Shown here: positions 1 to 64,000 of the stretch, in pieces
Position numbering within the stretch: the first letter of the stretch is position 1
Layout of the letters: each line of letters starts with the position of its first letter
Source: Leptolyngbyaceae cyanobacterium RU_5_1
Lineage (GTDB): Bacteria; Cyanobacteriota; Cyanobacteriia; Leptolyngbyales; Leptolyngbyaceae
Reading direction: 5' to 3'
Length of the DNA: 64,000 bases
Assembly (NCBI GenBank): GCA_012034055.1
Contig: JAAUSG010000002.1
Span: 1 to 64,000, forward strand
Program-made: the position numbers and the translations under genes
The notes under the pieces: generated by a model
Database searches by the model: none
What the model was told of the DNA's origin: nothing
The model's input: only the letters and a program-made list of their open reading frames with translations

Positions 1-1
1 T

Positions 2-130
2 AGGAGATTTCCAGGAAAGAAACTACCAAAAAATCCTGGTAAAGACGAACGGCCGTTCGTTCCTCCAGGGGTAAAATCTTTCTCAGAAATCGCCTTAGGA
101 ATGAGAATTAAACAATATCGAATTTTGTAG
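2..130 (+). CDS. C-terminal fragment of an unknown protein
   Basis: An open frame enters from the left edge and ends at TAG at 128-130, giving about 42 residues rich in Pro and Lys and ending MRIKQYRIL. The start lies outside the window and I recognise no family. The stop codon falls inside the first bases of the palindromic repeat at 127-204, so that insertion may have set the present C-terminus. It could also be a chance frame. Confidence 0.35.
   Translation, partial: RRFPGKKLPKNPGKDERPFVPPGVKSFSEIALGMRIKQYRIL
45..60. repeat. 16-bp perfect palindrome
   Basis: ACGAACGGCCGTTCGT is perfectly self-complementary. It lies within the putative partial coding frame at the left edge. Its role is unknown; an operator-like site or chance are both possible. 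Confidence 0.4.
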
Positions 131-204
131 GATGTGTTAGGCGGTAGCCGTAACGCATCTATTCCCTGATAACGATGCGTCACGCTGCGCTAACACATCC
201 TACG
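127..204. repeat. MITE/REP-like palindromic element
   Basis: GTAGGATGTGTTAG (127-140) is repeated in perfect inverted orientation as CTAACACATCCTAC (190-203). A second inner pair, AACGCATC and GATGCGT, gives a long nested stem. Elements with this TAGGATGTGTTAG/CTAACACATCCTA layout are common dispersed intergenic repeats. No coding capacity. Confidence 0.75.
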
Positions 205-247
205 CAAGAATTCGGAGTTATTAAATTCACGATCCTTAGTACTCTAT

Positions 248-277
248 CCTTCATCCCTTTACCCTTCATCCCTTTAC
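248..277 (+). repeat. two perfect 15-bp tandem repeats upstream of efp
   Basis: CCTTCATCCCTTTAC occurs twice head to tail (248-262 and 263-277), about 95 bp upstream of the efp start. It resembles the short tandem repeats found between cyanobacterial genes and may lie in the efp leader. Confidence 0.7.
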
Positions 278-370
278 CTCATCAACCTCACATCCTTTAC
301 CACCAAAGAACCGTCTGAGCGGTAAAATGAGGTGCCAATCATTTTCTCTAGAAACTTAGGCTCAAGACTC

Positions 371-928
371 ATGATCTCCAGTAACGACTTTCGACCAGGC
401 GTAAGCATCGAGTTAGACGGTGCTGTTTGGCGGGTAGTGGAATTCCTGCATGTCAAACCTGGTAAGGGATCTGCCTTTGTCCGTACCAAACTCAAGAATG
501 TCCAAACCGGTAATGTGATTGAGCGGACGTTTCGAGCAGGGGAAACAGTACCCCAGGCGAATTTAGAAAAGAGCACAATGCAGCACACCTACAAAGATGG
601 GGATAGCTTCGTGTTCATGGACATGGCAACCTACGAGGAGACCCAGTTGAGCGCTAGCCAAATTGGCGATCGCGTCAAGTATCTCAAAGAGGGCATGGAG
701 GTTAACGTTGTGCGTTGGGGTGAGCAAATCATGGAGGTAGAATTACCGAACTCTGTCGTGCTGGAGGTCACCCAAACAGATCCTGGCGTTAAAGGAGACA
801 CAGCAACGGGCGGTACTAAACCCGCCATTGTTGAAACCGGCGCTCAAGTCATGGTTCCTCTCTTTATCTCTATTGGAGAGCGAATCAAAATTGATACCCG
901 CAATGATTCCTATTTAGGACGAGAGTGA
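371..928 (+). CDS. efp: elongation factor P
   Basis: EF-P binds between the P and E sites of the ribosome and relieves stalling at polyproline stretches. The 185-residue product has the family's usual length and starts [10 protein letters not shown]. It has the N-terminal KOW-like domain with the KPGKGSAF loop (about residues 29-36), whose Lys is the site modified in many bacteria, followed by two OB-type domains. An upstream in-frame ATG at 332 would add 13 residues not typical of the family, so 371 was chosen. It is followed after 142 bp by accB on the same strand, a pairing common in cyanobacteria, which suggests co-transcription. Confidence 0.97.
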
Positions 929-1070
929 TAGACGGTCTGTGAAGATTAGGGGCAGACGAATACAAATGACGAATAATGAATGACTCTTCAGTTCAAGATT
1001 CATAATAATTTTTCAATTCAAAATTTTTCCTAGGCCCTGGCCCCTTTTAGTTGAGAGGTGTGCGATAACT

Positions 1071-1607
<537 letters not shown>

Positions 1608-1698
1608 AGGGGGGATATAAGGGTAAAGGGATGAGTGGGGCAGTGAAAACTGGTAACTGACCAACGACCAATCACCAACGACCAACAACCAATGACTG

Positions 1699-3020
1699 AT
1701 GACCAATGACCTTCCAATCAATCAGCTTCAAGAGGCTGCTCAACGCGGCGATTGGTCACAGTTGATTCAGTCGCTGCAGCAACTGTTGCTGACAGAGCAA
1801 GTGTCAGAGCTGCCACAGAATGATGTTGATGCGTTGTTGACGCTAGCGGTGGTGGGATTGGAAACGGCAGACTTTCAGATGGGTTGGGAGATTGCCAAAG
1901 TTTTTCCGGTGTTTGGCGATCGCGCGATTGCTCCCCTCGTTAGCCTGCTACAGGACGAAGCCGCCGAGCTAGAGTCCCGCTGGTTTGCCGCTCGTATTCT
2001 GGGCGATTTGAACAATCCTGCCGCGATTCAGGCGTTGGTTGACCAGTTGCAAGCGTCTGATGACGAAGATCTGCGTGAAATGGCGGCTGGGGCATTGGCG
2101 AATCTGGGAACTGCCGCGATCGCGGCCCTCACCGATCTACTGGCAGAGGACACGACGCGATCGTCCGCTGTGCAAGCCCTCGCCCAAATCCGCCACTCTG
2201 AGACGATTGCCCCGCTGCTGACGGTGGCCGATGATCCCCAACCCGCCGTGCGAACCCTGGTCGTTGAGGCCTTGAGCAGCTTCCATGATTCCCGCATTCC
2301 CCCAATGCTGGTGCGTGCGCTCCATGATCCGGCGGCTCCCGTGCGTCAAGCCGCGATCGCAGGACTCAGCGTTCGTCTCGACTTATCCGATCAACTCAAC
2401 CTGGTGCCGTTGCTATCAGAGTACTTGTGGGATCTTAATCTCAGTGTTTGTCAACAATCAGCCATTGCGTTAGGTCGGCTGAGAAACGATGCCGCAATTC
2501 CACCCTTAGTACGGGCATTTCAATCCCCTACCACGCCTGAGGTTCTGCAGCTAGAAATCCTGCGATCGCTGGGTTGGATTGGCACTCAAGCAGCACTGGA
2601 TACCTTGCAGCAGTTTCTGGCATCCAATGGGCAACCTGCTCTTTCTCGCTCTACGTACCACGAAACCGTAGCAACGTTGGGACGCTGGGCAGATCCGAAC
2701 CTCAAACCAGTTGCGGCCCAGGTTTTGACCCATGAACTGGTGTCCCCCTCTTTTGCTCAGCAGGACGCTGGCATTCGGCAGCGATCGCGCTGGCATTGGG
2801 TCAACTCCAGCAGTCTGCCGCCCTGGAACCCCTGATTCAGTTGCTGGCAGACGAGGATGCTGGAGTTCGTCTGCACGCGATCGCAGCGCTCAAAACCCTT
2901 GATCCCCACGCGGCTTATCAGCGATTGCAAGTGCTACAGTCTCGTCCGGATCTGCCAGAAGCTCTTCGCCAGGGGGTGGCGATCGCGCTTACCGAATGGC
3001 AAATCGAATGGCCTCAGTAA
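1699..3020 (+). pseudogene. HEAT-repeat protein (PBS-lyase type), split by a frameshift
   Basis: The first frame (1699-2835) encodes about 350 residues of HEAT/PBS-lyase repeats with alternating Ala/Leu-rich helices such as AGALANLGTAAIAAL. It then turns to non-repeat sequence. The repeats resume in the next frame with ALGQLQQSAALEPLIQLL and continue to 3020. Restoring one G at about 2780-2782, where CAG is followed by CGATCGCG instead of GCGATCGCG, joins the frames into about 440 residues. HEAT proteins of this type are scaffolds or bilin-lyase-like proteins; partner unknown. The start ATG lies within ACCAATGAC-type short repeats. Real mutation and sequence error cannot be told apart here. 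Confidence 0.75.
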
Positions 3021-3291
3021 CGTGTTACTATCCCCTTGCTAGCTGATCCAAAGCTTGCTCCATAGCCTATAACGGTTCTCACACGTCAAGGATAACCTCC
3101 TCAAATTGCAATACTTCTCGGTTAGTGGTGTCAATACGACTCAACTCAATAAACAATGAGTGAAGCTTCATCGTTGTTTCATTCAAACTGTTCTGTTTAA
3201 TGCGGGTAGCCCTTACCGGAGAACGTAGTATGTTGTGGAAAGCACGCTTTTGAGAAAGCACGCTTTGAGCAAACAAGTTATAGCAATTCTT

Positions 3292-3371
3292 CAGTAGGGA
3301 CGAACGGGCATGAGTCCGAAAGACACGCTCCGCGCTAGCGAAGCCATGCCGCAGGCTATACGTCCCTACAG
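3292..3371. repeat. palindromic intergenic element upstream of pyk
   Basis: CAGTAGGGACG (3292-3302) pairs with CGTCCCTACAG (3361-3371), with one mismatch. The interior is GC-rich and itself partly palindromic (GCTAGCGAAGCCATGCCGCAGGC). It resembles dispersed TAGGGACG/CGTCCCTA repeats; a related palindrome lies inside cimA at 20579-20612. The 430-bp gap before pyk holds no other gene I can support. Confidence 0.6.
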
Positions 3372-3452
3372 TGAATGTATTCCACGCAAACGAGAACCGC
3401 TATAGCAATCACGATTTGTACCCCCGATCCCCTCTTCCTTCATTAGTCATCC

Positions 3453-5234
3453 ATGCAAGTGCAAGCATCTCAACGTCGAACCAAGATTGTGGCTACGATT
3501 GGTCCTGCTACCAGCAGCCCCGATATGCTGCGGGCATTGATCGAAGCAGGTGCAACAACGCTACGCCTGAACTTCTCCCACGGTAGCCATGACGATCACC
3601 AACGCAGCATTCGCCTGATTCGGCAAACCTCATTTGAGTTGAATCAACCCGTCGGTATTTTGCAAGACCTGCAGGGCCCCAAAATTCGGTTGGGACGGTT
3701 TGAGAATGGCTCCATCGTGGTCAAGAGGGGCGATCGCTTCATCCTCACCAGCAACGCACAGACAGGCACTCAAGAACGCAGTTGCGTCACCTACGGACTC
3801 CTTGCAGACGAAGTTCCCGAAGGCGCAACTATTTTGCTAGACGACGGCCGGGTTGAAATGCGCGTTGAAGCGGTGAAGCGATCGGCTAGAGAGCTTCACT
3901 GTCAGGTTGTGGTTGGCGGTGTTCTTTCCAACAACAAAGGGGTTAACTTCCCTGGCGTGTACCTGTCGATCAAAGCGATGACAGACAAGGATCGCAAAGA
4001 CCTCACCTTTGGACTCGATCAGGGCGTGGACTGGGTGGCGCTCAGTTTTGTCCGCAACCCTCAAGACGTGCTGGAAATTAAAGAGCTAATTTCAGCAGCG
4101 GGTAAGCAGGTGCCTGTGATCGTCAAAATCGAAAAACACGAGGCGATCGAAGAAATGGATGCCATCCTCTCGATCAGCGATGGCGTCATGGTTGCAAGGG
4201 GGGATTTAGGCGTGGAGCTTCCGGCAGAGGATGTTCCCATTCTGCAAAAGCGTCTAATTTCCACCGCCAACCGCATGGGCATCCCCGTCATCACCGCCAC
4301 CCAGATGCTGGACAGTATGGTGCATAGTCCGCGTCCCACCCGTGCCGAAGTCTCCGACGTTGCCAATGCCATTCTCGATGGCACTGATGCCGTGATGCTC
4401 TCCAACGAAACGGCGGTTGGCAAACATCCCATCGAAGCGGTGAAAACAATGGCCCAAATTGCTCGACGAATTGAGCAGGAACATTTGCGTCGCAACAGTG
4501 AAGACAGTGGGCGCTCCATTCCCAATGCCATCAGTCAAGCCGTTGCACGGATCGCTGAACAGCTAGATGCCGCTGCCATCATGACATTGACCAAAACTGG
4601 CGCAACTGCCCGTAACGTCTCCAAGTTTCGCCCCAAAAAACCCATCCTGGCCGTTACTCCCCATGTAGACGTGGCCCGACAACTCCAACTCGTTTGGGGA
4701 GTCAAACCCCTGCTGGTATTGGACTTACCCTCAACTGGACAAACGTTCCAGGCAGCCACAAATGTTGCGCAAGAAAAGCAACTCCTCGGTGAGGGCGACC
4801 TGGTTGTCATGACTGCAGGCACCCTGCAAGGTGTCTCTGGCTCAACTGATTTGATTAAGGTCGAAGTGGTGACCGCTGTGCGGGGCAAAGGTGTTGGGAT
4901 CGGACAAGGTTCTGTCAGCGGCAAAGCCAGAGTGGTTCATACCGACTTTGAAGCCAGCAGCTTTAACCCTGGAGAAATTTTAGTAGCGTCCAGCACCAGT
5001 GTTGACCTTGTGGAAGCCATCCGACGCGCCGCCGGAATCATCACCGAAGATGGCAGCTTGACAAGTCATGCAGCCGTGATCGGTTTGCGGTTGAGTGTTC
5101 CTGTAATTGTTGGCGTGAAAAATGCCACTGCTGCGATTCGAGACGGCGAAATCGTCACCCTGGACATGCAACGGGGCGTCGTCTATGCAGGCTCAACCGC
5201 CAGCCAAACCGATGCGGCGCTGTCATCTGTGTAA
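3453..5234 (+). CDS. pyk: pyruvate kinase with C-terminal PEP-utiliser domain
   Basis: Pyruvate kinase converts PEP and ADP to pyruvate and ATP in the last step of glycolysis. The 593-residue product starts with the barrel segment TKIVATIGPATSS and has the active-site segment TATQMLDSMVHSPRPTRAE and the alpha/beta allosteric domain. An extra C-terminal domain from about residue 505 (GEILVASSTSVDL, LTSHAAVIGL) is of the PEP-utilising mobile-domain type, as in many cyanobacterial and Bacillus enzymes. Its TSHAAV keeps the His. The gene appears monocistronic, between a palindromic repeat and a decayed IS1. Confidence 0.97.
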   Translation: MQVQASQRRTKIVATIGPATSSPDMLRALIEAGATTLRLNFSHGSHDDHQRSIRLIRQTSFELNQPVGILQDLQGPKIRLGRFENGSIVVKRGDRFILTSNAQTGTQERSCVTYGLLADEVPEGATILLDDGRVEMRVEAVKRSARELHCQVVVGGVLSNNKGVNFPGVYLSIKAMTDKDRKDLTFGLDQGVDWVALSFVRNPQDVLEIKELISAAGKQVPVIVKIEKHEAIEEMDAILSISDGVMVARGDLGVELPAEDVPILQKRLISTANRMGIPVITATQMLDSMVHSPRPTRAEVSDVANAILDGTDAVMLSNETAVGKHPIEAVKTMAQIARRIEQEHLRRNSEDSGRSIPNAISQAVARIAEQLDAAAIMTLTKTGATARNVSKFRPKKPILAVTPHVDVARQLQLVWGVKPLLVLDLPSTGQTFQAATNVAQEKQLLGEGDLVVMTAGTLQGVSGSTDLIKVEVVTAVRGKGVGIGQGSVSGKARVVHTDFEASSFNPGEILVASSTSVDLVEAIRRAAGIITEDGSLTSHAAVIGLRLSVPVIVGVKNATAAIRDGEIVTLDMQRGVVYAGSTASQTDAALSSV

Positions 5235-5409
5235 GGCGAGAGGATTGAAGATTGGAAAAAGCTTGGTCACTGGGTCGTTACTAACTGCTGTTGGCTGTTG
5301 GACGGGAAATCACCCAATCCTAAAATCTAAAATCCAATACCAATGACTCCTAAGAAACTAGATTTTGGATAAGCATACATACTCACCCCGTAGGCTCAGT
5401 TTCTGGTTG

Positions 5410-6102
5410 TGTTTTAGACAAAGGGATCTTATACTGAGACGGTCAAACTAAGAGAGCAGATGATGCGGGGTACGCAAATGCCAAAGGTACTAGAACCTGT
5501 ACACTGTCTAGACTGCGACGGAACCGAAATGGGTAGTGGTATTCGTGATACGGCTCGAAATCTTCCCATTAGCACGACCACTGTAATCGAAGAATTAAAA
5601 AAAAAGGGCGTCAGCTTGAACGGGTGAATAACCCGTTGATTGAGCAACTCCAACCAACGGCAGTAGAGATTATCAAACGGGTTGAAGATGCCGAGCTAGA
5701 CGAGATGTGGAGCTTTGTTAGGACGAAGAAACACGAGCGATGGTTATGGCATGCGATCAACCATGCAACCGGAACGATCTTGGCGTATGTTGGCGCTGAC
5801 CACAAAGACGAAGTATTCCTGCAACTCAAAGCGTTGTTGGAACCGTTTGGGATCGAGCAGTTCTATCCGGATGGTTGGGGTGCCTATCAATGTCATCTCG
5901 AATCCGAGCATGTCATCGGCAGGCGCATACCCAAAAAATTGAACGGAAACACTTGGCGTTACGCACCCGCATTAAACGGTTAGCCCGCAAGACAATTTGC
6001 TTTTCCAAGTCCACCCAAATGCACGACATTGTGCTGGGATTGTTGATTAACCGATACGAGTTTGAACGAGCTGTCTAAAGTGAGATCCCCTTGTCTAAAA
6101 CA
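5410..6102 (+). mobile_element. decayed IS1-family element
   Basis: Terminal inverted repeats of about 25 bp bound the element: TGTTTTAGACAAAGGGATCT from 5410, and its near-complement ending in CTAAAACA at 6102. The transposase inside is IS1-like. The element is about 693 bp, shorter than a typical IS1 of about 770 bp, consistent with an internal deletion. No clear 8-9 bp target duplication is visible in the flanks. Confidence 0.8.
5460..6078 (+). pseudogene. IS1 InsAB' transposase, broken
   Basis: The first frame encodes a shortened InsA: one CxxC remnant (CLDC), then the helix-turn-helix segment GIRDTARNLPISTTTVIEEL. The rest of the zinc-finger region is missing. An A9 run (5597-5605) lies where IS1 elements shift by -1, and the -1 frame continues as InsB with DELDEMWSF-type catalytic sequence (AELDEMWSFVRTKK, FYPDGWGAYQ). 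At about 5921-5930 one base is missing. The conserved C-terminus (HTQKIERKHLALRTRIKRL, INRYEFERAV) lies in another frame. The copy is therefore probably dead by itself. Confidence 0.8.
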
Positions 6103-6414
6103 TGACCGGCTGCCTCTCAGTCTATTAGACTTGCCCCAAAAACTCCAGTTCTCAAGATGGATGAGGTTTAATTACTTATTGGCTGAGTCGAGAAATACAG
6201 CATTAGAAGTACAAAATACAGTGCTAGCAGCACATAGCTGAATATAAAAACTCAATTTGTTGCTTCAATATCGTCAATAGCTCAATTAAATTTAGTTCTA
6301 ACAACTGCAATGTATAAAGCGCGCGGATTTGAGCACTTTATAGCCTACTTCGGCAATACATTGATTGTCTAAATAAACTATGATAGTAACTATAAAGACT
6401 ATACGAGGGCACCC
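6103..6414. other. AT-rich intergenic region without a gene
   Basis: The region between the IS1 end and the Psb34-like gene has no frame with family resemblance. It presumably holds the promoter of the downstream gene. A GAGG ribosome-binding site lies just before the ATG at 6415. Confidence 0.5.
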
Positions 6415-6723
6415 ATGAGCTACACCAAGACGCAAGGGAGAACCCTCAATCTCAATGAAAAGCATCGAAGTGACGGCAGTGAACTGATCCCTGCTGAAGT
6501 TCAAGCTAATATTCGTCAAGATGATATCCCATCGCTTGATGCTCCGTTGGCAATTGGTTACACCGTAGACGAGGAAGGGCTGATCAATAACTACGCAATT
6601 CAGCCTGACATGTCTACATCAGAATATCCTTCGCCAGAGCAGCAGCGGCGATATGTTTTCCTGGGAGCAGGAGCGACTCTGCTTGTTGTCATGCTGCTAT
6701 TAGTTACATTCTCCGTTAGCTAG
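6415..6723 (+). CDS. Psb34/ssl1498-like small membrane protein with extra N-terminus
   Basis: The C-terminal half of this 102-residue product reads GYTVDEEGLINNYAIQPDM, then a PSPEQQRRY segment and a single membrane helix (about residues 80-100). I recognise this as the pattern of the ssl1498 light-harvesting-like family, whose founding member (Psb34) binds photosystem II assembly intermediates. The first 45 or so residues are polar and not typical of the family. GAGG lies 6 bp before the ATG. The family call is by recalled pattern, so it is moderate; a thylakoid location is inferred. Confidence 0.6.
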   Translation: MSYTKTQGRTLNLNEKHRSDGSELIPAEVQANIRQDDIPSLDAPLAIGYTVDEEGLINNYAIQPDMSTSEYPSPEQQRRYVFLGAGATLLVVMLLLVTFSVS

Positions 6724-6812
6724 GCATCCAGATTATTTGTCAATACCCCCGTCAAAGTGACAGGCAAAGTCCAAACTCCCTGGTTTGGTAGCAGCGTGGG
6801 TATGAACATTGC

Positions 6813-6947
6813 ATGCGCTTCGTGCTTGATTCAGAAGGCAAGATTTTCTTTGTAGCGATCGATCTACTCGCATCGCCGAAAGAGTTGTTAAACCTGGTAC
6901 GCCAATAGTTCGTTGATCCAGATGTCAGTCTGCTAAATGGACTGTAA
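6813..6947 (+). pseudogene. gene relic with in-frame amber codon
   Basis: The frame from ATG 6813 reads RFVLDSEGKIFFVAIDLLA and on to LVRQ, meets TAG at 6906-6908, then continues in the same frame as FVDPDVSLLNGL to TAA at 6945-6947. Both halves look protein-like, which suggests a nonsense mutation in a small or truncated gene. I do not recognise the family. The rest of the gap 6724-7117 shows nothing else. Confidence 0.4.
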
Positions 6948-7117
6948 AAAGCAATCCTTCGGGGCATAGTTCTTGTAACCCATCAATCTCGTAAATAGAT
7001 TTTGTAAGCAGAAGAGCATTGCCCCGCAGCAAAGATTTCCACTTCCTAACCCCCATGATTATCTTCAACTGAACTGTCGCTACTAACTTGTATAAATCCT
7101 TAAAAAGGATGGTAATG

Positions 7118-7348
7118 ATGCCTACAGTCTACAATCCCGCTTTCCGCGAAGAACCCCGCAACCAACCGATAAAAGTTGTCCCTTTGGTAGAACGAGAGAC
7201 TATTCTGAGCTGGTTAGAAAGCACTGGCAGGTTGCAGCTCGGTGATGAAGTTGATGAATTTCAGGATCGTAAGATGTCAGAAGACCTGGATGATTTTTTA
7301 GATCCAGAAAGTCTCATCTTGGAAGATGAGGAAGAAGAATTAGAATGA
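7118..7348 (+). CDS. DUF3134-family small acidic protein
   Basis: The protein of about 76 residues begins MPTVYNPAFREEPRNQP, has the core ILSWLESTGRL and ends in a strongly acidic tail (EDEEEELE). This fits the cyanobacterial DUF3134 family, whose function is unknown to me. A purine-rich AAAAAGGA at about 7102-7109 favours the ATG at 7118 (or 7115) over the earlier TTG at 7088. It precedes a MITE-like element. Confidence 0.65.
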   Translation: MPTVYNPAFREEPRNQPIKVVPLVERETILSWLESTGRLQLGDEVDEFQDRKMSEDLDDFLDPESLILEDEEEELE

Positions 7349-7366
7349 GAGAAAGAATCATCGCCC

Positions 7367-7557
7367 TAAGAGGATGTTTGAAAAGGTATGGTCTGTGATG
7401 TTAAGCACTCAGCGATCCCCCCTAGCCCCCCTTAATAAGGGGGGAAATCAGCTCAAAGTTCCCCTTATTAAGGGGGCTTAAAGCCCTTCGGGCATACAAG
7501 AAAAGGGGGATCTTTCACGCTTTGCGACGGACAGTAGGATTTTTAAAACATCCTCTA
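7367..7557. repeat. MITE-like element with AGAGGATGTTT ends
   Basis: TAAGAGGATGTTT (7367-7379) and AAAACATCCTCTA (7545-7557) form terminal inverted repeats about 190 bp apart. The interior carries palindromic CCCCCTTAATAAGGGGGG-type modules and no gene. A second element with matching ends lies at 8955-9106. Confidence 0.65.
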
Positions 7558-7815
7558 ACATGATTCTTTTGTAGGAAATTGTTCTACTATTTTTCACTGA
7601 ACCCAAGCAGCAATAATTAATACAGTTCAGTTTGATAGATAAACACAATCTTGACGGCAAATTATAGTTCTGTGGGTGATTGTGGAAAATTCATGCTTGA
7701 CGTAGTGTGGAAATTTAAGCTGCTTGTTGTACGAAATAAATCTACGACCTTTGAGAGATTTAGAGAATAGACAAAATTCAGATCAAATCGAAGAAATTTT
7801 GATTGAGGAAGCACT

Positions 7816-7926
7816 ATGCCAAAAGAGCGTAAAGGCAACAAAGAATCTAAAAAACCGAAAGCAGATTCTGATGGAACCAAAAAGCAAAAGAAAGACCCTA
7901 AAAGACACGATGGATCGGCAACATAA
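7816..7926 (+). CDS. 36-residue highly basic hypothetical protein
   Basis: The frame from ATG 7816 encodes MPKERKGNKESKKPKADSDG followed by another Lys-rich stretch, about 36 residues with no hydrophobic core. A good ribosome-binding site, GAGGAA, lies 5 bp upstream. Similar short MPKE-type Lys-rich proteins occur in cyanobacteria; function unknown. The strong terminator at 8172 may end its transcript, after a MITE-like insertion in the 3' region. Confidence 0.5.
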   Translation: MPKERKGNKESKKPKADSDGTKKQKKDPKRHDGSAT

Positions 7927-7956
7927 CGATTCGATCGCCGTAGTCAGTCTTCACTA

Positions 7957-8117
7957 AGAAACTGTTTGTAAGCAAAGATTTAGGCTCCCCTAAATCCCCT
8001 TTAATTAGGGGGGATCTCAGACTCTTGGTTCGCTTCCCTCCTTGTTAAGGAGGGTTAGAGAGGATCAAATCTTGAAGCCTGTTTCAGTCTCTTCAAATTC
8101 ATTCACAAACAGTCTCT
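7957..8117. repeat. MITE-like element with AAACTGTTTGT ends
   Basis: AGAAACTGTTTGTA (7957-7970) is matched in inverse by CACAAACAGTCTCT (8104-8117). The interior has CCCCTTTAATTAGGGGGG-like palindromic modules and no gene. Confidence 0.6.
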
Positions 8118-8171
8118 AGCATCATTCTATTTTGCTTCTCTTCAAATAATTGGCGATCGCTTAATCACTTG

Positions 8172-8215
8172 AAAATCCCACCTACTTATTGTGGACAAGA
8201 GGTGGGATTTTTTTA
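8172..8215 (+). terminator. rho-independent terminator
   Basis: AAATCCCACCT pairs with AGGTGGGATTT and is followed by a run of seven to eight T. The stem is about 10 bp with a loop of about 17 nt. It would stop transcription coming from the small basic gene at 7816, or an unrecognised short RNA. Confidence 0.75.
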
Positions 8216-8217
8216 TT

Positions 8218-8247
8218 AATCAAATAACCCTGGAAATGAAACAGCAT
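8218..8247 (+). repeat. copy 1 of the AAATAAC-GAAATGAAACA box
   Basis: AATCAAATAACCCTGGAAAT continuing GAAACAGCAT recurs almost unchanged at 9837-9865 and 12854-12880. It lies about 185-215 bp upstream of nblA. It may be a regulatory box or part of a duplicated nblA leader. Confidence 0.55.
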
Positions 8248-8326
8248 AGTGTCATAGTGTGAGAGTAACTCGTTAGATAAGGTTCTCGTTATCAAGAGAA
8301 ATGCAGCGATCTATTATTTTTCAAAA

Positions 8327-8357
8327 TTGTCAAACTATGTAAATAATTTGTTATACT
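8327..8357 (+). promoter_or_regulatory. candidate sigma70-type promoter for nblA
   Basis: TTGTCA (8327-8332) and TATACT (8352-8357) are separated by 19 bp, slightly longer than ideal, about 75 bp upstream of the nblA start. This is inference only; no other -10/-35 pair in the leader looks better. Confidence 0.35.
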
Positions 8358-8432
8358 AACTTACATGACTCAACAAACGAGATGTAATGCATTACTCAGG
8401 CTCACGGCTTTTACTCTCCATAGGAGACAGCT

Positions 8433-8642
8433 ATGAATCAGGCGCTCGAACTCACTTTAGAACAGGAATTCAGCCTTAGATGCTTTGCAGATAAAGTGCA
8501 GCAAATGTCTCATAAACAGGCTCATGAGTTTTTGATTGAACAGTATCGGCTGATGATGCTTCAGGAAACCATGTATCAGAATCTCCTGAAGCACGAATGG
8601 AAATTGGATGGAGATCTCGCCTCCTTCCAAACGGAAAAGTAA
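8433..8642 (+). CDS. nblA: phycobilisome degradation protein NblA
   Basis: NblA is a small proteolysis adaptor that binds phycobiliproteins and delivers phycobilisomes to Clp protease during nutrient or light stress. The 69-residue product has the family core LTLEQEFSLRCFADKVQQMS, the QAHEFLIEQYRLMMLQE helix and the C-terminal LLKHEW. A GGAGA site lies 7-8 bp before the ATG. The next gene, also stress-related, encodes a high-light-inducible protein 57 bp downstream. A relic copying the nblA leader and first codons lies at 12854-12951. Confidence 0.93.
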   Translation: MNQALELTLEQEFSLRCFADKVQQMSHKQAHEFLIEQYRLMMLQETMYQNLLKHEWKLDGDLASFQTEK

Positions 8643-8699
8643 GCGTTACGTTTCACAGTTGATCGAGTTCTTATAGCCACAAAATTTGGAGCCATTATC

Positions 8700-8876
8700 A
8701 TGACAAGTTCTACCAAAGGAACCTCTTCTTCTAACGATCGCAACGGTTGGATTTGGGGATTTACGCCTCGAGCTGAGAGTTGGAATGGTCGTCTGGCAAT
8801 GCTTGGTTTTGCGTCTGCTCTTCTGATTGAGGTATTGTCCGGCCAGGGCGTTCTTCACTTCTGGAATCTGTTGTAA
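8700..8876 (+). CDS. high-light-inducible protein (one-helix CAB-like)
   Basis: The 58-residue frame carries the chlorophyll-binding motif [19 protein letters not shown] (about residues 27-45) in one membrane helix, the hallmark of Hlip/SCP proteins. These bind chlorophyll and carotenoid, protect photosystem II and its assembly intermediates, and sit in the thylakoid membrane. [11 protein letters not shown] precedes the helix as usual. It lies 57 bp downstream of nblA on the same strand, so the two may share a stress-induced transcript. Confidence 0.92.
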
Positions 8877-8954
8877 GTCAGCCAGAATTGATGAATTAGA
8901 TCGACTTGGCTAACCATTGCTGATTTTTTCATCATCCGGACAACGTCTTTTGGA

Positions 8955-9106
8955 CTTAGAGGATGTCTTAGAAGTGGCAAATGGGTTAGCAACAGATAGG
9001 GAACGGATGAAGCGGATGGGAAATTGCAGGCGATACCCGTCAACCATCCGTTTCATCCGCTACTGAATCCGTTGCCAATCATATACTTCCCAGACATCCT
9101 CTTAGC
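8955..9106. repeat. MITE-like element with GAGGATGTCT ends
   Basis: CTTAGAGGATGTCT at the left and AGACATCCTCTTAG at the right form terminal inverted repeats, like those of the element at 7367-7557. The interior (about 8983-9080) has GGATGAAGCGGATGG and CCATCCGTTTCATCCGCTAC. It recurs at 53230-53326, so the core is a dispersed repeat. Confidence 0.65.
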
Positions 9107-9224
9107 AATTTCTAGCTTGCTCTGGACTCCCATCTTTTCATTAAAGTGAGCAGATGAGAGGTTAAATAGCCAAACTCAATCCAGTACTTTAATCTGTATT
9201 CAATCAATTCAAATTGCTATTTTC

Positions 9225-9707
9225 ATGGATAGTGCAGATACCTCGGTTCAAGGCTTCCATGAGCAGGGAGTTTACCCCTGCCCAGCCTGTCGTTTGGGTC
9301 AGATTCAAGCGTTGTCCTTAATGGATGCAATGGCTTGTAACGCTTGTCGGCACATTTTCACGGCTAACCTGGAAAGACAATGGCTCTTGATGGTCGATCG
9401 CTCACCGCCCCTGGTTTGGCACTGGAATGGTAGAAATTGGACAGGAGCGCACGTAGAAGGTGTGAAGCTAGGTTGGAGATACTGGCTCAATGCAGTGGCT
9501 TTTGTGCTGTTGCCACCTGTCTTGATTGGATTATCAGCTTACATAGTTACGGATTCTGGTGCTCCTCTGCCCCTGCTATCTATCGTGTGGACGGGGTTAA
9601 CCTTTTTGTTTCACTTAGCTTTGATCGGGCGCTCAGTGATCGGATTTTATCGATTCCCAGTGGGAACTTACTTCAGCGTCATGGGACGGAATCTTTTGAG
9701 CCGCTAA
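9225..9707 (+). CDS. zinc-ribbon membrane protein, unknown function
   Basis: The 160-residue protein has an N-terminal zinc-ribbon made of CPAC (19-22) and CNAC (38-41), then WHWNGRNWTGAH. Two hydrophobic membrane segments follow (about residues 84-107 and 113-137), and the protein ends with a basic tail. It resembles conserved cyanobacterial membrane proteins of unknown function. Gene order (hlip, this gene, receiver, ftsH) suggests a membrane stress context, but that is inference. Confidence 0.6.
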   Translation: MDSADTSVQGFHEQGVYPCPACRLGQIQALSLMDAMACNACRHIFTANLERQWLLMVDRSPPLVWHWNGRNWTGAHVEGVKLGWRYWLNAVAFVLLPPVLIGLSAYIVTDSGAPLPLLSIVWTGLTFLFHLALIGRSVIGFYRFPVGTYFSVMGRNLLSR

Positions 9708-9836
9708 TACTCTGTCCGGAGACGGATCAATCTGGAGACAGTGTTATCTAAAATAGGGGGTGCGATCGCCTCGAACTCCCACCCTTTACCTGAAGTGAGC
9801 AGGTGAAAGTCTTTTACTAATTTTCATATCATGGTC

Positions 9837-9865
9837 AACCAAATAAACCCAGAAATGAAACAGCA
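9837..9865 (+). repeat. copy 2 of the AAATAAC-GAAATGAAACA box
   Basis: ACCAAATAAACCCAGAAATG continuing AAACAGCAT matches the copy upstream of nblA. It lies about 110-140 bp upstream of the receiver-domain gene. Confidence 0.55.
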
Positions 9866-9976
9866 TTCTGGCTCGTTATGGACTGAGAAATCGTTGAATG
9901 ATCAACTGGATTAATTCCAATCTAGAATACCGTTTTTTGTTCACTCGTCATCTATGCAATCCCAATTGCGGCTGAT

Positions 9977-10411
9977 ATGTCTTCAAAGAATAGCCTTGCT
10001 ACGAAACTTGCATCTCTCCAAGGGGTACAAGTATTAGTTGTAGACGACGACTTTGATAGTGGAAATATGTATACCTCCTTACTCAAAAGCCTTGATGCAA
10101 CTGTGGTTACAGTTACATCTGTAAAGGAAGCAGTTGAAACTCTTAACTGGCTCACACCCAACATTCTGGTTTGTGAGACAGGCTTACTCGGTGATGAAGG
10201 CTACATACTGGTCAAAAAATTGAGATCTATAGAAGTAGATACCGGAAAGCATGTTCCAGCGATCGCTACTACAGCACTACCTGCAAAGAACCTTAACCTA
10301 ATTCTGGAAGTGGGGTTTGCGGGATATTTACTGAAACCATTCGACCCTGAAAAGCTAGTTATCATGATTAAGCAAATATTGACTTCCATGATCAGGCAGC
10401 TCTTGCGATGA
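9977..10411 (+). CDS. CheY-like receiver with the phospho-Asp replaced by Glu
   Basis: A single receiver domain of 144 residues. The acidic cluster VVDDD (21-25), the switch Thr in AIATTALP and the conserved Lys in LLKPFD are all present. At the phospho-acceptor position family members read VSDIGMP; here it is VCETGLL, with Glu67 in place of Asp. Glu can mimic the phosphorylated state, so the protein may be constitutively on or phosphorylation-independent. There is no output domain, so it must act by protein contact. It lies 172 bp upstream of ftsH on the same strand. Confidence 0.8.
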   Translation: MSSKNSLATKLASLQGVQVLVVDDDFDSGNMYTSLLKSLDATVVTVTSVKEAVETLNWLTPNILVCETGLLGDEGYILVKKLRSIEVDTGKHVPAIATTALPAKNLNLILEVGFAGYLLKPFDPEKLVIMIKQILTSMIRQLLR

Positions 10412-10583
10412 AAGGGGACAACCACAGCAAGAAAACATTCGTTCGACAGCATGAAATAGCTTTGAGTCTTTTGGTTCTAAGCGATCGTGCGTTTGGGTGT
10501 GCTCAAAGCACTTGATAGAAGAAGATTTTTCCATCGAATTCTCACTTAGAAGAAATCTTAAAAAGGATTCATAGGTAATTATC

Positions 10584-12449
10584 ATGCCGATTAAAGATCA
10601 ACCAACTCCGCCGCGTTTTCGTCTATTCAGCAACATTTTTCTAATCCTGGGAGCGTTATTCCTGGTTGCCAATTTTATCTTGCCTTTTATTTTAGGTCCC
10701 CAAATTCCCGGAGTGCCCTACAGTCTGTTTATCCATCAGGTGCAAGAAGGGGAAGTTGCACGAGCACAAGTGGGTCAAAATCAGATTCAATTTCAATTGA
10801 AAACGGGTGATGACCAGGCTGGGCAAGTCTTCTCAACCACCCCTATCTTTGATTTGGGCTTGCCCAAGTTACTTGAAGAGAAAGGCGTTGAATTTGCGGC
10901 TGCTCCGCCGCCCAAAAATGGTTGGCTAACCAGTTTGTTGGGCTGGGTGATTCCGCCATTAATCTTTGTGGGCATCTGGCAGTTCTTTATCCGTCGCGGC
11001 GGCGGGGGTGGTCCCCAGGGAATGCTCTCGATTGGTAAAAGCAAAGCCAAGGTGTATGTGGAGGGAGAAGCTGCCAAGACGACCTTTGCTGATGTAGCGG
11101 GGGTTGATGAAGCCAAGGCTGAGTTAGTTGAGATTGTGGACTTCCTGAAAACGCCGGGACGCTATACCCAGATTGGGGCGCGAATTCCCAAGGGAGTGCT
11201 GCTCGTTGGTCCACCGGGGACGGGAAAAACGCTGCTGGCGAAGGCAGTGGCTGGGGAAGCAGGCGTGCCATTCTTCAGTATTTCTGGCTCTGAGTTTGTG
11301 GAAATGTTTGTCGGTGTAGGGTCTTCACGAGTGCGGGATTTGTTTGAGCAAGCCAAGAAGCAGGCTCCTTGCATTGTGTTTATCGATGAGTTGGATGCGA
11401 TCGGCAAGTCGCGCAGTAGTAATGGTTTCTATGGCGGTAACGATGAGCGGGAGCAGACGCTCAACCAATTGTTATCCGAGATGGATGGATTTGCCGTGGA
11501 AGATGCCACGGTGATTGTGCTGGCAGCCACCAATCGCCCTGAAATCCTCGATCCTGCCCTCTTGCGCCCGGGTCGATTTGACCGGCAAGTGCTGGTCGAT
11601 CGCCCAGCCTTATCGGGACGAGAAGCAATTCTCAAGATCCATGCCCAGAAAGTGAAGCTGGGTGAGGATGTGGATCTGCGGGCGATCGCTACTCGCACTC
11701 CGGGTTTTGCTGGAGCAGACCTGGCAAACCTGGTGAATGAAGCGGCACTGCTAGCGGCTCGTAACGGACGGCAGGCGGTTGCACAGACAGACTTTGCCGA
11801 GGCGATCGAGCGAGTTGTGGCGGGTCTGGAAAAGAAAAGCCGGGTTCTGAACGACAAGGAAAAGAAAATCGTGGCGTATCACGAAGTCGGTCATGCCCTG
11901 GTGGGTTCGCTGATGCCAGGAAGTGGTCGCGTCGAAAAAATCTCCATCGTCTCCCGTGGCATGGCAGCCCTGGGGTATACGCTGCAACTGCCCACAGAAG
12001 ATCGCTTCTTGATGGATGAAGCGGAATTGCGCGGGCAGATTGCCACCCTGTTGGGAGGGCGATCGGCGGAAGAGATTGTGTTTAACAGTATTACGACTGG
12101 CGCATCCAACGATTTGCAACGGGCAACCGATTTAGCCGAGCAAATGGTGACCACCTTTGGCATGAGTAAGATCTTAGGTCCATTGGCGTATCAGCAAGGC
12201 GCACAGCCCAGGTTTTTGACCGATGGCATGCCCAATGCTCGTCGTTCGATGAGCGAGGAAACGGCCCAGGCGATCGACCGTGAGGTCAAAGAGATTGTCG
12301 AAACGGCTCATCAGCAAGCGTTGGCGACCATTAAGCACAACCGAGACTTATTGGAAACGATCACGATGCAGCTTTTGGAAACCGAGGCGATCGAGGGTGA
12401 AAAACTGCATCAGTTGCTGAACCAGGTGCAAGCTGCAACTGTCCTTTGA
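10584..12449 (+). CDS. ftsH: ATP-dependent zinc metalloprotease FtsH
   Basis: FtsH is a membrane-anchored hexameric AAA protease; in cyanobacteria it degrades damaged D1 during photosystem II repair and other membrane proteins. The 621-residue product has two N-terminal membrane helices (about 15-36 and 113-135). Walker A GPPGTGKT lies at about 209-216, then Walker [10 protein letters not shown], the SRH region and the zinc site HEVGH at about 433-437. All catalytic motifs are intact. Which of the four cyanobacterial FtsH paralogues it is cannot be decided from sequence alone. Nearby hlip and Psb34-like genes fit a role in photosystem quality control. Confidence 0.97.
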
Positions 12450-12546
12450 GCGATCTTTGAGCGATTGCTCGAGGGCATAGCTCCTATTTTTTGGGGAACG
12501 CAACTGCATCAGCGCAAAGCCTCGGCTTCCCCAGGGAAAGCGATAC

Positions 12547-12612
12547 TCAGGAGTCCGGTTTGAATCCCAGTGCTTTGTCATAGCTTTGGATCGCCTCGTC
12601 CTTGCGCCCACC
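12547..12612 (-). pseudogene. TPR-protein C-terminal relic
   Basis: The minus strand reads GRKDEAIQSYDKALGFKPDS and a stop, a clear end of a tetratricopeptide repeat. No intact gene extends upstream. It belongs to a 550-bp stretch of gene debris between ftsH and the PII-like gene. Confidence 0.5.
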
Positions 12613-12657
12613 AAGACAACGATCGCAGCCAGGAGATCTGACTACTGCGAGGTGGGG

Positions 12658-12798
12658 TCATAAGGGCAAGACCTCCTGGAGAATGCGTTCGCCGATTTTG
12701 GGCTTGAGCACACTTTTCTCGACTAAATCAACTTTGATTTGCAGGCGATCGCTCAGTTCGTATTCCAGAGCGATGAACTGGAGCAGGCTCCCACTATG
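12658..12798 (-). pseudogene. MNT-type nucleotidyltransferase relic
   Basis: The minus strand encodes GSLLQFIALEYELSDRLQIK, then VDLVEKSVLKPKIGERILQE and a stop. This matches the C-terminal half of small MNT-family nucleotidyltransferases, usually partners of HEPN toxins. The catalytic GSxxxGxxxxxSDxD half is missing and a stop lies upstream, so it is a fragment. Confidence 0.55.
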
Positions 12799-12853
12799 CC
12801 GTTAGCCTCCGCAACACTGAGGTCTGGATAGATTAAATTTTGATGTCGTAGTC

Positions 12854-12951
12854 AATCAAATAACTCTAGAAATGAAACATCCCGTTGTCACAGTAGGAGA
12901 AATAGGTTACAGAAAACAGCTATGAATCAGGCGATCAGCTCGTACATTTGA
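12854..12951 (+). pseudogene. nblA leader and start-codon relic, with box copy 3
   Basis: AATCAAATAACTCTAGAAAT continuing GAAACAT (12854-12880) matches the box upstream of nblA. A little downstream ACAGCTATGAATCAGGCG (from 12916) equals the bases around the nblA start. The frame reads MNQAISSYI and stops at 12949. This looks like a deleted second copy of nblA now lying upstream of the PII-like gene. Confidence 0.55.
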
Positions 12952-13047
12952 TCCTATTCAAGCGTCAGGGCAAGACCGACACCTATCCCGCATTCAGTTA
13001 GTGGATCCTCATTGAATACCTTACATACAACCATTCTTGGAGTGTTT

Positions 13048-13347
13048 ATGTCCTCTTCCTTAGCCCAGGGTATTCTCGTAACGATTATTGGTGAAGCGGT
13101 ATTGCAGGATCGTTTGATCCGACTGCTCACAAAACTTGGCGTGTCTGGCTATACGATTATTCCGGCCCAGGGCGCAGGCAGTCACGGTAGACGGATGGGC
13201 GATATGGCTGGCTATAACACCAACATTGAAATCAAAACCATTGTCACATCAGAAATATCTGACAAATTACTAGACGATTTGAACCCGTTTCAAGCAACTC
13301 ACGCCTTGATTGCCTTCCGACAGAAGGTAGAAGGGCTATTTGACTAG
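13048..13347 (+). CDS. PII-like signalling protein
   Basis: The 99-residue product has the PII-like core: strand LVTIIGEAVLQDRLIRLL, then GVSGYTIIPAQGAGSHGRRM resembling a T-loop start, IEIKTIVTSEISDKLLDDL and a short C-terminus. Trimeric PII-like proteins sense nucleotides and control transporters or enzymes, such as SbtB acting on bicarbonate uptake; the target here is unknown. GGAG lies 5 bp before the ATG at 13048, which was preferred over the upstream in-frame ATG at 13012. No transporter gene is adjacent. Confidence 0.7.
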   Translation: MSSSLAQGILVTIIGEAVLQDRLIRLLTKLGVSGYTIIPAQGAGSHGRRMGDMAGYNTNIEIKTIVTSEISDKLLDDLNPFQATHALIAFRQKVEGLFD

Positions 13348-13705
13348 ACATGCCATTGCGTCAGCATGTATAGCCTGGCAGCTCTTAATTGAGTGAGTGA
13401 AAGATATCTTACCAAGCCATCGGTTATTGACTTCGCTGTGAGCATCAGCCGAACAGTCACTAGTGACTGGTTATTGTTTAAAAAGCAAACGATTAATGAT
13501 TCAAAAAAATCAATATTCAATCCAATGGAAAACATTTCTTGATCCTTTTAAGCACTAAATATTTTTAAGTAATTAATCCTGTAAGTATACAAGTAAAACA
13601 ATGAGTTAGACATATTCTAGAACATAAAACTGTTATACTAGTTATTGTTAGCAGATCATCATTAATAGATGAATAAGTTAACAGATCACACACAAGGTGA
13701 AACAC
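13348..13705. promoter_or_regulatory. AT-rich leader of the fasciclin gene with a 16-bp palindrome
   Basis: The gap holds no supportable gene. CAGTCACTAGTGACTG at 13454-13469 is a perfect 16-bp palindrome, operator-like in size. TATACT at 13634-13639 could be a -10 box for the fasciclin gene, about 70 bp from its start, but no convincing -35 is seen. Confidence 0.4.
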
Positions 13706-14107
13706 ATGGCTGATATTGTTGATACTGCTGCTAATGCTGGTTCTTTCAGCACACTAGTTGCCGCCGTCAAAGCTGCTGGTTTGGTCGATACCCTCAAAGG
13801 TAAGGGCCCATTCACGGTCTTTGCACCGACCGATGAAGCATTTGCCAAATTGCCAGAAGGCACGGTGGATGGATTACTCAAGGACATTCCCCAACTCAAG
13901 AAAATCCTGACCTATCACGTCGTATCTGGCAAGGTAATGGCGGCGGATATCACGAAGCTGAAGTCGGCTAAAACCGTTGAAGGTTCCGATGTGAAAATCG
14001 ATGCCTCCAAAGGGGTTAAGGTGAACAATTCTACGGTAACAACACCCGATGTGGCGGCTGACAATGGTGTCATCCACATCATTGATACCGTGTTGATGCC
14101 TGCGTAA
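13706..14107 (+). CDS. fasciclin (FAS1) domain protein
   Basis: One FAS1 domain fills the 133-residue product: the H1 motif [17 protein letters not shown], the YHVV segment and the closing [15 protein letters not shown]1 proteins mediate adhesion and are often secreted, but no signal peptide is visible here, so the protein may be cytoplasmic. AAGG lies about 8 bp before the ATG at 13706. Confidence 0.92.
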
Positions 14108-14244
14108 GCATTCGCTTAGATAGCGAATCCAATTGGGTGCATCCCAAACTTCATCTAGTTTTTTGTCAAAGGAAAGGGTTCCGCCTGCTGCTTTGATAAA
14201 ACGGTGATGTACCCCACATAGCAATTCTCTAATTGCGTGAGGCA

Positions 14245-14272
14245 CAGCAGGAGACGCGAAACGTCTCTGCTG
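14245..14272. repeat. short hairpin downstream of the fasciclin gene
   Basis: CAGCAGGAGACG pairs with CGTCTCTGCTG across a tight CGAA loop, with one unpaired base. No T-run follows, so it is not a classic terminator; it may stabilise a 3' end. Confidence 0.5.
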
Positions 14273-14340
14273 ACCTTACGCTCCGTATCTCATCTAAGTG
14301 GGAAACGTTATAGATGTCCAAACATGTCGAATTTTGATAA

Positions 14341-14622
14341 ATGTTCGATATGAATTTTCTGTTTGAGTTTTCACGCAATCACTGTGTTGCAATCTGTGCC
14401 TTGCTAGTGCCAGCAAATTTGCTGTTAACCCTACGGACAATATTGCTTGTAGGACGACGTCGCTCTCAAGCTCAAGTGCAGCAAGCGATGGTCATTGCCA
14501 GCTTTTTTGCCTGCGGTTTTATTAAATTCGCATTCCTTAGAAGCAGCCTGATGCATCAAGACAACCCCTGTATTTCCGATGTAATCTTCCAGTTTAATTT
14601 CTTGAGCAATTCAACGTTCTAA
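14341..14622 (+). CDS. small membrane hypothetical protein, possibly truncated
   Basis: The 93-residue frame starts MFDMNFLFEFSRNHCVAICA and has a strong hydrophobic segment (CALLVPANLLLTL), a basic patch, then a second hydrophobic stretch (VIASFFACGFIKF). After that it becomes nondescript. The N-terminal half resembles small conserved cyanobacterial membrane proteins, but the C-terminus may be out of frame. ATG at 14350 is an alternative start. Function unknown. Confidence 0.4.
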   Translation: MFDMNFLFEFSRNHCVAICALLVPANLLLTLRTILLVGRRRSQAQVQQAMVIASFFACGFIKFAFLRSSLMHQDNPCISDVIFQFNFLSNSTF

Positions 14623-15066
14623 ACTTCTATATCTTTTGGAGGCTTCATCATGTCATTCTAAGTGGGGATGTCAAAAACTGGAGTCCCTGGCCACCTGGTG
14701 TGGGAAAAGCTCTGGGCATGGTTTTCAAAGAAAAAGCTTTGGCGGTTTTTCCAACCCGCGTGGAGGAAGGCAGTATTTAGATAGGGCTAGAAGAGTAGGG
14801 TTAAGAACGACAGAAATACGAACCCTGATTGACTACAAAATTGCTACCGTTGCATCCCTTCTCCTTAAGACTGAAGGATTCGATTTTGCGATCGCAGCAT
14901 CATGCTTGAGACAGATATAGATTGGAAGTGATCTGATTTATGCTTGTTATATATAGCCGGAACTTTTAAGATGTTAGCCTTAATAATCGTCCCCCTGAAA
15001 TCAACTCCTCAATCAAGCCGGGATGATAGCCGACCACCACCCATCACGATAACGTTTGATCAAAGT
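14623..15066 (+). other. region with only low-support short frames
   Basis: A 38-residue frame at 14668-14784 (MSKTGVPGHLVWEKLWAWFS and a basic tail) looks amphipathic but has no recognised family. A 94-residue frame overlaps it in another phase. I cannot support either as a gene. Confidence 0.2.
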
Positions 15067-15183
15067 ATGACGAGTCAGCATACTTGCCCTTGCTGTTCCT
15101 ACGTTTTACTCCGGCATATGCGTTTGGGAAGATTATACTGGCGTTGTAGCCACTGTTATCAAGCGATGCCTGCCTGGTCGTGA
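15067..15183 (+). CDS. small zinc-ribbon protein (paralogue of the 53928 gene)
   Basis: The 38-residue frame reads CPCCSYVLLRHMRLGRLYWR with a second pair CSHC, that is, two CxxC knuckles. The gene at 53928-54149 has the same plan (CPFCSDILLRHVRVGQTYWL, CRHC). Two conserved copies in one window argue that this is a real family of tiny zinc-binding proteins; function unknown. ATG 15067 was chosen because family similarity starts there. The IS630 element begins 77 bp downstream. Confidence 0.5.
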   Translation: MTSQHTCPCCSYVLLRHMRLGRLYWRCSHCYQAMPAWS

Positions 15184-15259
15184 TTATAGGGGATGAGGAG
15201 AAACCCTGTTAGAGTCTCAAACTGGTTAGTTGTACGATGCTCCTGCCCGCATCAGAGTC

Positions 15260-16308
15260 AACTTACAGCGGTTGCCGATTGAGTAAGCCACATTCTGGTA
15301 GGCTGAAAGAAGTCCAGGAAGATAGGAAAAAGTGACTTATGCCTGCGCCTTTGTCTGTGGATTTACGGCAACGAATCATCACCGCCGATGAGGCGCAAGA
15401 AGGATCCCAACGGCAACTGGCAGAGCGCTTCAAGGTGAGCTTATCGTTCATTCGAGATTTGCGGCGACACCAGCGTGAAACAGGCCGCGTGGAGCCTAAA
15501 CCCCACGGCGGCGGAGCCGTTGCCAAGATTGCCAAAGAGCAGTTGCCGATTGTGGAAGCGTTGGTCACGGCTCAACCAGATGCTCTTTTGAGCGAGTTGT
15601 GTGAACGCTTTGCTGAACAAAGCGGTGTGACGGTGAGTAGTTCGACGATGCAACGAGCCGTGAATCAACTCAATTTGAGCGTAAAAAAACACACTAATTG
15701 CCGCTGAACAAGACACTGAACGGGTCAGGGAGTTGCGGTTTGCCCATCGCCTGTGGAGTTTCACCATCGACCCTCGCAACTTGGTTTTCATGGATGAGAC
15801 GGGGATTCATCTAGCCATGACCCGCTGGTCGGGTCGTGCTCCCATCGGGGAACGCTTCTATGACAGTGAGGCTCCAGGTGATGGGGGCAAGAATAGCTCG
15901 GTGATTGGCGGCATGAGCATCGATGGGTTGATTGCCAGCATGAGTATTGTTGGCAGCGTCAATACCGACGTGTTCTTGTTCTATGTCCAAGCAATTTTGA
16001 TTCCTCAACGGTGGGTGGGAGCAATCATTGTCATGGATAATTTGCCCGTCCATCATGCGACTGTGGTGCGTGAGGCGATTGAAGCGGTGGGAGCCAAAGT
16101 GGTGTTTTTGCCCCCTGATTCCCCGAACCTGTCACCCATTGAGTTATATTGGTCAAAACTCAAGCAACTGTTGCGTTCAGCGAAGGCTCGAACCAGAGAA
16201 GCACTTGATCAAGCCTTGACCCAGAGTATCAATGAGTGCATTTCCGCTGAGGATGCCCTGGGCCGGTTCAATCACTGTGGCTTATTCATCTGACAACCGC
16301 TGTAAGTT
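15260..16308 (+). mobile_element. IS630-family insertion sequence
   Basis: Inverted ends AACTTACAGCGGTTG (from 15260) and CAACCGCTGTAAGTT (ending 16308) extend imperfectly over about 34 bp and include GAGTAAGCCACA/TGTGGCTTATTC. The element is about 1,049 bp and encloses one transposase in two phases. The expected TA target duplication is not obvious. The right end lies 14 bp before the ATG of the radical SAM gene. Confidence 0.88.
15339..16293 (+). CDS. IS630 transposase in two reading phases joined at an A7 run
   Basis: ORF A (15339-15707) is the helix-turn-helix half (QRQLAERFKVSLSFIRDLRR). ORF B continues from just after the A7 run at 15683-15689 to 16293. It holds the DDE catalytic domain: FMDETGIHLAM, VMDNLPVHHA and PDSPNLSPIELYW. 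All three acidic residues are present. B lies in the +1 (or -2) phase relative to A, so losing one A, or gaining two, in the homopolymer restores a protein of about 318 residues. This can be transcriptional slippage, programmed frameshifting or a mutation. Confidence 0.85.
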
Positions 16309-16322
16309 ACCAAAGGGATTTT

Positions 16323-17903
16323 ATGAAAGCATTACTGCTCTATCCTCAATTTCCCCAGTCCTTCTGGTCTTATAATCGCTTCATGGAAATTGCTGGACTG
16401 AAAGCAGTGATTCCACCCTTGGGAATTATTACGGTTGCAGCACTTTTACCGCAAGATTGGGAGATTCGATTTTGCGATCGCAATGTCACCTGTGAAACAG
16501 AGGCGGACTGGGAGTGGTGTGACCTGGTGATTCTTTCCGCCATGATCGTGCAGAAACCGGATTTCCATGCGCTGATTCAGAAAGCCGTCCGATTGGGCAA
16601 AACAGTAGCCGTGGGCGGACCCTATCCCACCTCTGTCCCTCAAGATGCCCTGGACTCTGGAGCGCATTTTCTGATTCTGGATGAAGGGGAAATGACGGTT
16701 CCTCAATTCCTGGCAGCGCTTCATCAAGGCGAGACCCAAGGAATCTTCCACTCCCTTGAGAAGCCAGATGTAACCCAAAGCCCGATGCCGCGCTTTGACC
16801 TGCTTCAGCGGGATGCCTACTTGCTGATGGCAATTCAGTTTTCACGCGGGTGTCCTTTTAATTGCGAATTTTGTGACATCATCTCTCTTTACGGTCGTAA
16901 ATCTCGCACCAAAGAGCCAAGTCAAGCCCTGGCAGAACTACAAACCCTCTATGACCTGGGTTGGCGCGGCTCACTCTTTATCGTGGACGACAACTTTATT
17001 GGCAATCAGCGCAACGTCAAACGCTTTTTGCGAGAGCTGATTCCCTGGATGCAGCAGCATAACTATCCGTTCACCTTTATTACGGAAGCCTCGGTCAATC
17101 TGGCAGAGGATGACGAATTGCTCCAGCTCATGGGTGAAGCAGGTTTTTATGCAGTCTTCCTCGGCATTGAAACCCCCGACCAGGATAGCTTACAAGTCAC
17201 CCGCAAGTTGCAAAATACCCGCAGTCCCCTCGTGGAAGCCTGCCGCAAAATCAATGAGGCAGGGCTGCTGATCTACGCTGGGTTTATCCTCGGTTTTGAT
17301 GGAGAGCGATCGGGAGCAGGCGATCGCATTCAAGCGTTCGTCGAACAAACCAGCATTCCTCAACCCATGTTGGGAATTCTTCAAGCTCCACCCAATACCG
17401 CTCTCTGGGATCGGCTTAAACAAGAGCAGCGATTAATTGAGGGCAATAGCCATCCAACCGGTGACCAGAATACTCTGATGAATTTTGTCCCGACGCGCCC
17501 CATTGCAGAAATTGCTAGAGAATATGTTGAAGGCTTTTGGACGCTATATGAACCTCAGAATTATCTCAGACGCTGTTTACAGCAATGCCTCAAGATTCGT
17601 TGCTTGAACAGTCAGAAGCAAACAATGCAATTCCCCCTCAGCAAGGGATTGCAGTTGGTTGCCCAACTCATCTGGCATCAGGGTATCCGCCGATCCGAAA
17701 TTCGAGGACAATTTTGGCATCAACTCTGGATCATCCTCTTAAACAAGCCGCAAGTTCTTAATATGTACCTGGGGTTATGCGCGGCTGGTGAGCATTTTTG
17801 GGAATACCGTGCACTAGCCAGAGAGCGGATTACTCAACAGCTAGGTTATGATCCGCTCCAACCCTCTGTAGCATCTGACCCAGCACCAATGCTGATACAG
17901 TAA
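16323..17903 (+). CDS. B12-binding radical SAM protein with DUF4070-type C-terminus
   Basis: The 526-residue product has an N-terminal cobalamin-binding fold (ALLLYPQFPQSFWS, PPLGIITVAALLP). The radical SAM domain follows, with cluster motif CPFNCEFCD (Cys177, Cys181, Cys184) and GIETPD, then a C-terminal domain of the DUF4070 type. Such enzymes do radical methylations or other C-C chemistry. The hopanoid 2-methylase HpnP has this architecture, but so do several other cyanobacterial subfamilies, so the substrate stays open. IS630 inserted 14 bp upstream, so the native promoter may have been displaced. Confidence 0.85.
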   Translation: MKALLLYPQFPQSFWSYNRFMEIAGLKAVIPPLGIITVAALLPQDWEIRFCDRNVTCETEADWEWCDLVILSAMIVQKPDFHALIQKAVRLGKTVAVGGPYPTSVPQDALDSGAHFLILDEGEMTVPQFLAALHQGETQGIFHSLEKPDVTQSPMPRFDLLQRDAYLLMAIQFSRGCPFNCEFCDIISLYGRKSRTKEPSQALAELQTLYDLGWRGSLFIVDDNFIGNQRNVKRFLRELIPWMQQHNYPFTFITEASVNLAEDDELLQLMGEAGFYAVFLGIETPDQDSLQVTRKLQNTRSPLVEACRKINEAGLLIYAGFILGFDGERSGAGDRIQAFVEQTSIPQPMLGILQAPPNTALWDRLKQEQRLIEGNSHPTGDQNTLMNFVPTRPIAEIAREYVEGFWTLYEPQNYLRRCLQQCLKIRCLNSQKQTMQFPLSKGLQLVAQLIWHQGIRRSEIRGQFWHQLWIILLNKPQVLNMYLGLCAAGEHFWEYRALARERITQQLGYDPLQPSVASDPAPMLIQ

Positions 17904-18351
17904 CGTTTCTAGAATAAGGGGTAGTGCCCAAGATGTAATGATAGAAGAGTTGAGGGTACTTGGTGTTGTTTTGCACTCATGCCTGTCTGCCCATACTGTG
18001 CTTCATCCCAAACGGTTAAGAGTGGTCGCATTCACAACATTAAACAGCGGTTCAAATCAGAAACGAGGATTTGAATTACAGCACAGCTAACTCATCCCCC
18101 AGCTTTTTCCAAGGCGGATTATGTGAATTTGCGATTTAGCTAGATCACCCTTCGCCATCAGTAGGGAGGCAAACATGATTTGGTTTTCTCCCTTCCAGCG
18201 ATCGCTTCTCACTGAATACGCGCTGTTCCCCACTCCCTATTTCCCACTCCTCACTCCCCATTCTGAGCAGGTTCAAGCGAGCAAGTGATGCCTTACCTGA
18301 AGCAACGCGCTATGATGGGGACTAATTGAAAATGTTTGTTACAAATTATCA
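17904..18351. other. intergenic region with an IS relic and short repeats
   Basis: Besides the IS1-like relic at 17979-18074, the gap holds CCCACTCCCTATTTCCCACTCC-type short tandem repeats (18227-18262). A 36-codon frame at 18175 has a GGGAGG site but low-complexity content; I do not support it as a gene. Confidence 0.4.
17979..18074 (+). pseudogene. IS1-type InsA N-terminal relic
   Basis: The frame reads MPVCPYCASSQTVKSGRIHN followed by IKQRFKSETRI and a stop. The zinc-finger start CPxC with TVKSG and KQRF is typical of InsA of cyanobacterial IS1 elements. The rest of the element is absent. Confidence 0.6.
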
Positions 18352-19812
18352 ATGATTGTTTCCACCCCCGGTCTCGCCAGAATCAAAGCCTCTTTGTCAA
18401 AGAGGGTCTTGTTTGGGCATGAACCTAGCACCGAGTTGATCGCAATCCTGCTCGTCTACTTAGTGCAGGGAGTTTTGGGCTTGGCACGGTTAGCAGTCAG
18501 CTTCTTTCTCAAAGACGATTTGGGACTGAGTCCAGCCGAGGTTTCAGCCCTGGTTGGGGTTGCAGCATTGCCCTGGATGGTGAAGCCGCTGTTTGGATTT
18601 ATTTCAGACGGCTTGCCGATTTTGGGCTATCGTCGCCGTCCCTACCTGATTTTATCAGGTGCTTTGGGCACTTTGTCCTGGGTGGCAATGGCAACAGTGG
18701 TGGATTCGGCTTGGGCAGCAGTGTTGGCGATCGCGCTCAGTTCCCTCTCCGTTGCCTTCAGCGACGTAATTGTAGACTCGATCGTGGTCGAGCGGGCCCG
18801 GGCAGAGTCACTGGGGGATGCCGGTTCACTTCAATCTCTCTGCTGGGGAACAACAGCCCTGGGTGGATTACTGACGGCCTATTTCAGTGGCTGGTTACTG
18901 CAACACTTTACAACGCGCACGGTGTTTGCTGTGACCGCGATCTTTCCCCTGATTGTCTCCCTGGTGGCATGGCTGATTACTGAATCCCGCGTCATTGAGC
19001 GAACAAACTGGTCGGTTGTGGGTCAGCAGTTGCAGCAATTGCGCCAAGCATTCAGCCAGAGAGCGATCTGGATGCCAACTGCGTTTCTGTTCCTATGGCA
19101 GGCAACTCCCACGGCGGAATCGGCCTTTTTCTTCTTCACCACCAACGAATTGGGGTTTGAGCCAGAATTTTTGGGCAGGGTTCGCCTCGTCACCAGTTTG
19201 GCATCACTGGTCGGGGTGTGGCTCTTCCATCGTTTTCTCAAAACAGTTCCCTTCCGAGTTATCTTCGGCTGGTCTACGGTCATTTCAGCGGTTTTAGGAA
19301 TGTCCACGCTGCTGTTGGTGACCCACGCTAATCGATCGCTGGGGATTAGCGACCAATGGTTCAGCCTGGGCGACAATCTAGTCTTGACTGTGATGGGACA
19401 AATTGCTTTCATGCCAGTCCTGGTGTTGGCAGCACGGCTCTGCCCTCCTGGAATTGAGGCTACTCTGTTCGCGCTGCTGATGTCGGTTGTGAATTTAGCA
19501 GGGTTGGTCTCCTACGAATCTGGAGCGGTTTTGATGAACTGGTTTGGCATCACCGACACCAACTTCACCAACCTCGCCCTGCTGATTGTGATCACCAATC
19601 TGACCACCCTGCTGCCCTTGCCGTTGCTGGGTTGGCTGCCATCTGCAGAGTCTGCCTCCTCAGAAGCTGAGCCGTCTGCCGCATTGCAACCCTCAATTGC
19701 TGTGGAATTGGATTCGTCTGCCTCTAAGCACCTGGCGCAGCCATTTCTGCCCGACATCGTGACCGAGTTTGTCTCCCAATCTCGCCAGCCCAAGCCAGTT
19801 AGAGAAGATTAA
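18352..19812 (+). CDS. folate/biopterin transporter family (BT1) protein
   Basis: A 486-residue major-facilitator-type membrane protein with about 12 hydrophobic segments. The BT1 signature is in the N-terminal half: VQGVLGLARLAVSFFLKDDL, PWMVKPLFGFISD and GYRRRPYL. Family members, including a characterised Synechocystis homologue, take up folates. The C-terminal 50 residues are Ser/Ala/Glu-rich and presumably cytoplasmic. It stands alone, 172 bp before cimA. Confidence 0.9.
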   Translation: MIVSTPGLARIKASLSKRVLFGHEPSTELIAILLVYLVQGVLGLARLAVSFFLKDDLGLSPAEVSALVGVAALPWMVKPLFGFISDGLPILGYRRRPYLILSGALGTLSWVAMATVVDSAWAAVLAIALSSLSVAFSDVIVDSIVVERARAESLGDAGSLQSLCWGTTALGGLLTAYFSGWLLQHFTTRTVFAVTAIFPLIVSLVAWLITESRVIERTNWSVVGQQLQQLRQAFSQRAIWMPTAFLFLWQATPTAESAFFFFTTNELGFEPEFLGRVRLVTSLASLVGVWLFHRFLKTVPFRVIFGWSTVISAVLGMSTLLLVTHANRSLGISDQWFSLGDNLVLTVMGQIAFMPVLVLAARLCPPGIEATLFALLMSVVNLAGLVSYESGAVLMNWFGITDTNFTNLALLIVITNLTTLLPLPLLGWLPSAESASSEAEPSAALQPSIAVELDSSASKHLAQPFLPDIVTEFVSQSRQPKPVRED

Positions 19813-19984
19813 AGAGTCAAGAGTGGAGAAGTACTTACCTGTTGCGGCAGCAATTTGGGATTGATATTCTCGCGATTGAGCAGGCTGCTGTTTAGTCAAT
19901 CTGGAATTCAGATCATGCGTAAGATAGTTTGTTGCTGCTGCTCAGTTTCTTCCAGCCTTTTACTCCTCCAACTTCTTCACTCTA

Positions 19985-21616
19985 ATGATCTCAACGACAG
20001 CTTGCCAAATCTGGATTTATGACACGACCCTGCGAGATGGTGCCCAACGAGAAGGTCTGTCGCTCTCCATTGAAGATAAGATACGGATTGCCCGCCAGCT
20101 CGATCGCCTTGGCATTCCCTTCATCGAAGGCGGTTGGCCGGGAGCAAACCCTAAAGATGTGCAATTCTTCTGGCAACTCCAGGAAGAACCGCTGACTCAA
20201 GCCGAACTGGTTGCTTTCTGCTCCACTCGTAGACCTGGAACCGTTGCGTCTGAAGATCCCATGCTGCAACCCATTTTGGCAGCCGGAACTTGCTGGGTGA
20301 CGATTTTTGGCAAGTCCTGGGATCTGCATGTTACCGAAGGGTTGAAGACAACGCTGGATGAAAACCTGGCGATGATCCGCGACACCATTGAGTACTTACG
20401 TGCCAACGGTCGGCGGGTCATCTATGATGCAGAGCATTGGTTTGATGGGTACAAGCGCAATCCAACCTACGCATTGGAAACCTTGAGAGTCGCGATCGCG
20501 GCTGGAGCGGAGTGGCTCGTCTTCTGCGATACCAACGGCGGCACTCTGCCCCATGAAATCAGCCAAATTGTGCGTGATGTTGTAGGGACGTTGCCTGCAA
20601 CATCCCTACAACTGGGTATCCACACCCACAACGACTCCGATACCGCCGTCGCTAACGCACTAGCCGCTATCATGCAAGGTGTCCGCATGGTTCAAGGCAC
20701 CATGAATGGCTATGGAGAACGCTGTGGCAATGCCAACCTCTGCTCTGTGATCCCCAATCTGCAAACTAAATTGGGATTGAGCTGTATCTCCGACGCTCAA
20801 CTGGCTCAACTCACAGAGACCAGCCGCTTTGTCAGTGAAGTCGTCAACCTGGCTCCAGACGACCATGCCCCATTTGTCGGGTTATCTGCCTTTGCCCACA
20901 AGGGAGGCATCCACGTCAGTGCAGTTGAGCGTAACCCACTCACCTATGAGCACATGCAACCGGAAGTCATTGGCAACCGTCGCCGCATTGTGATTTCTGA
21001 ACAATCTGGCTTAAGCAACATCCTGGCAAAAGCCCGCAGCTTTGGCATCGAGTTAGACAAACAAGACCCTACCTGCCGCCAAATTTTGCAGCGGCTCAAG
21101 AGCTTGGAAAGCGACGGTTACCAGTTTGAAGCGGCCGAAGCAAGCTTTGAACTGTTAATGCGAGACGTTTTGGGTCAGCGGCAACGCCCCTTTGAGGTCA
21201 AAGGCTTCCAGGCTCACTACGATATGATTTCGGGGCAAAACTTGCTTTGTGCCACCTCACTGGCAACGGTCAAGGTTGCGGTGGGCGGTCAAGACATCCT
21301 GGAAGCCGCAGAAGGCAATGGCCCAGTTTCCGCAATGGATGCAGCTTTACGAAAAGCCCTAATCAACTTCTATCCTGAAATTGAAACGTTTCATCTAACC
21401 GACTACAAAGTCCGCATTCTCGACGGAGCTGCCGGAACCTCGGCCAAAACTCGCGTGTTGATCGAATCCAGCAATGGACATCAGCGCTGGACAACGGTTG
21501 GCGTCTCCGGCAATATCCTGGAGGCCTCCTATCACGCGGTTGTAGAGGGACTAGAATATGGATTGTTGCTACAGAGCCAGGCAAAAGCTGCACTAACTTC
21601 CCCTACTCAGTCTTAG
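19985..21616 (+). CDS. cimA: (R)-citramalate synthase
   Basis: CimA condenses pyruvate and acetyl-CoA to citramalate, a threonine-independent route to isoleucine. The 543-residue product has the HMGL-like barrel with YDTTLRDGAQREG (13-25), GGWPGANPKD and the metal-binding HTHND at about 213-217, then the LeuA-type regulatory domain. The GGWPGxNPKD segment separates it from isopropylmalate synthase. Between QIVRD and HTHND the coding DNA includes a palindromic repeat (20579-20612), giving the local sequence VVGTLPATSLQLG. The frame is intact. Confidence 0.93.
   Translation: MISTTACQIWIYDTTLRDGAQREGLSLSIEDKIRIARQLDRLGIPFIEGGWPGANPKDVQFFWQLQEEPLTQAELVAFCSTRRPGTVASEDPMLQPILAAGTCWVTIFGKSWDLHVTEGLKTTLDENLAMIRDTIEYLRANGRRVIYDAEHWFDGYKRNPTYALETLRVAIAAGAEWLVFCDTNGGTLPHEISQIVRDVVGTLPATSLQLGIHTHNDSDTAVANALAAIMQGVRMVQGTMNGYGERCGNANLCSVIPNLQTKLGLSCISDAQLAQLTETSRFVSEVVNLAPDDHAPFVGLSAFAHKGGIHVSAVERNPLTYEHMQPEVIGNRRRIVISEQSGLSNILAKARSFGIELDKQDPTCRQILQRLKSLESDGYQFEAAEASFELLMRDVLGQRQRPFEVKGFQAHYDMISGQNLLCATSLATVKVAVGGQDILEAAEGNGPVSAMDAALRKALINFYPEIETFHLTDYKVRILDGAAGTSAKTRVLIESSNGHQRWTTVGVSGNILEASYHAVVEGLEYGLLLQSQAKAALTSPTQS
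20579..20612. repeat. palindromic repeat inside the cimA coding sequence
   Basis: GTTGTAGGGACGTTGC (20579-20594) is followed after 2 bp by its near-perfect inverse GCAACATCCCTACAAC (20597-20612), with one mismatch. The TGTAGGGACG core is like that of intergenic cyanobacterial palindromes, such as the one at 3292-3371. Here it lies in frame between conserved cimA blocks. Confidence 0.75.
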
Positions 21617-21633
21617 CAAAATAGGTTGTCCGT

Positions 21634-22260
21634 ATGGTTCAAACCATCCCAGCAAAGGATATTACCTTTGCGCAACTTGGTGAGATGTTCGGATTAGAAC
21701 GCAGCGACAATGAGCAATTCTTTCGGGAGCGGCAAGACAACATCCCTGAACTTAGTGACTTGGAAAAGCAGGCGCTAAATGAGGTTAAACGTGACTATAT
21801 GCACCTTTCCAGGTACACGTTGCTGGAACCGATTGTCAAAATGGTCATCCTGTCCCCGTTGCTAAAGCTGGCAGGATTCTATCGTCCGCCCTTTTATCTC
21901 GCGGCCGAGAAGGAAGTGGAGATTGTCTCGGAGGACGAAGGCACTATTGTGCGAGGACGGCTCGATGTTCTGGTTTTTCAGCCACAATTTTGGGTAACCG
22001 TGATTGAGGCAAAAAACACCCAGTATTCTCTAGAAGTTGGCGTTCCCCAGGCATTGACTTACATGATGGCAAATCCTCACACTGAAAAGCCTGCCTATGG
22101 ATTTGTCACCAATGGGCGCGAATTCGAGTTTTTGAAGCTAACTCAGCAGGGTGAACCCAGATACTCACGGTCTTACCCCTTTTCAATCGATCGCGGAGAC
22201 GACCTGCATAGAGTTTTAGCTGCACTTAAGCACGTTGCTCAGTTAGCCCAACAGTCGTAA
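21634..22260 (+). CDS. stand-alone PD-(D/E)XK nuclease-like protein (HsdR N-terminal type)
   Basis: The 208-residue product resembles the N-terminal nuclease domain of type I restriction subunit R. RGRLDVLVF supplies the Asp and TVIEAKN the ExK pair, with a QALTYM helix after it. There is no helicase domain and no methylase or specificity gene nearby. Such solitary proteins are common in cyanobacteria and their role is unclear. It starts 17 bp after the cimA stop. Confidence 0.7.
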   Translation: MVQTIPAKDITFAQLGEMFGLERSDNEQFFRERQDNIPELSDLEKQALNEVKRDYMHLSRYTLLEPIVKMVILSPLLKLAGFYRPPFYLAAEKEVEIVSEDEGTIVRGRLDVLVFQPQFWVTVIEAKNTQYSLEVGVPQALTYMMANPHTEKPAYGFVTNGREFEFLKLTQQGEPRYSRSYPFSIDRGDDLHRVLAALKHVAQLAQQS

Positions 22261-22264
22261 ATGA

Positions 22265-22549
22265 CTAAACCTCAACCTTCACCCCTCGCCAGAAGGCAAT
22301 GTAGCCTTTAATATTCTTGGCGGCGTCCTTCGGTTCTGGATAGTACCAGGCCGCGTCTTTGTTGGTTTGTCCGTCCACCTCGATCGTGTAATAACTGGCA
22401 ATCCCTTTCCAGGGACAGGTGGTGTGGGTATTGCTGTCTTTGAAATACTCCTGGTTAATCGAGTCTGGAGGGAAGTATTGGTTGCCTTCAACGACTTCGC
22501 AGTTGTCGCTTTCAGCAAGGACGGCATCATTCCAAGTGGCTTTAGGCAT
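22265..22549 (-). CDS. DUF427 family protein
   Basis: A 94-residue single-domain protein: MPKATWNDAVLAES, GNQYFPPDSI, TTCPWKGIASYY and AWYYPEPKDAAKNIKGYIAF. This is the full DUF427 pattern, including the conserved CPWKG motif. The biochemical role is unknown to me. It converges on the nuclease-like gene with only 4 bp between stops. Confidence 0.88.
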   Translation of the reverse strand: MPKATWNDAVLAESDNCEVVEGNQYFPPDSINQEYFKDSNTHTTCPWKGIASYYTIEVDGQTNKDAAWYYPEPKDAAKNIKGYIAFWRGVKVEV

Positions 22550-22751
22550 CGGATCAATTCATGAAACTTCAAGAAAAGCCTAACGAACTGTGGCACATCT
22601 CTGCAATCCCTGTAGAAGTCGCGAATATGGAATTAGCACAGACAAAACGTATTCTGTCCATGAAAACAGTCAACAATTTCTGAACGGAATAGGGTTGAAT
22701 TAGGGCTAAATTTCAGGTCAAATGTTTTCGAGATTTTCAGGAGCTACCCCC

Positions 22752-24790
22752 ATGAGCCGTGCCAGTACCTACTCAGTAACCGAGCGTAAAAATTTGAATG
22801 GTTTCGTGAACTATGACGATGTGCAGTCGCTTCCAGAGATGTGGGCGATCGCCGCTCAACGCTTTGGAACGATTACAGCCGTCTATGATCCCCATAGTGA
22901 ACCACAGGTTGTGCTGACTTACGCAGCGCTCTACCAGCAAATGCAGCAGTTTGCCGCTGGCTACAGGCACTGGGGGTACAAGCGGGCGATCGCGTCGGGC
23001 TATTTTCCGACAACAGCCCCCGTTGGTTAATTGCGGATCAGGGAATCATGCTGGCAGGCGCGATCGATGTTGTGCGCAGTTCCCAGGCAGAACGACAGGA
23101 GTTGCGCTTCATTCTGGACCATAGCGGCACAACCCTGCTCGTAGTGGAAAACAACGCCACCTTGAAGAAATTGCTGGCGGATTTAGAGGATTTACCGATT
23201 AGCAGCGTGATTTTGCTGTCAGACGAAACCCCACCGGCGATCGCGAACGTGCCAATTCTCAACCTGCCACAGCTTATGGAACGGGGAGCCAGTCATCCGT
23301 TGCAGCCTGCTCATCCCAGCCGTGATTCCCTGGCAACGTTGATGTATACCTCTGGCACCTCCGGGATGCCGAAGGGCGTCATGTTAAGCCATCACAACTT
23401 GCTGTCTCAAGTCACAGCGGCAGATCGCGTGGTGCAACCGCAAGCGGGAGAACGGGTGCTCAGCATCCTACCCGTCTGGCATTGCTACGAACGCACTTTT
23501 GAGTACTTCGTCTTTTCCAAAGGGTGTACCCAGGCGTACACCACCATTCGCCACATTAAAAAGGATATGAAGGAGTTCAAGCCTCACTACATGGTGGCCG
23601 TTCCACGTCTGTTTGAATCCATCTATGAAGGAGTCCAGAAACAGTTTCGCGAGCAGCCAGCCAACAAACAGCGGTTGATTCACTTTTTCCTGAACCTGAG
23701 CCAGCGCTACATCAAAGCACGCCGCATCGTTCAGGGTTTAGATCTGGAGAACCTGAATCCCTCTGTTCTCCAGCGTCTTTGGGCAGGACTCCAGCAGATA
23801 GTACTTTGGGGCTTGCACAAATTGGGCGATCGCCTCGTTTATCGGCAAGTCCGCGCGGCAACTGGCGGTCACGTCAAATTCTTCGTCAGTGGCGGTGGCT
23901 CCATTGCCGACCATCTAGAAGACTTCTTTGAACTGATCGGGGTTAACATTCTCGGCGGCTACGGTTTAACCGAAACCTCCCCGATTACCCATGTGCGTCG
24001 TCCCAACCGCAATATTCGCGGTGCCGACGGACAGCCCTTAGTCAACACCGAAGCCAGGATCGTTGATCTCGAAACTCGCCAGCCCCTGCTTCCAGGCAAA
24101 CAGGGATTGGTGCTATTGCGCGGTCCCCAGATTATGCAAGGCTACTACAACAATCCAGAAGCAACTCAAACGGCGATCGATCCCGAAGGCTGGTTCAACA
24201 GTGGCGATCTAGGCTGGGTTACTCGCCAGGATGATCTAATTATTACCGGACGGGCAAAAGACACCATTGTGCTGACCAACGGCGAAAACATCGAACCCCA
24301 GCCGATTGAAGATGTTTGTCTACGCAGCCCCTACATTGACCAAATTATGCTAGTGGGGCAGGACCAAAAGGTGCTCGGAGCGTTAATTGTGCCTAATCTT
24401 GACGCACTTCAGCAATGGGCTACCACTCAAAACTACGTCCTGGAGATCCCCCCAGCGATCGGGCAGGAAAGCAACGCAGCAAGGGAAGCAAGCACACAAA
24501 GACACGACGACACAGAGAATTCCCAATCTACAATCCAAAATCTAAAATCTAAAATCCCCTCCCCCCTTCTCGCCCTAGACAGCAAACCCATTCAAGACCT
24601 GATGCGACAAGAATTGAACCGGGAAGTGCAGAACCGTCCGGGATATCGTCCCGACGATCGCATTGGTCCCTTCCGATTTATCCTGGAACCCTTCTCGATT
24701 GAAAACGGCTTGCTGACTCAAACGCTAAAAATTCGCCGGAACGTCGTGATGGATCGCTACCACGGTATGATTAACGAGATGTTTGTTTGA
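22752..24790 (+). pseudogene. long-chain acyl-CoA/acyl-ACP ligase, frameshifted
   Basis: AMP-forming ligase that activates fatty acids; the single cyanobacterial homologue (Aas) recycles free fatty acids to acyl-ACP. The first frame (22752-23030) has the start MSRASTYSVTERKNLNGFVN. After QQFAAG at about 22961 similarity moves to the next frame, where LGVQAGDRVGLFSDNSPRW runs into the main body. That body carries MYTSGTSGMPKGVMLSHHN and GYGLTETSP. One missing base (GGCTACAGG in place of GGCTTACAG) explains the shift. AGGAG lies 8 bp before ATG 22752. A short tandem repeat is translated near the C-terminus (24524-24558). Confidence 0.82.
24524..24558 (+). repeat. heptamer-type tandem repeat inside the acyl-ligase gene
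   Basis: CAATCTACAATCCAAAATCT continues as AAAATCTAAAATCCC, a TCTAAAA heptamer array typical of spaces between cyanobacterial genes. A similar stretch lies after pyk at 5320-5340. Here it is read in frame as QSTIQNLKSKIPS within a polar insertion between the AMP-binding core and the C-terminal lid. Confidence 0.75.
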
Positions 24791-24926
24791 TTGCCCTGAA
24801 AATGCCCAATACGGCAAGCACAGCGCTGTTCAAACAATCGATTCGCTGGTTACTTGTCCATCAAACCATCCGTGGAGTTTTCCAACGGAGGTGTCTCCGC
24901 TCACGACTTTTTCTGGTGAAATGTTT

Positions 24927-25376
24927 ATGGATGTCTCCCCATCTCATTTGCTTCTGAAACGTTCTGTTAATGTGAAGGCAATTGTCACCCCTCGCTGGAA
25001 GGAAGAAGCTCAACAGCAACTACAGGCGCAAATCAATCAGGTAGATAATCAACTGCAGCAGCTAGAGATGCAGGCGCAGCGGATGATTTCTGAGATTCAA
25101 AAGCAAAGCCTGAAGCCTCCTGGTCCCGAAACCGTTCAGCAGATTGAAAGTATTCAGGTTCAGGTCAACCAGAAGAAAAGTGAATTTCTTGAACAGAAAA
25201 ATCAGGTTTTACAGCAGCTTCAGCAAGTGCAAACGTTAGATTTGGATCAAGAAGTGAACCAGGGACAGATTGAAAGTGTCTTCCGCGTTGAAGTTGGGGA
25301 CAACCTAATTGAGAAGATGCAGGTTGAGGTTTTGCTAAGGGATGGCGTTGTGGAAGAGATTCGAGGCGACGTCTAG
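24927..25376 (+). CDS. YlqD-family coiled-coil protein
   Basis: The 149-residue product begins MDVSPSHLLLKRSVNVKAIV, the start typical of cyanobacterial YlqD proteins. It has a long Gln-rich coiled coil (about residues 30-105) and a small C-terminal beta part ending in VEVLLRDGVVEEIRGD. Function unknown. A frame extends upstream to 24783, but those residues look non-coding; ATG 24921 is also possible. Confidence 0.75.
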   Translation: MDVSPSHLLLKRSVNVKAIVTPRWKEEAQQQLQAQINQVDNQLQQLEMQAQRMISEIQKQSLKPPGPETVQQIESIQVQVNQKKSEFLEQKNQVLQQLQQVQTLDLDQEVNQGQIESVFRVEVGDNLIEKMQVEVLLRDGVVEEIRGDV

Positions 25377-25584
25377 TAGGGGGGAAGAATTTGGGCAAAA
25401 ATCATTGCCATGTGCCATAGCCTTTCTACCGAATTTTTTGCCCTTACGCTCAAATTCGTATTTTACGTACAATCAACTTTTTTGGCTGTGCTGCATTTCA
25501 CCCGCTGATTGCCATATTGATGACTAGCAGAGTGTTGATGAGCCACAATCGAATTTAATTGCTTTCTAATCTGGAATCTGTCCC

Positions 25585-26871
25585 ATGATCAACGAAGTCT
25601 TCATGCCTGCGCTCAGTTCCACAATGACCGAGGGAAAGATTGTCTCCTGGACTAAATCACCGGGTGACAGGGTGGAAAAAGGGGAAACCGTCGTCGTGGT
25701 CGAGTCTGACAAGGCAGATATGGATGTAGAGTCCTTTTATGAAGGCTACCTGGCGACGATTGTGGTTCCAAGCGGTGAAACGGCCCCAGTAGGAGCCGCG
25801 ATCGCCCTGATTGCAGAGACAGAAGCAGAAATTGAAACAGCCCAACAGCAAACCTCTGCTCAATCCAAACCCACTTCGGCTGCCACCCGTTCCACCCCAA
25901 CCGCTCAACCTCAAACTGTCCCCGCGGCCGCTTTAGTATCAACCACTACACCCATCTCTAGCACGAGAAACGGGCGAATTGTGGCCTCTCCCCGTGCTCG
26001 TAAGTTGGCAAAGGAACTCAAGGTTGACCTGAACACATTGCGGGGAAGCGGCCCCCACGGGCGAATTGTGGCAGAAGATGTGGAAGCCGTTGCTGGAAAA
26101 ACAAAAGCGCCCGCATCACCTTCGCTTATTCCGACTCCCGCACCTGCTGGCACACCCCCTAAGCTCACTCCAACACCTGTAGCAACCCCCGCTGTTGCTG
26201 GACAACAGGTGCCCCTGACGACGTTGCAAAACGCCGTTGTGCGAAACATGGTGGCGAGTTTGGAAGTTCCCAGCTACCGGGTCGGCTACACCATCACCAC
26301 AGATAACCTGGACAAGCTCTACAAGCAAATCAAATCGAAAGGGGTGACGATGACAGCACTGCTGGCCAAAGCGGCCGCCGTGGTGCTGCAAAAGCATCCT
26401 TTGATCAACGCCAGCTATGTGAACCAAAGCATTCGCTATCCGGCAGCGATCAATATTGCCGTTGCGGTGGCAATGGATGATGGCGGCTTACTGACTCCAG
26501 TTCTGCAGAATGCCGATCAATCAGACATTTACACCCTCTCTCGCACCTGGAAAGACCTGGTTGACCGAGCCAGAGCCAAGAAACTGCAGCCCGACGAGTA
26601 CAGCACTGGCACCTTCACAATTTCCAACTTAGGCATGTTTGGGGTCGATCGCTTTGATGCCATTCTTCCACCGGGCATGGGGGCGATTCTAGCGGTTGGA
26701 GCCTCAATCCCAAAAGTTGTCGCAACTGACGATGGGTTGTTCGGAGTGAAGCGACAGATGCAGGTGAATATGACCTGTGATCACCGGGTTATTTACGGTG
26801 CTCATGCGGCGGCATTCTTGAAGGATTTGGCAGCGGTGATTGAGACCGATCCGCAGTCGTTAACGTTGTAA
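25585..26871 (+). CDS. dihydrolipoamide acetyltransferase (pyruvate dehydrogenase E2)
   Basis: E2 transfers the acetyl group to CoA in the pyruvate dehydrogenase complex. The 428-residue product has a lipoyl domain with ESDKADMDVES (Lys43 lipoylated), an Ala/Pro/Thr linker and the E1/E3-binding domain ASPRARKLAKELKVDL (about 133-148). A second linker and the catalytic domain follow, with SNLGMFGVDRF and DHRVIYGAH at about 399-407. The gene is often called pdhC or odhB in cyanobacteria. The stop codon touches the dispersed repeat starting at 26871. Confidence 0.95.
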   Translation: MINEVFMPALSSTMTEGKIVSWTKSPGDRVEKGETVVVVESDKADMDVESFYEGYLATIVVPSGETAPVGAAIALIAETEAEIETAQQQTSAQSKPTSAATRSTPTAQPQTVPAAALVSTTTPISSTRNGRIVASPRARKLAKELKVDLNTLRGSGPHGRIVAEDVEAVAGKTKAPASPSLIPTPAPAGTPPKLTPTPVATPAVAGQQVPLTTLQNAVVRNMVASLEVPSYRVGYTITTDNLDKLYKQIKSKGVTMTALLAKAAAVVLQKHPLINASYVNQSIRYPAAINIAVAVAMDDGGLLTPVLQNADQSDIYTLSRTWKDLVDRARAKKLQPDEYSTGTFTISNLGMFGVDRFDAILPPGMGAILAVGASIPKVVATDDGLFGVKRQMQVNMTCDHRVIYGAHAAAFLKDLAAVIETDPQSLTL

Positions 26872-26943
26872 ACCAGGTCCAGCTCGGAATTTGTAGCTTT
26901 CCCTTAAGAAAAACTCCAGGTTTGAATGTGAACAAGGTTTAAA
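26871..26943 (+). repeat. dispersed 73-bp repeat, copy A
   Basis: AACCAGGTCCAGCTCGGAAT at the left and AGGTTTGAATGTGAACAAGG at the right, with CTTAAGAAAAACTCC between. Two more copies lie at 34882-34954 (+) and 53434-53505 (-). The ends are partly inverted (CCACGTCCAG/CTGGACGTGG in the better copies), as in MITEs. Confidence 0.8.
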
Positions 26944-26947
26944 GACA

Positions 26948-27673
26948 ATGGTTGACTTCCCCACAACTCTGGATGAAGCGATCGCCCAGGCGCGGACTGC
27001 AACTCAGGCGGCGCTAACGGCTGGCTATACCCGACTGCAAGTTGAACTTCTGCTGCCCGAATTGAAACCGATGCAGCCAGCCCAGCACTATCTCCCTGTA
27101 TTGGCTGAGTATGGCACTGGCTTAAAGGTATTTTTCACCGATGCGGGTGCAGCTGCTCTGGCACGGCGAGACTGGGGAGATATTCCTTACCACATTCAGA
27201 GCATTGACATTGCTGGGTCACGCCAAACAACCTCAGTTGAAGAGTTGGTTACCCCAGATGATCAAGCGTTTCTATTTGTGGCTCCTTCGTCTGTAGAAGT
27301 GGGTTTAGTAGAACAACTTTGTACAGCAGCCGGTGAACGCCCGGCTATACTCTTCAATCCGCGTATGGATGAGGTTGGAGCGGTTGGGATTGGCTATGCT
27401 GCCCGCAAACTGCGCGATCGGTTTCTGAACACCATTGAACCCTGTTACTATTTGAGACCGCTGGAACAAGCTGCCCTATTACGCTGCTATCCTTCTCAGT
27501 GGCAAGTTTGGTTTGAGACCAACGAGGGGTATAGCCTGATCGCTGAGGAGCTGGAAAAGCCAACGCTGGAAAGGCTTGATCAGATATTTGCTCAGGTAAG
27601 TGGCGTGCAACAGTCTCCTGCTAAAGGATTGTTTGCAGGATTACAGCGTGTACTGAAAGCGTTGGGACAATAG
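26948..27673 (+). CDS. DUF1995 family protein
   Basis: A 241-residue soluble protein beginning MVDFPTTLDEAIAQARTATQ, with ELLLPELKPMQPA, LFNPRMDEVGAVGIGYAARK and a C-terminal PCYYLRPLEQAALLRCYPSQ block. This is the conserved plan of DUF1995, found in cyanobacteria and chloroplasts, where plant members assist photosystem assembly or chloroplast gene expression. The role in cyanobacteria is not established from sequence. Confidence 0.82.
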   Translation: MVDFPTTLDEAIAQARTATQAALTAGYTRLQVELLLPELKPMQPAQHYLPVLAEYGTGLKVFFTDAGAAALARRDWGDIPYHIQSIDIAGSRQTTSVEELVTPDDQAFLFVAPSSVEVGLVEQLCTAAGERPAILFNPRMDEVGAVGIGYAARKLRDRFLNTIEPCYYLRPLEQAALLRCYPSQWQVWFETNEGYSLIAEELEKPTLERLDQIFAQVSGVQQSPAKGLFAGLQRVLKALGQ

Positions 27674-28044
27674 AACGTTTTAAGGAATGAAAATTCAATA
27701 AACTACAATTCTTGTGAGATGGGCATCTTGCTCGTCTGGGCAGGTGGGGACACCCACCCCACAACTTATTCAATTCACGATCCTAAGTTTGTGTTAGAGC
27801 GCTGAATGGTCTACTGTCTATTTCTCTGTTTGCTATTCTCCCAAATCACTTGCTTCTCGCAGGAATTCAGTGAAGTCTTGGTGAAGTTTCAAATATCCAT
27901 TGTGATGTTTAAGACCTTCATAGAAGCAGCTCTAGGAATCAGGGCATAATGGAGAGATAAATCTCTGTATAGGGTAGCGGTGTTTCTGCAGCCAAGCGCT
28001 ACATACGTAGGCTGGATGTTGTTTATAGTCAGAAAGGCGATCGC
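27674..28044. other. intergenic region with a small GC-rich hairpin
   Basis: GTGGGGACACCCACCCC around 27744-27760 folds into a short hairpin within a GGGCATCTTGCTCGTCTGGG-type dispersed repeat. No gene is seen; the right part presumably holds the promoter of the phosphatase gene. Confidence 0.4.
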
Positions 28045-28803
28045 ATGAGCGGAGTTCATCATCGTCGCATCATCATTGGCGATGTTCATGGGCACTACAA
28101 AGGGCTGATGATGTTGTTTGAGGCGATCGCGCCAGGAGCATTGGATCAAGTTTACTTCTTGGGTGACTTAATTGATCGAGGTCCTGATAGCTCTCAAGTT
28201 GTCAGCTTTGTCCAGCAGGGTTGCCACGCCTGCCTGTTGGGAAACCATGAGCAGTTGATGCTGGATGCTTTCCCGAACGGCTGTCCCCTCACACCCGCCC
28301 TCCAAGCCTGGCTCTATAGCGGCGGACGCGCTACGATCGCCAGCTATGGCAATGCTGATGTCTTGCTCGACCATCTCAATTGGATGAAGACATTACCTGC
28401 TTACCTTGATTTAGGTGACATTTGGTTGGTTCATGCTGGAGTACATCCGTTACTTCCCATCCAAGCGCAAACAACTCAAGAGTTTTGTTGGATTCGGGAT
28501 GAGTTTCACAGTATCTCCCAACCCTATTTCCCAGACAAATTGATTATCACAGGTCACACCATCACCTTTACCTTGCCCAAAGTGGCTCCCGGAGAACTTG
28601 CTCAAGGACATGGCTGGTTGGATATTGATACCGGTGCCTACCATCCCAAAAGCGGTTGGCTAACTGGGCTGGATATTACCAACCGTCAGGTTTACCAGGT
28701 CAACGTTTTCACACAGATCACTAGAGTGTTGCCACTAGACGAAGCCGTCACGCGAGTTGAGCCTGCTCAAATCCTTGCCCAGCGACAAGCGTTGCGTTTG
28801 TAG
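28045..28803 (+). CDS. calcineurin-like metallophosphoesterase (PPP type)
   Basis: The 252-residue product has the three metal-binding signatures of bacterial serine/threonine-protein phosphatases: GDVHGHYKGL (about 12-21), GDLIDRGPDS and GNHEQLML. Further His residues follow in WLVHAGVHP and TGHT. It probably dephosphorylates proteins or small phosphoesters in the cytoplasm. No partner kinase is adjacent. Confidence 0.9.
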   Translation: MSGVHHRRIIIGDVHGHYKGLMMLFEAIAPGALDQVYFLGDLIDRGPDSSQVVSFVQQGCHACLLGNHEQLMLDAFPNGCPLTPALQAWLYSGGRATIASYGNADVLLDHLNWMKTLPAYLDLGDIWLVHAGVHPLLPIQAQTTQEFCWIRDEFHSISQPYFPDKLIITGHTITFTLPKVAPGELAQGHGWLDIDTGAYHPKSGWLTGLDITNRQVYQVNVFTQITRVLPLDEAVTRVEPAQILAQRQALRL

Positions 28804-28901
28804 CAAGGCAATAGTCATTACCATCACCTTGTTGCACCAACCATCAAACCAAAAATTTCCAACCACCAACCACCAACTGCCAACTACCAATCATTGTCCT
28901 C

Positions 28902-29744
28902 CTACGTCAGCGATCGCAGCCTCGCCTGATACGCCGCACGATCCAACCCCCCACCCGAATCCCCTTCTGATGAGATGATTTGCTGTATGCGGCTAATCCG
29001 TTCGGAGGTGGCAGGGTGCGTACTCAGAAATGTGGGGACAGAGCGCTCTCGTAAAAGTTTGCTCATGAAATCAACCATTGCCGATTGTGCGTACCCGGCT
29101 CCGCGCATGGTTTCAAGTCCCATTACGTCAGCCTCATACTCGTCTTTGCGACTGTTCGGACGTCTGAAGGCCAGTTCTACACCAATGTTGACGGCTGTAT
29201 TCCGATCCAGTCCTGCTGCACCGGTAATCCCGCGCGCGATCGCTGTTTCTTTCATCTGCTTAATTGCGTGTCGTGCAGCAATGTGACCAATCTCATGGGC
29301 CATTACACTCGCCAACTCAGCCTCGTTGCTCGCCAGCGTCAGCAAGCCCGTATTGACATAAATGAATCCACCCATCGTAGCAAACGCATTCACGCTGCGA
29401 TCGTCCACGACCTGAAAGCGATAGGGAATATCTGGGCGGCGGCCCTCGGCTGCCAACCGTTGACCAATCTGATTCACGTACTGGTTAATTGCAGGATTTC
29501 GGTAGAGTCGAATTTGACGCCCAACTAACTGCTGATTAATCTGACTACCAATTTCTACTTCTTGCTTGTCCGACAAACTTGAGAGCTGAATCAGTTGAAT
29601 TCCTTGCCGGATCAGATCAAACCAGGGAATTGCCTGAGAAACCAGAGGTTGACTCACGACAAGAACGAGTGCAATTGCCAGAGCCACCACTGGGTAAAGA
29701 CGACGACGTATCCTGCGAGACAGCAGTGCAAAAAACTTAACCAT
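28902..29744 (-). CDS. M48-family membrane-anchored metalloprotease
   Basis: A 280-residue protein with an N-terminal hydrophobic anchor or signal (about residues 17-37, VVALAIALVLVVSQPLVSQA), the zinc site HEIGH at 150-154 and a third ligand in KDEYEAD. This is the periplasmic BepA/YggG-like or OMA1-like M48 type involved in envelope protein quality control. It lies downstream of rpsU on the same strand, separated by two MITE copies. Confidence 0.9.
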   Translation of the reverse strand: MVKFFALLSRRIRRRLYPVVALAIALVLVVSQPLVSQAIPWFDLIRQGIQLIQLSSLSDKQEVEIGSQINQQLVGRQIRLYRNPAINQYVNQIGQRLAAEGRRPDIPYRFQVVDDRSVNAFATMGGFIYVNTGLLTLASNEAELASVMAHEIGHIAARHAIKQMKETAIARGITGAAGLDRNTAVNIGVELAFRRPNSRKDEYEADVMGLETMRGAGYAQSAMVDFMSKLLRERSVPTFLSTHPATSERISRIQQIISSEGDSGGGLDRAAYQARLRSLT

Positions 29745-29825
29745 CGTTAATTATCCAAGTGCGAAGAAAGAGTTAACAGAATGGTGCATCTTTGAACCAG
29801 GTCAGGAAGTGTAACTCTATGACGC

Positions 29826-29925
29826 CTAGTGTTTTGTCAGCTTTGATTTTGTGAGCTTGAGAATAGTAAAGAGTTATTATTTTGGGGCCTTCAGCCCACA
29901 AAATAATTCTTGATAGATCACTAGT
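29826..29925 (-). repeat. CTAGTGGT-type MITE, copy 1
   Basis: About 100 bp ending in CTAGTGTTTTGTCA and TGATAGATCACTAGT. The interior holds the stem TTATTATTTTGGGG/CCCACAAAATAATT. It is an inverted copy of the element at 30126-30226. Confidence 0.8.
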
Positions 29926-30037
29926 CAATAAAAATAAACTAAGGGTGACATCTTAATGACTTCTAAATTGGTCAACTTGTTCCCCTACCTAACCGTACTC
30001 TAAATCAGAGAGCGAAGACTTGGAAATAAAAATCAAA

Positions 30038-30088
30038 CAGCTACCACAGTATGCTAATCAGAAGCATGTAACTATGGTAGCTTGGCTG
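30038..30088. repeat. imperfect hairpin between the two MITE copies
   Basis: CAGCTACCACAGTATGCT (30038-30055) is followed by AGCATGTAACTATGGTAGCT (30063-30082), imperfectly complementary. It lies downstream of rpsU on the minus strand and could be a structured 3' end or another repeat. Confidence 0.4.
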
Positions 30089-30125
30089 TGAAATTACTTT
30101 TTTAGGTTCAAAAATTATTAAAGGC

Positions 30126-30226
30126 ACTAGTGGTCTGTCAAGAATTATTTTGTGGGTTGAAAATCCCAAAATAATAATCCCTTACTTATCGCAGACTCAC
30201 AAGTTGAAAACTGACGAACCACTAGT
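30126..30226 (+). repeat. CTAGTGGT-type MITE, copy 2, overlapping the rpsU stop codon
   Basis: About 101 bp with terminal inverted repeats ACTAGTGGTCTGTCA and TGACGAACCACTAGT. The TAG stop codon of rpsU (read on the minus strand at 30224-30222) lies within the terminal ACTAGT. Confidence 0.85.
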
Positions 30227-30401
30227 TGTAGCGTCTCTTTCGCCTAGCCACAATTGCTTTGCGTTTACGCTTCTCTAACGGTGTCTCAAAGTGCCGATGA
30301 GATCTCAAATCAGCTAAAATACCTGCCTTTGAAACTTGACGCTTGAATCTCCGCAGAGCTGAATCAATTCCTTCATTTTCACCAAGAACTACTTGGGTCA
30401 T
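30222..30401 (-). CDS. rpsU: 30S ribosomal protein S21
   Basis: S21 is a small basic protein of the 30S subunit involved in initiation. The 59-residue product begins [20 protein letters not shown] and ends with the basic tail [14 protein letters not shown], typical of cyanobacterial S21. GGAGAG lies about 10 bp before the ATG at 30401. The stop codon is provided by the end of a MITE, so the last residues may differ from the ancestral tail. Confidence 0.93.
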
Positions 30402-30517
30402 TCCTGATAATCTCTCCAATTCACTAAACGATGATTCCACTAATTTATCATCTCAAAAATTCAGTTGCTCGGAAATTCGTTAGGAACAAAACGTAGAACT
30501 GATGAATGTTATATCCA

Positions 30518-31807
30518 TTACCATTGGCTAATGAAGGCAAGATCAAGGGTACTGAAATTGGTACTCAATGCCAAATTCAAATGTTCCATTGCTTGGATCA
30601 ACCACTGAATAGCCTCTCGCTGACAAGTTTCATAATGGTTGAACAAGATAGAAAATCGCTTCTCTAGATAAGGCTTAACCTTACGGCAGATTAGAACAAT
30701 TTTTAGCAGTAATCCAGTTGTTACGGTGTGGCCAATATTGGCAATCAAATCAACGAAAACAAAGTGATTAGGTTTTTGAGAGCTATCGACAATTAAGAAA
30801 TTTAACAACTGACTGCACGTTCTCACCAGCAAAAAGTCATTTAGCTGATGAGAATTGCTTTCCGGCAAAGTGTTCCGAAGTTGAGCGTGGAGCTGATTGT
30901 TAAATTGTCGCTTGCCATACTCTGGGTCAACGGAGGCAGTAATGTACTGATAGAGGTCGTCCTTGAAATCTTGATATGAAGAGGTTTGGGCACTATGAGT
31001 CAGGAAGCGTTGGGCAACATCTCGATAGGTACAAGAGCCATGCGACTTACCCGCAAAATGCTTGAGGGCGATGCAAAGTTCTTGATCACTCAATAAAGTT
31101 GGGTTTTTAACAGGCTGTAAGAGTTGCTTGGCGACTTCGAGAGAGTGGGTACGGATAAGCTGCGATCGCCGCACTTGATAGGTCACAAACTGAGATAAAT
31201 CAATCTCATACTGGCGTTGAACCCGTGCTCGGAGTTGTCGAATAGTTTGATGCTGCTCGTAAGTACTTCCCTCTGCTAAAAGGCAATGCTCGTACAGATA
31301 TGGATAGCGACGAATCAGGTTGCCGAGCGGCTCAGCCTCCGAACCATCAACTGGCTCCGACGCTTGACCAATAACCTGAGCCAGGCGTCTCAGAGCCAAG
31401 TACTGTTCCGTATCAACAAAGTCTTTGACAAGTTCCCGCAAGCATCGCGTGGGATGCGATCGCGAAAACTCGATAGGTGACCGAGGGGGCAGCGACTCAA
31501 ATAGCTCAATTAGAGAAGGGATATAAGCCTGAAACTGAGGACGAGCTTGCCAACGGTTAATCAGAATGTGACAGCAACGGTTTAGAACGAAGCGAAACTC
31601 TTGATCTGCAAACTTGGTGGACACAATTTTATCGAGCGCTGCAGAAATTTCAGAATCTGGATAGCCTGTCCCATCAATAAACAAAGCGCGAAAGCGATGC
31701 ACTAGCTGACTGGGCAGCTCAGATTGCACAAGTTGCAGCAAGTGATCATACAATTGCTGCTCCTCTAACTCAACCTTTCTAGCGTAGTGGGCTGTCCAAG
31801 TACTCAC
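30518..31807 (-). CDS. conserved hypothetical protein, mostly helical
   Basis: A 429-residue soluble, Leu/Gln-rich, helical protein without membrane segments or a recognisable motif. It starts MSTWTAHYARKVELEEQQLY and contains LFIDGTGYPDSEISAALDKI and a mid-region typical of helical repeats. I believe homologues occur across cyanobacteria but know no function. It is divergent in role from its neighbours rpsU and spoT, though all three lie on the minus strand. Confidence 0.7.
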   Translation of the reverse strand: MSTWTAHYARKVELEEQQLYDHLLQLVQSELPSQLVHRFRALFIDGTGYPDSEISAALDKIVSTKFADQEFRFVLNRCCHILINRWQARPQFQAYIPSLIELFESLPPRSPIEFSRSHPTRCLRELVKDFVDTEQYLALRRLAQVIGQASEPVDGSEAEPLGNLIRRYPYLYEHCLLAEGSTYEQHQTIRQLRARVQRQYEIDLSQFVTYQVRRSQLIRTHSLEVAKQLLQPVKNPTLLSDQELCIALKHFAGKSHGSCTYRDVAQRFLTHSAQTSSYQDFKDDLYQYITASVDPEYGKRQFNNQLHAQLRNTLPESNSHQLNDFLLVRTCSQLLNFLIVDSSQKPNHFVFVDLIANIGHTVTTGLLLKIVLICRKVKPYLEKRFSILFNHYETCQREAIQWLIQAMEHLNLALSTNFSTLDLAFISQW

Positions 31808-32455
31808 AGTAGTTCAAAGTCCCAGGCTTAGGAACGATACCAAGAATCGGCTTCTCTAAATATTGAACACCAACAATTCGCCTCCAATTCTAATAGAAAG
31901 TTTGATCAATATGAAGTAGCGATTGATGACCTTCAAAAAACTAATAGCAGATAAAGAGATTTTGAATAGCGGTGTATTGCTAATCCTCTTTAATATTACC
32001 TAGGCAAATTTCTGTCCGGTGTGACATAAATCACTTGATAAACCTGGATATAGATTTAACCATCAAAGTTCCCACCAGGGTAGAATTGACCTTACAGGCT
32101 TGATAGCAGGCGAGACCAGCGTTTGACCTTTGATTTAGACGGCTGGGAATAGACCCGGTGAAGAACCTGTAATGTAAAGTATGGAAGTGACGCTTTATAG
32201 ATTTATAAAGTATTCAGAAGGATAACTACCTTGAAAGGAAATAATTCTAGAGATAGCTAGTAGTTGACGGCAGAAATCCTGCTCCCATTCCCTACTCAGT
32301 CCTCAGCACTACCTGAGCAATAGTTGCCGGACTTACGCCACAGCCTACTAGTACACCAGGGCAGAAATAACTAGCCAGTTAAAAGTCAGTAAAGAGCTTA
32401 TCCCGTAATCGTTTCTGACCTCGTGCTTCTGACTTCGCACTTCTGACTTCTTGCA
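31808..32455. other. intergenic region, no gene seen
   Basis: About 650 bp between two minus-strand genes. The part next to spoT (32405-32455) is a tandem array of CTTCTGACTTCGCA-type units that begins at the base after the spoT stop codon. The remainder is AT-rich and presumably contains the promoter of the 30518-31807 gene near 31850. No tRNA or clear RNA structure was recognised. Confidence 0.4.
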
Positions 32456-34717
32456 CTAGTTCTCCGTTTGACTTAGGCGACGAAGGTTGAGCACGTCACT
32501 CAATTTCTTGATTTGTGCAAATGTTCGCTCGAGCTGCTCATGGTCACGAATATCAATGCCCAGGTCAATAACGGCTGTTTGATCGGGAAAGGTTTTGACC
32601 TGGGCATTACGAACGTTAATGTTGTTGTCAGTTAGACGGGAGAGAATATCTTTGAGAACGCCGACTCGGTCAATGACTTCAATCTGAATATCCACCGGGT
32701 AAGTCTGAGGGCGTCGGCCGTCTTGAGTCATGGGGTTCCAACTTACGGGAACAAGGCGATCGCCGGGTATATGCTCGGTATTTGGACAGCCTTGGCGATG
32801 AATTGAAATACCTCGACTACTTTTGGTAACGACCCCAATGATCGGTTCTCCGGGAACAGGAGTACAACAGCCTGCCAGGTGATGAAGTAACCCTTCTACG
32901 CCGTTAATCGGAGATTGACTGGGGGATGGAGCCAGCAGCGCCTTCACCGGAGTGGGAGCAGGAAGTAAAACCTGCTGAGGATCAGGAGCAATGGGTTGTT
33001 GTGCCTTAACAGCTTCGCGCAATCGGTTCAGGATTAGATTTAGGGTGACTTCGCCATAGCCAAGTGCTGCTAGTAGATCATCGGCGCTGTGATAGTTACA
33101 TCGTTCAGCCGTTACCTGCATGGGAGCCGATTTCAATAAAGCTTCAAATCCGTTCTTACCCAGTTCTCGCTCCAGCATTTCCCGACCACGAGCGATATTC
33201 TCTTCACGGTGCGATCGCTTATACCACTGACGAATCCGGTTTCGGGCGCTGTTAGTAACAACAAAGTTCAGCCAATCCAAACTCGGACGAGAATTCTTAC
33301 TCGTAATGATTTCAACGATGTCGCCATTTTTGAGTGGAGTATCCAGGGTCACCATCCGCCCGTTGACTTTTGCTCCCGCACAATGGTTACCCACCTCGGT
33401 ATGAATGCGGTAAGCAAAGTCAATCGATGTGGCTCCCCGGCTTAGCGAGACAACATCCCCTTGAGGCGTAAACACATAGACCTCTCCGTCAAACAGGTCA
33501 TCCTTAATGCTTTCCAGATATTCCTGCGCATCTTTGAGGTCATTTTGCCAGTCCAGTAGTTGCCGCAGCCAGGTGAACTTCTCATCGGCTGTTGTCATCT
33601 GGACATTGGAACTGCCGCCAGTCTCCTTATACTTCCAATGTGCGGCAATCCCATACTCAGCAATATGATGCATTTCCAGAGTACGGATTTGTATTTCCAA
33701 GGGTTTGCCCGTATTACCAATCACTATCGTGTGTAGTGATTGATAGCGATTGGGTTTGGGCAAGCCAATATAGTCTTTGAAACGACCAGGGATGGGTCGA
33801 AACATGTCATGTACGATCGCGAGAGCACGATAACACTCTTCGTTCGTTTGCACGATGATGCGAACAGCCGCCACATCATAGATTTCTTCGTATCCTTTCT
33901 GCTGCCGTTGCATCTTCTGATAGATGCCATAAAGATGTTTGGGGCGACCGCTGACATCAACCGTTTGCACCCCAACTTGCTCCAACCGGTTTCGTAAGGA
34001 CTCGGCAATGTTTGCCAATCGTGCTTCTCGGTCTGTCCGTTTTTCCGCGACAAGTTCCTGAATCCCCCGGTATGCATCGGGTTCCAGGTATTTGAATGAC
34101 AGGTCTTCCAGTTCCCACTTAAAACGCCCAATTCCCAAGCGATTGGCTAGCGGCGCGAAGATCTCCCGCGTTTCCATCGCAATCCGTCGCCGTTTAGCAT
34201 CCGGGAGATGTTCGAGGGTTCGCATGTTATGCAGGCGATCGGCCAGCTTCACCACAATGACCCGAATGTCTTGAGCCATTGCCAGGAACATGCGACGGAA
34301 GTTCTCTGCCTGCCGCTCGGTTTTGCTGGAAAAGTTGAACTTGGAAAGTTTTGTCACTCCTTCAACTAAAATTCGGACTTCTTCACCAAAAAGCTCTTCT
34401 AACTCCTCTAATGCAACTTCTGTATCTTCGACTACATCGTGGAGAAAACCCGCTGCAATCATGACACTGCCGCCACCGAGATCGCGGAGCAGCCCAGCAA
34501 CAGCAACCGGATGGGCGATGTAGGGTTCACCCGATGCGCGGTATTGTCCTTGATGGAGTAAGTAAGCAAATTCAAACGCACGATAGATCAGATCGGCATC
34601 GGCACGAGGGGCTTGTAACTCGCTACCGTCGGGAGCTACTCGCCGTGTGTTCAGACATTCTCGTAGCCAGTCGGGAACAGCGAATTCAGTGGAAGAGGCG
34701 GAAGCCGTAAGATTCAT
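32456..34717 (-). CDS. bifunctional (p)ppGpp synthase/hydrolase (RelA/SpoT)
   Basis: This enzyme makes and degrades the stringent alarmone (p)ppGpp. The 753-residue product has an HD hydrolase domain (FLHDVVEDTEVALEELEELF; HNMRTLEHLP), the synthetase domain (IYDVAAVRIIV, KPNRYQSLHTIVIG), a TGS domain (VYVFTPQGDVVSLSRGATSI) and a C-terminal ACT domain. With HD motifs intact it should be bifunctional. ATG 34717 (MNLTASASSTEF) was preferred over the TTG at 34738. Often annotated relA or spoT. Confidence 0.95.
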   Translation of the reverse strand: MNLTASASSTEFAVPDWLRECLNTRRVAPDGSELQAPRADADLIYRAFEFAYLLHQGQYRASGEPYIAHPVAVAGLLRDLGGGSVMIAAGFLHDVVEDTEVALEELEELFGEEVRILVEGVTKLSKFNFSSKTERQAENFRRMFLAMAQDIRVIVVKLADRLHNMRTLEHLPDAKRRRIAMETREIFAPLANRLGIGRFKWELEDLSFKYLEPDAYRGIQELVAEKRTDREARLANIAESLRNRLEQVGVQTVDVSGRPKHLYGIYQKMQRQQKGYEEIYDVAAVRIIVQTNEECYRALAIVHDMFRPIPGRFKDYIGLPKPNRYQSLHTIVIGNTGKPLEIQIRTLEMHHIAEYGIAAHWKYKETGGSSNVQMTTADEKFTWLRQLLDWQNDLKDAQEYLESIKDDLFDGEVYVFTPQGDVVSLSRGATSIDFAYRIHTEVGNHCAGAKVNGRMVTLDTPLKNGDIVEIITSKNSRPSLDWLNFVVTNSARNRIRQWYKRSHREENIARGREMLERELGKNGFEALLKSAPMQVTAERCNYHSADDLLAALGYGEVTLNLILNRLREAVKAQQPIAPDPQQVLLPAPTPVKALLAPSPSQSPINGVEGLLHHLAGCCTPVPGEPIIGVVTKSSRGISIHRQGCPNTEHIPGDRLVPVSWNPMTQDGRRPQTYPVDIQIEVIDRVGVLKDILSRLTDNNINVRNAQVKTFPDQTAVIDLGIDIRDHEQLERTFAQIKKLSDVLNLRRLSQTEN

Positions 34718-35327
34718 GCGATTGAGTGGAAAAGGCAAAAGGCTTTAGACAGTTATCGGCTGATTCTACTTGGCAAGTAGCACCCTTTACAAATTAAATG
34801 TGATCAAAGTTACGTCGGACAGGAAGGATTGCAATCCCTCAAACCGAACTTCTCAATTTATCTAACCTGATTACCGACCTGAACCACGTTCAGCTCGGAA
34901 TATTTAGCTTTTCCTTAAGAAAAACTCCAGGTCTGGACGTGGACAAGGTTTAAACCAGCAGGCAGATTGAGAACCAGAAATTAAGAAGCCTTATCAAACA
35001 ATGCCTTTGAAAAGAAGTTCATCGACTGCTAATTCATAGTAGATATCTTAGCAATATGAGCAAAATTCTTCGCACCGCGCGCCCTCAATTTAGTAAAACC
35101 TGATGAACTGCAGATAGACCATACGTGTATTACAAAGAGTCTCTGTCTTGAAGTAGGTGGGCATGATTAAACCGAAGACTTGACTGAAAAGGTGTCAGAT
35201 GTCAGGGAAATGCCTGCTTCTGACGCCTGATACCTGGCACCTACCTCCCAAAAATCTTGCATTTAATTGAGTCACTCTACTTAGATGACTTGGGTGAGCA
35301 AGTGGGCTATATTTAGGTCGCTAAGAG
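34718..35327. other. intergenic region with repeat copy B
   Basis: The divergent space between spoT and the small secreted protein gene contains the dispersed repeat at 34882-34954. It also has short CTTCTGACGCCTGATACCTGGC-type repeats (35217-35243). No gene is seen. Confidence 0.4.
34882..34954 (+). repeat. dispersed 73-bp repeat, copy B
   Basis: AACCACGTTCAGCTCGGAAT and, at the other end, CAGGTCTGGACGTGGACAAG match copies A (26871) and C (53434, inverted) at most positions. The outer CCACGT/ACGTGG pairs are inverted. Confidence 0.8.
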
Positions 35328-35597
35328 ATGGAGATGAAATCTATGAATTTAGCAAAACTGACCCTGCTTGTATGTCCGGCTGTTCTGGCATCCATGATGT
35401 TTGTTGCCAGTCCAGCTCATGCAGCAATACATTTGACTCAGACTCCCAAGGCAAGTTATGAGCGATCGCACTCTGAACTGGCTACAGCGATCGCCTCAAC
35501 TCAAGCTACGAGTGATCCCCAAATTCCGCAAGGCTGTATGTGCGCTCGTTGCCTACAAACAGTAGAACGTTTGCAGGGTAAACTTCCTGGCATGTAA
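35328..35597 (+). CDS. small secreted protein with a CxCxxC motif
   Basis: The 89-residue product has a clear signal peptide: basic start MKSMNLAK, hydrophobic core LLVCPAVLASMMFVA, cleavage after AHA (about residue 32). The mature part is short and ends GCMCARCLQTVERLQ, with three closely spaced Cys that could bind metal or form disulphides. No family recognised. ATGs at 35328, 35334 and 35343 are all possible starts. Confidence 0.6.
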   Translation: MEMKSMNLAKLTLLVCPAVLASMMFVASPAHAAIHLTQTPKASYERSHSELATAIASTQATSDPQIPQGCMCARCLQTVERLQGKLPGM

Positions 35598-35609
35598 ATC
35601 ATCGAGTCC

Positions 35610-36158
35610 TCAGTCAATCAGTCCTGCTGGGGGAGTGATTTCGATTCGCCTTCGGTACAGATCTACGAGTGGCACGATCGCCTTCACAAACGGAATCAGA
35701 ACCGTTACAGATTTTCCATTTGCAGCGTTTGCTGGGCTGGATCGCTCAACTTCTAGCAAGTCATTTCCGGCGGGGATCACACTGACGACGGTGCCAACCA
35801 GCGCTTGAGTGGATTGGTCAAACACTTGCAGTCCGATTAGGTCAATAACGTGGAATTCGTCTTCTGCGAGGGTGGGGCGATCGCCGTCTGGCACTAACAG
35901 TTTGCAATCCCGTAAGGCTTCGGCTTGAGTTCGATCCGTCACCTCAGCAAATTGCACCACGTACAGTCCTTTCCCATCTAGATAGCGCCCGTGTACCAAC
36001 TCAATGGGTTGGGGTTCGACTTCTCCGGGTCGCAGTAGCCAGCGTTTGCCTGGTTTCAGAAATCGTTCTGGAAAGTCGGAGATTGGATAAACGCGCACTT
36101 CACCCTTCATGCCCTGAGCCGCAATAATTTTACCGATTTCAAGGAAGCCAGAAGTCAT
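35610..36158 (-). CDS. rimM: 16S rRNA processing protein RimM
   Basis: RimM assists maturation of the 30S head domain and binds S19. The 182-residue product starts MTSGFLEIGKIIAAQGMKGE, has the N-terminal barrel with RVYPISDFPERF, and the PRC-barrel C-terminus with HVIDLIGLQVF and IPFVKAIVPLVDLYRRRIEI. Length and motifs are normal. It converges on the small secreted protein gene with a 12-bp gap. Confidence 0.95.
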   Translation of the reverse strand: MTSGFLEIGKIIAAQGMKGEVRVYPISDFPERFLKPGKRWLLRPGEVEPQPIELVHGRYLDGKGLYVVQFAEVTDRTQAEALRDCKLLVPDGDRPTLAEDEFHVIDLIGLQVFDQSTQALVGTVVSVIPAGNDLLEVERSSPANAANGKSVTVLIPFVKAIVPLVDLYRRRIEITPPAGLID

Positions 36159-36358
36159 TTGAGGGGTTAGGGGTTAGGGGTTAGGGGGTTAACTAAGGCA
36201 GGTGTTGCTCCTTCTAGGCGATTTCTGAAAAACAAATTACCCAATGTAGTGCGTTCGCGCACTACGGCAAAGAATTGGGAACTTCTTTGATAGAAATCTC
36301 CCTAAATTGCGATCGCTATCCTGCTCCCCGCATAGAGCACGTTGACGGATGCGAAGCG

Positions 36359-37648
36359 TTATAACTCATCTGTAAGAGTTGTGGACTCACGATATATCTG
36401 TTTTACTACGTTTGCCAATCGTTGCATGGCGGTTTCAATGTCTGGGTCGCTGCCCGTCAGGCTAATCCGGAGACACTGCTGTTTGTGAGACCAATCCTCT
36501 CGAAGCCCAGGGAAGAAGCTGCTACCAGGAACAACGATGACGCCAACTTGTTTCAACTGCTGATAAAGTTCCCAGTCAGTTATAGGGAGGTTCTCTAACC
36601 AGAGCCAGCAAAAGATCGCGCCTTCACCTCGGTGCAAGAACCAGGGTATATCAGGCATGGTCTGATCGAGGGTGGCTTCCACAATTTCAAGTTTGTTGCG
36701 GTAGAACGGGCGAATGACATTGGTAGCAATGTCTACTAAAGCGCCAGAAGCAATGGCACGAGTCGCGATCGCCTGCCCATAGCGGGGTGAATGAATACAC
36801 AGATTAGTTTGAAAGCACTCCAACACATGAATTAACCGTTCATCCCCGATCGCGATCCCAATTCGCTCTCCCGGTAGTCCTGCCTTAGATAGGCTCATGC
36901 AATGCAAGATATTGCCCCCAAACAGAGGATTCATATCGGTGAAATTGAGGGCAGGAAACGGCGGTGCGTAGGCAGAGTCAATCAGGACAGGCGCATGGTA
37001 CAGAGCAGCTAAATCAGCAATCTTCTGGACTTCATCATCCGTGAGCACATTACCCGTCGGATTGCAGGGGCGCGAAAAGATCACACAGCCCGTGTCCTCG
37101 TTAATTTCGAGTTGGCTGAAATCTGGACGGTACTTGAAGCGGTGGGCAGTGGGATCAATATCCAGCGCAGGCTTGTAGGCAACCAGAGCTTCCGGCGTTA
37201 GAGCAACACCGCCGTAGCCCGTGTAGTCAGGGCTGAGGGGCAGGACAATCTTTTTCAGGGTGCCACTTTCGGTGTAGCCGCCAAAGGCGTTTGCCGCATA
37301 GAAGTAGAGGCTCTGGCTACCGGGCGTGATCAAGATGTTGCGATCGCTCAGGGTCAGTCCGTACCGTTGATTAAAGTCAGCTGCGATCGCCTCAATCAGG
37401 GGCTGATACCCCTGGCTAGCCCCGTAGCGACAAACCACCTCGCCATACTCAGAGCTGGCTAGCAGGTTAGCCGTGCAGTCTCGCCAAAGTTGCTCCACCT
37501 CCGGCAGAATCAGCGGGTTGCCTGCGCTCAGGTTGATAAATTCTTGCCCTGCACCTGCCCGTAAGGTTTCGATGATATCTTTCATAATCGCCCGAACTCC
37601 CGTCAGGCTGGACATCTCATTGCCAATTCGACTCAGGGCAGGATTCAT
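36359..37648 (-). CDS. avtA: valine--pyruvate aminotransferase (class I/II)
   Basis: PLP-dependent transaminase that makes valine/alanine interconversion possible. The 429-residue product has LITPGSQSLYFYAANAFGGY, SRPCNPTGNVL, DSAYAPPFPAL and the PLP lysine in SLSKAGLPGERIGIAIG. These match AvtA better than aspartate or LL-DAP aminotransferases. The gene appears monocistronic. Confidence 0.85.
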   Translation of the reverse strand: MNPALSRIGNEMSSLTGVRAIMKDIIETLRAGAGQEFINLSAGNPLILPEVEQLWRDCTANLLASSEYGEVVCRYGASQGYQPLIEAIAADFNQRYGLTLSDRNILITPGSQSLYFYAANAFGGYTESGTLKKIVLPLSPDYTGYGGVALTPEALVAYKPALDIDPTAHRFKYRPDFSQLEINEDTGCVIFSRPCNPTGNVLTDDEVQKIADLAALYHAPVLIDSAYAPPFPALNFTDMNPLFGGNILHCMSLSKAGLPGERIGIAIGDERLIHVLECFQTNLCIHSPRYGQAIATRAIASGALVDIATNVIRPFYRNKLEIVEATLDQTMPDIPWFLHRGEGAIFCWLWLENLPITDWELYQQLKQVGVIVVPGSSFFPGLREDWSHKQQCLRISLTGSDPDIETAMQRLANVVKQIYRESTTLTDEL

Positions 37649-37775
37649 AAGAGGTGCAACAATTTAGTGAACTACTTACTAGAATGCCAGGATTCCCACG
37701 TTAGTGACAGACCCGAATGCCAAAAGTCGCATAATCCTGTGGCTGAATTCCTGATATCACTCTTCAAAGTCCGCA

Positions 37776-37904
37776 ATGTCGGATCTCACTAAAATTTGTC
37801 AGGAAAATCTCCGGAGTTTTCTTGAAATCCAAGAAAAGCTGATCATTCTGCTACAAGCTGTTGATTTATCGCAATCACCAAATAGCAGATTTGTAGTTTT
37901 TTGA
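37776..37904 (+). CDS. 42-residue hypothetical protein, first gene of a tiny pair
   Basis: The frame from ATG 37776 encodes MSDLTKICQENLRSFLEIQE and a hydrophobic helix KLIILLQAV, ending SPNSRFVVF. It looks like a short amphipathic helical protein. The next small gene starts 12 bp after its stop, so they are likely co-translated. No family recognised and no strong ribosome-binding site. Confidence 0.4.
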   Translation: MSDLTKICQENLRSFLEIQEKLIILLQAVDLSQSPNSRFVVF

Positions 37905-37916
37905 TGGGTAAATATA

Positions 37917-38165
37917 ATGGCAAACCCCGAGGACATTAAGAAAGCTCGTGAAGAGTCCAAACAACTTGAGGCAAGAGAGGCTGCTTACAATGCAGCTCTC
38001 CAAAAAGCTAGTAAAACGTTGGATGACTGGAAGATTCTTGTAAAAAAAAACCTGACTTTTGACCTTTGTGATGAGCTGCAAGCTTTCCTAGACGAAAACC
38101 CCGAACACAATGAACTCTTTTCCTCTACTCTTGAAAAGTGTTCTAGTCTAAGTTCGCCTACATGA
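37917..38165 (+). CDS. 82-residue helical hypothetical protein
   Basis: The charged, helical product MANPEDIKKAREESKQLEAR continues with KTLDDWKILVKKNLTFDLCD and a Ser/Cys-rich end. It starts 12 bp downstream of the 42-residue gene, suggesting a two-gene unit. Function unknown. The pentapeptide-repeat gene converges on it. Confidence 0.5.
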   Translation: MANPEDIKKAREESKQLEAREAAYNAALQKASKTLDDWKILVKKNLTFDLCDELQAFLDENPEHNELFSSTLEKCSSLSSPT

Positions 38166-38274
38166 AAACGTTTTTATCTATTCTACAAGGTAATTTTCGT
38201 TTGTAGGGTTTATTAGTAGAGCTAGAGAAGTAAGAAACTATAGATTAGTTTTGACTTTCAATGAAGTCGATTGG

Positions 38275-39990
38275 CTAATCTTCAAGAGGTGCACCTACTA
38301 TTGGACTATCTTGTTGAAGTAATTGTATTGATTCTTGAATTGCTGAAGGCAGAAGGGTAACAATTGCCTGATCCGTATGTTCATTAGCAAATATATGAGG
38401 CAAGTATTCAATCTGCAAATGCATAAGAACATTAGCCAAAAAATCCGAGTCAGGAAAATCACCCTGGATCTTACTTTTCTGTGGTTCTTCTGAATTTCTA
38501 ATATTGTTTCCTATCGTCTGCAAGCAGATGACAATACCTTCATATCTATCGCAGCTATCAAATTGATCAGACAGATATTTCCCAAATTTCTCTGCTCTTG
38601 CGTTTAGCCAGTCTCCAGTTTTCTCGAGGTCATTCCTGCTTTTTTGAGAGCGAAAGTAGTCTTCCGCTTTTTTCTCAAGATCACTCATATTCTCCTCAAA
38701 CGAGAGGAGAATATGTCGAGCTTCATCAGCATCTTCTCCGATAAGATTCAGCATCGACCATACCTGAAAGCTTTGGATTAGTTCATTGGCAATACGGATT
38801 AGAACCGCTTTTTCAGAAGTAGGATGATCTTCAGATAATGCTATTTTCTGGAATTCTTGTATCTTTTTTAAGATGTATTCTTCCAAATATTGATCAGCTT
38901 TAGATGAGTTTGAATTGCTAGCATTCTTAGTCCAAGGGTTAATTTCAGAAGAAGTATCTTCCAGAATTGAAGTATTAAAATTTCTAGATCCTTCTAGTTC
39001 TTTTCGATTTAAATTTCTAGAGAACCGCAAATCAGTATATTTTAAGTTTGTTTCCTCAGATATTTTAATTTTTTCAAGATTAGCATACCTTAAATCAGCA
39101 TTTTCCAAGTCAGCTCCAGAGAGATCAGCATACTTTAGGTTGGCATATCGAAGATCTGCTCCATGAAGCTTTGCCTTTCTTAAATTCACACTCTTTAAAT
39201 CTGTAGCCAATAACTTAGCATCCCAAAGATTGGCAGATTCTAAACAGGTTTTTCTTGGTTCATCATAAGAGGTTCCAGAATCGTTGCCATGCCCAATAAT
39301 ATTAAGAATATTTCTTTTAATCAACTCTATCTTAGACTTACGGGTATACAATTTCCATGTTTTAACGTCTACTGGTGAAAGTCTTGCTAAAGTCAAATTA
39401 GCACCTTCTAGTTTTGCTCTGCTAAGACATGCTCCATGCAGAGCAGCAAATATCATATTAGATTGATTTAGATTTGCACTTTTCAAGTTAGCAACTTGTA
39501 ATTTAGATTGATTTAAATTCGCACGAAGCAGTTCTGTTTCCGGTAAGTTAATACCTATTAAATCAGCACCATTGGCATCTAATCCAGCCAAAGAATCCTT
39601 ATTGTTTGCCAACTCTTCTAGCGCTTGAATCCTTGCTCCACTAGTTTCTTGACCTTGAGCTGTATCAATGGTTCGCCACGCTTCAAGTTTAATTTGTTGT
39701 TTGCGCTGTCGTCCTTCCAATAGAAACAAGATAGCTCCAAAAACAATTGCAAAATTCTGGACTTGGCTCAACCATTTACTCTCTTTCATTTGGCATGGTA
39801 GTTCATCTTTCCAGAAGTCTCCTGTGCCTTTACATGCTGCTTGTTTAGATAATTCTGCTGCTTGCGGAGGAGATGCAATCAAACCTTGATTTCGATTTCC
39901 GGAGTTAGATGGCGTTCCAAGTAACTCAATAGAAAGAATTCCAATAAACAGAATACAAGTGATAAGCAACGAGATGATTGGGTTGTTCAT
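38275..39990 (-). CDS. membrane-anchored pentapeptide-repeat protein
   Basis: The 571-residue product has an N-terminal hydrophobic segment (about 6-25), a second one (about 80-95, FAIVFGAILFLLEG), then two runs of A(N/D)LxX pentapeptides (about 145-210 and 250-315; LRKAKLHGADLRYANLKYAD). A long helical C-terminus without repeats follows. Pentapeptide repeats form a right-handed quadrilateral beta helix. Function unknown. The region is AT-richer than its neighbours, which may indicate acquisition. Confidence 0.75.
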   Translation of the reverse strand: MNNPIISLLITCILFIGILSIELLGTPSNSGNRNQGLIASPPQAAELSKQAACKGTGDFWKDELPCQMKESKWLSQVQNFAIVFGAILFLLEGRQRKQQIKLEAWRTIDTAQGQETSGARIQALEELANNKDSLAGLDANGADLIGINLPETELLRANLNQSKLQVANLKSANLNQSNMIFAALHGACLSRAKLEGANLTLARLSPVDVKTWKLYTRKSKIELIKRNILNIIGHGNDSGTSYDEPRKTCLESANLWDAKLLATDLKSVNLRKAKLHGADLRYANLKYADLSGADLENADLRYANLEKIKISEETNLKYTDLRFSRNLNRKELEGSRNFNTSILEDTSSEINPWTKNASNSNSSKADQYLEEYILKKIQEFQKIALSEDHPTSEKAVLIRIANELIQSFQVWSMLNLIGEDADEARHILLSFEENMSDLEKKAEDYFRSQKSRNDLEKTGDWLNARAEKFGKYLSDQFDSCDRYEGIVICLQTIGNNIRNSEEPQKSKIQGDFPDSDFLANVLMHLQIEYLPHIFANEHTDQAIVTLLPSAIQESIQLLQQDSPIVGAPLED

Positions 39991-40687
39991 GATGAGTATA
40001 TTTCCATTGTTAGATTTGCTTTAGGTCATGTTTACGTTAGCTCTATTGGTGCAAAAATACTATTCCGATGTACATTCTTCAAATTCTACTTATCGGGTAT
40101 TTCACAAAATTACTCTATTGTTTCAAGTGGAGCAAATGAAACAGATGTATCTGTCAATCTATTTGTTTTCATGTCAAAAGGCCGTGCGATCAAGGGTCAA
40201 AAAGTGCGATCGCTGTTTGGTTTTGAAAAGTGGGCTTGCCTGGTTAATTGGTGAGATTGCCGCTGTTGCTTGAGAATCTCTTGGCGGCTTTTCAGCTTTG
40301 CGTATAAAGTCATTGATCTAAGCAACATCACAAAGGCTGGGTCTAATCTAGCTTTACCCTTGCTGTCTGCCAATTCTGGTATCATCCGTGATTCTTGAGC
40401 ACATGACAGGAATCCTAGAAGGGCAACATTACTTAGTGATGACCAGTGTGTTCTAATCCGGGATTGTGGAGAAAAAGGCGAAGCCAGAGTATCCACCACC
40501 CTCGAAAAAGTCCTGACTTGTGGCATAGGAATAGGTGAAGAGCTGATAGAAGCGATCGCAGTAATCCTACCAACAGAGCAAACAGGGAGCAATTTAATTC
40601 ATCACAACTTCACAGAGGCGAACATCCCTTTGCCATCTGTACGAAGTGCTAGCATTCGGATGAAGCAACTAACTCAACGGTGAGGTA
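39991..40687. other. degenerate region upstream of hicB
   Basis: No intact gene is evident. The right half holds the relic at 40399-40683; an opposing minus-strand frame at 40197-40592 overlaps it. I cannot tell with certainty which strand was coding. The left half is AT-rich and empty. Confidence 0.3.
40399..40683 (+). pseudogene. truncated unidentified gene
   Basis: An open frame without a start reads ATLLSDDQCVLIRDCGEKGE, then VSTTLEKVLTCGIGIGEELI and ends KQLTQR at the stop 40681-40683, 4 bp before hicB. The composition looks protein-like but no family is recognised and no start codon is evident, so it is likely a remnant. Confidence 0.3.
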
Positions 40688-40918
40688 ATGACTGCGACAA
40701 AACTTCAAGCCAACGGTAAGCGTAAAGTGCTGATGTATCCTGGCGAAGATGGTTACTTTGTTGTTGAAGTACCCAGCTTGCCAGGTTGCATTAGCCAGGG
40801 GAAAACTCGTGAAGAGGCTCTAACGAATATCGAAGAGGCGATCGCGCTCTATATCGAGGTACTACGAGACAGCAACGAACATATCCCCGAAGACAATGTA
40901 GAAGTTGTACTTGTATGA
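40688..40918 (+). CDS. hicB: HicB-family antitoxin
   Basis: HicB antitoxins bind and neutralise the RNase HicA. The 76-residue product has the HicB fold core YPGEDGYFVVEVPSLPGCIS, then QGKTREEALTNIEEAIALYI. No DNA-binding tail is present, as in many short HicBs. Its stop codon overlaps the start of a damaged hicA frame (ATGA at 40915-40918), the usual coupling of this module. The antitoxin is intact but the toxin is not. Confidence 0.85.
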   Translation: MTATKLQANGKRKVLMYPGEDGYFVVEVPSLPGCISQGKTREEALTNIEEAIALYIEVLRDSNEHIPEDNVEVVLV

Positions 40919-41035
40919 GCAAGCTGCCTGTCGTTTCAGGGACGGATTAACCACAAAGAGCTGGATCGAGGAACTCTGCGTGCCATCATCAGGCAAGTGG
41001 GTTTAACTGTAGAAGAGTTTATCGAGCTGTTGTGA
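40915..41035 (+). pseudogene. hicA: hicA toxin gene with an internal deletion
   Basis: The frame starts MSKLPVVSG, as HicA proteins do, then hits a stop. The C-terminal half follows immediately in another phase: NHKELDRGTLRAIIRQVGLT and VEEFIELL with stop at 41033-41035. The middle, about 30 codons including the conserved GSHxxM motif with the catalytic His, is gone. The gene cannot encode an active toxin. Confidence 0.75.
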
Positions 41036-41259
41036 AACATCTCCAGTGATCTGGAAGCTGCAGAGATTGTGAAGAAAGGCCAGCGATCGCATTGTTTCTG
41101 CCATCCTAAATAGGCTGAGTTCGTTACAAGCGCAAACTTCTTTCTATTCGCTTGAAGACACGTCACGCTTTCCAACGTTTTGTATTGGCGTTGACCATTC
41201 TCCTCCCTGAACTCGCTTCAATTTAGTTCATATTGCTCTCTGCAGAACACTACGACCCT

Positions 41260-43473
41260 ATGGTGAATACCCTTTCTTCAACCCCCGCTACTCATCTCAG
41301 CGCCAAATTGCCGCGATCGCTCAAACGGTTGGCATATCTGGCATACAACTATTGGTGGAGCTGGGTGGCGGATCAAGTTTCGCTGTTTGAAACCATCAAT
41401 CCCGATGTCTGGGAGCGCTGTGGACACAACCCCGTTGCCCTGTTGGAGTCGGTTTCTTACGAGCGTTTAACCCAGCTTTCGATTGACCCACTCTACGTCA
41501 AGCGCGTCAACCTGCTGGCAGACGAGTTCGATCGCTACATGGCAGCGCAAAACACCTGGGCGAGTCGGGTTGCCCCCCAGATTTCCAAACAGCGTCCCGT
41601 TGCTTACTTCTGTGCCGAATTTGGGTTGCATGAGTCGCTGCCCGTCTACTCTGGTGGCTTGGGCATTTTGGCTGGGGATCACCTGAAATCTGCTTCTGAT
41701 CTGGGTGTGCCAATGGTGGGTGTTGGCTTGCTCTATCGCCAGGGCTACTTCCGCCAACGACTCAACCGCAGCGGTTGGCAAGAAGACTACTACATCAACA
41801 ATCCCTTTGAGCAGATGCCCCTGGAATTGATCCGAAATGAACAGGGCGAACCCCTTGTGATTGAAATTCAGGTGCGGCAGCGATTGGTGAAGGTGCAAAT
41901 CTGGCGAGTGCAGGTGGGGCGGGTGTCTCTCTATTTGCTCGACACGGATCGCCAGGACAATGACCCGATCGATCGCTGGCTGACCGGGCATCTTTACGGC
42001 GGTAATCAGGAAACTCGAATTGCCCAGGAAGTTGTGCTGGGAATTGGCGGAGTTCGTGCATTGCAGGCGCTTGGCATTGAGCCTGGACTTTACCATTTGA
42101 ACGAGGGACACGCCGCATTCTGTTTGTTGGAAGTTGCCCGCCTGGACATTCAACGCACCGGCAAGTCGTTCTATGACATTGAGAAGTCCGTGCGCGATCG
42201 CTGCGTCTTCACCACCCATACCCCTGTCCCTGCTGGCCACGATGTGTTCTCTGCTGACTTAATGGATTCCTTCTTTGCCCAGTACTGGCCACAACTTGGG
42301 CTATCCCGTGAGCAGTTCCTGGCGCTGGGGGCCCGTCGCCTGGGTGATCCCTGGGAGCCTTTTGGGATGACGGTTCTGGCACTGCGCCTCTGCCGGACAG
42401 CCAACGGAGTGAGTGAACTGCATGGTCAGGTCTCTCGCCAAATGTGGAATGTGCTTTACCCCGAAAAATCGGTAGATACCGTTCCCATCGGCTATGTCAC
42501 GAACGGGGTTCATGCGTCTACCTGGACGGCATCGCTAATCGGTGATTTGTATAGTGAGTATCTGGATCAAGACTGGTTCAACAACGTTGCCGATCCCAAG
42601 CTGTGGGAAAAGGTAGACCAGATTCCTGACGATGAATTGTGGTGGCGACACCTGGTGCTGAAGGAGCGATTGGTTGCCCATGCCCGGTTTAAGATTAGGC
42701 AGGCGCGGCAGAATCGGGGTGAGAGCCTGGACTTGATCGAGGCGGTCGATCGCATGCTTGATCCCAACACTCTGACGATCGGATTTGCCCGCCGTTTCAG
42801 TCCCTATAAACGGGGAGACTTGCTGCTGCGAGATGCCAATCGCGCTCTGAAAATCTTTGGTGACCTGAATCGCCCGGTTCAAATCATCTTTGCGGGCAAG
42901 GCGCATCCGGCTGATGAAGAAGGCAAGCGGATCATTCAACGGATCGTGGAATGGTGTAAGCAGCCAGCCCTGCAAAATCGAGTTGCCCTGATTGAAGACT
43001 ACGATACCTACACGGCTCGAAAGCTGGTGCAGGGTGTGGATATCTGGCTGAACAACCCGCGTCGTCCTCTGGAAGCCTCTGGAACCAGTGGTCAGAAGGT
43101 CTGCTTCAACGGCGGGATCAACTGCAGTGTGTTGGACGGCTGGTGGTGCGAAGGCTATCAAGCCGATGCCAATGGCAAGGGACTCAATGGTTGGGCGATC
43201 GGGGAAGATGCCAACACCAGTAATCAAGAACTGCAAGACAAAATTGATTCCGAGTCTCTCTACCAGCTCTTGGAAGCGGAAATTGTACCGCTCTACTATG
43301 ACCAGGATGCGAACGGTGTTTCCCACCGCTGGGTGAAGATGATGAAAACATCAATCAAGACCAATGTTCCTGCCTTCAACACCCATCGCATGATTGCAGA
43401 TTACGTGACCCGGATTTACGCACCGGGAACCAAGATGGATGTTGGGCAAAGTTTGGCGAAGGTGCCTTTTTAA
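41260..43473 (+). CDS. glgP: glycogen/alpha-glucan phosphorylase (short GT35 type)
   Basis: Releases glucose 1-phosphate from glycogen. The 737-residue product has YFCAEFGLHESLPVYSGGLG near residue 110, HLNEGHAAF, the PLP-binding region ASGTSGQKVCFNGG and the segment FARRFSPYKRGDLLL. Its length and the AEFGLHESLP motif fit the shorter bacterial alpha-glucan phosphorylases. ATG 41260 (MVNTLSSTP) was chosen over the TTG at 41233. Confidence 0.93.
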   Translation: MVNTLSSTPATHLSAKLPRSLKRLAYLAYNYWWSWVADQVSLFETINPDVWERCGHNPVALLESVSYERLTQLSIDPLYVKRVNLLADEFDRYMAAQNTWASRVAPQISKQRPVAYFCAEFGLHESLPVYSGGLGILAGDHLKSASDLGVPMVGVGLLYRQGYFRQRLNRSGWQEDYYINNPFEQMPLELIRNEQGEPLVIEIQVRQRLVKVQIWRVQVGRVSLYLLDTDRQDNDPIDRWLTGHLYGGNQETRIAQEVVLGIGGVRALQALGIEPGLYHLNEGHAAFCLLEVARLDIQRTGKSFYDIEKSVRDRCVFTTHTPVPAGHDVFSADLMDSFFAQYWPQLGLSREQFLALGARRLGDPWEPFGMTVLALRLCRTANGVSELHGQVSRQMWNVLYPEKSVDTVPIGYVTNGVHASTWTASLIGDLYSEYLDQDWFNNVADPKLWEKVDQIPDDELWWRHLVLKERLVAHARFKIRQARQNRGESLDLIEAVDRMLDPNTLTIGFARRFSPYKRGDLLLRDANRALKIFGDLNRPVQIIFAGKAHPADEEGKRIIQRIVEWCKQPALQNRVALIEDYDTYTARKLVQGVDIWLNNPRRPLEASGTSGQKVCFNGGINCSVLDGWWCEGYQADANGKGLNGWAIGEDANTSNQELQDKIDSESLYQLLEAEIVPLYYDQDANGVSHRWVKMMKTSIKTNVPAFNTHRMIADYVTRIYAPGTKMDVGQSLAKVPF

Positions 43474-43527
43474 AGGTGAGTGGTGAGTGCTGAAGGTGAA
43501 TGTTTAGGTTATCTGCAGGCCTAACCT

Positions 43528-44037
43528 ATGGATGACCAAATTAGGATTGAACCAGCACGACCTGAAGACGCAGCAGCAATTCTTGAAATTCACGCTGCTG
43601 CGGTTCATCAAACGGCTGCACCTTACTATCCAGAAGAGGTTATCAATAGTTGGGCACGTCTTCCCATAACGGGCGATCAAATTGAACGATTCGGACAAAG
43701 GTTGATTGAAAACCCAGATCATCGGACAGTTGTTGCCAAGCAAAATAATCAAATTGTTGGCTTCGGTTCCATTGATGATAAAAATAATGAACTACAAGGG
43801 CTTTATGTTCACCCAAATTTCGGTCGCTGTGGTGTCGGTGCCAAAATTCTAGCTGTTCTGGAACAAGAAGCTCTTTTGCTTGGGCTATCATACCTACGGT
43901 TGGATGCTTCGCTTAATGCTGAAGTGTTTTACAGTCAGCAGGGATTTGAAGTGGTCGAGTATGGTGTTCATCAACTTGCATCTGGGCAAGAAATGGCTTG
44001 CGTCAAGATGCGAAAGACTTTAGCCCTCAAATGCTAG
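43528..44037 (+). CDS. GNAT-family acetyltransferase
   Basis: The 169-residue product starts IRIEPARPEDAAAILEIHAA and has the acetyl-CoA site LYVHPNFGRCGVGAKIL (about 91-107), followed by LDASLNAEVFYSQQGF, the usual GNAT ending. Substrate unknown. Its end is 32 bp before the Tab2 gene. Confidence 0.88.
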   Translation: MDDQIRIEPARPEDAAAILEIHAAAVHQTAAPYYPEEVINSWARLPITGDQIERFGQRLIENPDHRTVVAKQNNQIVGFGSIDDKNNELQGLYVHPNFGRCGVGAKILAVLEQEALLLGLSYLRLDASLNAEVFYSQQGFEVVEYGVHQLASGQEMACVKMRKTLALKC

Positions 44038-44069
44038 GCGCAGCATATGTTCATTGTCTCTACTCCAAA

Positions 44070-44921
44070 ATGCTGATCTGGGAAGCTGATTTTTACCGTC
44101 GCCCGCTTCGGAATCAGGCAGGCGATTCGCTATGGGAATTGGTGATTTGCGATGCTGGAGGCAGCTTTCAGTACTCGGCGTACTGTCCTCAATCAGAGGT
44201 CAGGGTAGACTGGTTGGTTGAGGAGATGCAGGCACTCTTGGCGGCAGGACATTCCCGACCGGACAGAGTGCACGTCTTCCGTCCCCAATCCCTCAGTTTG
44301 CTGGAAACAGCTTGCCAAACGTTGGGAATTCTGGTGGAGCCAACTAGACATACTCCAACTCTAAAGCGTCGTCTGGAAGAGCTTTCACGACACTACCCTG
44401 GTTTGCCAACCTATACTGGGCAGTCCTACAAGCCGCTGGAACTCGACAAGCCGCCGCCGATTCCCATGCCTGAGAACTTGTGGGGCGATCGCTGGCGGTT
44501 CGCCACCTTGCCAGCCTCTGATGTCGTGGATGCCTTTCGCGATCGCATGATTCCAGTCCTGGAGATGCCAGAGCCACTGCTGCCGCTCAATCTAGGGCTT
44601 GCCTCAACGGTTGCTGTGCCGGGTGTGGTGATGGATGGTGGACGGCGATCGCTGCCGCTCGCCCACTGGATTGAGCAAACCCGGTCAGTTGCCCTGAACT
44701 ATGTTGCGGGTGCGCCAGATGGTTTGATTTTGGAGGCAGGATTGGTCGATCGCTGGGTTGTGGCAACGTTTGAGGATTTGGACGTGGCTGAAGCCGCACG
44801 AGCCTATGAGCAACGTAAACAATTAAGCCAGGGACTACACTTTCTGTTGGTGCAACCGGATGATTCTGGAATGACGTATACCGGTTTTTGGCTGTTGAGA
44901 AGTGCGAATGACGAATGGTGA
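44070..44921 (+). CDS. Tab2/Atab2-family RNA-binding protein
   Basis: Tab2 proteins bind 5' leaders of photosystem mRNAs and are needed for their translation in chloroplasts; cyanobacterial homologues are little studied. The 283-residue product begins MLIWEADFYRRPLRNQAGDS and contains VHVFRPQSLSLLETACQTLG, LPENLWGDRW-like PENLWGDRWRF and a C-terminal GFWLLRS. ATG 44070 was chosen because family similarity begins there. The final residues NDEW and the stop codon come from a tandem repeat. Confidence 0.85.
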   Translation: MLIWEADFYRRPLRNQAGDSLWELVICDAGGSFQYSAYCPQSEVRVDWLVEEMQALLAAGHSRPDRVHVFRPQSLSLLETACQTLGILVEPTRHTPTLKRRLEELSRHYPGLPTYTGQSYKPLELDKPPPIPMPENLWGDRWRFATLPASDVVDAFRDRMIPVLEMPEPLLPLNLGLASTVAVPGVVMDGGRRSLPLAHWIEQTRSVALNYVAGAPDGLILEAGLVDRWVVATFEDLDVAEAARAYEQRKQLSQGLHFLLVQPDDSGMTYTGFWLLRSANDEW

Positions 44922-44981
44922 ATGGCGAATGGCGAATGACGAATCTTTTTCCATTTCGCACTTCACACTTCGTCATTCCCA
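44904..44981. repeat. heptamer tandem repeat at the 3' end of the Tab2 gene
   Basis: GCGAATGACGAATGGTGAAT continues with further GGCGAAT units, then an opposing CATTTCGCACTTCACACTTC array. It forms a potential long hairpin between the Tab2 and FHA genes, which converge here. Confidence 0.75.
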
Positions 44982-45680
44982 TTATTCTCTAGTTGATTTG
45001 AACATGATTCCTGGATCCTCTAGTGCTGAATAGTCAATAAAGTTTTCTAAGCGGGATTGGGAACCGGTGAAGCGGGCGAGGACTTCAGGGTGAATTGAGT
45101 CAATTGAGCGGACACCGCGACTGGTGAAGAAGCTAAACTCAATCGTGCCGAGGCGGAGGCGATCGCCATCCTTGAGTAAGCAGCGTTGTTGAATCCGGCT
45201 CCCATTGACGAATGATCCGTTCATGCTGTTCAGATCGATCAAATAAAATCCTTCGTTCTGAACGTAGAGGATTACGGCGTGGCGACGCGACAAAACGCGA
45301 TCGCGGAGAGGAAATGCTGCGTCCCGGTTGCGTCCAATCGTCCAAACCATTTGGGGCTGAAACAGGGTCTGGGACTCGCCTGCCAAAAGATTCGTCACAA
45401 CGTATGCTCGTTGCCCCTGGACAACCCCTTGAATGTAATACCGTGGAGCTGTTTCGATAGGAGTTCGAAACGCTGATGAGTCTGGTTCGTCAGGCTCCTG
45501 ATCCATCATTAGCGTAGGTGCTTTGGTCAGGGATACATCCTCGTTATCGAGATCCGCGTCGTCGGCAGGAAATTGGCTGGGTTGAGAGACTTTAGGTATT
45601 GCGAACTGGGAGACCTCAGTGGATGTAAGTTCACCAGCCAGACGCAAATAGGTTTCATTTGAAAGTGGTTCTGAAGTCAT
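44982..45680 (-). CDS. FHA-domain protein
   Basis: The FHA domain binds phosphothreonine. In this 232-residue product it spans about residues 110-190: WTIGRNRD, LSRRHAVILY and DLNSMNGSFVNG, with the binding Arg, Ser and Asn all present. The N-terminal 90 residues are acidic and disordered (DADLDNEDVSL). No kinase domain is attached. It is one of several signalling genes in the 45-53 kb stretch. Confidence 0.9.
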   Translation of the reverse strand: MTSEPLSNETYLRLAGELTSTEVSQFAIPKVSQPSQFPADDADLDNEDVSLTKAPTLMMDQEPDEPDSSAFRTPIETAPRYYIQGVVQGQRAYVVTNLLAGESQTLFQPQMVWTIGRNRDAAFPLRDRVLSRRHAVILYVQNEGFYLIDLNSMNGSFVNGSRIQQRCLLKDGDRLRLGTIEFSFFTSRGVRSIDSIHPEVLARFTGSQSRLENFIDYSALEDPGIMFKSTRE

Positions 45681-45854
45681 TCGGTGCTCCCGCCAAGATA
45701 CGCAGTGTTCAGCTAATCCCTAATTTCCTCAAACAAGGATGCCCCATCTACAGATACTGCTAACGTCGTTTCCATTTATCAATGTAAGAGTTTACCAGGC
45801 AACTCCAGGCAGGGTTGAGGGGTTGAGGGCCAGTTGTTAGACAGTTCCTAATCT

Positions 45855-47124
45855 CTACCCCTGTGAGCGAACGCGATAGCGTTGACGACGAGCCAGGAAA
45901 GCGGGCACATCCATCTTCACACCTCGCTTCGTAGCAGCGGTTAGTGAGGTAGAAGTGTCTGATTCGGGAGTCTCTACAGTGACTGCCTGGATCGCGGCAA
46001 TTAGTTCTGAGAGTTCCATCGCGGGATCAGGAATGGCTTGTTCAACCAGTGTTTGCAGCTTAACCAGGTAGCGTTTGCTGTTCAGATAGCGATCTTTCCA
46101 ATGTTGAATCGCAGTTTCGTATTCACTGGTTTGTTGAGCTTGTTTGAGAATTTGTTCCTGCATATCAGCGGTTTGCTGTTCCAATTCAGCAATCCGGGTT
46201 TGATGGAGATCGCGGGTTTGCTCCAGTTCCTGACAGGTGTGCTGAAGCATGGCCTGGGTCGTAATTTGCTTGGAGATCTGCGTCTCCAGTTCCTGAACCT
46301 TACAGTGAGTCGTGAATAATTCCCGATCCAGCGGACTTTCGCTGGCATTCAGTCTGGCAGAGTAGACCTGTTGCAGACTGTCAATCAACGCTTGTTGTTC
46401 TTGGAGCGCGATATGAGCACGATGCAGCTCGGTTTCTAGCTGATGAATCGATGCCTCACGGTCATGCAATTTTTGAGTCAGCTCCTGGATAGTTACCTGA
46501 ACCTGCTCTCCCTCTGTTGCTCGTGTCGCTGGTGTTGCTGGGTTTGCTTGAGCAGGTTGAACAGGTTGAACAGGCACGGGCGGGGATTGCAGCTCTAACA
46601 ATCGCTGTTGCTGAGTTGCAAACGTGGTTTGCAGGCTAGTTAATAATTTTTTTCAAGTAGGCTTTCTGGGTTTGCGTGTCACCGCGATCGCTGTGAATTT
46701 GAATCCGCAGGTGCCCCAACTTGATTTGCTGTCCTTGGGCCAGGTCTTCGACGATCGCCAACAGCTCCTGGAAAGACTGCTGCTGCTCCTGGGATTGGGT
46801 TTGTTGAGCGTCCAACGCCTGCTGCTGTTGAGCCAGTTGCTGCTTGAGCTGAGTAATTGCCCGCTGCTGAATGTTGGCAAACTCCTCAGTAGAGGCCAGT
46901 TGTGTTTCTAAAAACTGTTGGTCTACAAGCTGAAGGCGCAGCTCTTCCAAAGAGGCGAGAGATTGATCGAGGGCTTGTTCAAGGTGGTGAATGCGCTCTC
47001 GTTGACCATGCTCCAGCGATCGCGCCTGCTCTAATTCTGCCACTAGCACACCCGCGTCTGCTCCCTCTGAACAAACGTCATCCTTGACTAGGCAGGGATT
47101 ACGAACTGAGCTTGATTCAGTCAC
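45855..47124 (-). pseudogene. coiled-coil protein split by a frameshift in an A7 run
   Basis: Reading right to left, 47124-46636 encodes 162 residues of Glu/Gln-rich coiled coil ending AYLKKIIN and a stop. With one A fewer in the A7 run (46647-46653) the frame reads KKLLTSLQTTFATQQQRLLE and joins the second part (46601-45855), 248 more residues of coiled coil and a basic C-terminus (ARRQRYRVRSQG). The whole is then about 420 residues. Function unknown; possibly structural or division-related. Slippage, mutation and sequence error are all possible. Confidence 0.65.
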
Positions 47125-47317
47125 CCAGAACCTCCCAAAAACAAAAAAGTCCCTTCTGGATTGAGCGCCAGGTTGGCATCAATGATAACCGACTCGCCTG
47201 CCTTTTAGCTTCCTGGCAGGACTGATTTACAGAATGAAATCAGAACCATGTATTGATACCAAACGCTCGATTCGTGCCTGATAGGATGAGAGAAGCGCCT
47301 TGCAACCCTATCTATTC

Positions 47318-48739
47318 ATGATTTCTAACCCGTTTCTGTCTCTTGACTACGAACCCGCCCTCGAAGTTCTGGGAGACGACTACCACGACATTGTCTCCGC
47401 GGCTGCCTTTCCCACGCATGTGCTGCGGTTCCGCAACAATGACCTTTTAGGCACCTTAGGACTGAATCCACAGCAGGTGGACGACAACGACTTCATTGCA
47501 GCCTTTGGCACGTTCCAGAATGCACCGCGTCCCTTTTTAGCACTGCGTTACCACGGCTATCAGTTTGGCGAGTACAATCCCTTCCTGGGTGATGGCAGAG
47601 GATTTCTCTACGGTCAAATGCGCGGAACGGATGGGGAATTGTACGACTTTGGCACCAAAGGTTCCGGCACTACCCCTTATTCCAGAGGGGGGGATGGCCG
47701 ATTAACTTTGAAGGGTGGTGTGCGGGAAGTGCTGGCAGCCGAAGCGCTGCACCGGGCGGGTGTGCGCACGTCTCGCTGCCTCAGCCTGATTGAGACGGGA
47801 GAGCAACTTTGGCGAGGCGATGAACCGTCGCCGACGCGATCGTCTGTGATGGTGCGCTTTAGTCGTTCTCATCTTCGCTTTGGCACCTTTGAGCGGTTAC
47901 ATCAGCTCGATCGCAAAGATTTGATTGCTGTGCTGCTTGACCATGTGATTGAGCACTACTATCCCCATCTACAGCACCAAATAGACCGCTACGCCCTGTT
48001 CTACGCCGAACTGGTGCAGCGGATTGCGAAACTGACGGCCGAGTGGATGTCGGCCGGATTCTGCCACGCGGTTCTGAATACCGACAATATGTCGATTACG
48101 GGTGAAAGCTTTGATTATGGCCCTTACGCCTTCATGCCAACCTTTGACCCAACCTTTACAGCCGCCTATTTCGACTACTTTGGGCGCTACAGTTACGGTA
48201 ACCAGCCCGCGATTTGTCGTTGGAACTTGGAGATGTTGCAGGCTCCACTGGGTCGTGTTATTTCCTATGCCGATTTAGAGGCAGGCTTGGCGACGTTTGG
48301 AGCACACTACAATCAGTGCTACCGCCAACGGATGCTGAATAAACTGGGATTTGAGACCTTGTCCGATCCAGAGGCAAACGAATTTGTGAAATTAACGCTG
48401 CACTGGTTAAAGGACTCTCAAATCGAGTATCACCAGTTCTTTACGGAGCTAACGCAACAATTTTCCAGGAGCTGGCGCGAGGATATTGACCAGATTTTCA
48501 AGGATGTGCGGATGGTCGATCATGACCTGGGATTGCTTTGGAATCAATGGAAAATTGGCTATTTCAATCTCTTGTTGAGCCTACCGGAGGCTGAAGTAGA
48601 CCAGATATGCGATCGCCTGCATAGGCACAATCCAGCAACCGCTTTGCTGCGTCCTGAAATTGAGACAGCATGGACTGCGATCGCTGAAGAAGATGACTGG
48701 AGCCAGTTTTACGATTTACTCGATCGCGTGCGATCGTGA
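47318..48739 (+). CDS. selO: SelO/UPF0061 protein adenylyltransferase
   Basis: SelO has a kinase-like fold with flipped ATP and transfers AMP to proteins in redox homeostasis. The product of about 473 residues has [32 protein letters not shown], the [14 protein letters not shown] segment and the metal-binding [22 protein letters not shown] 47318 ([13 protein letters not shown]) was chosen; a TTG at 47300 is also possible. The end overlaps the longest frame of the following acetyltransferase. Confidence 0.92.
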
Positions 48740-48795
48740 CCGACCAACGCCTCTCCTGGTTCCTTTGGAGGCACTTCGCATTTGGAGAACTGCGC

Positions 48796-49383
48796 GTGAA
48801 TCTAGATCTTCCCCTGATCAAAACCGAACGCTTGATTTTGAGACTCGCCACTCAAAAGGATGTCGCCGCCATCCTGACCTACTACTCTGAGAACAGACAT
48901 TTTCTGACTCCCTTTGAACCAGCCAGACCAAAAGATTTTTACACAATTGAGTTTTGGAAAGAGCAAGTTGAGAAGGCCCTGATTGAGTTTAATTTTGACC
49001 AGACCCTGAAACTCTGTATGTTTAAGCGAACCAGCCCAGATCAGGTGATTGGTAAGATTAATTTTAACCAAATTCAACGTGGGATTGCCCACTACTGTGT
49101 GTTGGGATATAACCTTACTGAACATGAGCAAGGCAATGGATACATGACAGAGGCGTTAAAAGCCGCCATTCAGCATATGTTCAATGAGTTGAATTTGCAT
49201 CGCATCATGGCAAACTACATGCCTCATAATCAGCGCAGTGGAAATTTGCTGAAGCGACTGGGATTTGTGGTTGAAGGCTATGCAAGAGATTACTTATTAA
49301 TTAATGGAAAGTGGGAAGATCACATCCTAACGAGTCTGACCAATCCAGCATGGAAGCCCAATCAACTTCATCACCCTCTCTGA
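48796..49383 (+). CDS. RimJ/RimL-type GNAT acetyltransferase
   Basis: The product of about 195 residues begins NLDLPLIKTERLILRLATQK, the standard RimJ start, and has YNLTEHEQGNGYMTEALKAA as the acetyl-CoA loop, then HRIMANYMPHNQRSGNLLKR and RLGFVVEGYARDYLLINGKW. It probably acetylates a protein N-terminus. GTG 48796 with GGAG upstream is the likely start, though the frame is open to 48736. Confidence 0.88.
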   Translation: MNLDLPLIKTERLILRLATQKDVAAILTYYSENRHFLTPFEPARPKDFYTIEFWKEQVEKALIEFNFDQTLKLCMFKRTSPDQVIGKINFNQIQRGIAHYCVLGYNLTEHEQGNGYMTEALKAAIQHMFNELNLHRIMANYMPHNQRSGNLLKRLGFVVEGYARDYLLINGKWEDHILTSLTNPAWKPNQLHHPL

Positions 49384-49590
49384 CTGTGCCTCTTTTTGCT
49401 CTGTTACGAGAGCAGATTTCAGATTCCGGAGAATTAACTTAAACTTTACATAGTCTTTAAGAGCAATCGCAACTGTAGGATGAGCAAAACTGCTTATACT
49501 TGTCTCAAAGCATAAGCATCAAACCCAGTTGCGTTACCGCTAAGTAACAGTAACGAGTTCAGATCAGTCACGGGGATGGTCATCTGAAGC

Positions 49591-50934
49591 ATGATAGACC
49601 TGTATCAGCTAACACCTGAATCTGTCTTAGGCAATTTGCCTCTAAGTGATTTTCAAGTTGATTTGGCTACATTGGGTCACGTAATTGCTGAACGGTTCAC
49701 AAACGAACCGAACTTGCCTGGAGTGATTGTCCTGGATGGCGCAACGCTAGTTGGGGTAATTTCCCGACCGCGATTTATTGAACACTTGAGCCGTCCTTAT
49801 GGCCCGGAAATCCATCTGAATCGCCCGATTCAGCTTCTATTGCCGTATATCGAACTGTCGCATTTGCAGTTACCTGATACGTGCAGAGTCGATGAGGCTG
49901 TTGGTAAAGCGCTGAGTCGTTCCAGCACGATCGCCTATGAACCCATTGTTGTTACCTTTAAGGATGGCAGCCTTCGTCTAGTGGACACCCACGCCCTGCT
50001 GCTGGCACAGTCGCGAGTCTTAGCGATCGTGAACAAAACGGTTCGCCAACAAAAGCTAGAACTGCAGCAATATTTGACGAAGCTTCAGCAAGAGCAGGCG
50101 AGGTTTGAAGAGACCAATCGGCTTTTGGAAGAGCAGCAGCTTTCGATTCGAGACCGTAACCAGTTGTTGGAGCAGCAGCAAGCGGAACTGTTGCAAAAGT
50201 CGCAGGAAATCAGCGAACTGAATCAGCGTTTTGTCCAAATTAGTCAGATTCTTTCGTTGGAAGGGAAGAAAGCCTTTCAAGCCACCTTTGAGGGCGTGGA
50301 TGCGATTTCCCACAATACGGACAATATTATTGAGATCGGCAAAGCGTTGGCAGAGCAGTTGGAAACCGTTCGAGGCGCTTCGGGATTAGTCCGGGAAGTC
50401 AGCGATCGCGCCCGACATCTGGCCCTCAAGGCAGCCATTCTGGTCAACCACTTTGGTCGCGAATTTGAGGGAGTCGGTCGGATCACGTCCGATATCAGTA
50501 AATTGAGTGCCCAGGCGTTTGAGGCCGGTCACCGCATGGATGCCACAGCCAGCCATCTGAAAATTCGCATTGGTGATTTGACTAAGCTGGCCAGAGAAGG
50601 CGCAACTGGAGCACGAGCATTGCTGGCAAAAGTGGCTCGGGCAAAAGTGGCCCTGGCCGAGTTGGAAAATTTGATCCTGCAACAGGATGTCGGTTCTGCA
50701 GCCTTAGCGCCCAGCCCAACTTCGAATGTTACCCAAGACCTGATGCAACAGGTCGAGCAGGTCGAACTGGCCGTCTCAGAATTGGAGAAAATCTCCACTC
50801 GGGGTAACAGCGCTCACTTGATCAAGAAAATTGAGCAACGGTTAAGACGGGCTGGGAGATTGTCAGCAGACGAGAGGGCTAATCATTCAGGGACAACCGC
50901 TGTTAGGAATTTCTCAGAGACAACGAAAGTTTAG
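49591..50934 (+). CDS. soluble CBS-like/coiled-coil/MCP-like signalling protein
   Basis: The 447-residue product has an N-terminal region of two CBS-like blocks (about 1-135: GVIVLDGATLVGVISRPRFI; EPIVVTFKDGSLRLVDTHAL). A Gln-rich coiled coil follows (about 145-215), then a helical region resembling the methyl-accepting chemotaxis signalling domain (about 230-330). No membrane helix is present, so it would act in the cytoplasm. It may pass nucleotide or ligand sensing to a histidine kinase; partners are not adjacent. Confidence 0.65.
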   Translation: MIDLYQLTPESVLGNLPLSDFQVDLATLGHVIAERFTNEPNLPGVIVLDGATLVGVISRPRFIEHLSRPYGPEIHLNRPIQLLLPYIELSHLQLPDTCRVDEAVGKALSRSSTIAYEPIVVTFKDGSLRLVDTHALLLAQSRVLAIVNKTVRQQKLELQQYLTKLQQEQARFEETNRLLEEQQLSIRDRNQLLEQQQAELLQKSQEISELNQRFVQISQILSLEGKKAFQATFEGVDAISHNTDNIIEIGKALAEQLETVRGASGLVREVSDRARHLALKAAILVNHFGREFEGVGRITSDISKLSAQAFEAGHRMDATASHLKIRIGDLTKLAREGATGARALLAKVARAKVALAELENLILQQDVGSAALAPSPTSNVTQDLMQQVEQVELAVSELEKISTRGNSAHLIKKIEQRLRRAGRLSADERANHSGTTAVRNFSETTKV

Positions 50935-50938
50935 GTAT

Positions 50939-50996
50939 AGGGTGCGAAGTACGAAATGCGAAGTACGAAATGACGAAGTACGAAATGCGAAGTGGG
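50939..50996. repeat. tandem repeat between two converging genes
   Basis: GCGAAGTACGAAATGCGAAG continues as TACGAAATGACGAAGTACGAAATGCGAAG-like units with a 7-bp base period. It separates the stops of the MCP-like gene and the kinase-TPR gene. Confidence 0.75.
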
Positions 50997-51045
50997 ACTA
51001 GAACTTTCCTAGCCTCTAGTCCCTAGTCCTTAATCCCTAATCTCC

Positions 51046-53103
51046 TTATCTACCTGGTTGCAAACGGTTAATTTCGTACTGAGTATCTTTGTAGCAAGCG
51101 GTTCTACCCTGGTCGAGGCAGAGTTTGGCGGCTTGCTGGAGATCTTGTAAGGCTCCCTGGAGATCGCCCACCTCAGCACGAGCAAGTCCCCGGTCATAAT
51201 AAACCAGGGTGTGTTGAGGATTCAGGCGAACCGTGGTGTTGAAATCGGCGATCGCGCCCGGGTAATCTCCCAAATCTTGACGGGTCAGTCCTCGGTTGTA
51301 GTAGGGGTCGGGGTCATTGGGAATCAGGCGAATGGTGATGTTAAAGTCGGCGATCGCGCCATCCAAATCTTTCTGGCGGCGACGCGCTAACCCCCGGTTC
51401 TGGTAGGCAATCGCATAAGCAGGATCGAGATTAATGGCTTGCGTGCAATCTTGAATCGCGCCAGGCTGATCGTTCAAGTTCGATCGCGTCAAGCAGCGGT
51501 TTAAGTAAGCTTTTGCCTGATTGGGGTCAAGTTGGATGGCGCGATTGTAATCTTTCAGTGCTGCCGTTTCGTCTCCCGCTTCCGCCTTTGCCGTACCACG
51601 ATTCAAAAATGCTGCCGCGAAGTTAGGATTCAGTTGAATCGCAAGCTCGTAATCGGCTAAAGCGCCCTGATCATCGCCCAAACTGTAGCGGACATTGCCT
51701 CGGTAGAGATGGGCATTGGCATGATTCGGTTGAAGCTGAAGGGCTTGAGTTAAATCGTCCAGCGCTTGCTGATAATTTCCCAAACGGTAATAGGCAAAGC
51801 CGCGTTGATAAAACGCTTCGCTGTTGCTGACAGACGCTTGAATCACCGCATCTAGTTTGGCGATCGCGCCATTAAAGTTCTCTCCGCGATTCATCTCCAC
51901 CCCCTCGCGTAAAGCAGCCCGCATTTGTAAGGCGTTATTGACCGGACGATACAACGCCGCCGCCAGCCCGCCAACCACCAACAGAGCAGTCCCTAAACCC
52001 AGAAAGGCAACATTGCGCGAAAAGCGCCACCGTGCAGGCAAGGGTAGCCGTGCTGGTTGAGGATCAACGTCTGAATGTTGAACAATCGGTTGGGGTGAGT
52101 GATGTCCAGACACCGTTAATTCAGTCGCTCCAGGAGCGGTTGGCGTCAGTGGAGTTGCCTGGATAATCGAGTTTTGGGAAGATGATTGCAATCTATCTGT
52201 AGAGGAAGGAATTCCTGTTGGCGCTATTGGAAAACTCTCCGGATCAACCCCGGCAATTTGGTTGAGATCTTGAAGAACTTCTGCCGCAGACTGGTAACGC
52301 TGCTCCACATCTGGGCAGGTCATGCGATCGATCAAGTCTGCTAGCTCTGGACTAACCTGAGCCTGTTGTCGCCACGGAATTTTGCCCGTATTGAAATTTT
52401 GGTATCTGAGTTGAGCATTATCTAACGGAGTTGCGTCGCAAATTGCCTCTGCAGACAACCCAGTCAGGGACTGAATGGCCATAATCCCAACCGCATAGAT
52501 ATCGCTGCTGGGCAACGGAATCCCGCGCAGCTGTTCAGGAGGCTTGTAAGCAATCCCTTCGATATTTAGAGGAATCGGCGATCGATGGGAGTTAAACCTG
52601 GGAGTGCTAATTTCCCTAAGTAATCTGAAATTAACCAGAACCAACTTGCCAGAAGGCAGACGACGGTACACATTGTCTGGCTGAATATCTTGATGAATCA
52701 CGCCCTGTCCGTGAATGAACACCAGGATGGACAAAATTGTCCGCAGTAGCTGAATCACTTGATCTTGCAGCCAGACCTGACCCGGTACAATTTCCTGGCT
52801 TAAGGATCGTCCTGAAATCAACTCTTCAACCAGATATAACTCCTGGTCTTGCTCAAACGCATCCAGGATTTCAGGAACATGGTCACTTTCTCCCAGCTTT
52901 CTCCGAATTTCGATCTGCTCCTTCAGCAACAGTTTCACCATTTGAGGCGTTTTGGGACTGTCACTGAGTGGGCGTAACTGTCTGATCAGGCAACGGGGAT
53001 AACCGGGACGATAGGTATCGGAGGCTAAATAAATGTCTCCATAAATGCTTGACGCTTTTAATTCAAACACTCGATATCGATTTGCCAGAACTCGCCCAAT
53101 CAT
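51046..53103 (-). CDS. kinase-like protein with C-terminal TPRs, probable pseudokinase
   Basis: The 685-residue product begins MIGRVLANRYRVFELKASSI, an Hanks-type kinase layout. Catalytic signatures are eroded: no Gly-rich loop (SSIYGDIYLA), CLIRQL where VxKxL is expected, HQDIQPDN in the catalytic loop (Asp kept, Lys to Gln) and NFR in place of DFG. A membrane helix follows (about residues 362-382), then about eight TPRs (YYRLGNYQQALDDLTQALQL). It probably serves as a phosphoprotein-binding or scaffold protein. ATG 53103 was chosen over upstream codons. Confidence 0.85.
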   Translation of the reverse strand: MIGRVLANRYRVFELKASSIYGDIYLASDTYRPGYPRCLIRQLRPLSDSPKTPQMVKLLLKEQIEIRRKLGESDHVPEILDAFEQDQELYLVEELISGRSLSQEIVPGQVWLQDQVIQLLRTILSILVFIHGQGVIHQDIQPDNVYRRLPSGKLVLVNFRLLREISTPRFNSHRSPIPLNIEGIAYKPPEQLRGIPLPSSDIYAVGIMAIQSLTGLSAEAICDATPLDNAQLRYQNFNTGKIPWRQQAQVSPELADLIDRMTCPDVEQRYQSAAEVLQDLNQIAGVDPESFPIAPTGIPSSTDRLQSSSQNSIIQATPLTPTAPGATELTVSGHHSPQPIVQHSDVDPQPARLPLPARWRFSRNVAFLGLGTALLVVGGLAAALYRPVNNALQMRAALREGVEMNRGENFNGAIAKLDAVIQASVSNSEAFYQRGFAYYRLGNYQQALDDLTQALQLQPNHANAHLYRGNVRYSLGDDQGALADYELAIQLNPNFAAAFLNRGTAKAEAGDETAALKDYNRAIQLDPNQAKAYLNRCLTRSNLNDQPGAIQDCTQAINLDPAYAIAYQNRGLARRRQKDLDGAIADFNITIRLIPNDPDPYYNRGLTRQDLGDYPGAIADFNTTVRLNPQHTLVYYDRGLARAEVGDLQGALQDLQQAAKLCLDQGRTACYKDTQYEINRLQPGR

Positions 53104-53433
53104 GGTGATGCAGTAGCCTGTTCTGGCTAGATTATGACACGGTAAAAACAATAGAGCGGTAGACTGTTGCAAATTGGAATTGACCATATCCTGTTGCCAT
53201 CCTTCCTCGTTTAGCAACAGATGATGTAGCCGATGTAGCAATGGATAGGGAAGGGATGAGAAATTGCAGACGATAACCCACCAACCATCCGTTTCATCCG
53301 CTACTTAATCTGCTGCCATCAATGGGCGCAAACTTTTCTGTGTTGAAAAACGCTCAACACTACGGCTTGGTATTGCAACAGAATTCGATTAATTTGTAGC
53401 TTTTTTTAACAATTAAATTGCCCACGAACCAAC

Positions 53434-53505
53434 TAAACCTTGTCCACGTCCAGACCTGGAGTTTTTTTAAGGGAAAGCTACAGATTCCGAGCTGGACGTG
53501 GTTTA
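53434..53505 (-). repeat. dispersed 73-bp repeat, copy C
   Basis: AAACCTTGTCCACGTCCAGA on the plus strand and GAGCTGGACGTGGTTT at the right end match copies A and B in inverse orientation. Its outer CCACGTCCAG/CTGGACGTGG inverted ends are the best preserved of the three. Confidence 0.8.
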
Positions 53506-53633
53506 AAGCGACAGATGGTCAACCCTACATATACTTCTTGGAAGTTGTGTCTATAAACTTATTTTAACTTGTGACTACAGATACATGAAAACCGAATTGA
53601 TAGGGCAAGAATTGAACAGTTAGGATTTCAACT

Positions 53634-53676
53634 AGCACCTGATGGGTCGAAATTGTCTGTCAGGTGCTCTTTTGAT
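53634..53676 (+). terminator. orphan rho-independent terminator-like hairpin
   Basis: AGCACCTGA (53634-53642) pairs perfectly with TCAGGTGCT (53660-53668), followed by CTTTTGATTT. No plus-strand gene lies within 2.5 kb upstream, so it could end an unannotated short RNA starting around 53500-53600. Confidence 0.5.
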
Positions 53677-53750
53677 TTGTGGTTGGTTGATTTCAAATGC
53701 AAGTTGAACCTAAAGGCTTGTAAAAAAATGACTTCACACGTTTACCGTAG

Positions 53751-53778
53751 GCTGGGTTGAGCGATCGCTCAACCCAGC
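53751..53778. repeat. 28-bp perfect palindrome centred on HIP1
   Basis: GCTGGGTTGAGCGA and its exact complement TCGCTCAACCCAGC meet at the centre of GCGATCGC. The arms look like a REP-type element, and it lies about 150 bp upstream of the small zinc-ribbon gene. Confidence 0.8.
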
Positions 53779-53927
53779 CGAGCCAGGGTGCGTGCGCTTG
53801 TCTCCGTGCCTCAACCTCACCTACAACTGTGAAATTGTTTCTTAACGACCCCTAACCTGATGTTCTAAATGTTTTCTGATAGGGCGCACAGGCTCCTCAA
53901 CAAACTTCAATAAATTGGATAGTAAAA

Positions 53928-54149
53928 ATGAATCCCTGTCCCTTTTGCTCAGATATTTTGCTGCGCCATGTCCGTGTTGGTCAAACCTATTGGTTATGCC
54001 GTCATTGCCGCCTGGAAATTTTGGCTATTGATCAGGCTTCAGTGGCTACCCTATCTTCTGCGGCTGAAATCAGCTCTTACTCCCAAACTCAGCCCAAGGT
54101 TAAGCTAGATGACCTTTCTCACCAGGTTGCGTTGGAGCGTGGTTCATAA
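53928..54149 (+). CDS. small zinc-ribbon protein (paralogue of the 15067 gene)
   Basis: The 73-residue product has CPFC and CRHC knuckles around DILLRHVRVGQTYWL, then a polar, probably disordered tail. The first 35 residues match the 38-residue protein encoded at 15067-15183. Function unknown. It lies about 130 bp upstream of glmU on the same strand. Confidence 0.6.
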   Translation: MNPCPFCSDILLRHVRVGQTYWLCRHCRLEILAIDQASVATLSSAAEISSYSQTQPKVKLDDLSHQVALERGS

Positions 54150-54280
54150 CAGCACCATGATCCATAAGTAGGTCGGTGGAGATAAATATTGGATGAGACG
54201 TAAGAGCCTGGTATAAGCTTAGAGACGGGCACACCCGTATGAAGTGTGCTTCGTCGTAATCTCGATCGCTTGAAAACAGA

Positions 54281-55663
54281 ATGGTAGCAGTAGCAATCTT
54301 AGCGGCCGGGCGCGGAACCCGTATGAAATCCGATTTGCCAAAGGTTCTGCATCGCTTGGGTGGCCGCTCTCTGGTTGAATGGATTCTCACCAACGTGCAA
54401 GATATTCACCCAATTCGACAACTCGTCATTGTCGGCTATCGGAGTAATCTGGTGACAGATGCGCTGACAAATCTGCAAGACCTGGATCAGGCGTTGCCTC
54501 AATTGGAGTTTGTAGAACAACCAGAGCAGTTGGGAACTGGACATGCCGTTCAGCAGCTCATCCCTTACTTGCAGGGATTTGACGGAGATTTGCTAGTGCT
54601 GAATGGAGATGTGCCGTTGCTGCGCCCGCAAACCCTGAAGCAGATGCTGCAGGTTCATCAGGAACGGCAGAACGCGGCTACGATTCTGGCTGCTCAGATG
54701 CCCGATCCGAGCGGACTTGGGCGGGTGTTTTGTGATCAGGAGAACATTCTGCAGGAGATTGTGGAAGATCGAGACTGCACGCCCACCCAGAAGCAAAATT
54801 GCCGGATTAACGCGGGTATTTATTGTTTCCGTTGGGCAGATCTGGCACGGGTGCTTCCCAAACTCACCACCAACAATGATCAGCAGGAATACTACATCAC
54901 CGATGCTGTGAATTATTTGCAGCCAGTCACCGTAGTGGATGTGGAGGACTATCAGGAAGTTTTAGGGATTAACGATCGCAAACAACTGGCGGATGCCTAC
55001 ACTGTTCTGCAGACTCGGATCAAAGATGACTGGATGCGAAAGGGCGTCACGCTGGTTGACCCCAACAGCATCACCATTGATGACACGGTTGAGCTAGAGC
55101 CAGATGTGGTGATTGAACCGCAAACCCATCTGCGGGGCAAAACGCGGATTTGCTCGGGCAGTCAGATTGGTCCCGGCAGCCTGATTGAAAACAGCCAGAT
55201 TGGCAGACAGGTGACGGTATTCTATTCGGTGGTGACAGACAGCGCGATCGCAGAGGGAACGCGGGTCGGACCGTATGCCCATCTACGCGGACACACTGAA
55301 ACGGGTTCTGCTTGCCGGATTGGAAATTTCGTGGAGCTAAAGAATACGAAGTTGGGCGATCGCACCAACGTGGCGCACCTTTCTTATCTGGGAGACACCA
55401 CGGCTGGCAGCCAGGTCAACGTGGGAGCGGGGACGATTACGGCGAATTATGATGGGGTGAAAAAGCACCCAACCGTGATTGGCGATCGCAGCAAAACCGG
55501 ATCCAACAGTGTCCTGGTCGCCCCGATCACGATTGGCGAAGACGTGAACATCGCCGCAGGCTCCACGATCACGGAAGATGTGCCCAATGATTGTTTAGTG
55601 ATTGCCCGCTCCCGTCAGATTGTGAAACCGGGTTGGCGGCTGAAGGCAAATGGTGGACGGTGA
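54281..55663 (+). CDS. glmU: bifunctional GlcNAc-1-P uridyltransferase/GlcN-1-P acetyltransferase
   Basis: GlmU makes UDP-GlcNAc for peptidoglycan and lipopolysaccharide. The 460-residue product has the nucleotidyltransferase motif [20 protein letters not shown] (about 7-26), NGDVPLLRP and NAGIYCF. The left-handed beta-helix acetyltransferase domain follows ([42 protein letters not shown]). All domains are complete. Its 3' end overlaps the restored 3' end of the converging amidase gene by about 49 bp. Confidence 0.96.
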
Positions 55664-57050
55664 TGGCTCCAAGGTCTTGCCGCTTCGATTTGGGCCGCAA
55701 GGGAAATCAGGGTTTCTTCGGCAGCAGGGCGACCGACTAGTTGGACGCCAATTGGGAGACCGTTAGGGGTGAAGCCAGTCGGGATGGCGATCGCGGGTTG
55801 TCCGCTGGCGTTAAACGGTGGGCAAGGAGCAATCCAGTTAATAATTTTTCCAATGTTTTAGCCGGTCGATACTTTGCCCACTCCCCAATCTGAATCGTTG
55901 GGTGCAGATAGGTGGGCAGCAGCAACACATCAATGGTGTCGAAGAAGGCAACGATTCTACGGGCAACCTGTTGGGTTTGGGAAACGGCACGCAGATATTT
56001 TCCACAAGAACAAAACCGGGCCCGCAAGGCAAACCAGCGGTTCATTTTGCCCAAGACAAACTCAGGAGCACCCGCTTCATTCAGCACGGCTTGAAACACA
56101 ATAATGAACGGTTCAATCAGCTCACTTACATCGGGAAAACTGCCAGGTTCAACATGATGACCCAATTCGTCCAAAAGCCGTGCTGTCTCTAATACTGCCT
56201 GGGTGCAACTCTCATCCGCCTCACCGACCGGAGGTATTGCGGTACAGTAAGCAATTCGCAAGGGTTTGGGTGAAGTATGGGTCGCGGCCAGGAACGAGGG
56301 TTTTGGATTGGGAAGCCAGTACGGATCACCGGTCACGTAGCCAGCCATAACATCTAGCAAGGCCACAGCATCGGCTACGGTTCGTCCGAGAGAACCGTTG
56401 GTGGCAATTCCGCTCAGACGCTCACCTAATGGCGCATAGCTGACTCGCCCCCGCGACGGTTTAATCCCCACCAACCCACAGCAAAATGCGGGGCCGCGAA
56501 CGGAGCCGCCCCCATCCGAACCGTGGGCAACCGGACACAGACCCGCTGCTAATGCCGCCACTGCACCGCCACTCGATCCACCGGGTGAGTAGTCCAAATT
56601 CCAGGGATTGCGGGTGGGGGGAAATCCATTCGGCTCTGTGTAAGGCAACGTACCCATTTCGGAGGTGGCCGTTTTGCCCAGAATGACGAAGCCTGCCCGT
56701 TTGATTTGAGTAACAACCCCGTCGTCCTCAGTTGCCACTTGCTTTTTCAGTACTCTCAGTCCATAGGTGCAGGGCATTCCCACCACTGGATTCAGGTCTT
56801 TAATGGCAATGGGTACCCCAAAAAACGGTGGCAGCTCGTCAACCGGCGTGTGCCTCAGCGCTTCGGTTTTTGTACGCGCATCGGCGATCGCCTGCTCTGC
56901 CGCCACAGTCACATAGCTGCCCAACGCACCATCAAGCTGCTGAATTCGCTCCAAATACAGCTCAACCAGCTCCAACGGCGAGATTTCCTGACGGCGAACC
57001 AACTCTGCCTGTTGTAACGCTGGGGTAAAGGCCAAATCTACTAAATCCAT
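55615..57050 (-). pseudogene. amidase (GatA/AS family), frameshifted near the 3' end
   Basis: Amidase-signature enzymes hydrolyse amides with a Ser-cisSer-Lys triad. The frame from 57050 carries the catalytic Lys in GVPIAIKDLNPV and the serines in [16 protein letters not shown] plus [12 protein letters not shown]. After TLEK, one base appears to be missing in a run of five A (plus 55845-55849). The correct C-terminus lies in the next phase: IINWIAPCPPFNASGQPAIA, then GLPIGVQLVGRPAAEETLIS, to a stop at 55617-55615. Without repair the product ends at 55737 in unrelated sequence. It is a general amidase; no gatB or gatC lies nearby. Confidence 0.82.
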
Positions 57051-57315
57051 TGGTTAAATCCATTAGTGCGCCAGTATCAAAGTCATTCATCAATTTAACG
57101 CCCGGACTGGGAAGATAGGTCAAGGAATAGGTCAAGAAAATAGACCCATAAACTTTGCCGCTGCGTAATCCCCTTCCCAGCTTCTAAATGTTATGCTAGG
57201 ACAGCGCGAATTCTGGGCAGGGCTTTTCACTCTTGAGCAGAGTTTAGTTGGGAGGGTTGCTCCCCTCTTCAAATTGTTGTTTCACTCGTTCACAGCGGTA
57301 GGAGATTGGGGAACC

Positions 57316-57561
57316 GTGACGAAGGACAAGACGAAGGACAAAGAAAAGAATAAGGAAGCAGAATCGCCAGAAACGAAGCCAGGATTCAATGCCAATGCCT
57401 TCATCCAGGAGACGAAGGAGGAGCTTGATAAGGTTGTTTGGCCAAGCCGACAGCAGCTCATTAGCGAGTCTGTATCGGTTGTGCTGATGGTGACTCTCTC
57501 CACAACGTTGATCTATCTGGTTGATCAGTTCTTCAATTGGGCAGCAGGGAAGGTATTTTAG
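57316..57561 (+). CDS. secE: preprotein translocase subunit SecE
   Basis: SecE is the small essential membrane subunit of SecYEG. The product of about 81 residues starts at GTG 57316, has a charged Lys/Glu/Asp N-terminus, then FIQETKEELDKVVWPSRQQL (the conserved SecE motif) and one membrane helix (about 54-76). The reading frame is open to 57193 but upstream residues do not look like SecE. The stop abuts the nusG start. Confidence 0.92.
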   Translation: MTKDKTKDKEKNKEAESPETKPGFNANAFIQETKEELDKVVWPSRQQLISESVSVVLMVTLSTTLIYLVDQFFNWAAGKVF

Positions 57562-58233
57562 ATGATCTTTGCATCAGACGATCCCCAAGGCCTGGCTCAA
57601 CTTGGAGAGCAGGGCGAAGCACTGGAGGAACTTTCTCCAGAGGCGGCTCGTTGGTATGCTGTCCAAGTGGCTTCTGGTTGCGAAAAACGAGTGAAAGCAA
57701 ATCTTGAGCAGCGCATTCAAACCCTGGATGTGGCGGACAAGATTCTTCAGGTTGAAATTCCTCAAACTCCGGCCGTGAAAATTCGTAAAGACGGTAGTCG
57801 GCAGAATACAGAGGAGAAAGTATTTCCTGGCTATGTGCTGATTCGGGTCAGGCGCGCTTGGGATGCGGATCGCCAACAGTGGGAAATGGATGATGATGCT
57901 TGGCTAGTGGTGAAGAATACCCCCAACGTGATCAATTTTGTGGGTGCAGAACAGCGCCGTCCCGGTCGTGGGCGGGGTCATGTGAAACCCATGCCGCTCA
58001 GCCCTACGGAGGTTGAACGGATCTTTAAGCAGGCTCAGGAGCAGGAGCCAATTGTCAAAATTGATATGGCCCCTGGCGACAAAATCCTGGTTCTTTCAGG
58101 TCCCTTCAAAGACTTTGAAGGTGAAGTGATTGAAGTTAGCCCAGAGCGCAGTAAGTTAAAGGCACTGCTTTCTATCTTTGGGCGTGATACCCCGGTGGAA
58201 TTGGAGTTTAATCAGGTTCAGAAGCAGAGTTAA
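57562..58233 (+). CDS. nusG: transcription termination/antitermination factor NusG
   Basis: NusG binds RNA polymerase and modulates pausing and Rho termination. The 223-residue product has the NGN domain (WYAVQVASGCEKRVKANLEQ; VFPGYVLIRV), NTPNVINFVG and the C-terminal KOW motif PGDKILVLSGPFKDFEGEV. It follows secE directly and precedes rplK by 3 bp, the standard operon. Confidence 0.97.
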   Translation: MIFASDDPQGLAQLGEQGEALEELSPEAARWYAVQVASGCEKRVKANLEQRIQTLDVADKILQVEIPQTPAVKIRKDGSRQNTEEKVFPGYVLIRVRRAWDADRQQWEMDDDAWLVVKNTPNVINFVGAEQRRPGRGRGHVKPMPLSPTEVERIFKQAQEQEPIVKIDMAPGDKILVLSGPFKDFEGEVIEVSPERSKLKALLSIFGRDTPVELEFNQVQKQS

Positions 58234-58236
58234 CGA

Positions 58237-58662
58237 ATGGCAAAGAAGATTGTTGCTGTGATTAAGTTGGCGCTCCCAGCCGGGAAAGCCAATCCCGCTC
58301 CTCCAGTTGGTCCTGCACTGGGTCAGCACGGAGTTAATATCATGATGTTTTGCAAGGAATACAATGCCAGAACAGCCGACCAGGTAGGTATGGTTGTTCC
58401 AGTTGAAATTTCGGTCTTTGAAGACCGTAGTTTCACATTTGTACTCAAAACTCCTCCGGCTTCTGTGTTAATTCAGAAAGCGGCAGGAGTTGAGAGGGGT
58501 TCAGGCGAACCGAATCGGAAAAAGGTTGGCTCGATCACGCGATCGCAGCTTCAGGAAATTGCTCAAACCAAAATGCCTGACCTGAATGCCAATGACATTG
58601 AGGCAGCCATGCGGATTGTAGAAGGCACGGCCCGAAACATGGGCGTGACGGTTAAGGATTAG
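58237..58662 (+). CDS. rplK: 50S ribosomal protein L11
   Basis: L11 forms the base of the factor-binding stalk. The 141-residue product has [20 protein letters not shown] (residues about 15-34), the Lys/Pro-rich N-terminal hallmark, and the C-terminal RNA-binding domain ending in [12 protein letters not shown]. Normal length, second ribosomal step of the operon after nusG. Confidence 0.98.
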
Positions 58663-58723
58663 TCAGTTGTAAACCTGAGCGGGGGAGAGGCGTTGTCTTC
58701 GTTATCACCCCAGGATATGAACC

Positions 58724-59434
58724 ATGAAGATTTCTAAGCGATTACGAGAACTACAAGCAAAAGTTGAAGACCGTTCATACCAGCCAATGGACGCGCTGCA
58801 ACTGTTGAAGGAAACTGCAACGGCTAAGTTTCCTGAATCCGCAGAGGCCCACATTCGATTGGGGATTGATCCCAAATACACGGATCAACAGCTCCGAACG
58901 ACGGTCGCGTTGCCGAAGGGAACGGGTCAAAGTATTCGGGTGGCGGTGATTGCCAGAGGCGAGAAAGTGACTGAAGCCTCTAATTCAGGAGCTGACCTTG
59001 TTGGCTCTGAGGAGTTGATTGCTGAAATCCAGAAAGGCATGATGGATTTTGATTTGCTGATTGCAACGCCGGATATGATGCCTCAAGTGGCAAAACTCGG
59101 TAAGCTACTTGGTCCACGTGGTTTGATGCCCTCACCCAAGGGCGGCACGGTGACCTTTGATTTAGCTCAAGCGATCGCGGAGTTCAAAGCCGGCAAGCTG
59201 GAGTTCCGAGCCGATCGCACCGGTATTGTTCATGTGCTGTTTGGCAAGGTAGCCTTCCCTGCCGAGGATTTGCTGATTAATCTGAAAGCGCTGCAGGAAA
59301 CGATCGATCGCAATCGTCCCTCTGGTGCCAAGGGTCGCTACTGGCGGACAATGTATGTTTCTGCCACAATGGGGCCTTCGATTCAGATCGATATCAGCGC
59401 TCTGCGTGATTTAAAGCTGGGAGAAGTGGCGTAA
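58724..59434 (+). CDS. rplA: 50S ribosomal protein L1
   Basis: L1 binds 23S rRNA at the L1 stalk and autoregulates its operon in many bacteria. The 236-residue product has [40 protein letters not shown] and [11 protein letters not shown]. All conserved blocks are present. It lies 61 bp after rplK. Confidence 0.98.
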
Positions 59435-59559
59435 GGAAATTATGAGTTTTGATTGATGAAGTTTGAATCACCCTTCTTAATTCATCATTCGCAATTCATC
59501 ATTTGTAATTTATCATTTACTCGGAGAACAGTACTTTGACCATTCCCTAAAACTGAATC

Positions 59560-59697
59560 GCGAAGCCCAAGACAGCAGGTGCGGATGGCTTAAAATCCTG
59601 CCGAGGTTTCTGCACTCTCCAATTAGTGTTTCCACATCGTTAAGGGTGGACGTTGGAGTGATGTATGAACCCCGGACAGAGTGCCGGGGTTTTGATT
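59560..59697 (+). ncRNA. L10 (rplJL) leader with terminator-like hairpin
   Basis: The 324-bp gap between rplA and rplJ contains conserved-looking leader sequence (AGCAGGTGCGG, CCTGCCGAGGTTTCTGCA, GTGGACGTTGGAGTGATG). After this AACCCCGG (59668-59675) pairs with CCGGGGTT (59684-59691), with T residues following. This fits the L10 leader, where the L10-(L12)n complex binds the mRNA to repress rplJL, plus an attenuator that may adjust rplJL expression. The flanks contain CATTCGCAATTCATCATTTG-type short repeats. Confidence 0.65.
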
Positions 59698-59758
59698 TGG
59701 TCGGATTGGAAAACACAAGTTTGGCTTTCTCAACCCAATTTAAGGAGGTGATAGATCG

Positions 59759-60325
59759 ATGGGTAGAACGCTGGAAGACAAACAAGCGATGGTGGCAGAA
59801 CTCAAGCAGATCTTGAGTGAATCCCAGCTTGCGCTTGTGATTGATTATCGGGGACTATCGGTTGCTGAGATTTCAGACCTGCGCAAGCGATTGCGTCCAA
59901 CTGGAACTGTCTGCAAGGTGACCAAAAACACTCTCATGGGGGTTGCGATCGAGGGGGATCAAAACTGGCAACCCTTAACGCAGTTTCTAAATGGTTCCAA
60001 TGCCTTTTTGCTAGTTAAGGATGACCTGGGGGGCGCTGTTAAGGCTTATCAGGATTTCCAGAAAGCGGCCAAAAAGACAGAGTTGCGCGGCGGTGTCATG
60101 CAGGGCACGGCGCTTGACGAGGCAGGGGTGAAAGCAGTCGTTGATCTTCCTTCTAAGGAGGAACTGATTGCTCGCATTGCCAGAGCACTCAACGCCAACA
60201 CCACCAAGTTGGCAGTCGGGATCAATGCTGTCCCAACCAAGCTGGCGGTGGGCGTCAAAGAAGTTCCTGGAAAACTGGTGCGTGCAATCAAAGCTGTTTC
60301 CGAGCAGGAACAGCAATCTGCTTAG
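59759..60325 (+). CDS. rplJ: 50S ribosomal protein L10
   Basis: L10 anchors the L7/L12 stalk to the ribosome. The 188-residue product starts MGRTLEDKQAMVAELKQILS, has VIDYRGLSVAEISDLRKRLR and ends with a helical L12-binding tail. The C-terminal segment has near-duplicate blocks (TKLAVGINAVPTKLAVGVKE), as in many cyanobacterial L10 proteins. AAGGAGGTG lies 8 bp before the ATG. Confidence 0.97.
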   Translation: MGRTLEDKQAMVAELKQILSESQLALVIDYRGLSVAEISDLRKRLRPTGTVCKVTKNTLMGVAIEGDQNWQPLTQFLNGSNAFLLVKDDLGGAVKAYQDFQKAAKKTELRGGVMQGTALDEAGVKAVVDLPSKEELIARIARALNANTTKLAVGINAVPTKLAVGVKEVPGKLVRAIKAVSEQEQQSA

Positions 60326-60396
60326 TTTGAGAACTGCAGTTTTTGCAGAAGTTCCATTTCATGGTTGTTTATTGAATTAATGCAAGGAGTTTATCA

Positions 60397-60810
60397 ATGT
60401 CTGCCAAAACGGATGAAATCTTAGAACAACTGAAGACTCTTTCTCTGCTGGAAGCGGCTGAGCTGGTCACGCAGATTGAGGAAGCTTTTGGCGTTGATGC
60501 GTCTGCTCCGGTTGGGGGCGGCATGATGATGGCAATGCCAGGCGCTGCTGCGGCTGGAGGAGCCGCGGCGGCTCCGGCTGAAGAGGTTGAGGAGCAAACC
60601 GAATTTGATGTCGTTTTGGAAGAAGTTCCAGCTGACAAGAAGATTGCCATCCTCAAGGTGGTGCGTGCTCTGACTGGCTTGGGTCTGAAGGAAGCAAAAG
60701 ACCTGGTAGAAGCTGCACCCAAAGCCGTTAAGGAAGGGGTTGCCAAGGATGCGGCTGAGGATGCTAAGAAGCAACTCGAGGAAGTGGGTGGGAAGGTGTC
60801 CATCAAGTAG
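60397..60810 (+). CDS. rplL: 50S ribosomal protein L7/L12
   Basis: L7/L12 recruits translation factors. The 137-residue product has an N-terminal dimerisation domain, an Ala/Gly-rich hinge (about 48-65) and the C-terminal factor-binding domain [20 protein letters not shown] with [14 protein letters not shown]. Last gene of the operon; a palindromic repeat lies 33 bp after the stop and may help end the transcript. Confidence 0.97.
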
Positions 60811-60842
60811 GTCGCGATCGCCCAGGCACTTGTCCTGGCTTA

Positions 60843-60907
60843 AGATCCCCGACTTCTTGAGTAAAGCCGCTCACCTAATGCTTTAACCCTCAAGAAGTCG
60901 GGGATCT
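60843..60907. repeat. GATCCCCGACTTCTT palindromic repeat, copy 1
   Basis: AGATCCCCGACTTCTTGA and TCAAGAAGTCGGGGATCT are exact inverted ends around a 29-bp interior. Further copies lie at 62061-62124 and 62157-62221. It is a widespread cyanobacterial-type MITE and here follows rplL. Confidence 0.9.
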
Positions 60908-60915
60908 AGATCACC

Positions 60916-61948
60916 CTAATTTCCTGCCTTTGTTGCCCCACCTTTCCTCAATGCCTCTGCCTGAGCGGACCAACGGGAAACTTGCACTCCACGATTAACA
61001 CATGCTTCTACATCGACTAATTTTTCCTGATCGTCGAAAACTTTGCAAGCTTGCCGTTGCGCGGGTGGAATAGAACGAGTGTCTAATTCGTACCAACCAG
61101 AGTGCAACCCGACAATGTAGTAGATACCGTCATTAAAAAGAGCAAACATTGGACTTCCAGACGCTCCACCCATCGAGTCACACTGATGAAACAACAGTCC
61201 CTTCAACCTTCCTTGAGTAGGTGTGCCCAAAATGTTGCATCCAGCGTGTACACCAGCCGTTTGCCCACCATTGTTTGGATCTGGAAAATCGCCTGAATAG
61301 CCTGCCAGTCGAACTTGATTGATGGTTTTGCCAAGGACTTTGTCATCTGTTAGGTTCAGCCTTCGCCAACCTAGATAGCCATAGTTATCTCCCAAGGGTC
61401 GATCAATTTTGAGAATTGCCCAATCGTCGGCTGGATTGCCCTTGGTGTAGCCCTGACCATAAATCGATACAGCAACATTTACTGTTGCTGTATCGGGCGA
61501 TCGCCCATCACGCAGGTTTGGTCTAAACCGCATCGTTGCTTTTCTGGGCTGCTTCGTTTTGCGGTCGAGCAAGCAATGGGCATTAGTGAGTACCGAATCT
61601 CTCCCAATCAGAGTTCCTGTACAAATGCCACCCGTCCCGTCCCCATTATTCCATTCCAACCGCCCCGATCGCAGACCAGGGGAAGCTCTGGTTATCTACA
61701 GCAATCCGGTTATCGTCTCCAACAATTGCCCGATTGGGGTCAGCCGGGGAATGAGACTGCCGACGATCGTTGGGGCGAAATGTCTTGCCATCTGAAGCGG
61801 GATTGAAAGGGATTGCGATCGGGGTTGGTGGTACAAAGACAGGATGCTTGGGTGGATTGGGAGACTGAGCCTGCCCAGACGATAGGAAACCTGGAATTCT
61901 GCTGCTCACAGCTCCTACAAAAACTAAGGCAAAAAACTTTCGGTTCAT
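60916..61948 (-). pseudogene. secreted trypsin-like serine protease, frameshifted
   Basis: The first frame (61948-61646) encodes a signal peptide (about 1-27) and a Pro/Ser-rich leader ending SFPWSAIGAV. The protease proper continues in another phase from EWNNGDGTGGICTGTLIGRD. It has a His-Asp-Ser triad: TNAHC, DDWAIL and GGASGSP. Dropping one G from a GGGG run (CCCC at 61673-61676) joins them. The protein would be about 343 residues, secreted or periplasmic. Confidence 0.8.
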
Positions 61949-62060
61949 TAAAGCCTCCTCACAGTTTCGTGGATTGTCGAGTTTGAGGATGCACCTACAA
62001 TAATTTTGCTGAAGACAGAAGCAAATCCAGGACTGGTTTCAGTTCTGGATACAGATCAAG

Positions 62061-62124
62061 AGATCCCCGACTTCTGAATCAAATTGAGTTAGCATGAGAG
62101 TTTTAACCAAGAAGTCGGGGATCT
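62061..62124. repeat. GATCCCCGACTTCTT palindromic repeat, copy 2
   Basis: AGATCCCCGACTTCTGAATC at the left and AACCAAGAAGTCGGGGATCT at the right. The third copy starts 32 bp later in the same orientation. Confidence 0.9.
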
Positions 62125-62156
62125 TGGTCGCCCTTCCATCAATACCCGACAGCTCC

Positions 62157-62221
62157 AGATCCCCGACTTCTGAATCGAATTGAGTCAGCAATTAGGGTTT
62201 TAACCAAGAAGTCGGGGATCT
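62157..62221. repeat. GATCCCCGACTTCTT palindromic repeat, copy 3
   Basis: A near-identical copy of the element at 62061-62124, including the interior GAATTGAGT and GTTTTAACC blocks. It lies 11 bp after the end of the CHAT remnant (on the minus strand). Confidence 0.9.
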
Positions 62222-62232
62222 TGTGCACAGGT

Positions 62233-62974
62233 TCACCAGAGTCCCTGTATGGTAAATGCCGCCCAGTAGTAAGGATGTTGATAAGGATCCTTCGGATTAT
62301 GGCGGTGGGCTTCCCACATCTGTTGTTGGGCTTGACGTAAAGCGGCGGCGGGAGACTGATTCTGCCGCAGCATTCCCTGATAAAACTGACTCATCAACTC
62401 AGCCGTGGATGGCTACACTAACGTTCCAAAGCGAAACAACTAAACGCTTGGCTCCGGCATACATAAAGCCCCTGGTTAACCCCATGATGCCCTCGCCTCG
62501 TACTTCCCGTCCTTGTCCGGTTTGACAGGCACTCAGCACTACCAAATCGGCAGACAGCTTCAGATTAAAAATCTCTTCCAGGTTTAGCCAGCCATCATCG
62601 TTTGTCGGCTGCCCCTGCGACTTGAATTGGGACAAAACCAGAGTAGATAGGGCAGGTTTTTCGTCATTGATCCAGCCGTGGGTGGCAAAGTGAACGATAC
62701 GGTACTGGTTGAGGGAGGCGTTTGGCACCCAGGACTGATTTGCATCAAAGTCAAATGCGGCGGTTGTTTGTCCAGGTTCCGTAAGCTGAAGGATTTGGTC
62801 TCCTTCTTGACGGGTGCAGGGCAAGGGATTGAGGTTGCCTCTGACGTTTCGTAATGTAACTTGCAGTTCGATCGGTAAGTTTTCCTGGTTGGTGTCTATG
62901 GTTGCCTCTGCTTCAGAAGTCGTAGCAACACATTGTTCACGCTCGCCCAATTTGGTGATCCGTGGGTTATCAAA
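62233..62974 (-). pseudogene. CHAT-domain protease remnant, frameshifted and cut by IS21
   Basis: CHAT domains are caspase-like cysteine proteases, usually behind TPR arrays. The remnant has the catalytic His in IVHFATHGWI and Cys in VVLSACQTGQG, then GLTRGFMYAGAKRLVVSLWN. Soon after VSLWN the phase changes (about 62405-62418) and the natural C-terminus follows in the next frame: TAELMSQFYQGMLRQNQSPA and ending in AAFTIQGLW. The N-terminal part, with any TPRs, is absent: the sequence becomes an IS21 end at 62975. Confidence 0.82.
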
Positions 62975-63381
62975 TGTCAATTATCCTGACCGATTCGCGA
63001 CAATTATTTTGACCGCTTTTTGTCATCAGAAAGAGAGCGCTGTTGAGCTGACTGTTGACGACAGCTCTCTGCCTGAATTTCGAGGATGAGGGCATGGTGA
63101 ACTAAGCGATCGACTGCGGCAACAGTCATGGTGGAGTCAGTGAAGATAACATCCCAAGCGCTGAAGGGATGATTGGCAGTAATGAGCAAACTTTTGAGTT
63201 CATAGCGATGAGCAATCAACTCAAACAGCACAGAAGTTTCGGCATCTGATTTTTTGACATAGCTGAGGTCATCAAGAATCAGCAAGTCATACTTATCGAG
63301 CTTGAGCAGTGCCGATTGCAGTTGAAGATTGGCTTGAGCTGCCTGCAACAGTTGCACCAGGGTGGTTGCCGAGGGGTGCAA
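62975..63381 (-). mobile_element. truncated IS21-family element with istB fragment
   Basis: The end TGTCAATTATCCTGACC (62975-62991) and the internal repeat CGACAATTATTTTGACC (62998-63014) are typical IS21 terminal sequences. The adjacent minus-strand frame 63381-63004 is the C-terminal half of the helper ATPase IstB (LDKYDLLILDDLSYVKKSDA, TANHPFSAWD, TMTVAAVDRLVHHA). The Walker A half and istA are missing, cut off near 63381. Confidence 0.85.
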
Positions 63382-63418
63382 TTAAAAGTGGCAGTCCGGA
63401 ATTGCAGGACTGGAGTCG

Positions 63419-63763
63419 CTATGATACAAGGTTCACGCTTTGGGCATAGCGAGCAATCACTTCGGCATCAAGTTTGTCGGTTTTCGCTTTGCCTAAGGCG
63501 ATCGCGAATCCTTTAACTTTTCTGGGGTTGGCGATTGCAACTGGAATGGCCGCGCTTTGCAACCCACAAACGAGCGCTCGTTCCAATCCCCCGGTTGATT
63601 CGACTCCGACCAAATGAGGGGGAGTCTGTTTGAATTGTTCAATCAGCGCTTGCACTCCAGCCTTACTGTTGGACACCTGTAAGGTTGACCCTTGAGGGAG
63701 GATGTACACGTCTAGACTGGCTTTACAAACATCGATACCGACCCATGTTTTTTCGGATGTCAT
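63419..63763 (-). pseudogene. IS110-family transposase, N-terminal half only
   Basis: The frame begins MTSEKTWVGIDVCKASLDVY and contains GVESTGGLERAL and KTDKLDAEVIARYAQS, the RuvC-like DEDD catalytic domain of IS110 recombinases. It stops after SVNLVS, at about residue 114. The C-terminal Tnp domain with the catalytic Ser is absent, so the copy is inactive. It abuts the truncated IS21 piece, in the same orientation. Confidence 0.88.
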
Positions 63764-64000
63764 CGTTTATGCTGAGGTAGATTTTGGTGTCCCTTTGACG
63801 ACTCGTCCTTGCAAATTCGAGGTCAACCCCTCTAGCGATTGTTCGAGTTTGAATCATTGGGCATCTCGCGTGGCTCCGAGCGCTACCAATCGGTGTCAAG
63901 CACCAAGGGGGAACTGGGTTGCCACGCGCTTCTTAAAAATACAGGCACCCAGGCTACAAGGCGGTGTTTTGTTCACCAAGGATGGGACGGGTTACCTAGT
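63764..64000 (-). ncRNA. IS110 5' non-coding end, candidate bridge RNA
   Basis: In IS110 elements the non-coding end next to the recombinase start encodes the bridge RNA that pairs with donor and target DNA. This region, upstream of the transposase on the minus strand, has no gene but clear inverted repeats. CGCGTGGC (63867-63874) and GCCACGCG (63921-63928) are perfectly complementary, and between them GGTG (63892-63895) and CACC (63901-63904) close a small loop. The window ends inside or near the element's left end. The RNA assignment is inference from family and position. Confidence 0.45.

What the first reader, a model, noticed from the sequence alone, without database searches (positions are those of the whole stretch)
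63764..64000. Structured 5' end of an IS110 element as a candidate bridge RNA
The non-coding stretch upstream of the IS110 recombinase fragment has a perfect 8-bp inverted pair enclosing a smaller hairpin, in the position where IS110-group elements encode their bridge (seek) RNA. If so, the element's target and donor specificities could be read from the loops even though the recombinase is truncated.
Basis: partly seen in the sequence, partly recalled or inferred. Interest (0 to 1): 0.6.

Follow-up and report, generated by a model that had tools for sequence, protein, structure and literature searches.

The report
IS110 bridge RNA with doubled target loop
The stretch is the start of a dead cyanobacterial jumping gene that still encodes the two-way guide RNA such elements use to choose where to insert, and in this lineage that RNA carries an extra, apparently duplicated loop for reading the insertion site.

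Summary
Intact relatives show that 63764-64000, plus 12 bases beyond the window, is the non-coding left end of an IS110-group element whose recombinase is homologous to that of IS621.

On the minus strand the RNA has three stem-loops. SL1 (63944-63996) has a left guide matching the element's left flank at 7 of 9 positions and a right guide GTAG (complement of CTAC). SL3 (63789-63862) is the donor loop: its guides match the relatives' right end and this element's left end. Covariation over 12 elements supports the fold. SL1 guides fit their own flanks across elements (p<2e-5).

SL2 is an extra loop built like a target loop, whose guide also follows the target, more weakly (p 1e-4 to 3e-3). It is confined to one recombinase clade; relatives outside it have one target loop. 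I found no report of tandem target loops in the papers searched.

This copy is dead: its recombinase is cut after about 112 of 312 residues and its right end is lost.

The parts
63764..64000 (-). Non-coding left end of the IS110 element (continues to contig position 64012, outside the window); holds the bridge RNA
   Evidence: Covariance model R1 matches 63788-63997 minus with 249.6 bits (window is one of its six training sequences); element end set by alignment with intact copies
63944..63996 (-). SL1, ordinary target-binding loop; left guide TCCCATCCT at 63979-63987, right guide GTAG at 63954-63957
   Evidence: Guide matches left flank ACCCAACCT 7 of 9; across 15 elements SL1-flank z=6.0, p<2e-5; covariation
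63867..63928 (-).
   Evidence: 5 of 8 stem pairs with both-sided changes; 9-mer follows own target over elements, p 1e-4 to 3e-3; present in one recombinase clade
63789..63862 (-). SL3, donor-binding loop; left donor guide AACAATCGCT at 63834-63843, right donor guide ATTTGCAAG at 63808-63816
   Evidence: Left guide equals the right end (GACAATCGCT) of intact relatives, right guide pairs with left end CTTGTATC; same letters as the IS621 right donor guide deduced from PMC11208158
63422..63763 (-). N-terminal 114 codons of IS110 recombinase; by alignment the RuvC-type acidic residues remain and the Tnp domain with the catalytic serine is missing
   Evidence: PF01548 E=3e-18; 72% identity to the 312-residue G005 protein over residues 1-112; IS621 homology of that protein E=4e-33
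63373..63431 (.). 59-bp remnant of another insertion sequence's end, at the break of the IS110 element
   Evidence: Same letters in L002 (another contig of this genome), at the end of an element with transposase-like ORFs

Best explanation
This is the left end of a dead IS110-group insertion sequence that encodes a bridge RNA of about 210-230 nt. In intact relatives the excised circle joins right end to left end and rebuilds a promoter (TTGAC[A/T], 17 bp, TAT[G/C]TT) that would transcribe the RNA. SL3 would pair with the element's own joined ends around the core CT. SL1 would pair with the target: its left guide with the bottom strand left of and including CT, its right guide GTAG with CTAC. 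The recombinase then exchanges strands at CT. Targets are mostly the CTAC ends of short dispersed palindromic repeats. Shown by sequence: element ends, core, structure, guide-junction matches, clade. Inferred: transcription, protein binding, strand exchange, and the role of SL2.
For: Recombinase and homology to IS621. Ends, core CT and target from 15 distinct sites in G005: left CGCCC-CT (CGC 14/15 at two positions), right CT-AC 15/15. Structure with covariation. SL1 guide follows own flank (z=6.0, p<2e-5; top of an unbiased scan, z=5.4). Donor guides match relatives' ends. Junction promoter in 7 of 7 relatives examined. Single-loop relatives with matching guides, including long right guides. 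SL2: tracks flank p 1e-4 to 3e-3, z=3.3 in the scan at the expected columns, one clade at 84/90 support.
Against: No expression data. In the window copy the SL1 guide has two mismatches to its flank and the right end is missing, so its own donor pairing is half inferred from relatives. The SL2 signal is weaker: another, meaningless window of the scan reaches z=3.5 with a low mean score, relatedness is not removed by permutation, and SL2 usually lacks the U that would pair with the core T.
Confidence: 0.88

Rival explanations
1. SL2 is a decaying duplicate of the target loop: it arose once by tandem duplication, keeps its fold, and no longer reads DNA. Its resemblance to the target is a leftover, or is refreshed now and then by conversion from SL1.
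For: Weaker match than SL1 in most elements; the core T is usually not matched; L036, L083 and L107 show little tracking.
Against: Stem and loop layout are conserved with compensatory changes across several families; the guide part still varies with the target and in L076 fits it better than SL1.
Confidence: 0.35
2. SL2 is the true target loop, in the place of the IS621 target loop next to the donor loop, and SL1 corresponds to the IS621 5' stem-loop.
For: Order 5' stem-loop, target loop, donor loop in IS621 (PMC11208160); SL2 has a full target-loop layout.
Against: SL1 fits the flanks better in most elements, and single-loop relatives keep only the SL1 homologue before the donor loop.
Confidence: 0.06
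3. The stem-loops are only a leader or attenuator of the recombinase gene, with no guide role.
For: They lie directly upstream of the ATG; a single-sequence fold is no better than shuffles.
Against: Loops match both element ends and targets and follow target changes between elements.
Confidence: 0.02

Closest known systems
IS621 (IS110 group) and its 177-nt bridge RNA (PMC11208160, PMC11208158)
   Same: DEDD recombinase of the same family (E=4e-33); RNA in the left end; target loop and donor loop; core CT; right target CTAC-type; identical right donor guide AUUUGCAAG; junction promoter; insertion at ends of REP-like palindromes
   Different: Here the first stem-loop is itself a target loop and a second target-type loop lies between it and the donor loop; the RNA is about 30-50 nt longer
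Single-loop cyanobacterial IS110 relatives (L008, L022, L047, L050, L057 and others)
   Same: Same ends, core and donor loop; target loop homologous to SL1
   Different: No SL2; some have longer right target guides
IS1111 group / seekRNA elements (PMC11187229)
   Same: Same recombinase superfamily and guide-RNA principle
   Different: RNA in the right end and subterminal inverted repeats; here the RNA is in the left end

Membership tests
IS110 group (bridge-RNA insertion sequences) | DEDD recombinase with RuvC and Tnp domains | tested here: met
   Intact relatives align to IS621 over residues 4-302; the window keeps only the N-terminal part
IS110 group (bridge-RNA insertion sequences) | Left non-coding end longer than right and holding the structured RNA | tested here: met
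   About 250 against 115 bp in G005 copies; covariation
IS110 group (bridge-RNA insertion sequences) | Target-loop guides match the insertion site | tested here: met
   SL1-flank z=6.0 over 15 elements; the window copy 7 of 9 on the left, its right flank is lost
IS110 group (bridge-RNA insertion sequences) | Donor-loop guides match the element's joined ends at core CT | tested here: met
   for the window the right end is taken from relatives
[quoted passage not shown]
   TTGAC[A/T]-17-TAT[G/C]TT in 7 relatives; sequence only
IS110 group (bridge-RNA insertion sequences) | RNA expressed and bound by the recombinase; RNA-guided recombination | not testable with these tools
   No expression or assay data
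Canonical bridge RNA layout (5' stem-loop, one target loop, one donor loop) | Exactly one target-binding loop | tested here: not met
   Two target-type loops, SL1 and SL2, in this clade; function of SL2 untested
IS1111 group | Guide RNA in the right end | tested here: not met
   RNA in the left end; right non-coding end is short

The most novel reading that the evidence does not exclude
A clade of cyanobacterial IS110 elements uses a bridge RNA with two tandem target-binding loops, both read by the recombinase and kept matched to the same target, so that target choice or strand exchange uses two target guides per RNA.
Probability: 0.5. Interest if true: 0.7.

Novelty: new variant of a known kind. 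Interest (0 to 1): 0.55.

Why it matters
Bridge RNAs are a recent, programmable recombination system, and the published models have one target loop and one donor loop. A natural lineage with an extra target-type loop would show that the RNA can be extended by modules and would bear on how target specificity is set. The multicopy relatives found here have defined ends and targets, so the question can be tested directly. The presence of a bridge RNA as such is expected for this group.

Tried and rejected
Rfam: no match at E up to 1 in 61000-64000. Single-sequence folding: not informative. A second copy in the same genome: none; the RNA model finds only the window copy. Plasmid DNA searches with the left end: no match. 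Viral contigs: no relative. I first took SL2 as the ordinary target loop because G005 SL2 holds GCCCCT near GTAG; I dropped that when SL1 fitted the flanks better in most elements and single-loop relatives proved to carry only the SL1 homologue. A first permutation test with free offsets on 12 elements gave p=0.006-0.1 for SL2 against flank and 0.017-0.18 for SL2 against SL1. The larger set with restricted register gave p=1e-4 to 3e-3 for SL2 against flank and 9e-4 to 0.025 for SL2 against SL1; because I changed both set and scoring, the unbiased scan is the fairer view. IS1111-type and leader-hairpin readings were rejected on the position of the RNA and on the guide matches.

Full report
What was checked. 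The finding lies at the right edge of the window. The minus strand of 63422-63763 encodes the first 114 codons of an IS110 recombinase fragment (PF01548, E=3e-18), of which about 112 align with relatives. 63764-64000 is the non-coding stretch upstream of its ATG. In a single sequence it means little: the fold is no better than shuffles (z=-0.26) and about 12% of shuffles contain such a pair.

Extending the sequence. The contig runs on to 92,380 bases, and L003 covers the junction. No second copy was found in this genome. On its other side the element is broken after about 112 residues by a 59-bp remnant of another insertion sequence (63373-63431, also in L002), next to an IS21 istB fragment.

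Intact relatives. A genome of the same family (G005) has 17 places with a 72%-identical recombinase N-terminus, 16 of them in 312-residue frames. Aligned copies define the ends: left end TGTATGTTGAGGG, right end GACAATCG, core CT on both sides. Fifteen distinct sites read CGCCC-CT on the left (C and CC-CT in all, the G and the next C in 14 of 15) and CT-AC on the right in 15 of 15. By alignment, the window's left end begins at contig position 64012, with flank ACCCAAC-CT. That flank is one end of a palindromic repeat whose other arm, 60-70 bases away, reads AACCCAACCTAC. In genome G512, 5 of 6 copies sit in ACCCAAC-CT-AC.

Anatomy of the RNA. The alignments show three stem-loops on the minus strand. 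SL1 (63944-63996) has a left guide TCCCATCCT, a small hairpin and a right guide GTAG. SL3 (63789-63862) has AACAATCGCT, a small hairpin and ATTTGCAAG. The SL3 guides are the donor guides: the first equals the relatives' right end, and the second pairs with the left end and equals the IS621 right donor guide as deduced from the pairings listed in PMC11208158. On 12 elements the 40-pair structure is 89% paired, with 30 cells changed on both sides (shuffles 7; covariation 0.216 against 0.105; slid versions at most 0.072). The SL2 stem alone has 5 of 8 pairs with both-sided changes.

Which loop reads the target. SL1 guides match their own flanks in 15 two-loop elements with z=6.0, p<2e-5. Examples: L107 9 of 9 (CCCGCCCCT), L006 and L110 8 of 9, the window copy 7 of 9. 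Single-loop relatives carry only the SL1 homologue followed by the donor loop, with matching guides: L008 CACAGGTCT, L047 and L057 CGCACCCT, L051 CACACCCT. Longer right guides also match, for example L022 GCAGAAG against CTTCTGC and L020 GGAGAAG against CTTCTCC. So SL1 is the ordinary target-binding loop.

What SL2 is. SL2 repeats the layout of SL1. Its nine bases match the own flank better than the flanks of other elements (z=3.8, p=1e-4; reduced sets p=5e-4 to 3e-3) and resemble the own SL1 guide (p from 9e-4 to 0.025). In an unbiased scan of nine-base windows along the whole RNA, the SL1 guide ranks first (z=5.4) and the SL2 guide reaches z=3.3 with mean score 5.8. One other window, at RNA position 189, has z=3.5 with a low mean score of 3.5, which shows the background that relatedness creates. 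In L076 the SL2 guide (GTTCATTCC) fits the flank ATCCATTCT better than SL1 does; in L077 both loops carry ACAGCCT against CTAGCCT. The recombinase tree puts the two-loop elements on one side of one branch (84/90 support, 87% of bootstrap trees), so the loop was probably gained once. I take SL2 as an extra, probably functional target-type loop, at about 0.5-0.6; a decaying duplicate is the main rival.

Mechanism. By homology to IS621 (E=4e-33) the circle junction would rebuild a promoter; TTGAC[A/T]-17-TAT[G/C]TT is seen in 7 of 7 relatives examined. The RNA would be made from the left end, SL3 would bind the joined ends, SL1 (and perhaps SL2) would bind the target, and exchange would occur at CT. 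None of these steps was measured here. The window copy cannot act by itself: it has lost two thirds of the recombinase and its right end, hence also the -35 half of the promoter.

Comparison with the literature. The bridge RNA papers (PMC11208160, PMC11208158) describe one 5' stem-loop, one target loop and one donor loop, and predict bridge RNAs in 85.7% of IS110s, so the presence of a bridge RNA here is expected. I found no mention of two target loops in PMC11208160 or in the seekRNA paper PMC11187229 by term search, nor papers on it in the searches made. The library lacks subscription papers and preprints, so this is weak evidence of novelty.

Limits. Fifteen related elements, some decayed, is a small sample; permutations do not remove relatedness; guide registers were set by hand with up to two bases of freedom; the tree rests partly on fragments.

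Noticed in passing
L092, L083, L088, L090, L094, L096 (genome G035); L118 (G575): Short IS110 derivatives with the bridge RNA but a recombinase gene with an internal deletion or nearly absent; L092 is about 440 bp from end to end, L118 about 500 bp. They look like non-autonomous elements that could move with a recombinase supplied in trans.
   Followed up: partly
L003:1011-1095 (contig 64010-64094), just right of the window: The element sits at one end of a palindromic repeat with ends GTAGGTTGGGT / ACCCAACCTAC; relatives in G005 and G512 also sit at CTAC ends of palindromic repeats, as IS621 does at REP elements.
   Followed up: partly
63004-63431: Nested insertion-sequence remnants: C-terminal half of an IS21 istB gene (63004-63381), a 59-bp end of an unidentified IS (63373-63431), then the IS110 fragment. 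The junction letters CCTTGTATC equal the start of the IS110 left end, possibly by chance.
   Followed up: partly
62065-62225: Two copies in tandem of a repeat that is itself an inverted pair (AGATCCCCGACTTCT ... AGAAGTCGGGGATCT).
   Followed up: no
60916-61948: Trypsin-like peptidase on the minus strand split over two overlapping frames (60916-61659 and 61646-61948): a frameshift or a sequencing error.
   Followed up: no
62399-62980: CHAT-domain (caspase-like) protein fragment, Pfam PF12770, E=3e-35; apparently truncated.
   Followed up: no
L110 (genome G512): One of six copies is inserted after GATACAGTCGCT, which resembles the donor sequence ACAATCGCT rather than the usual target, perhaps next to another IS110 end.
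   Followed up: no
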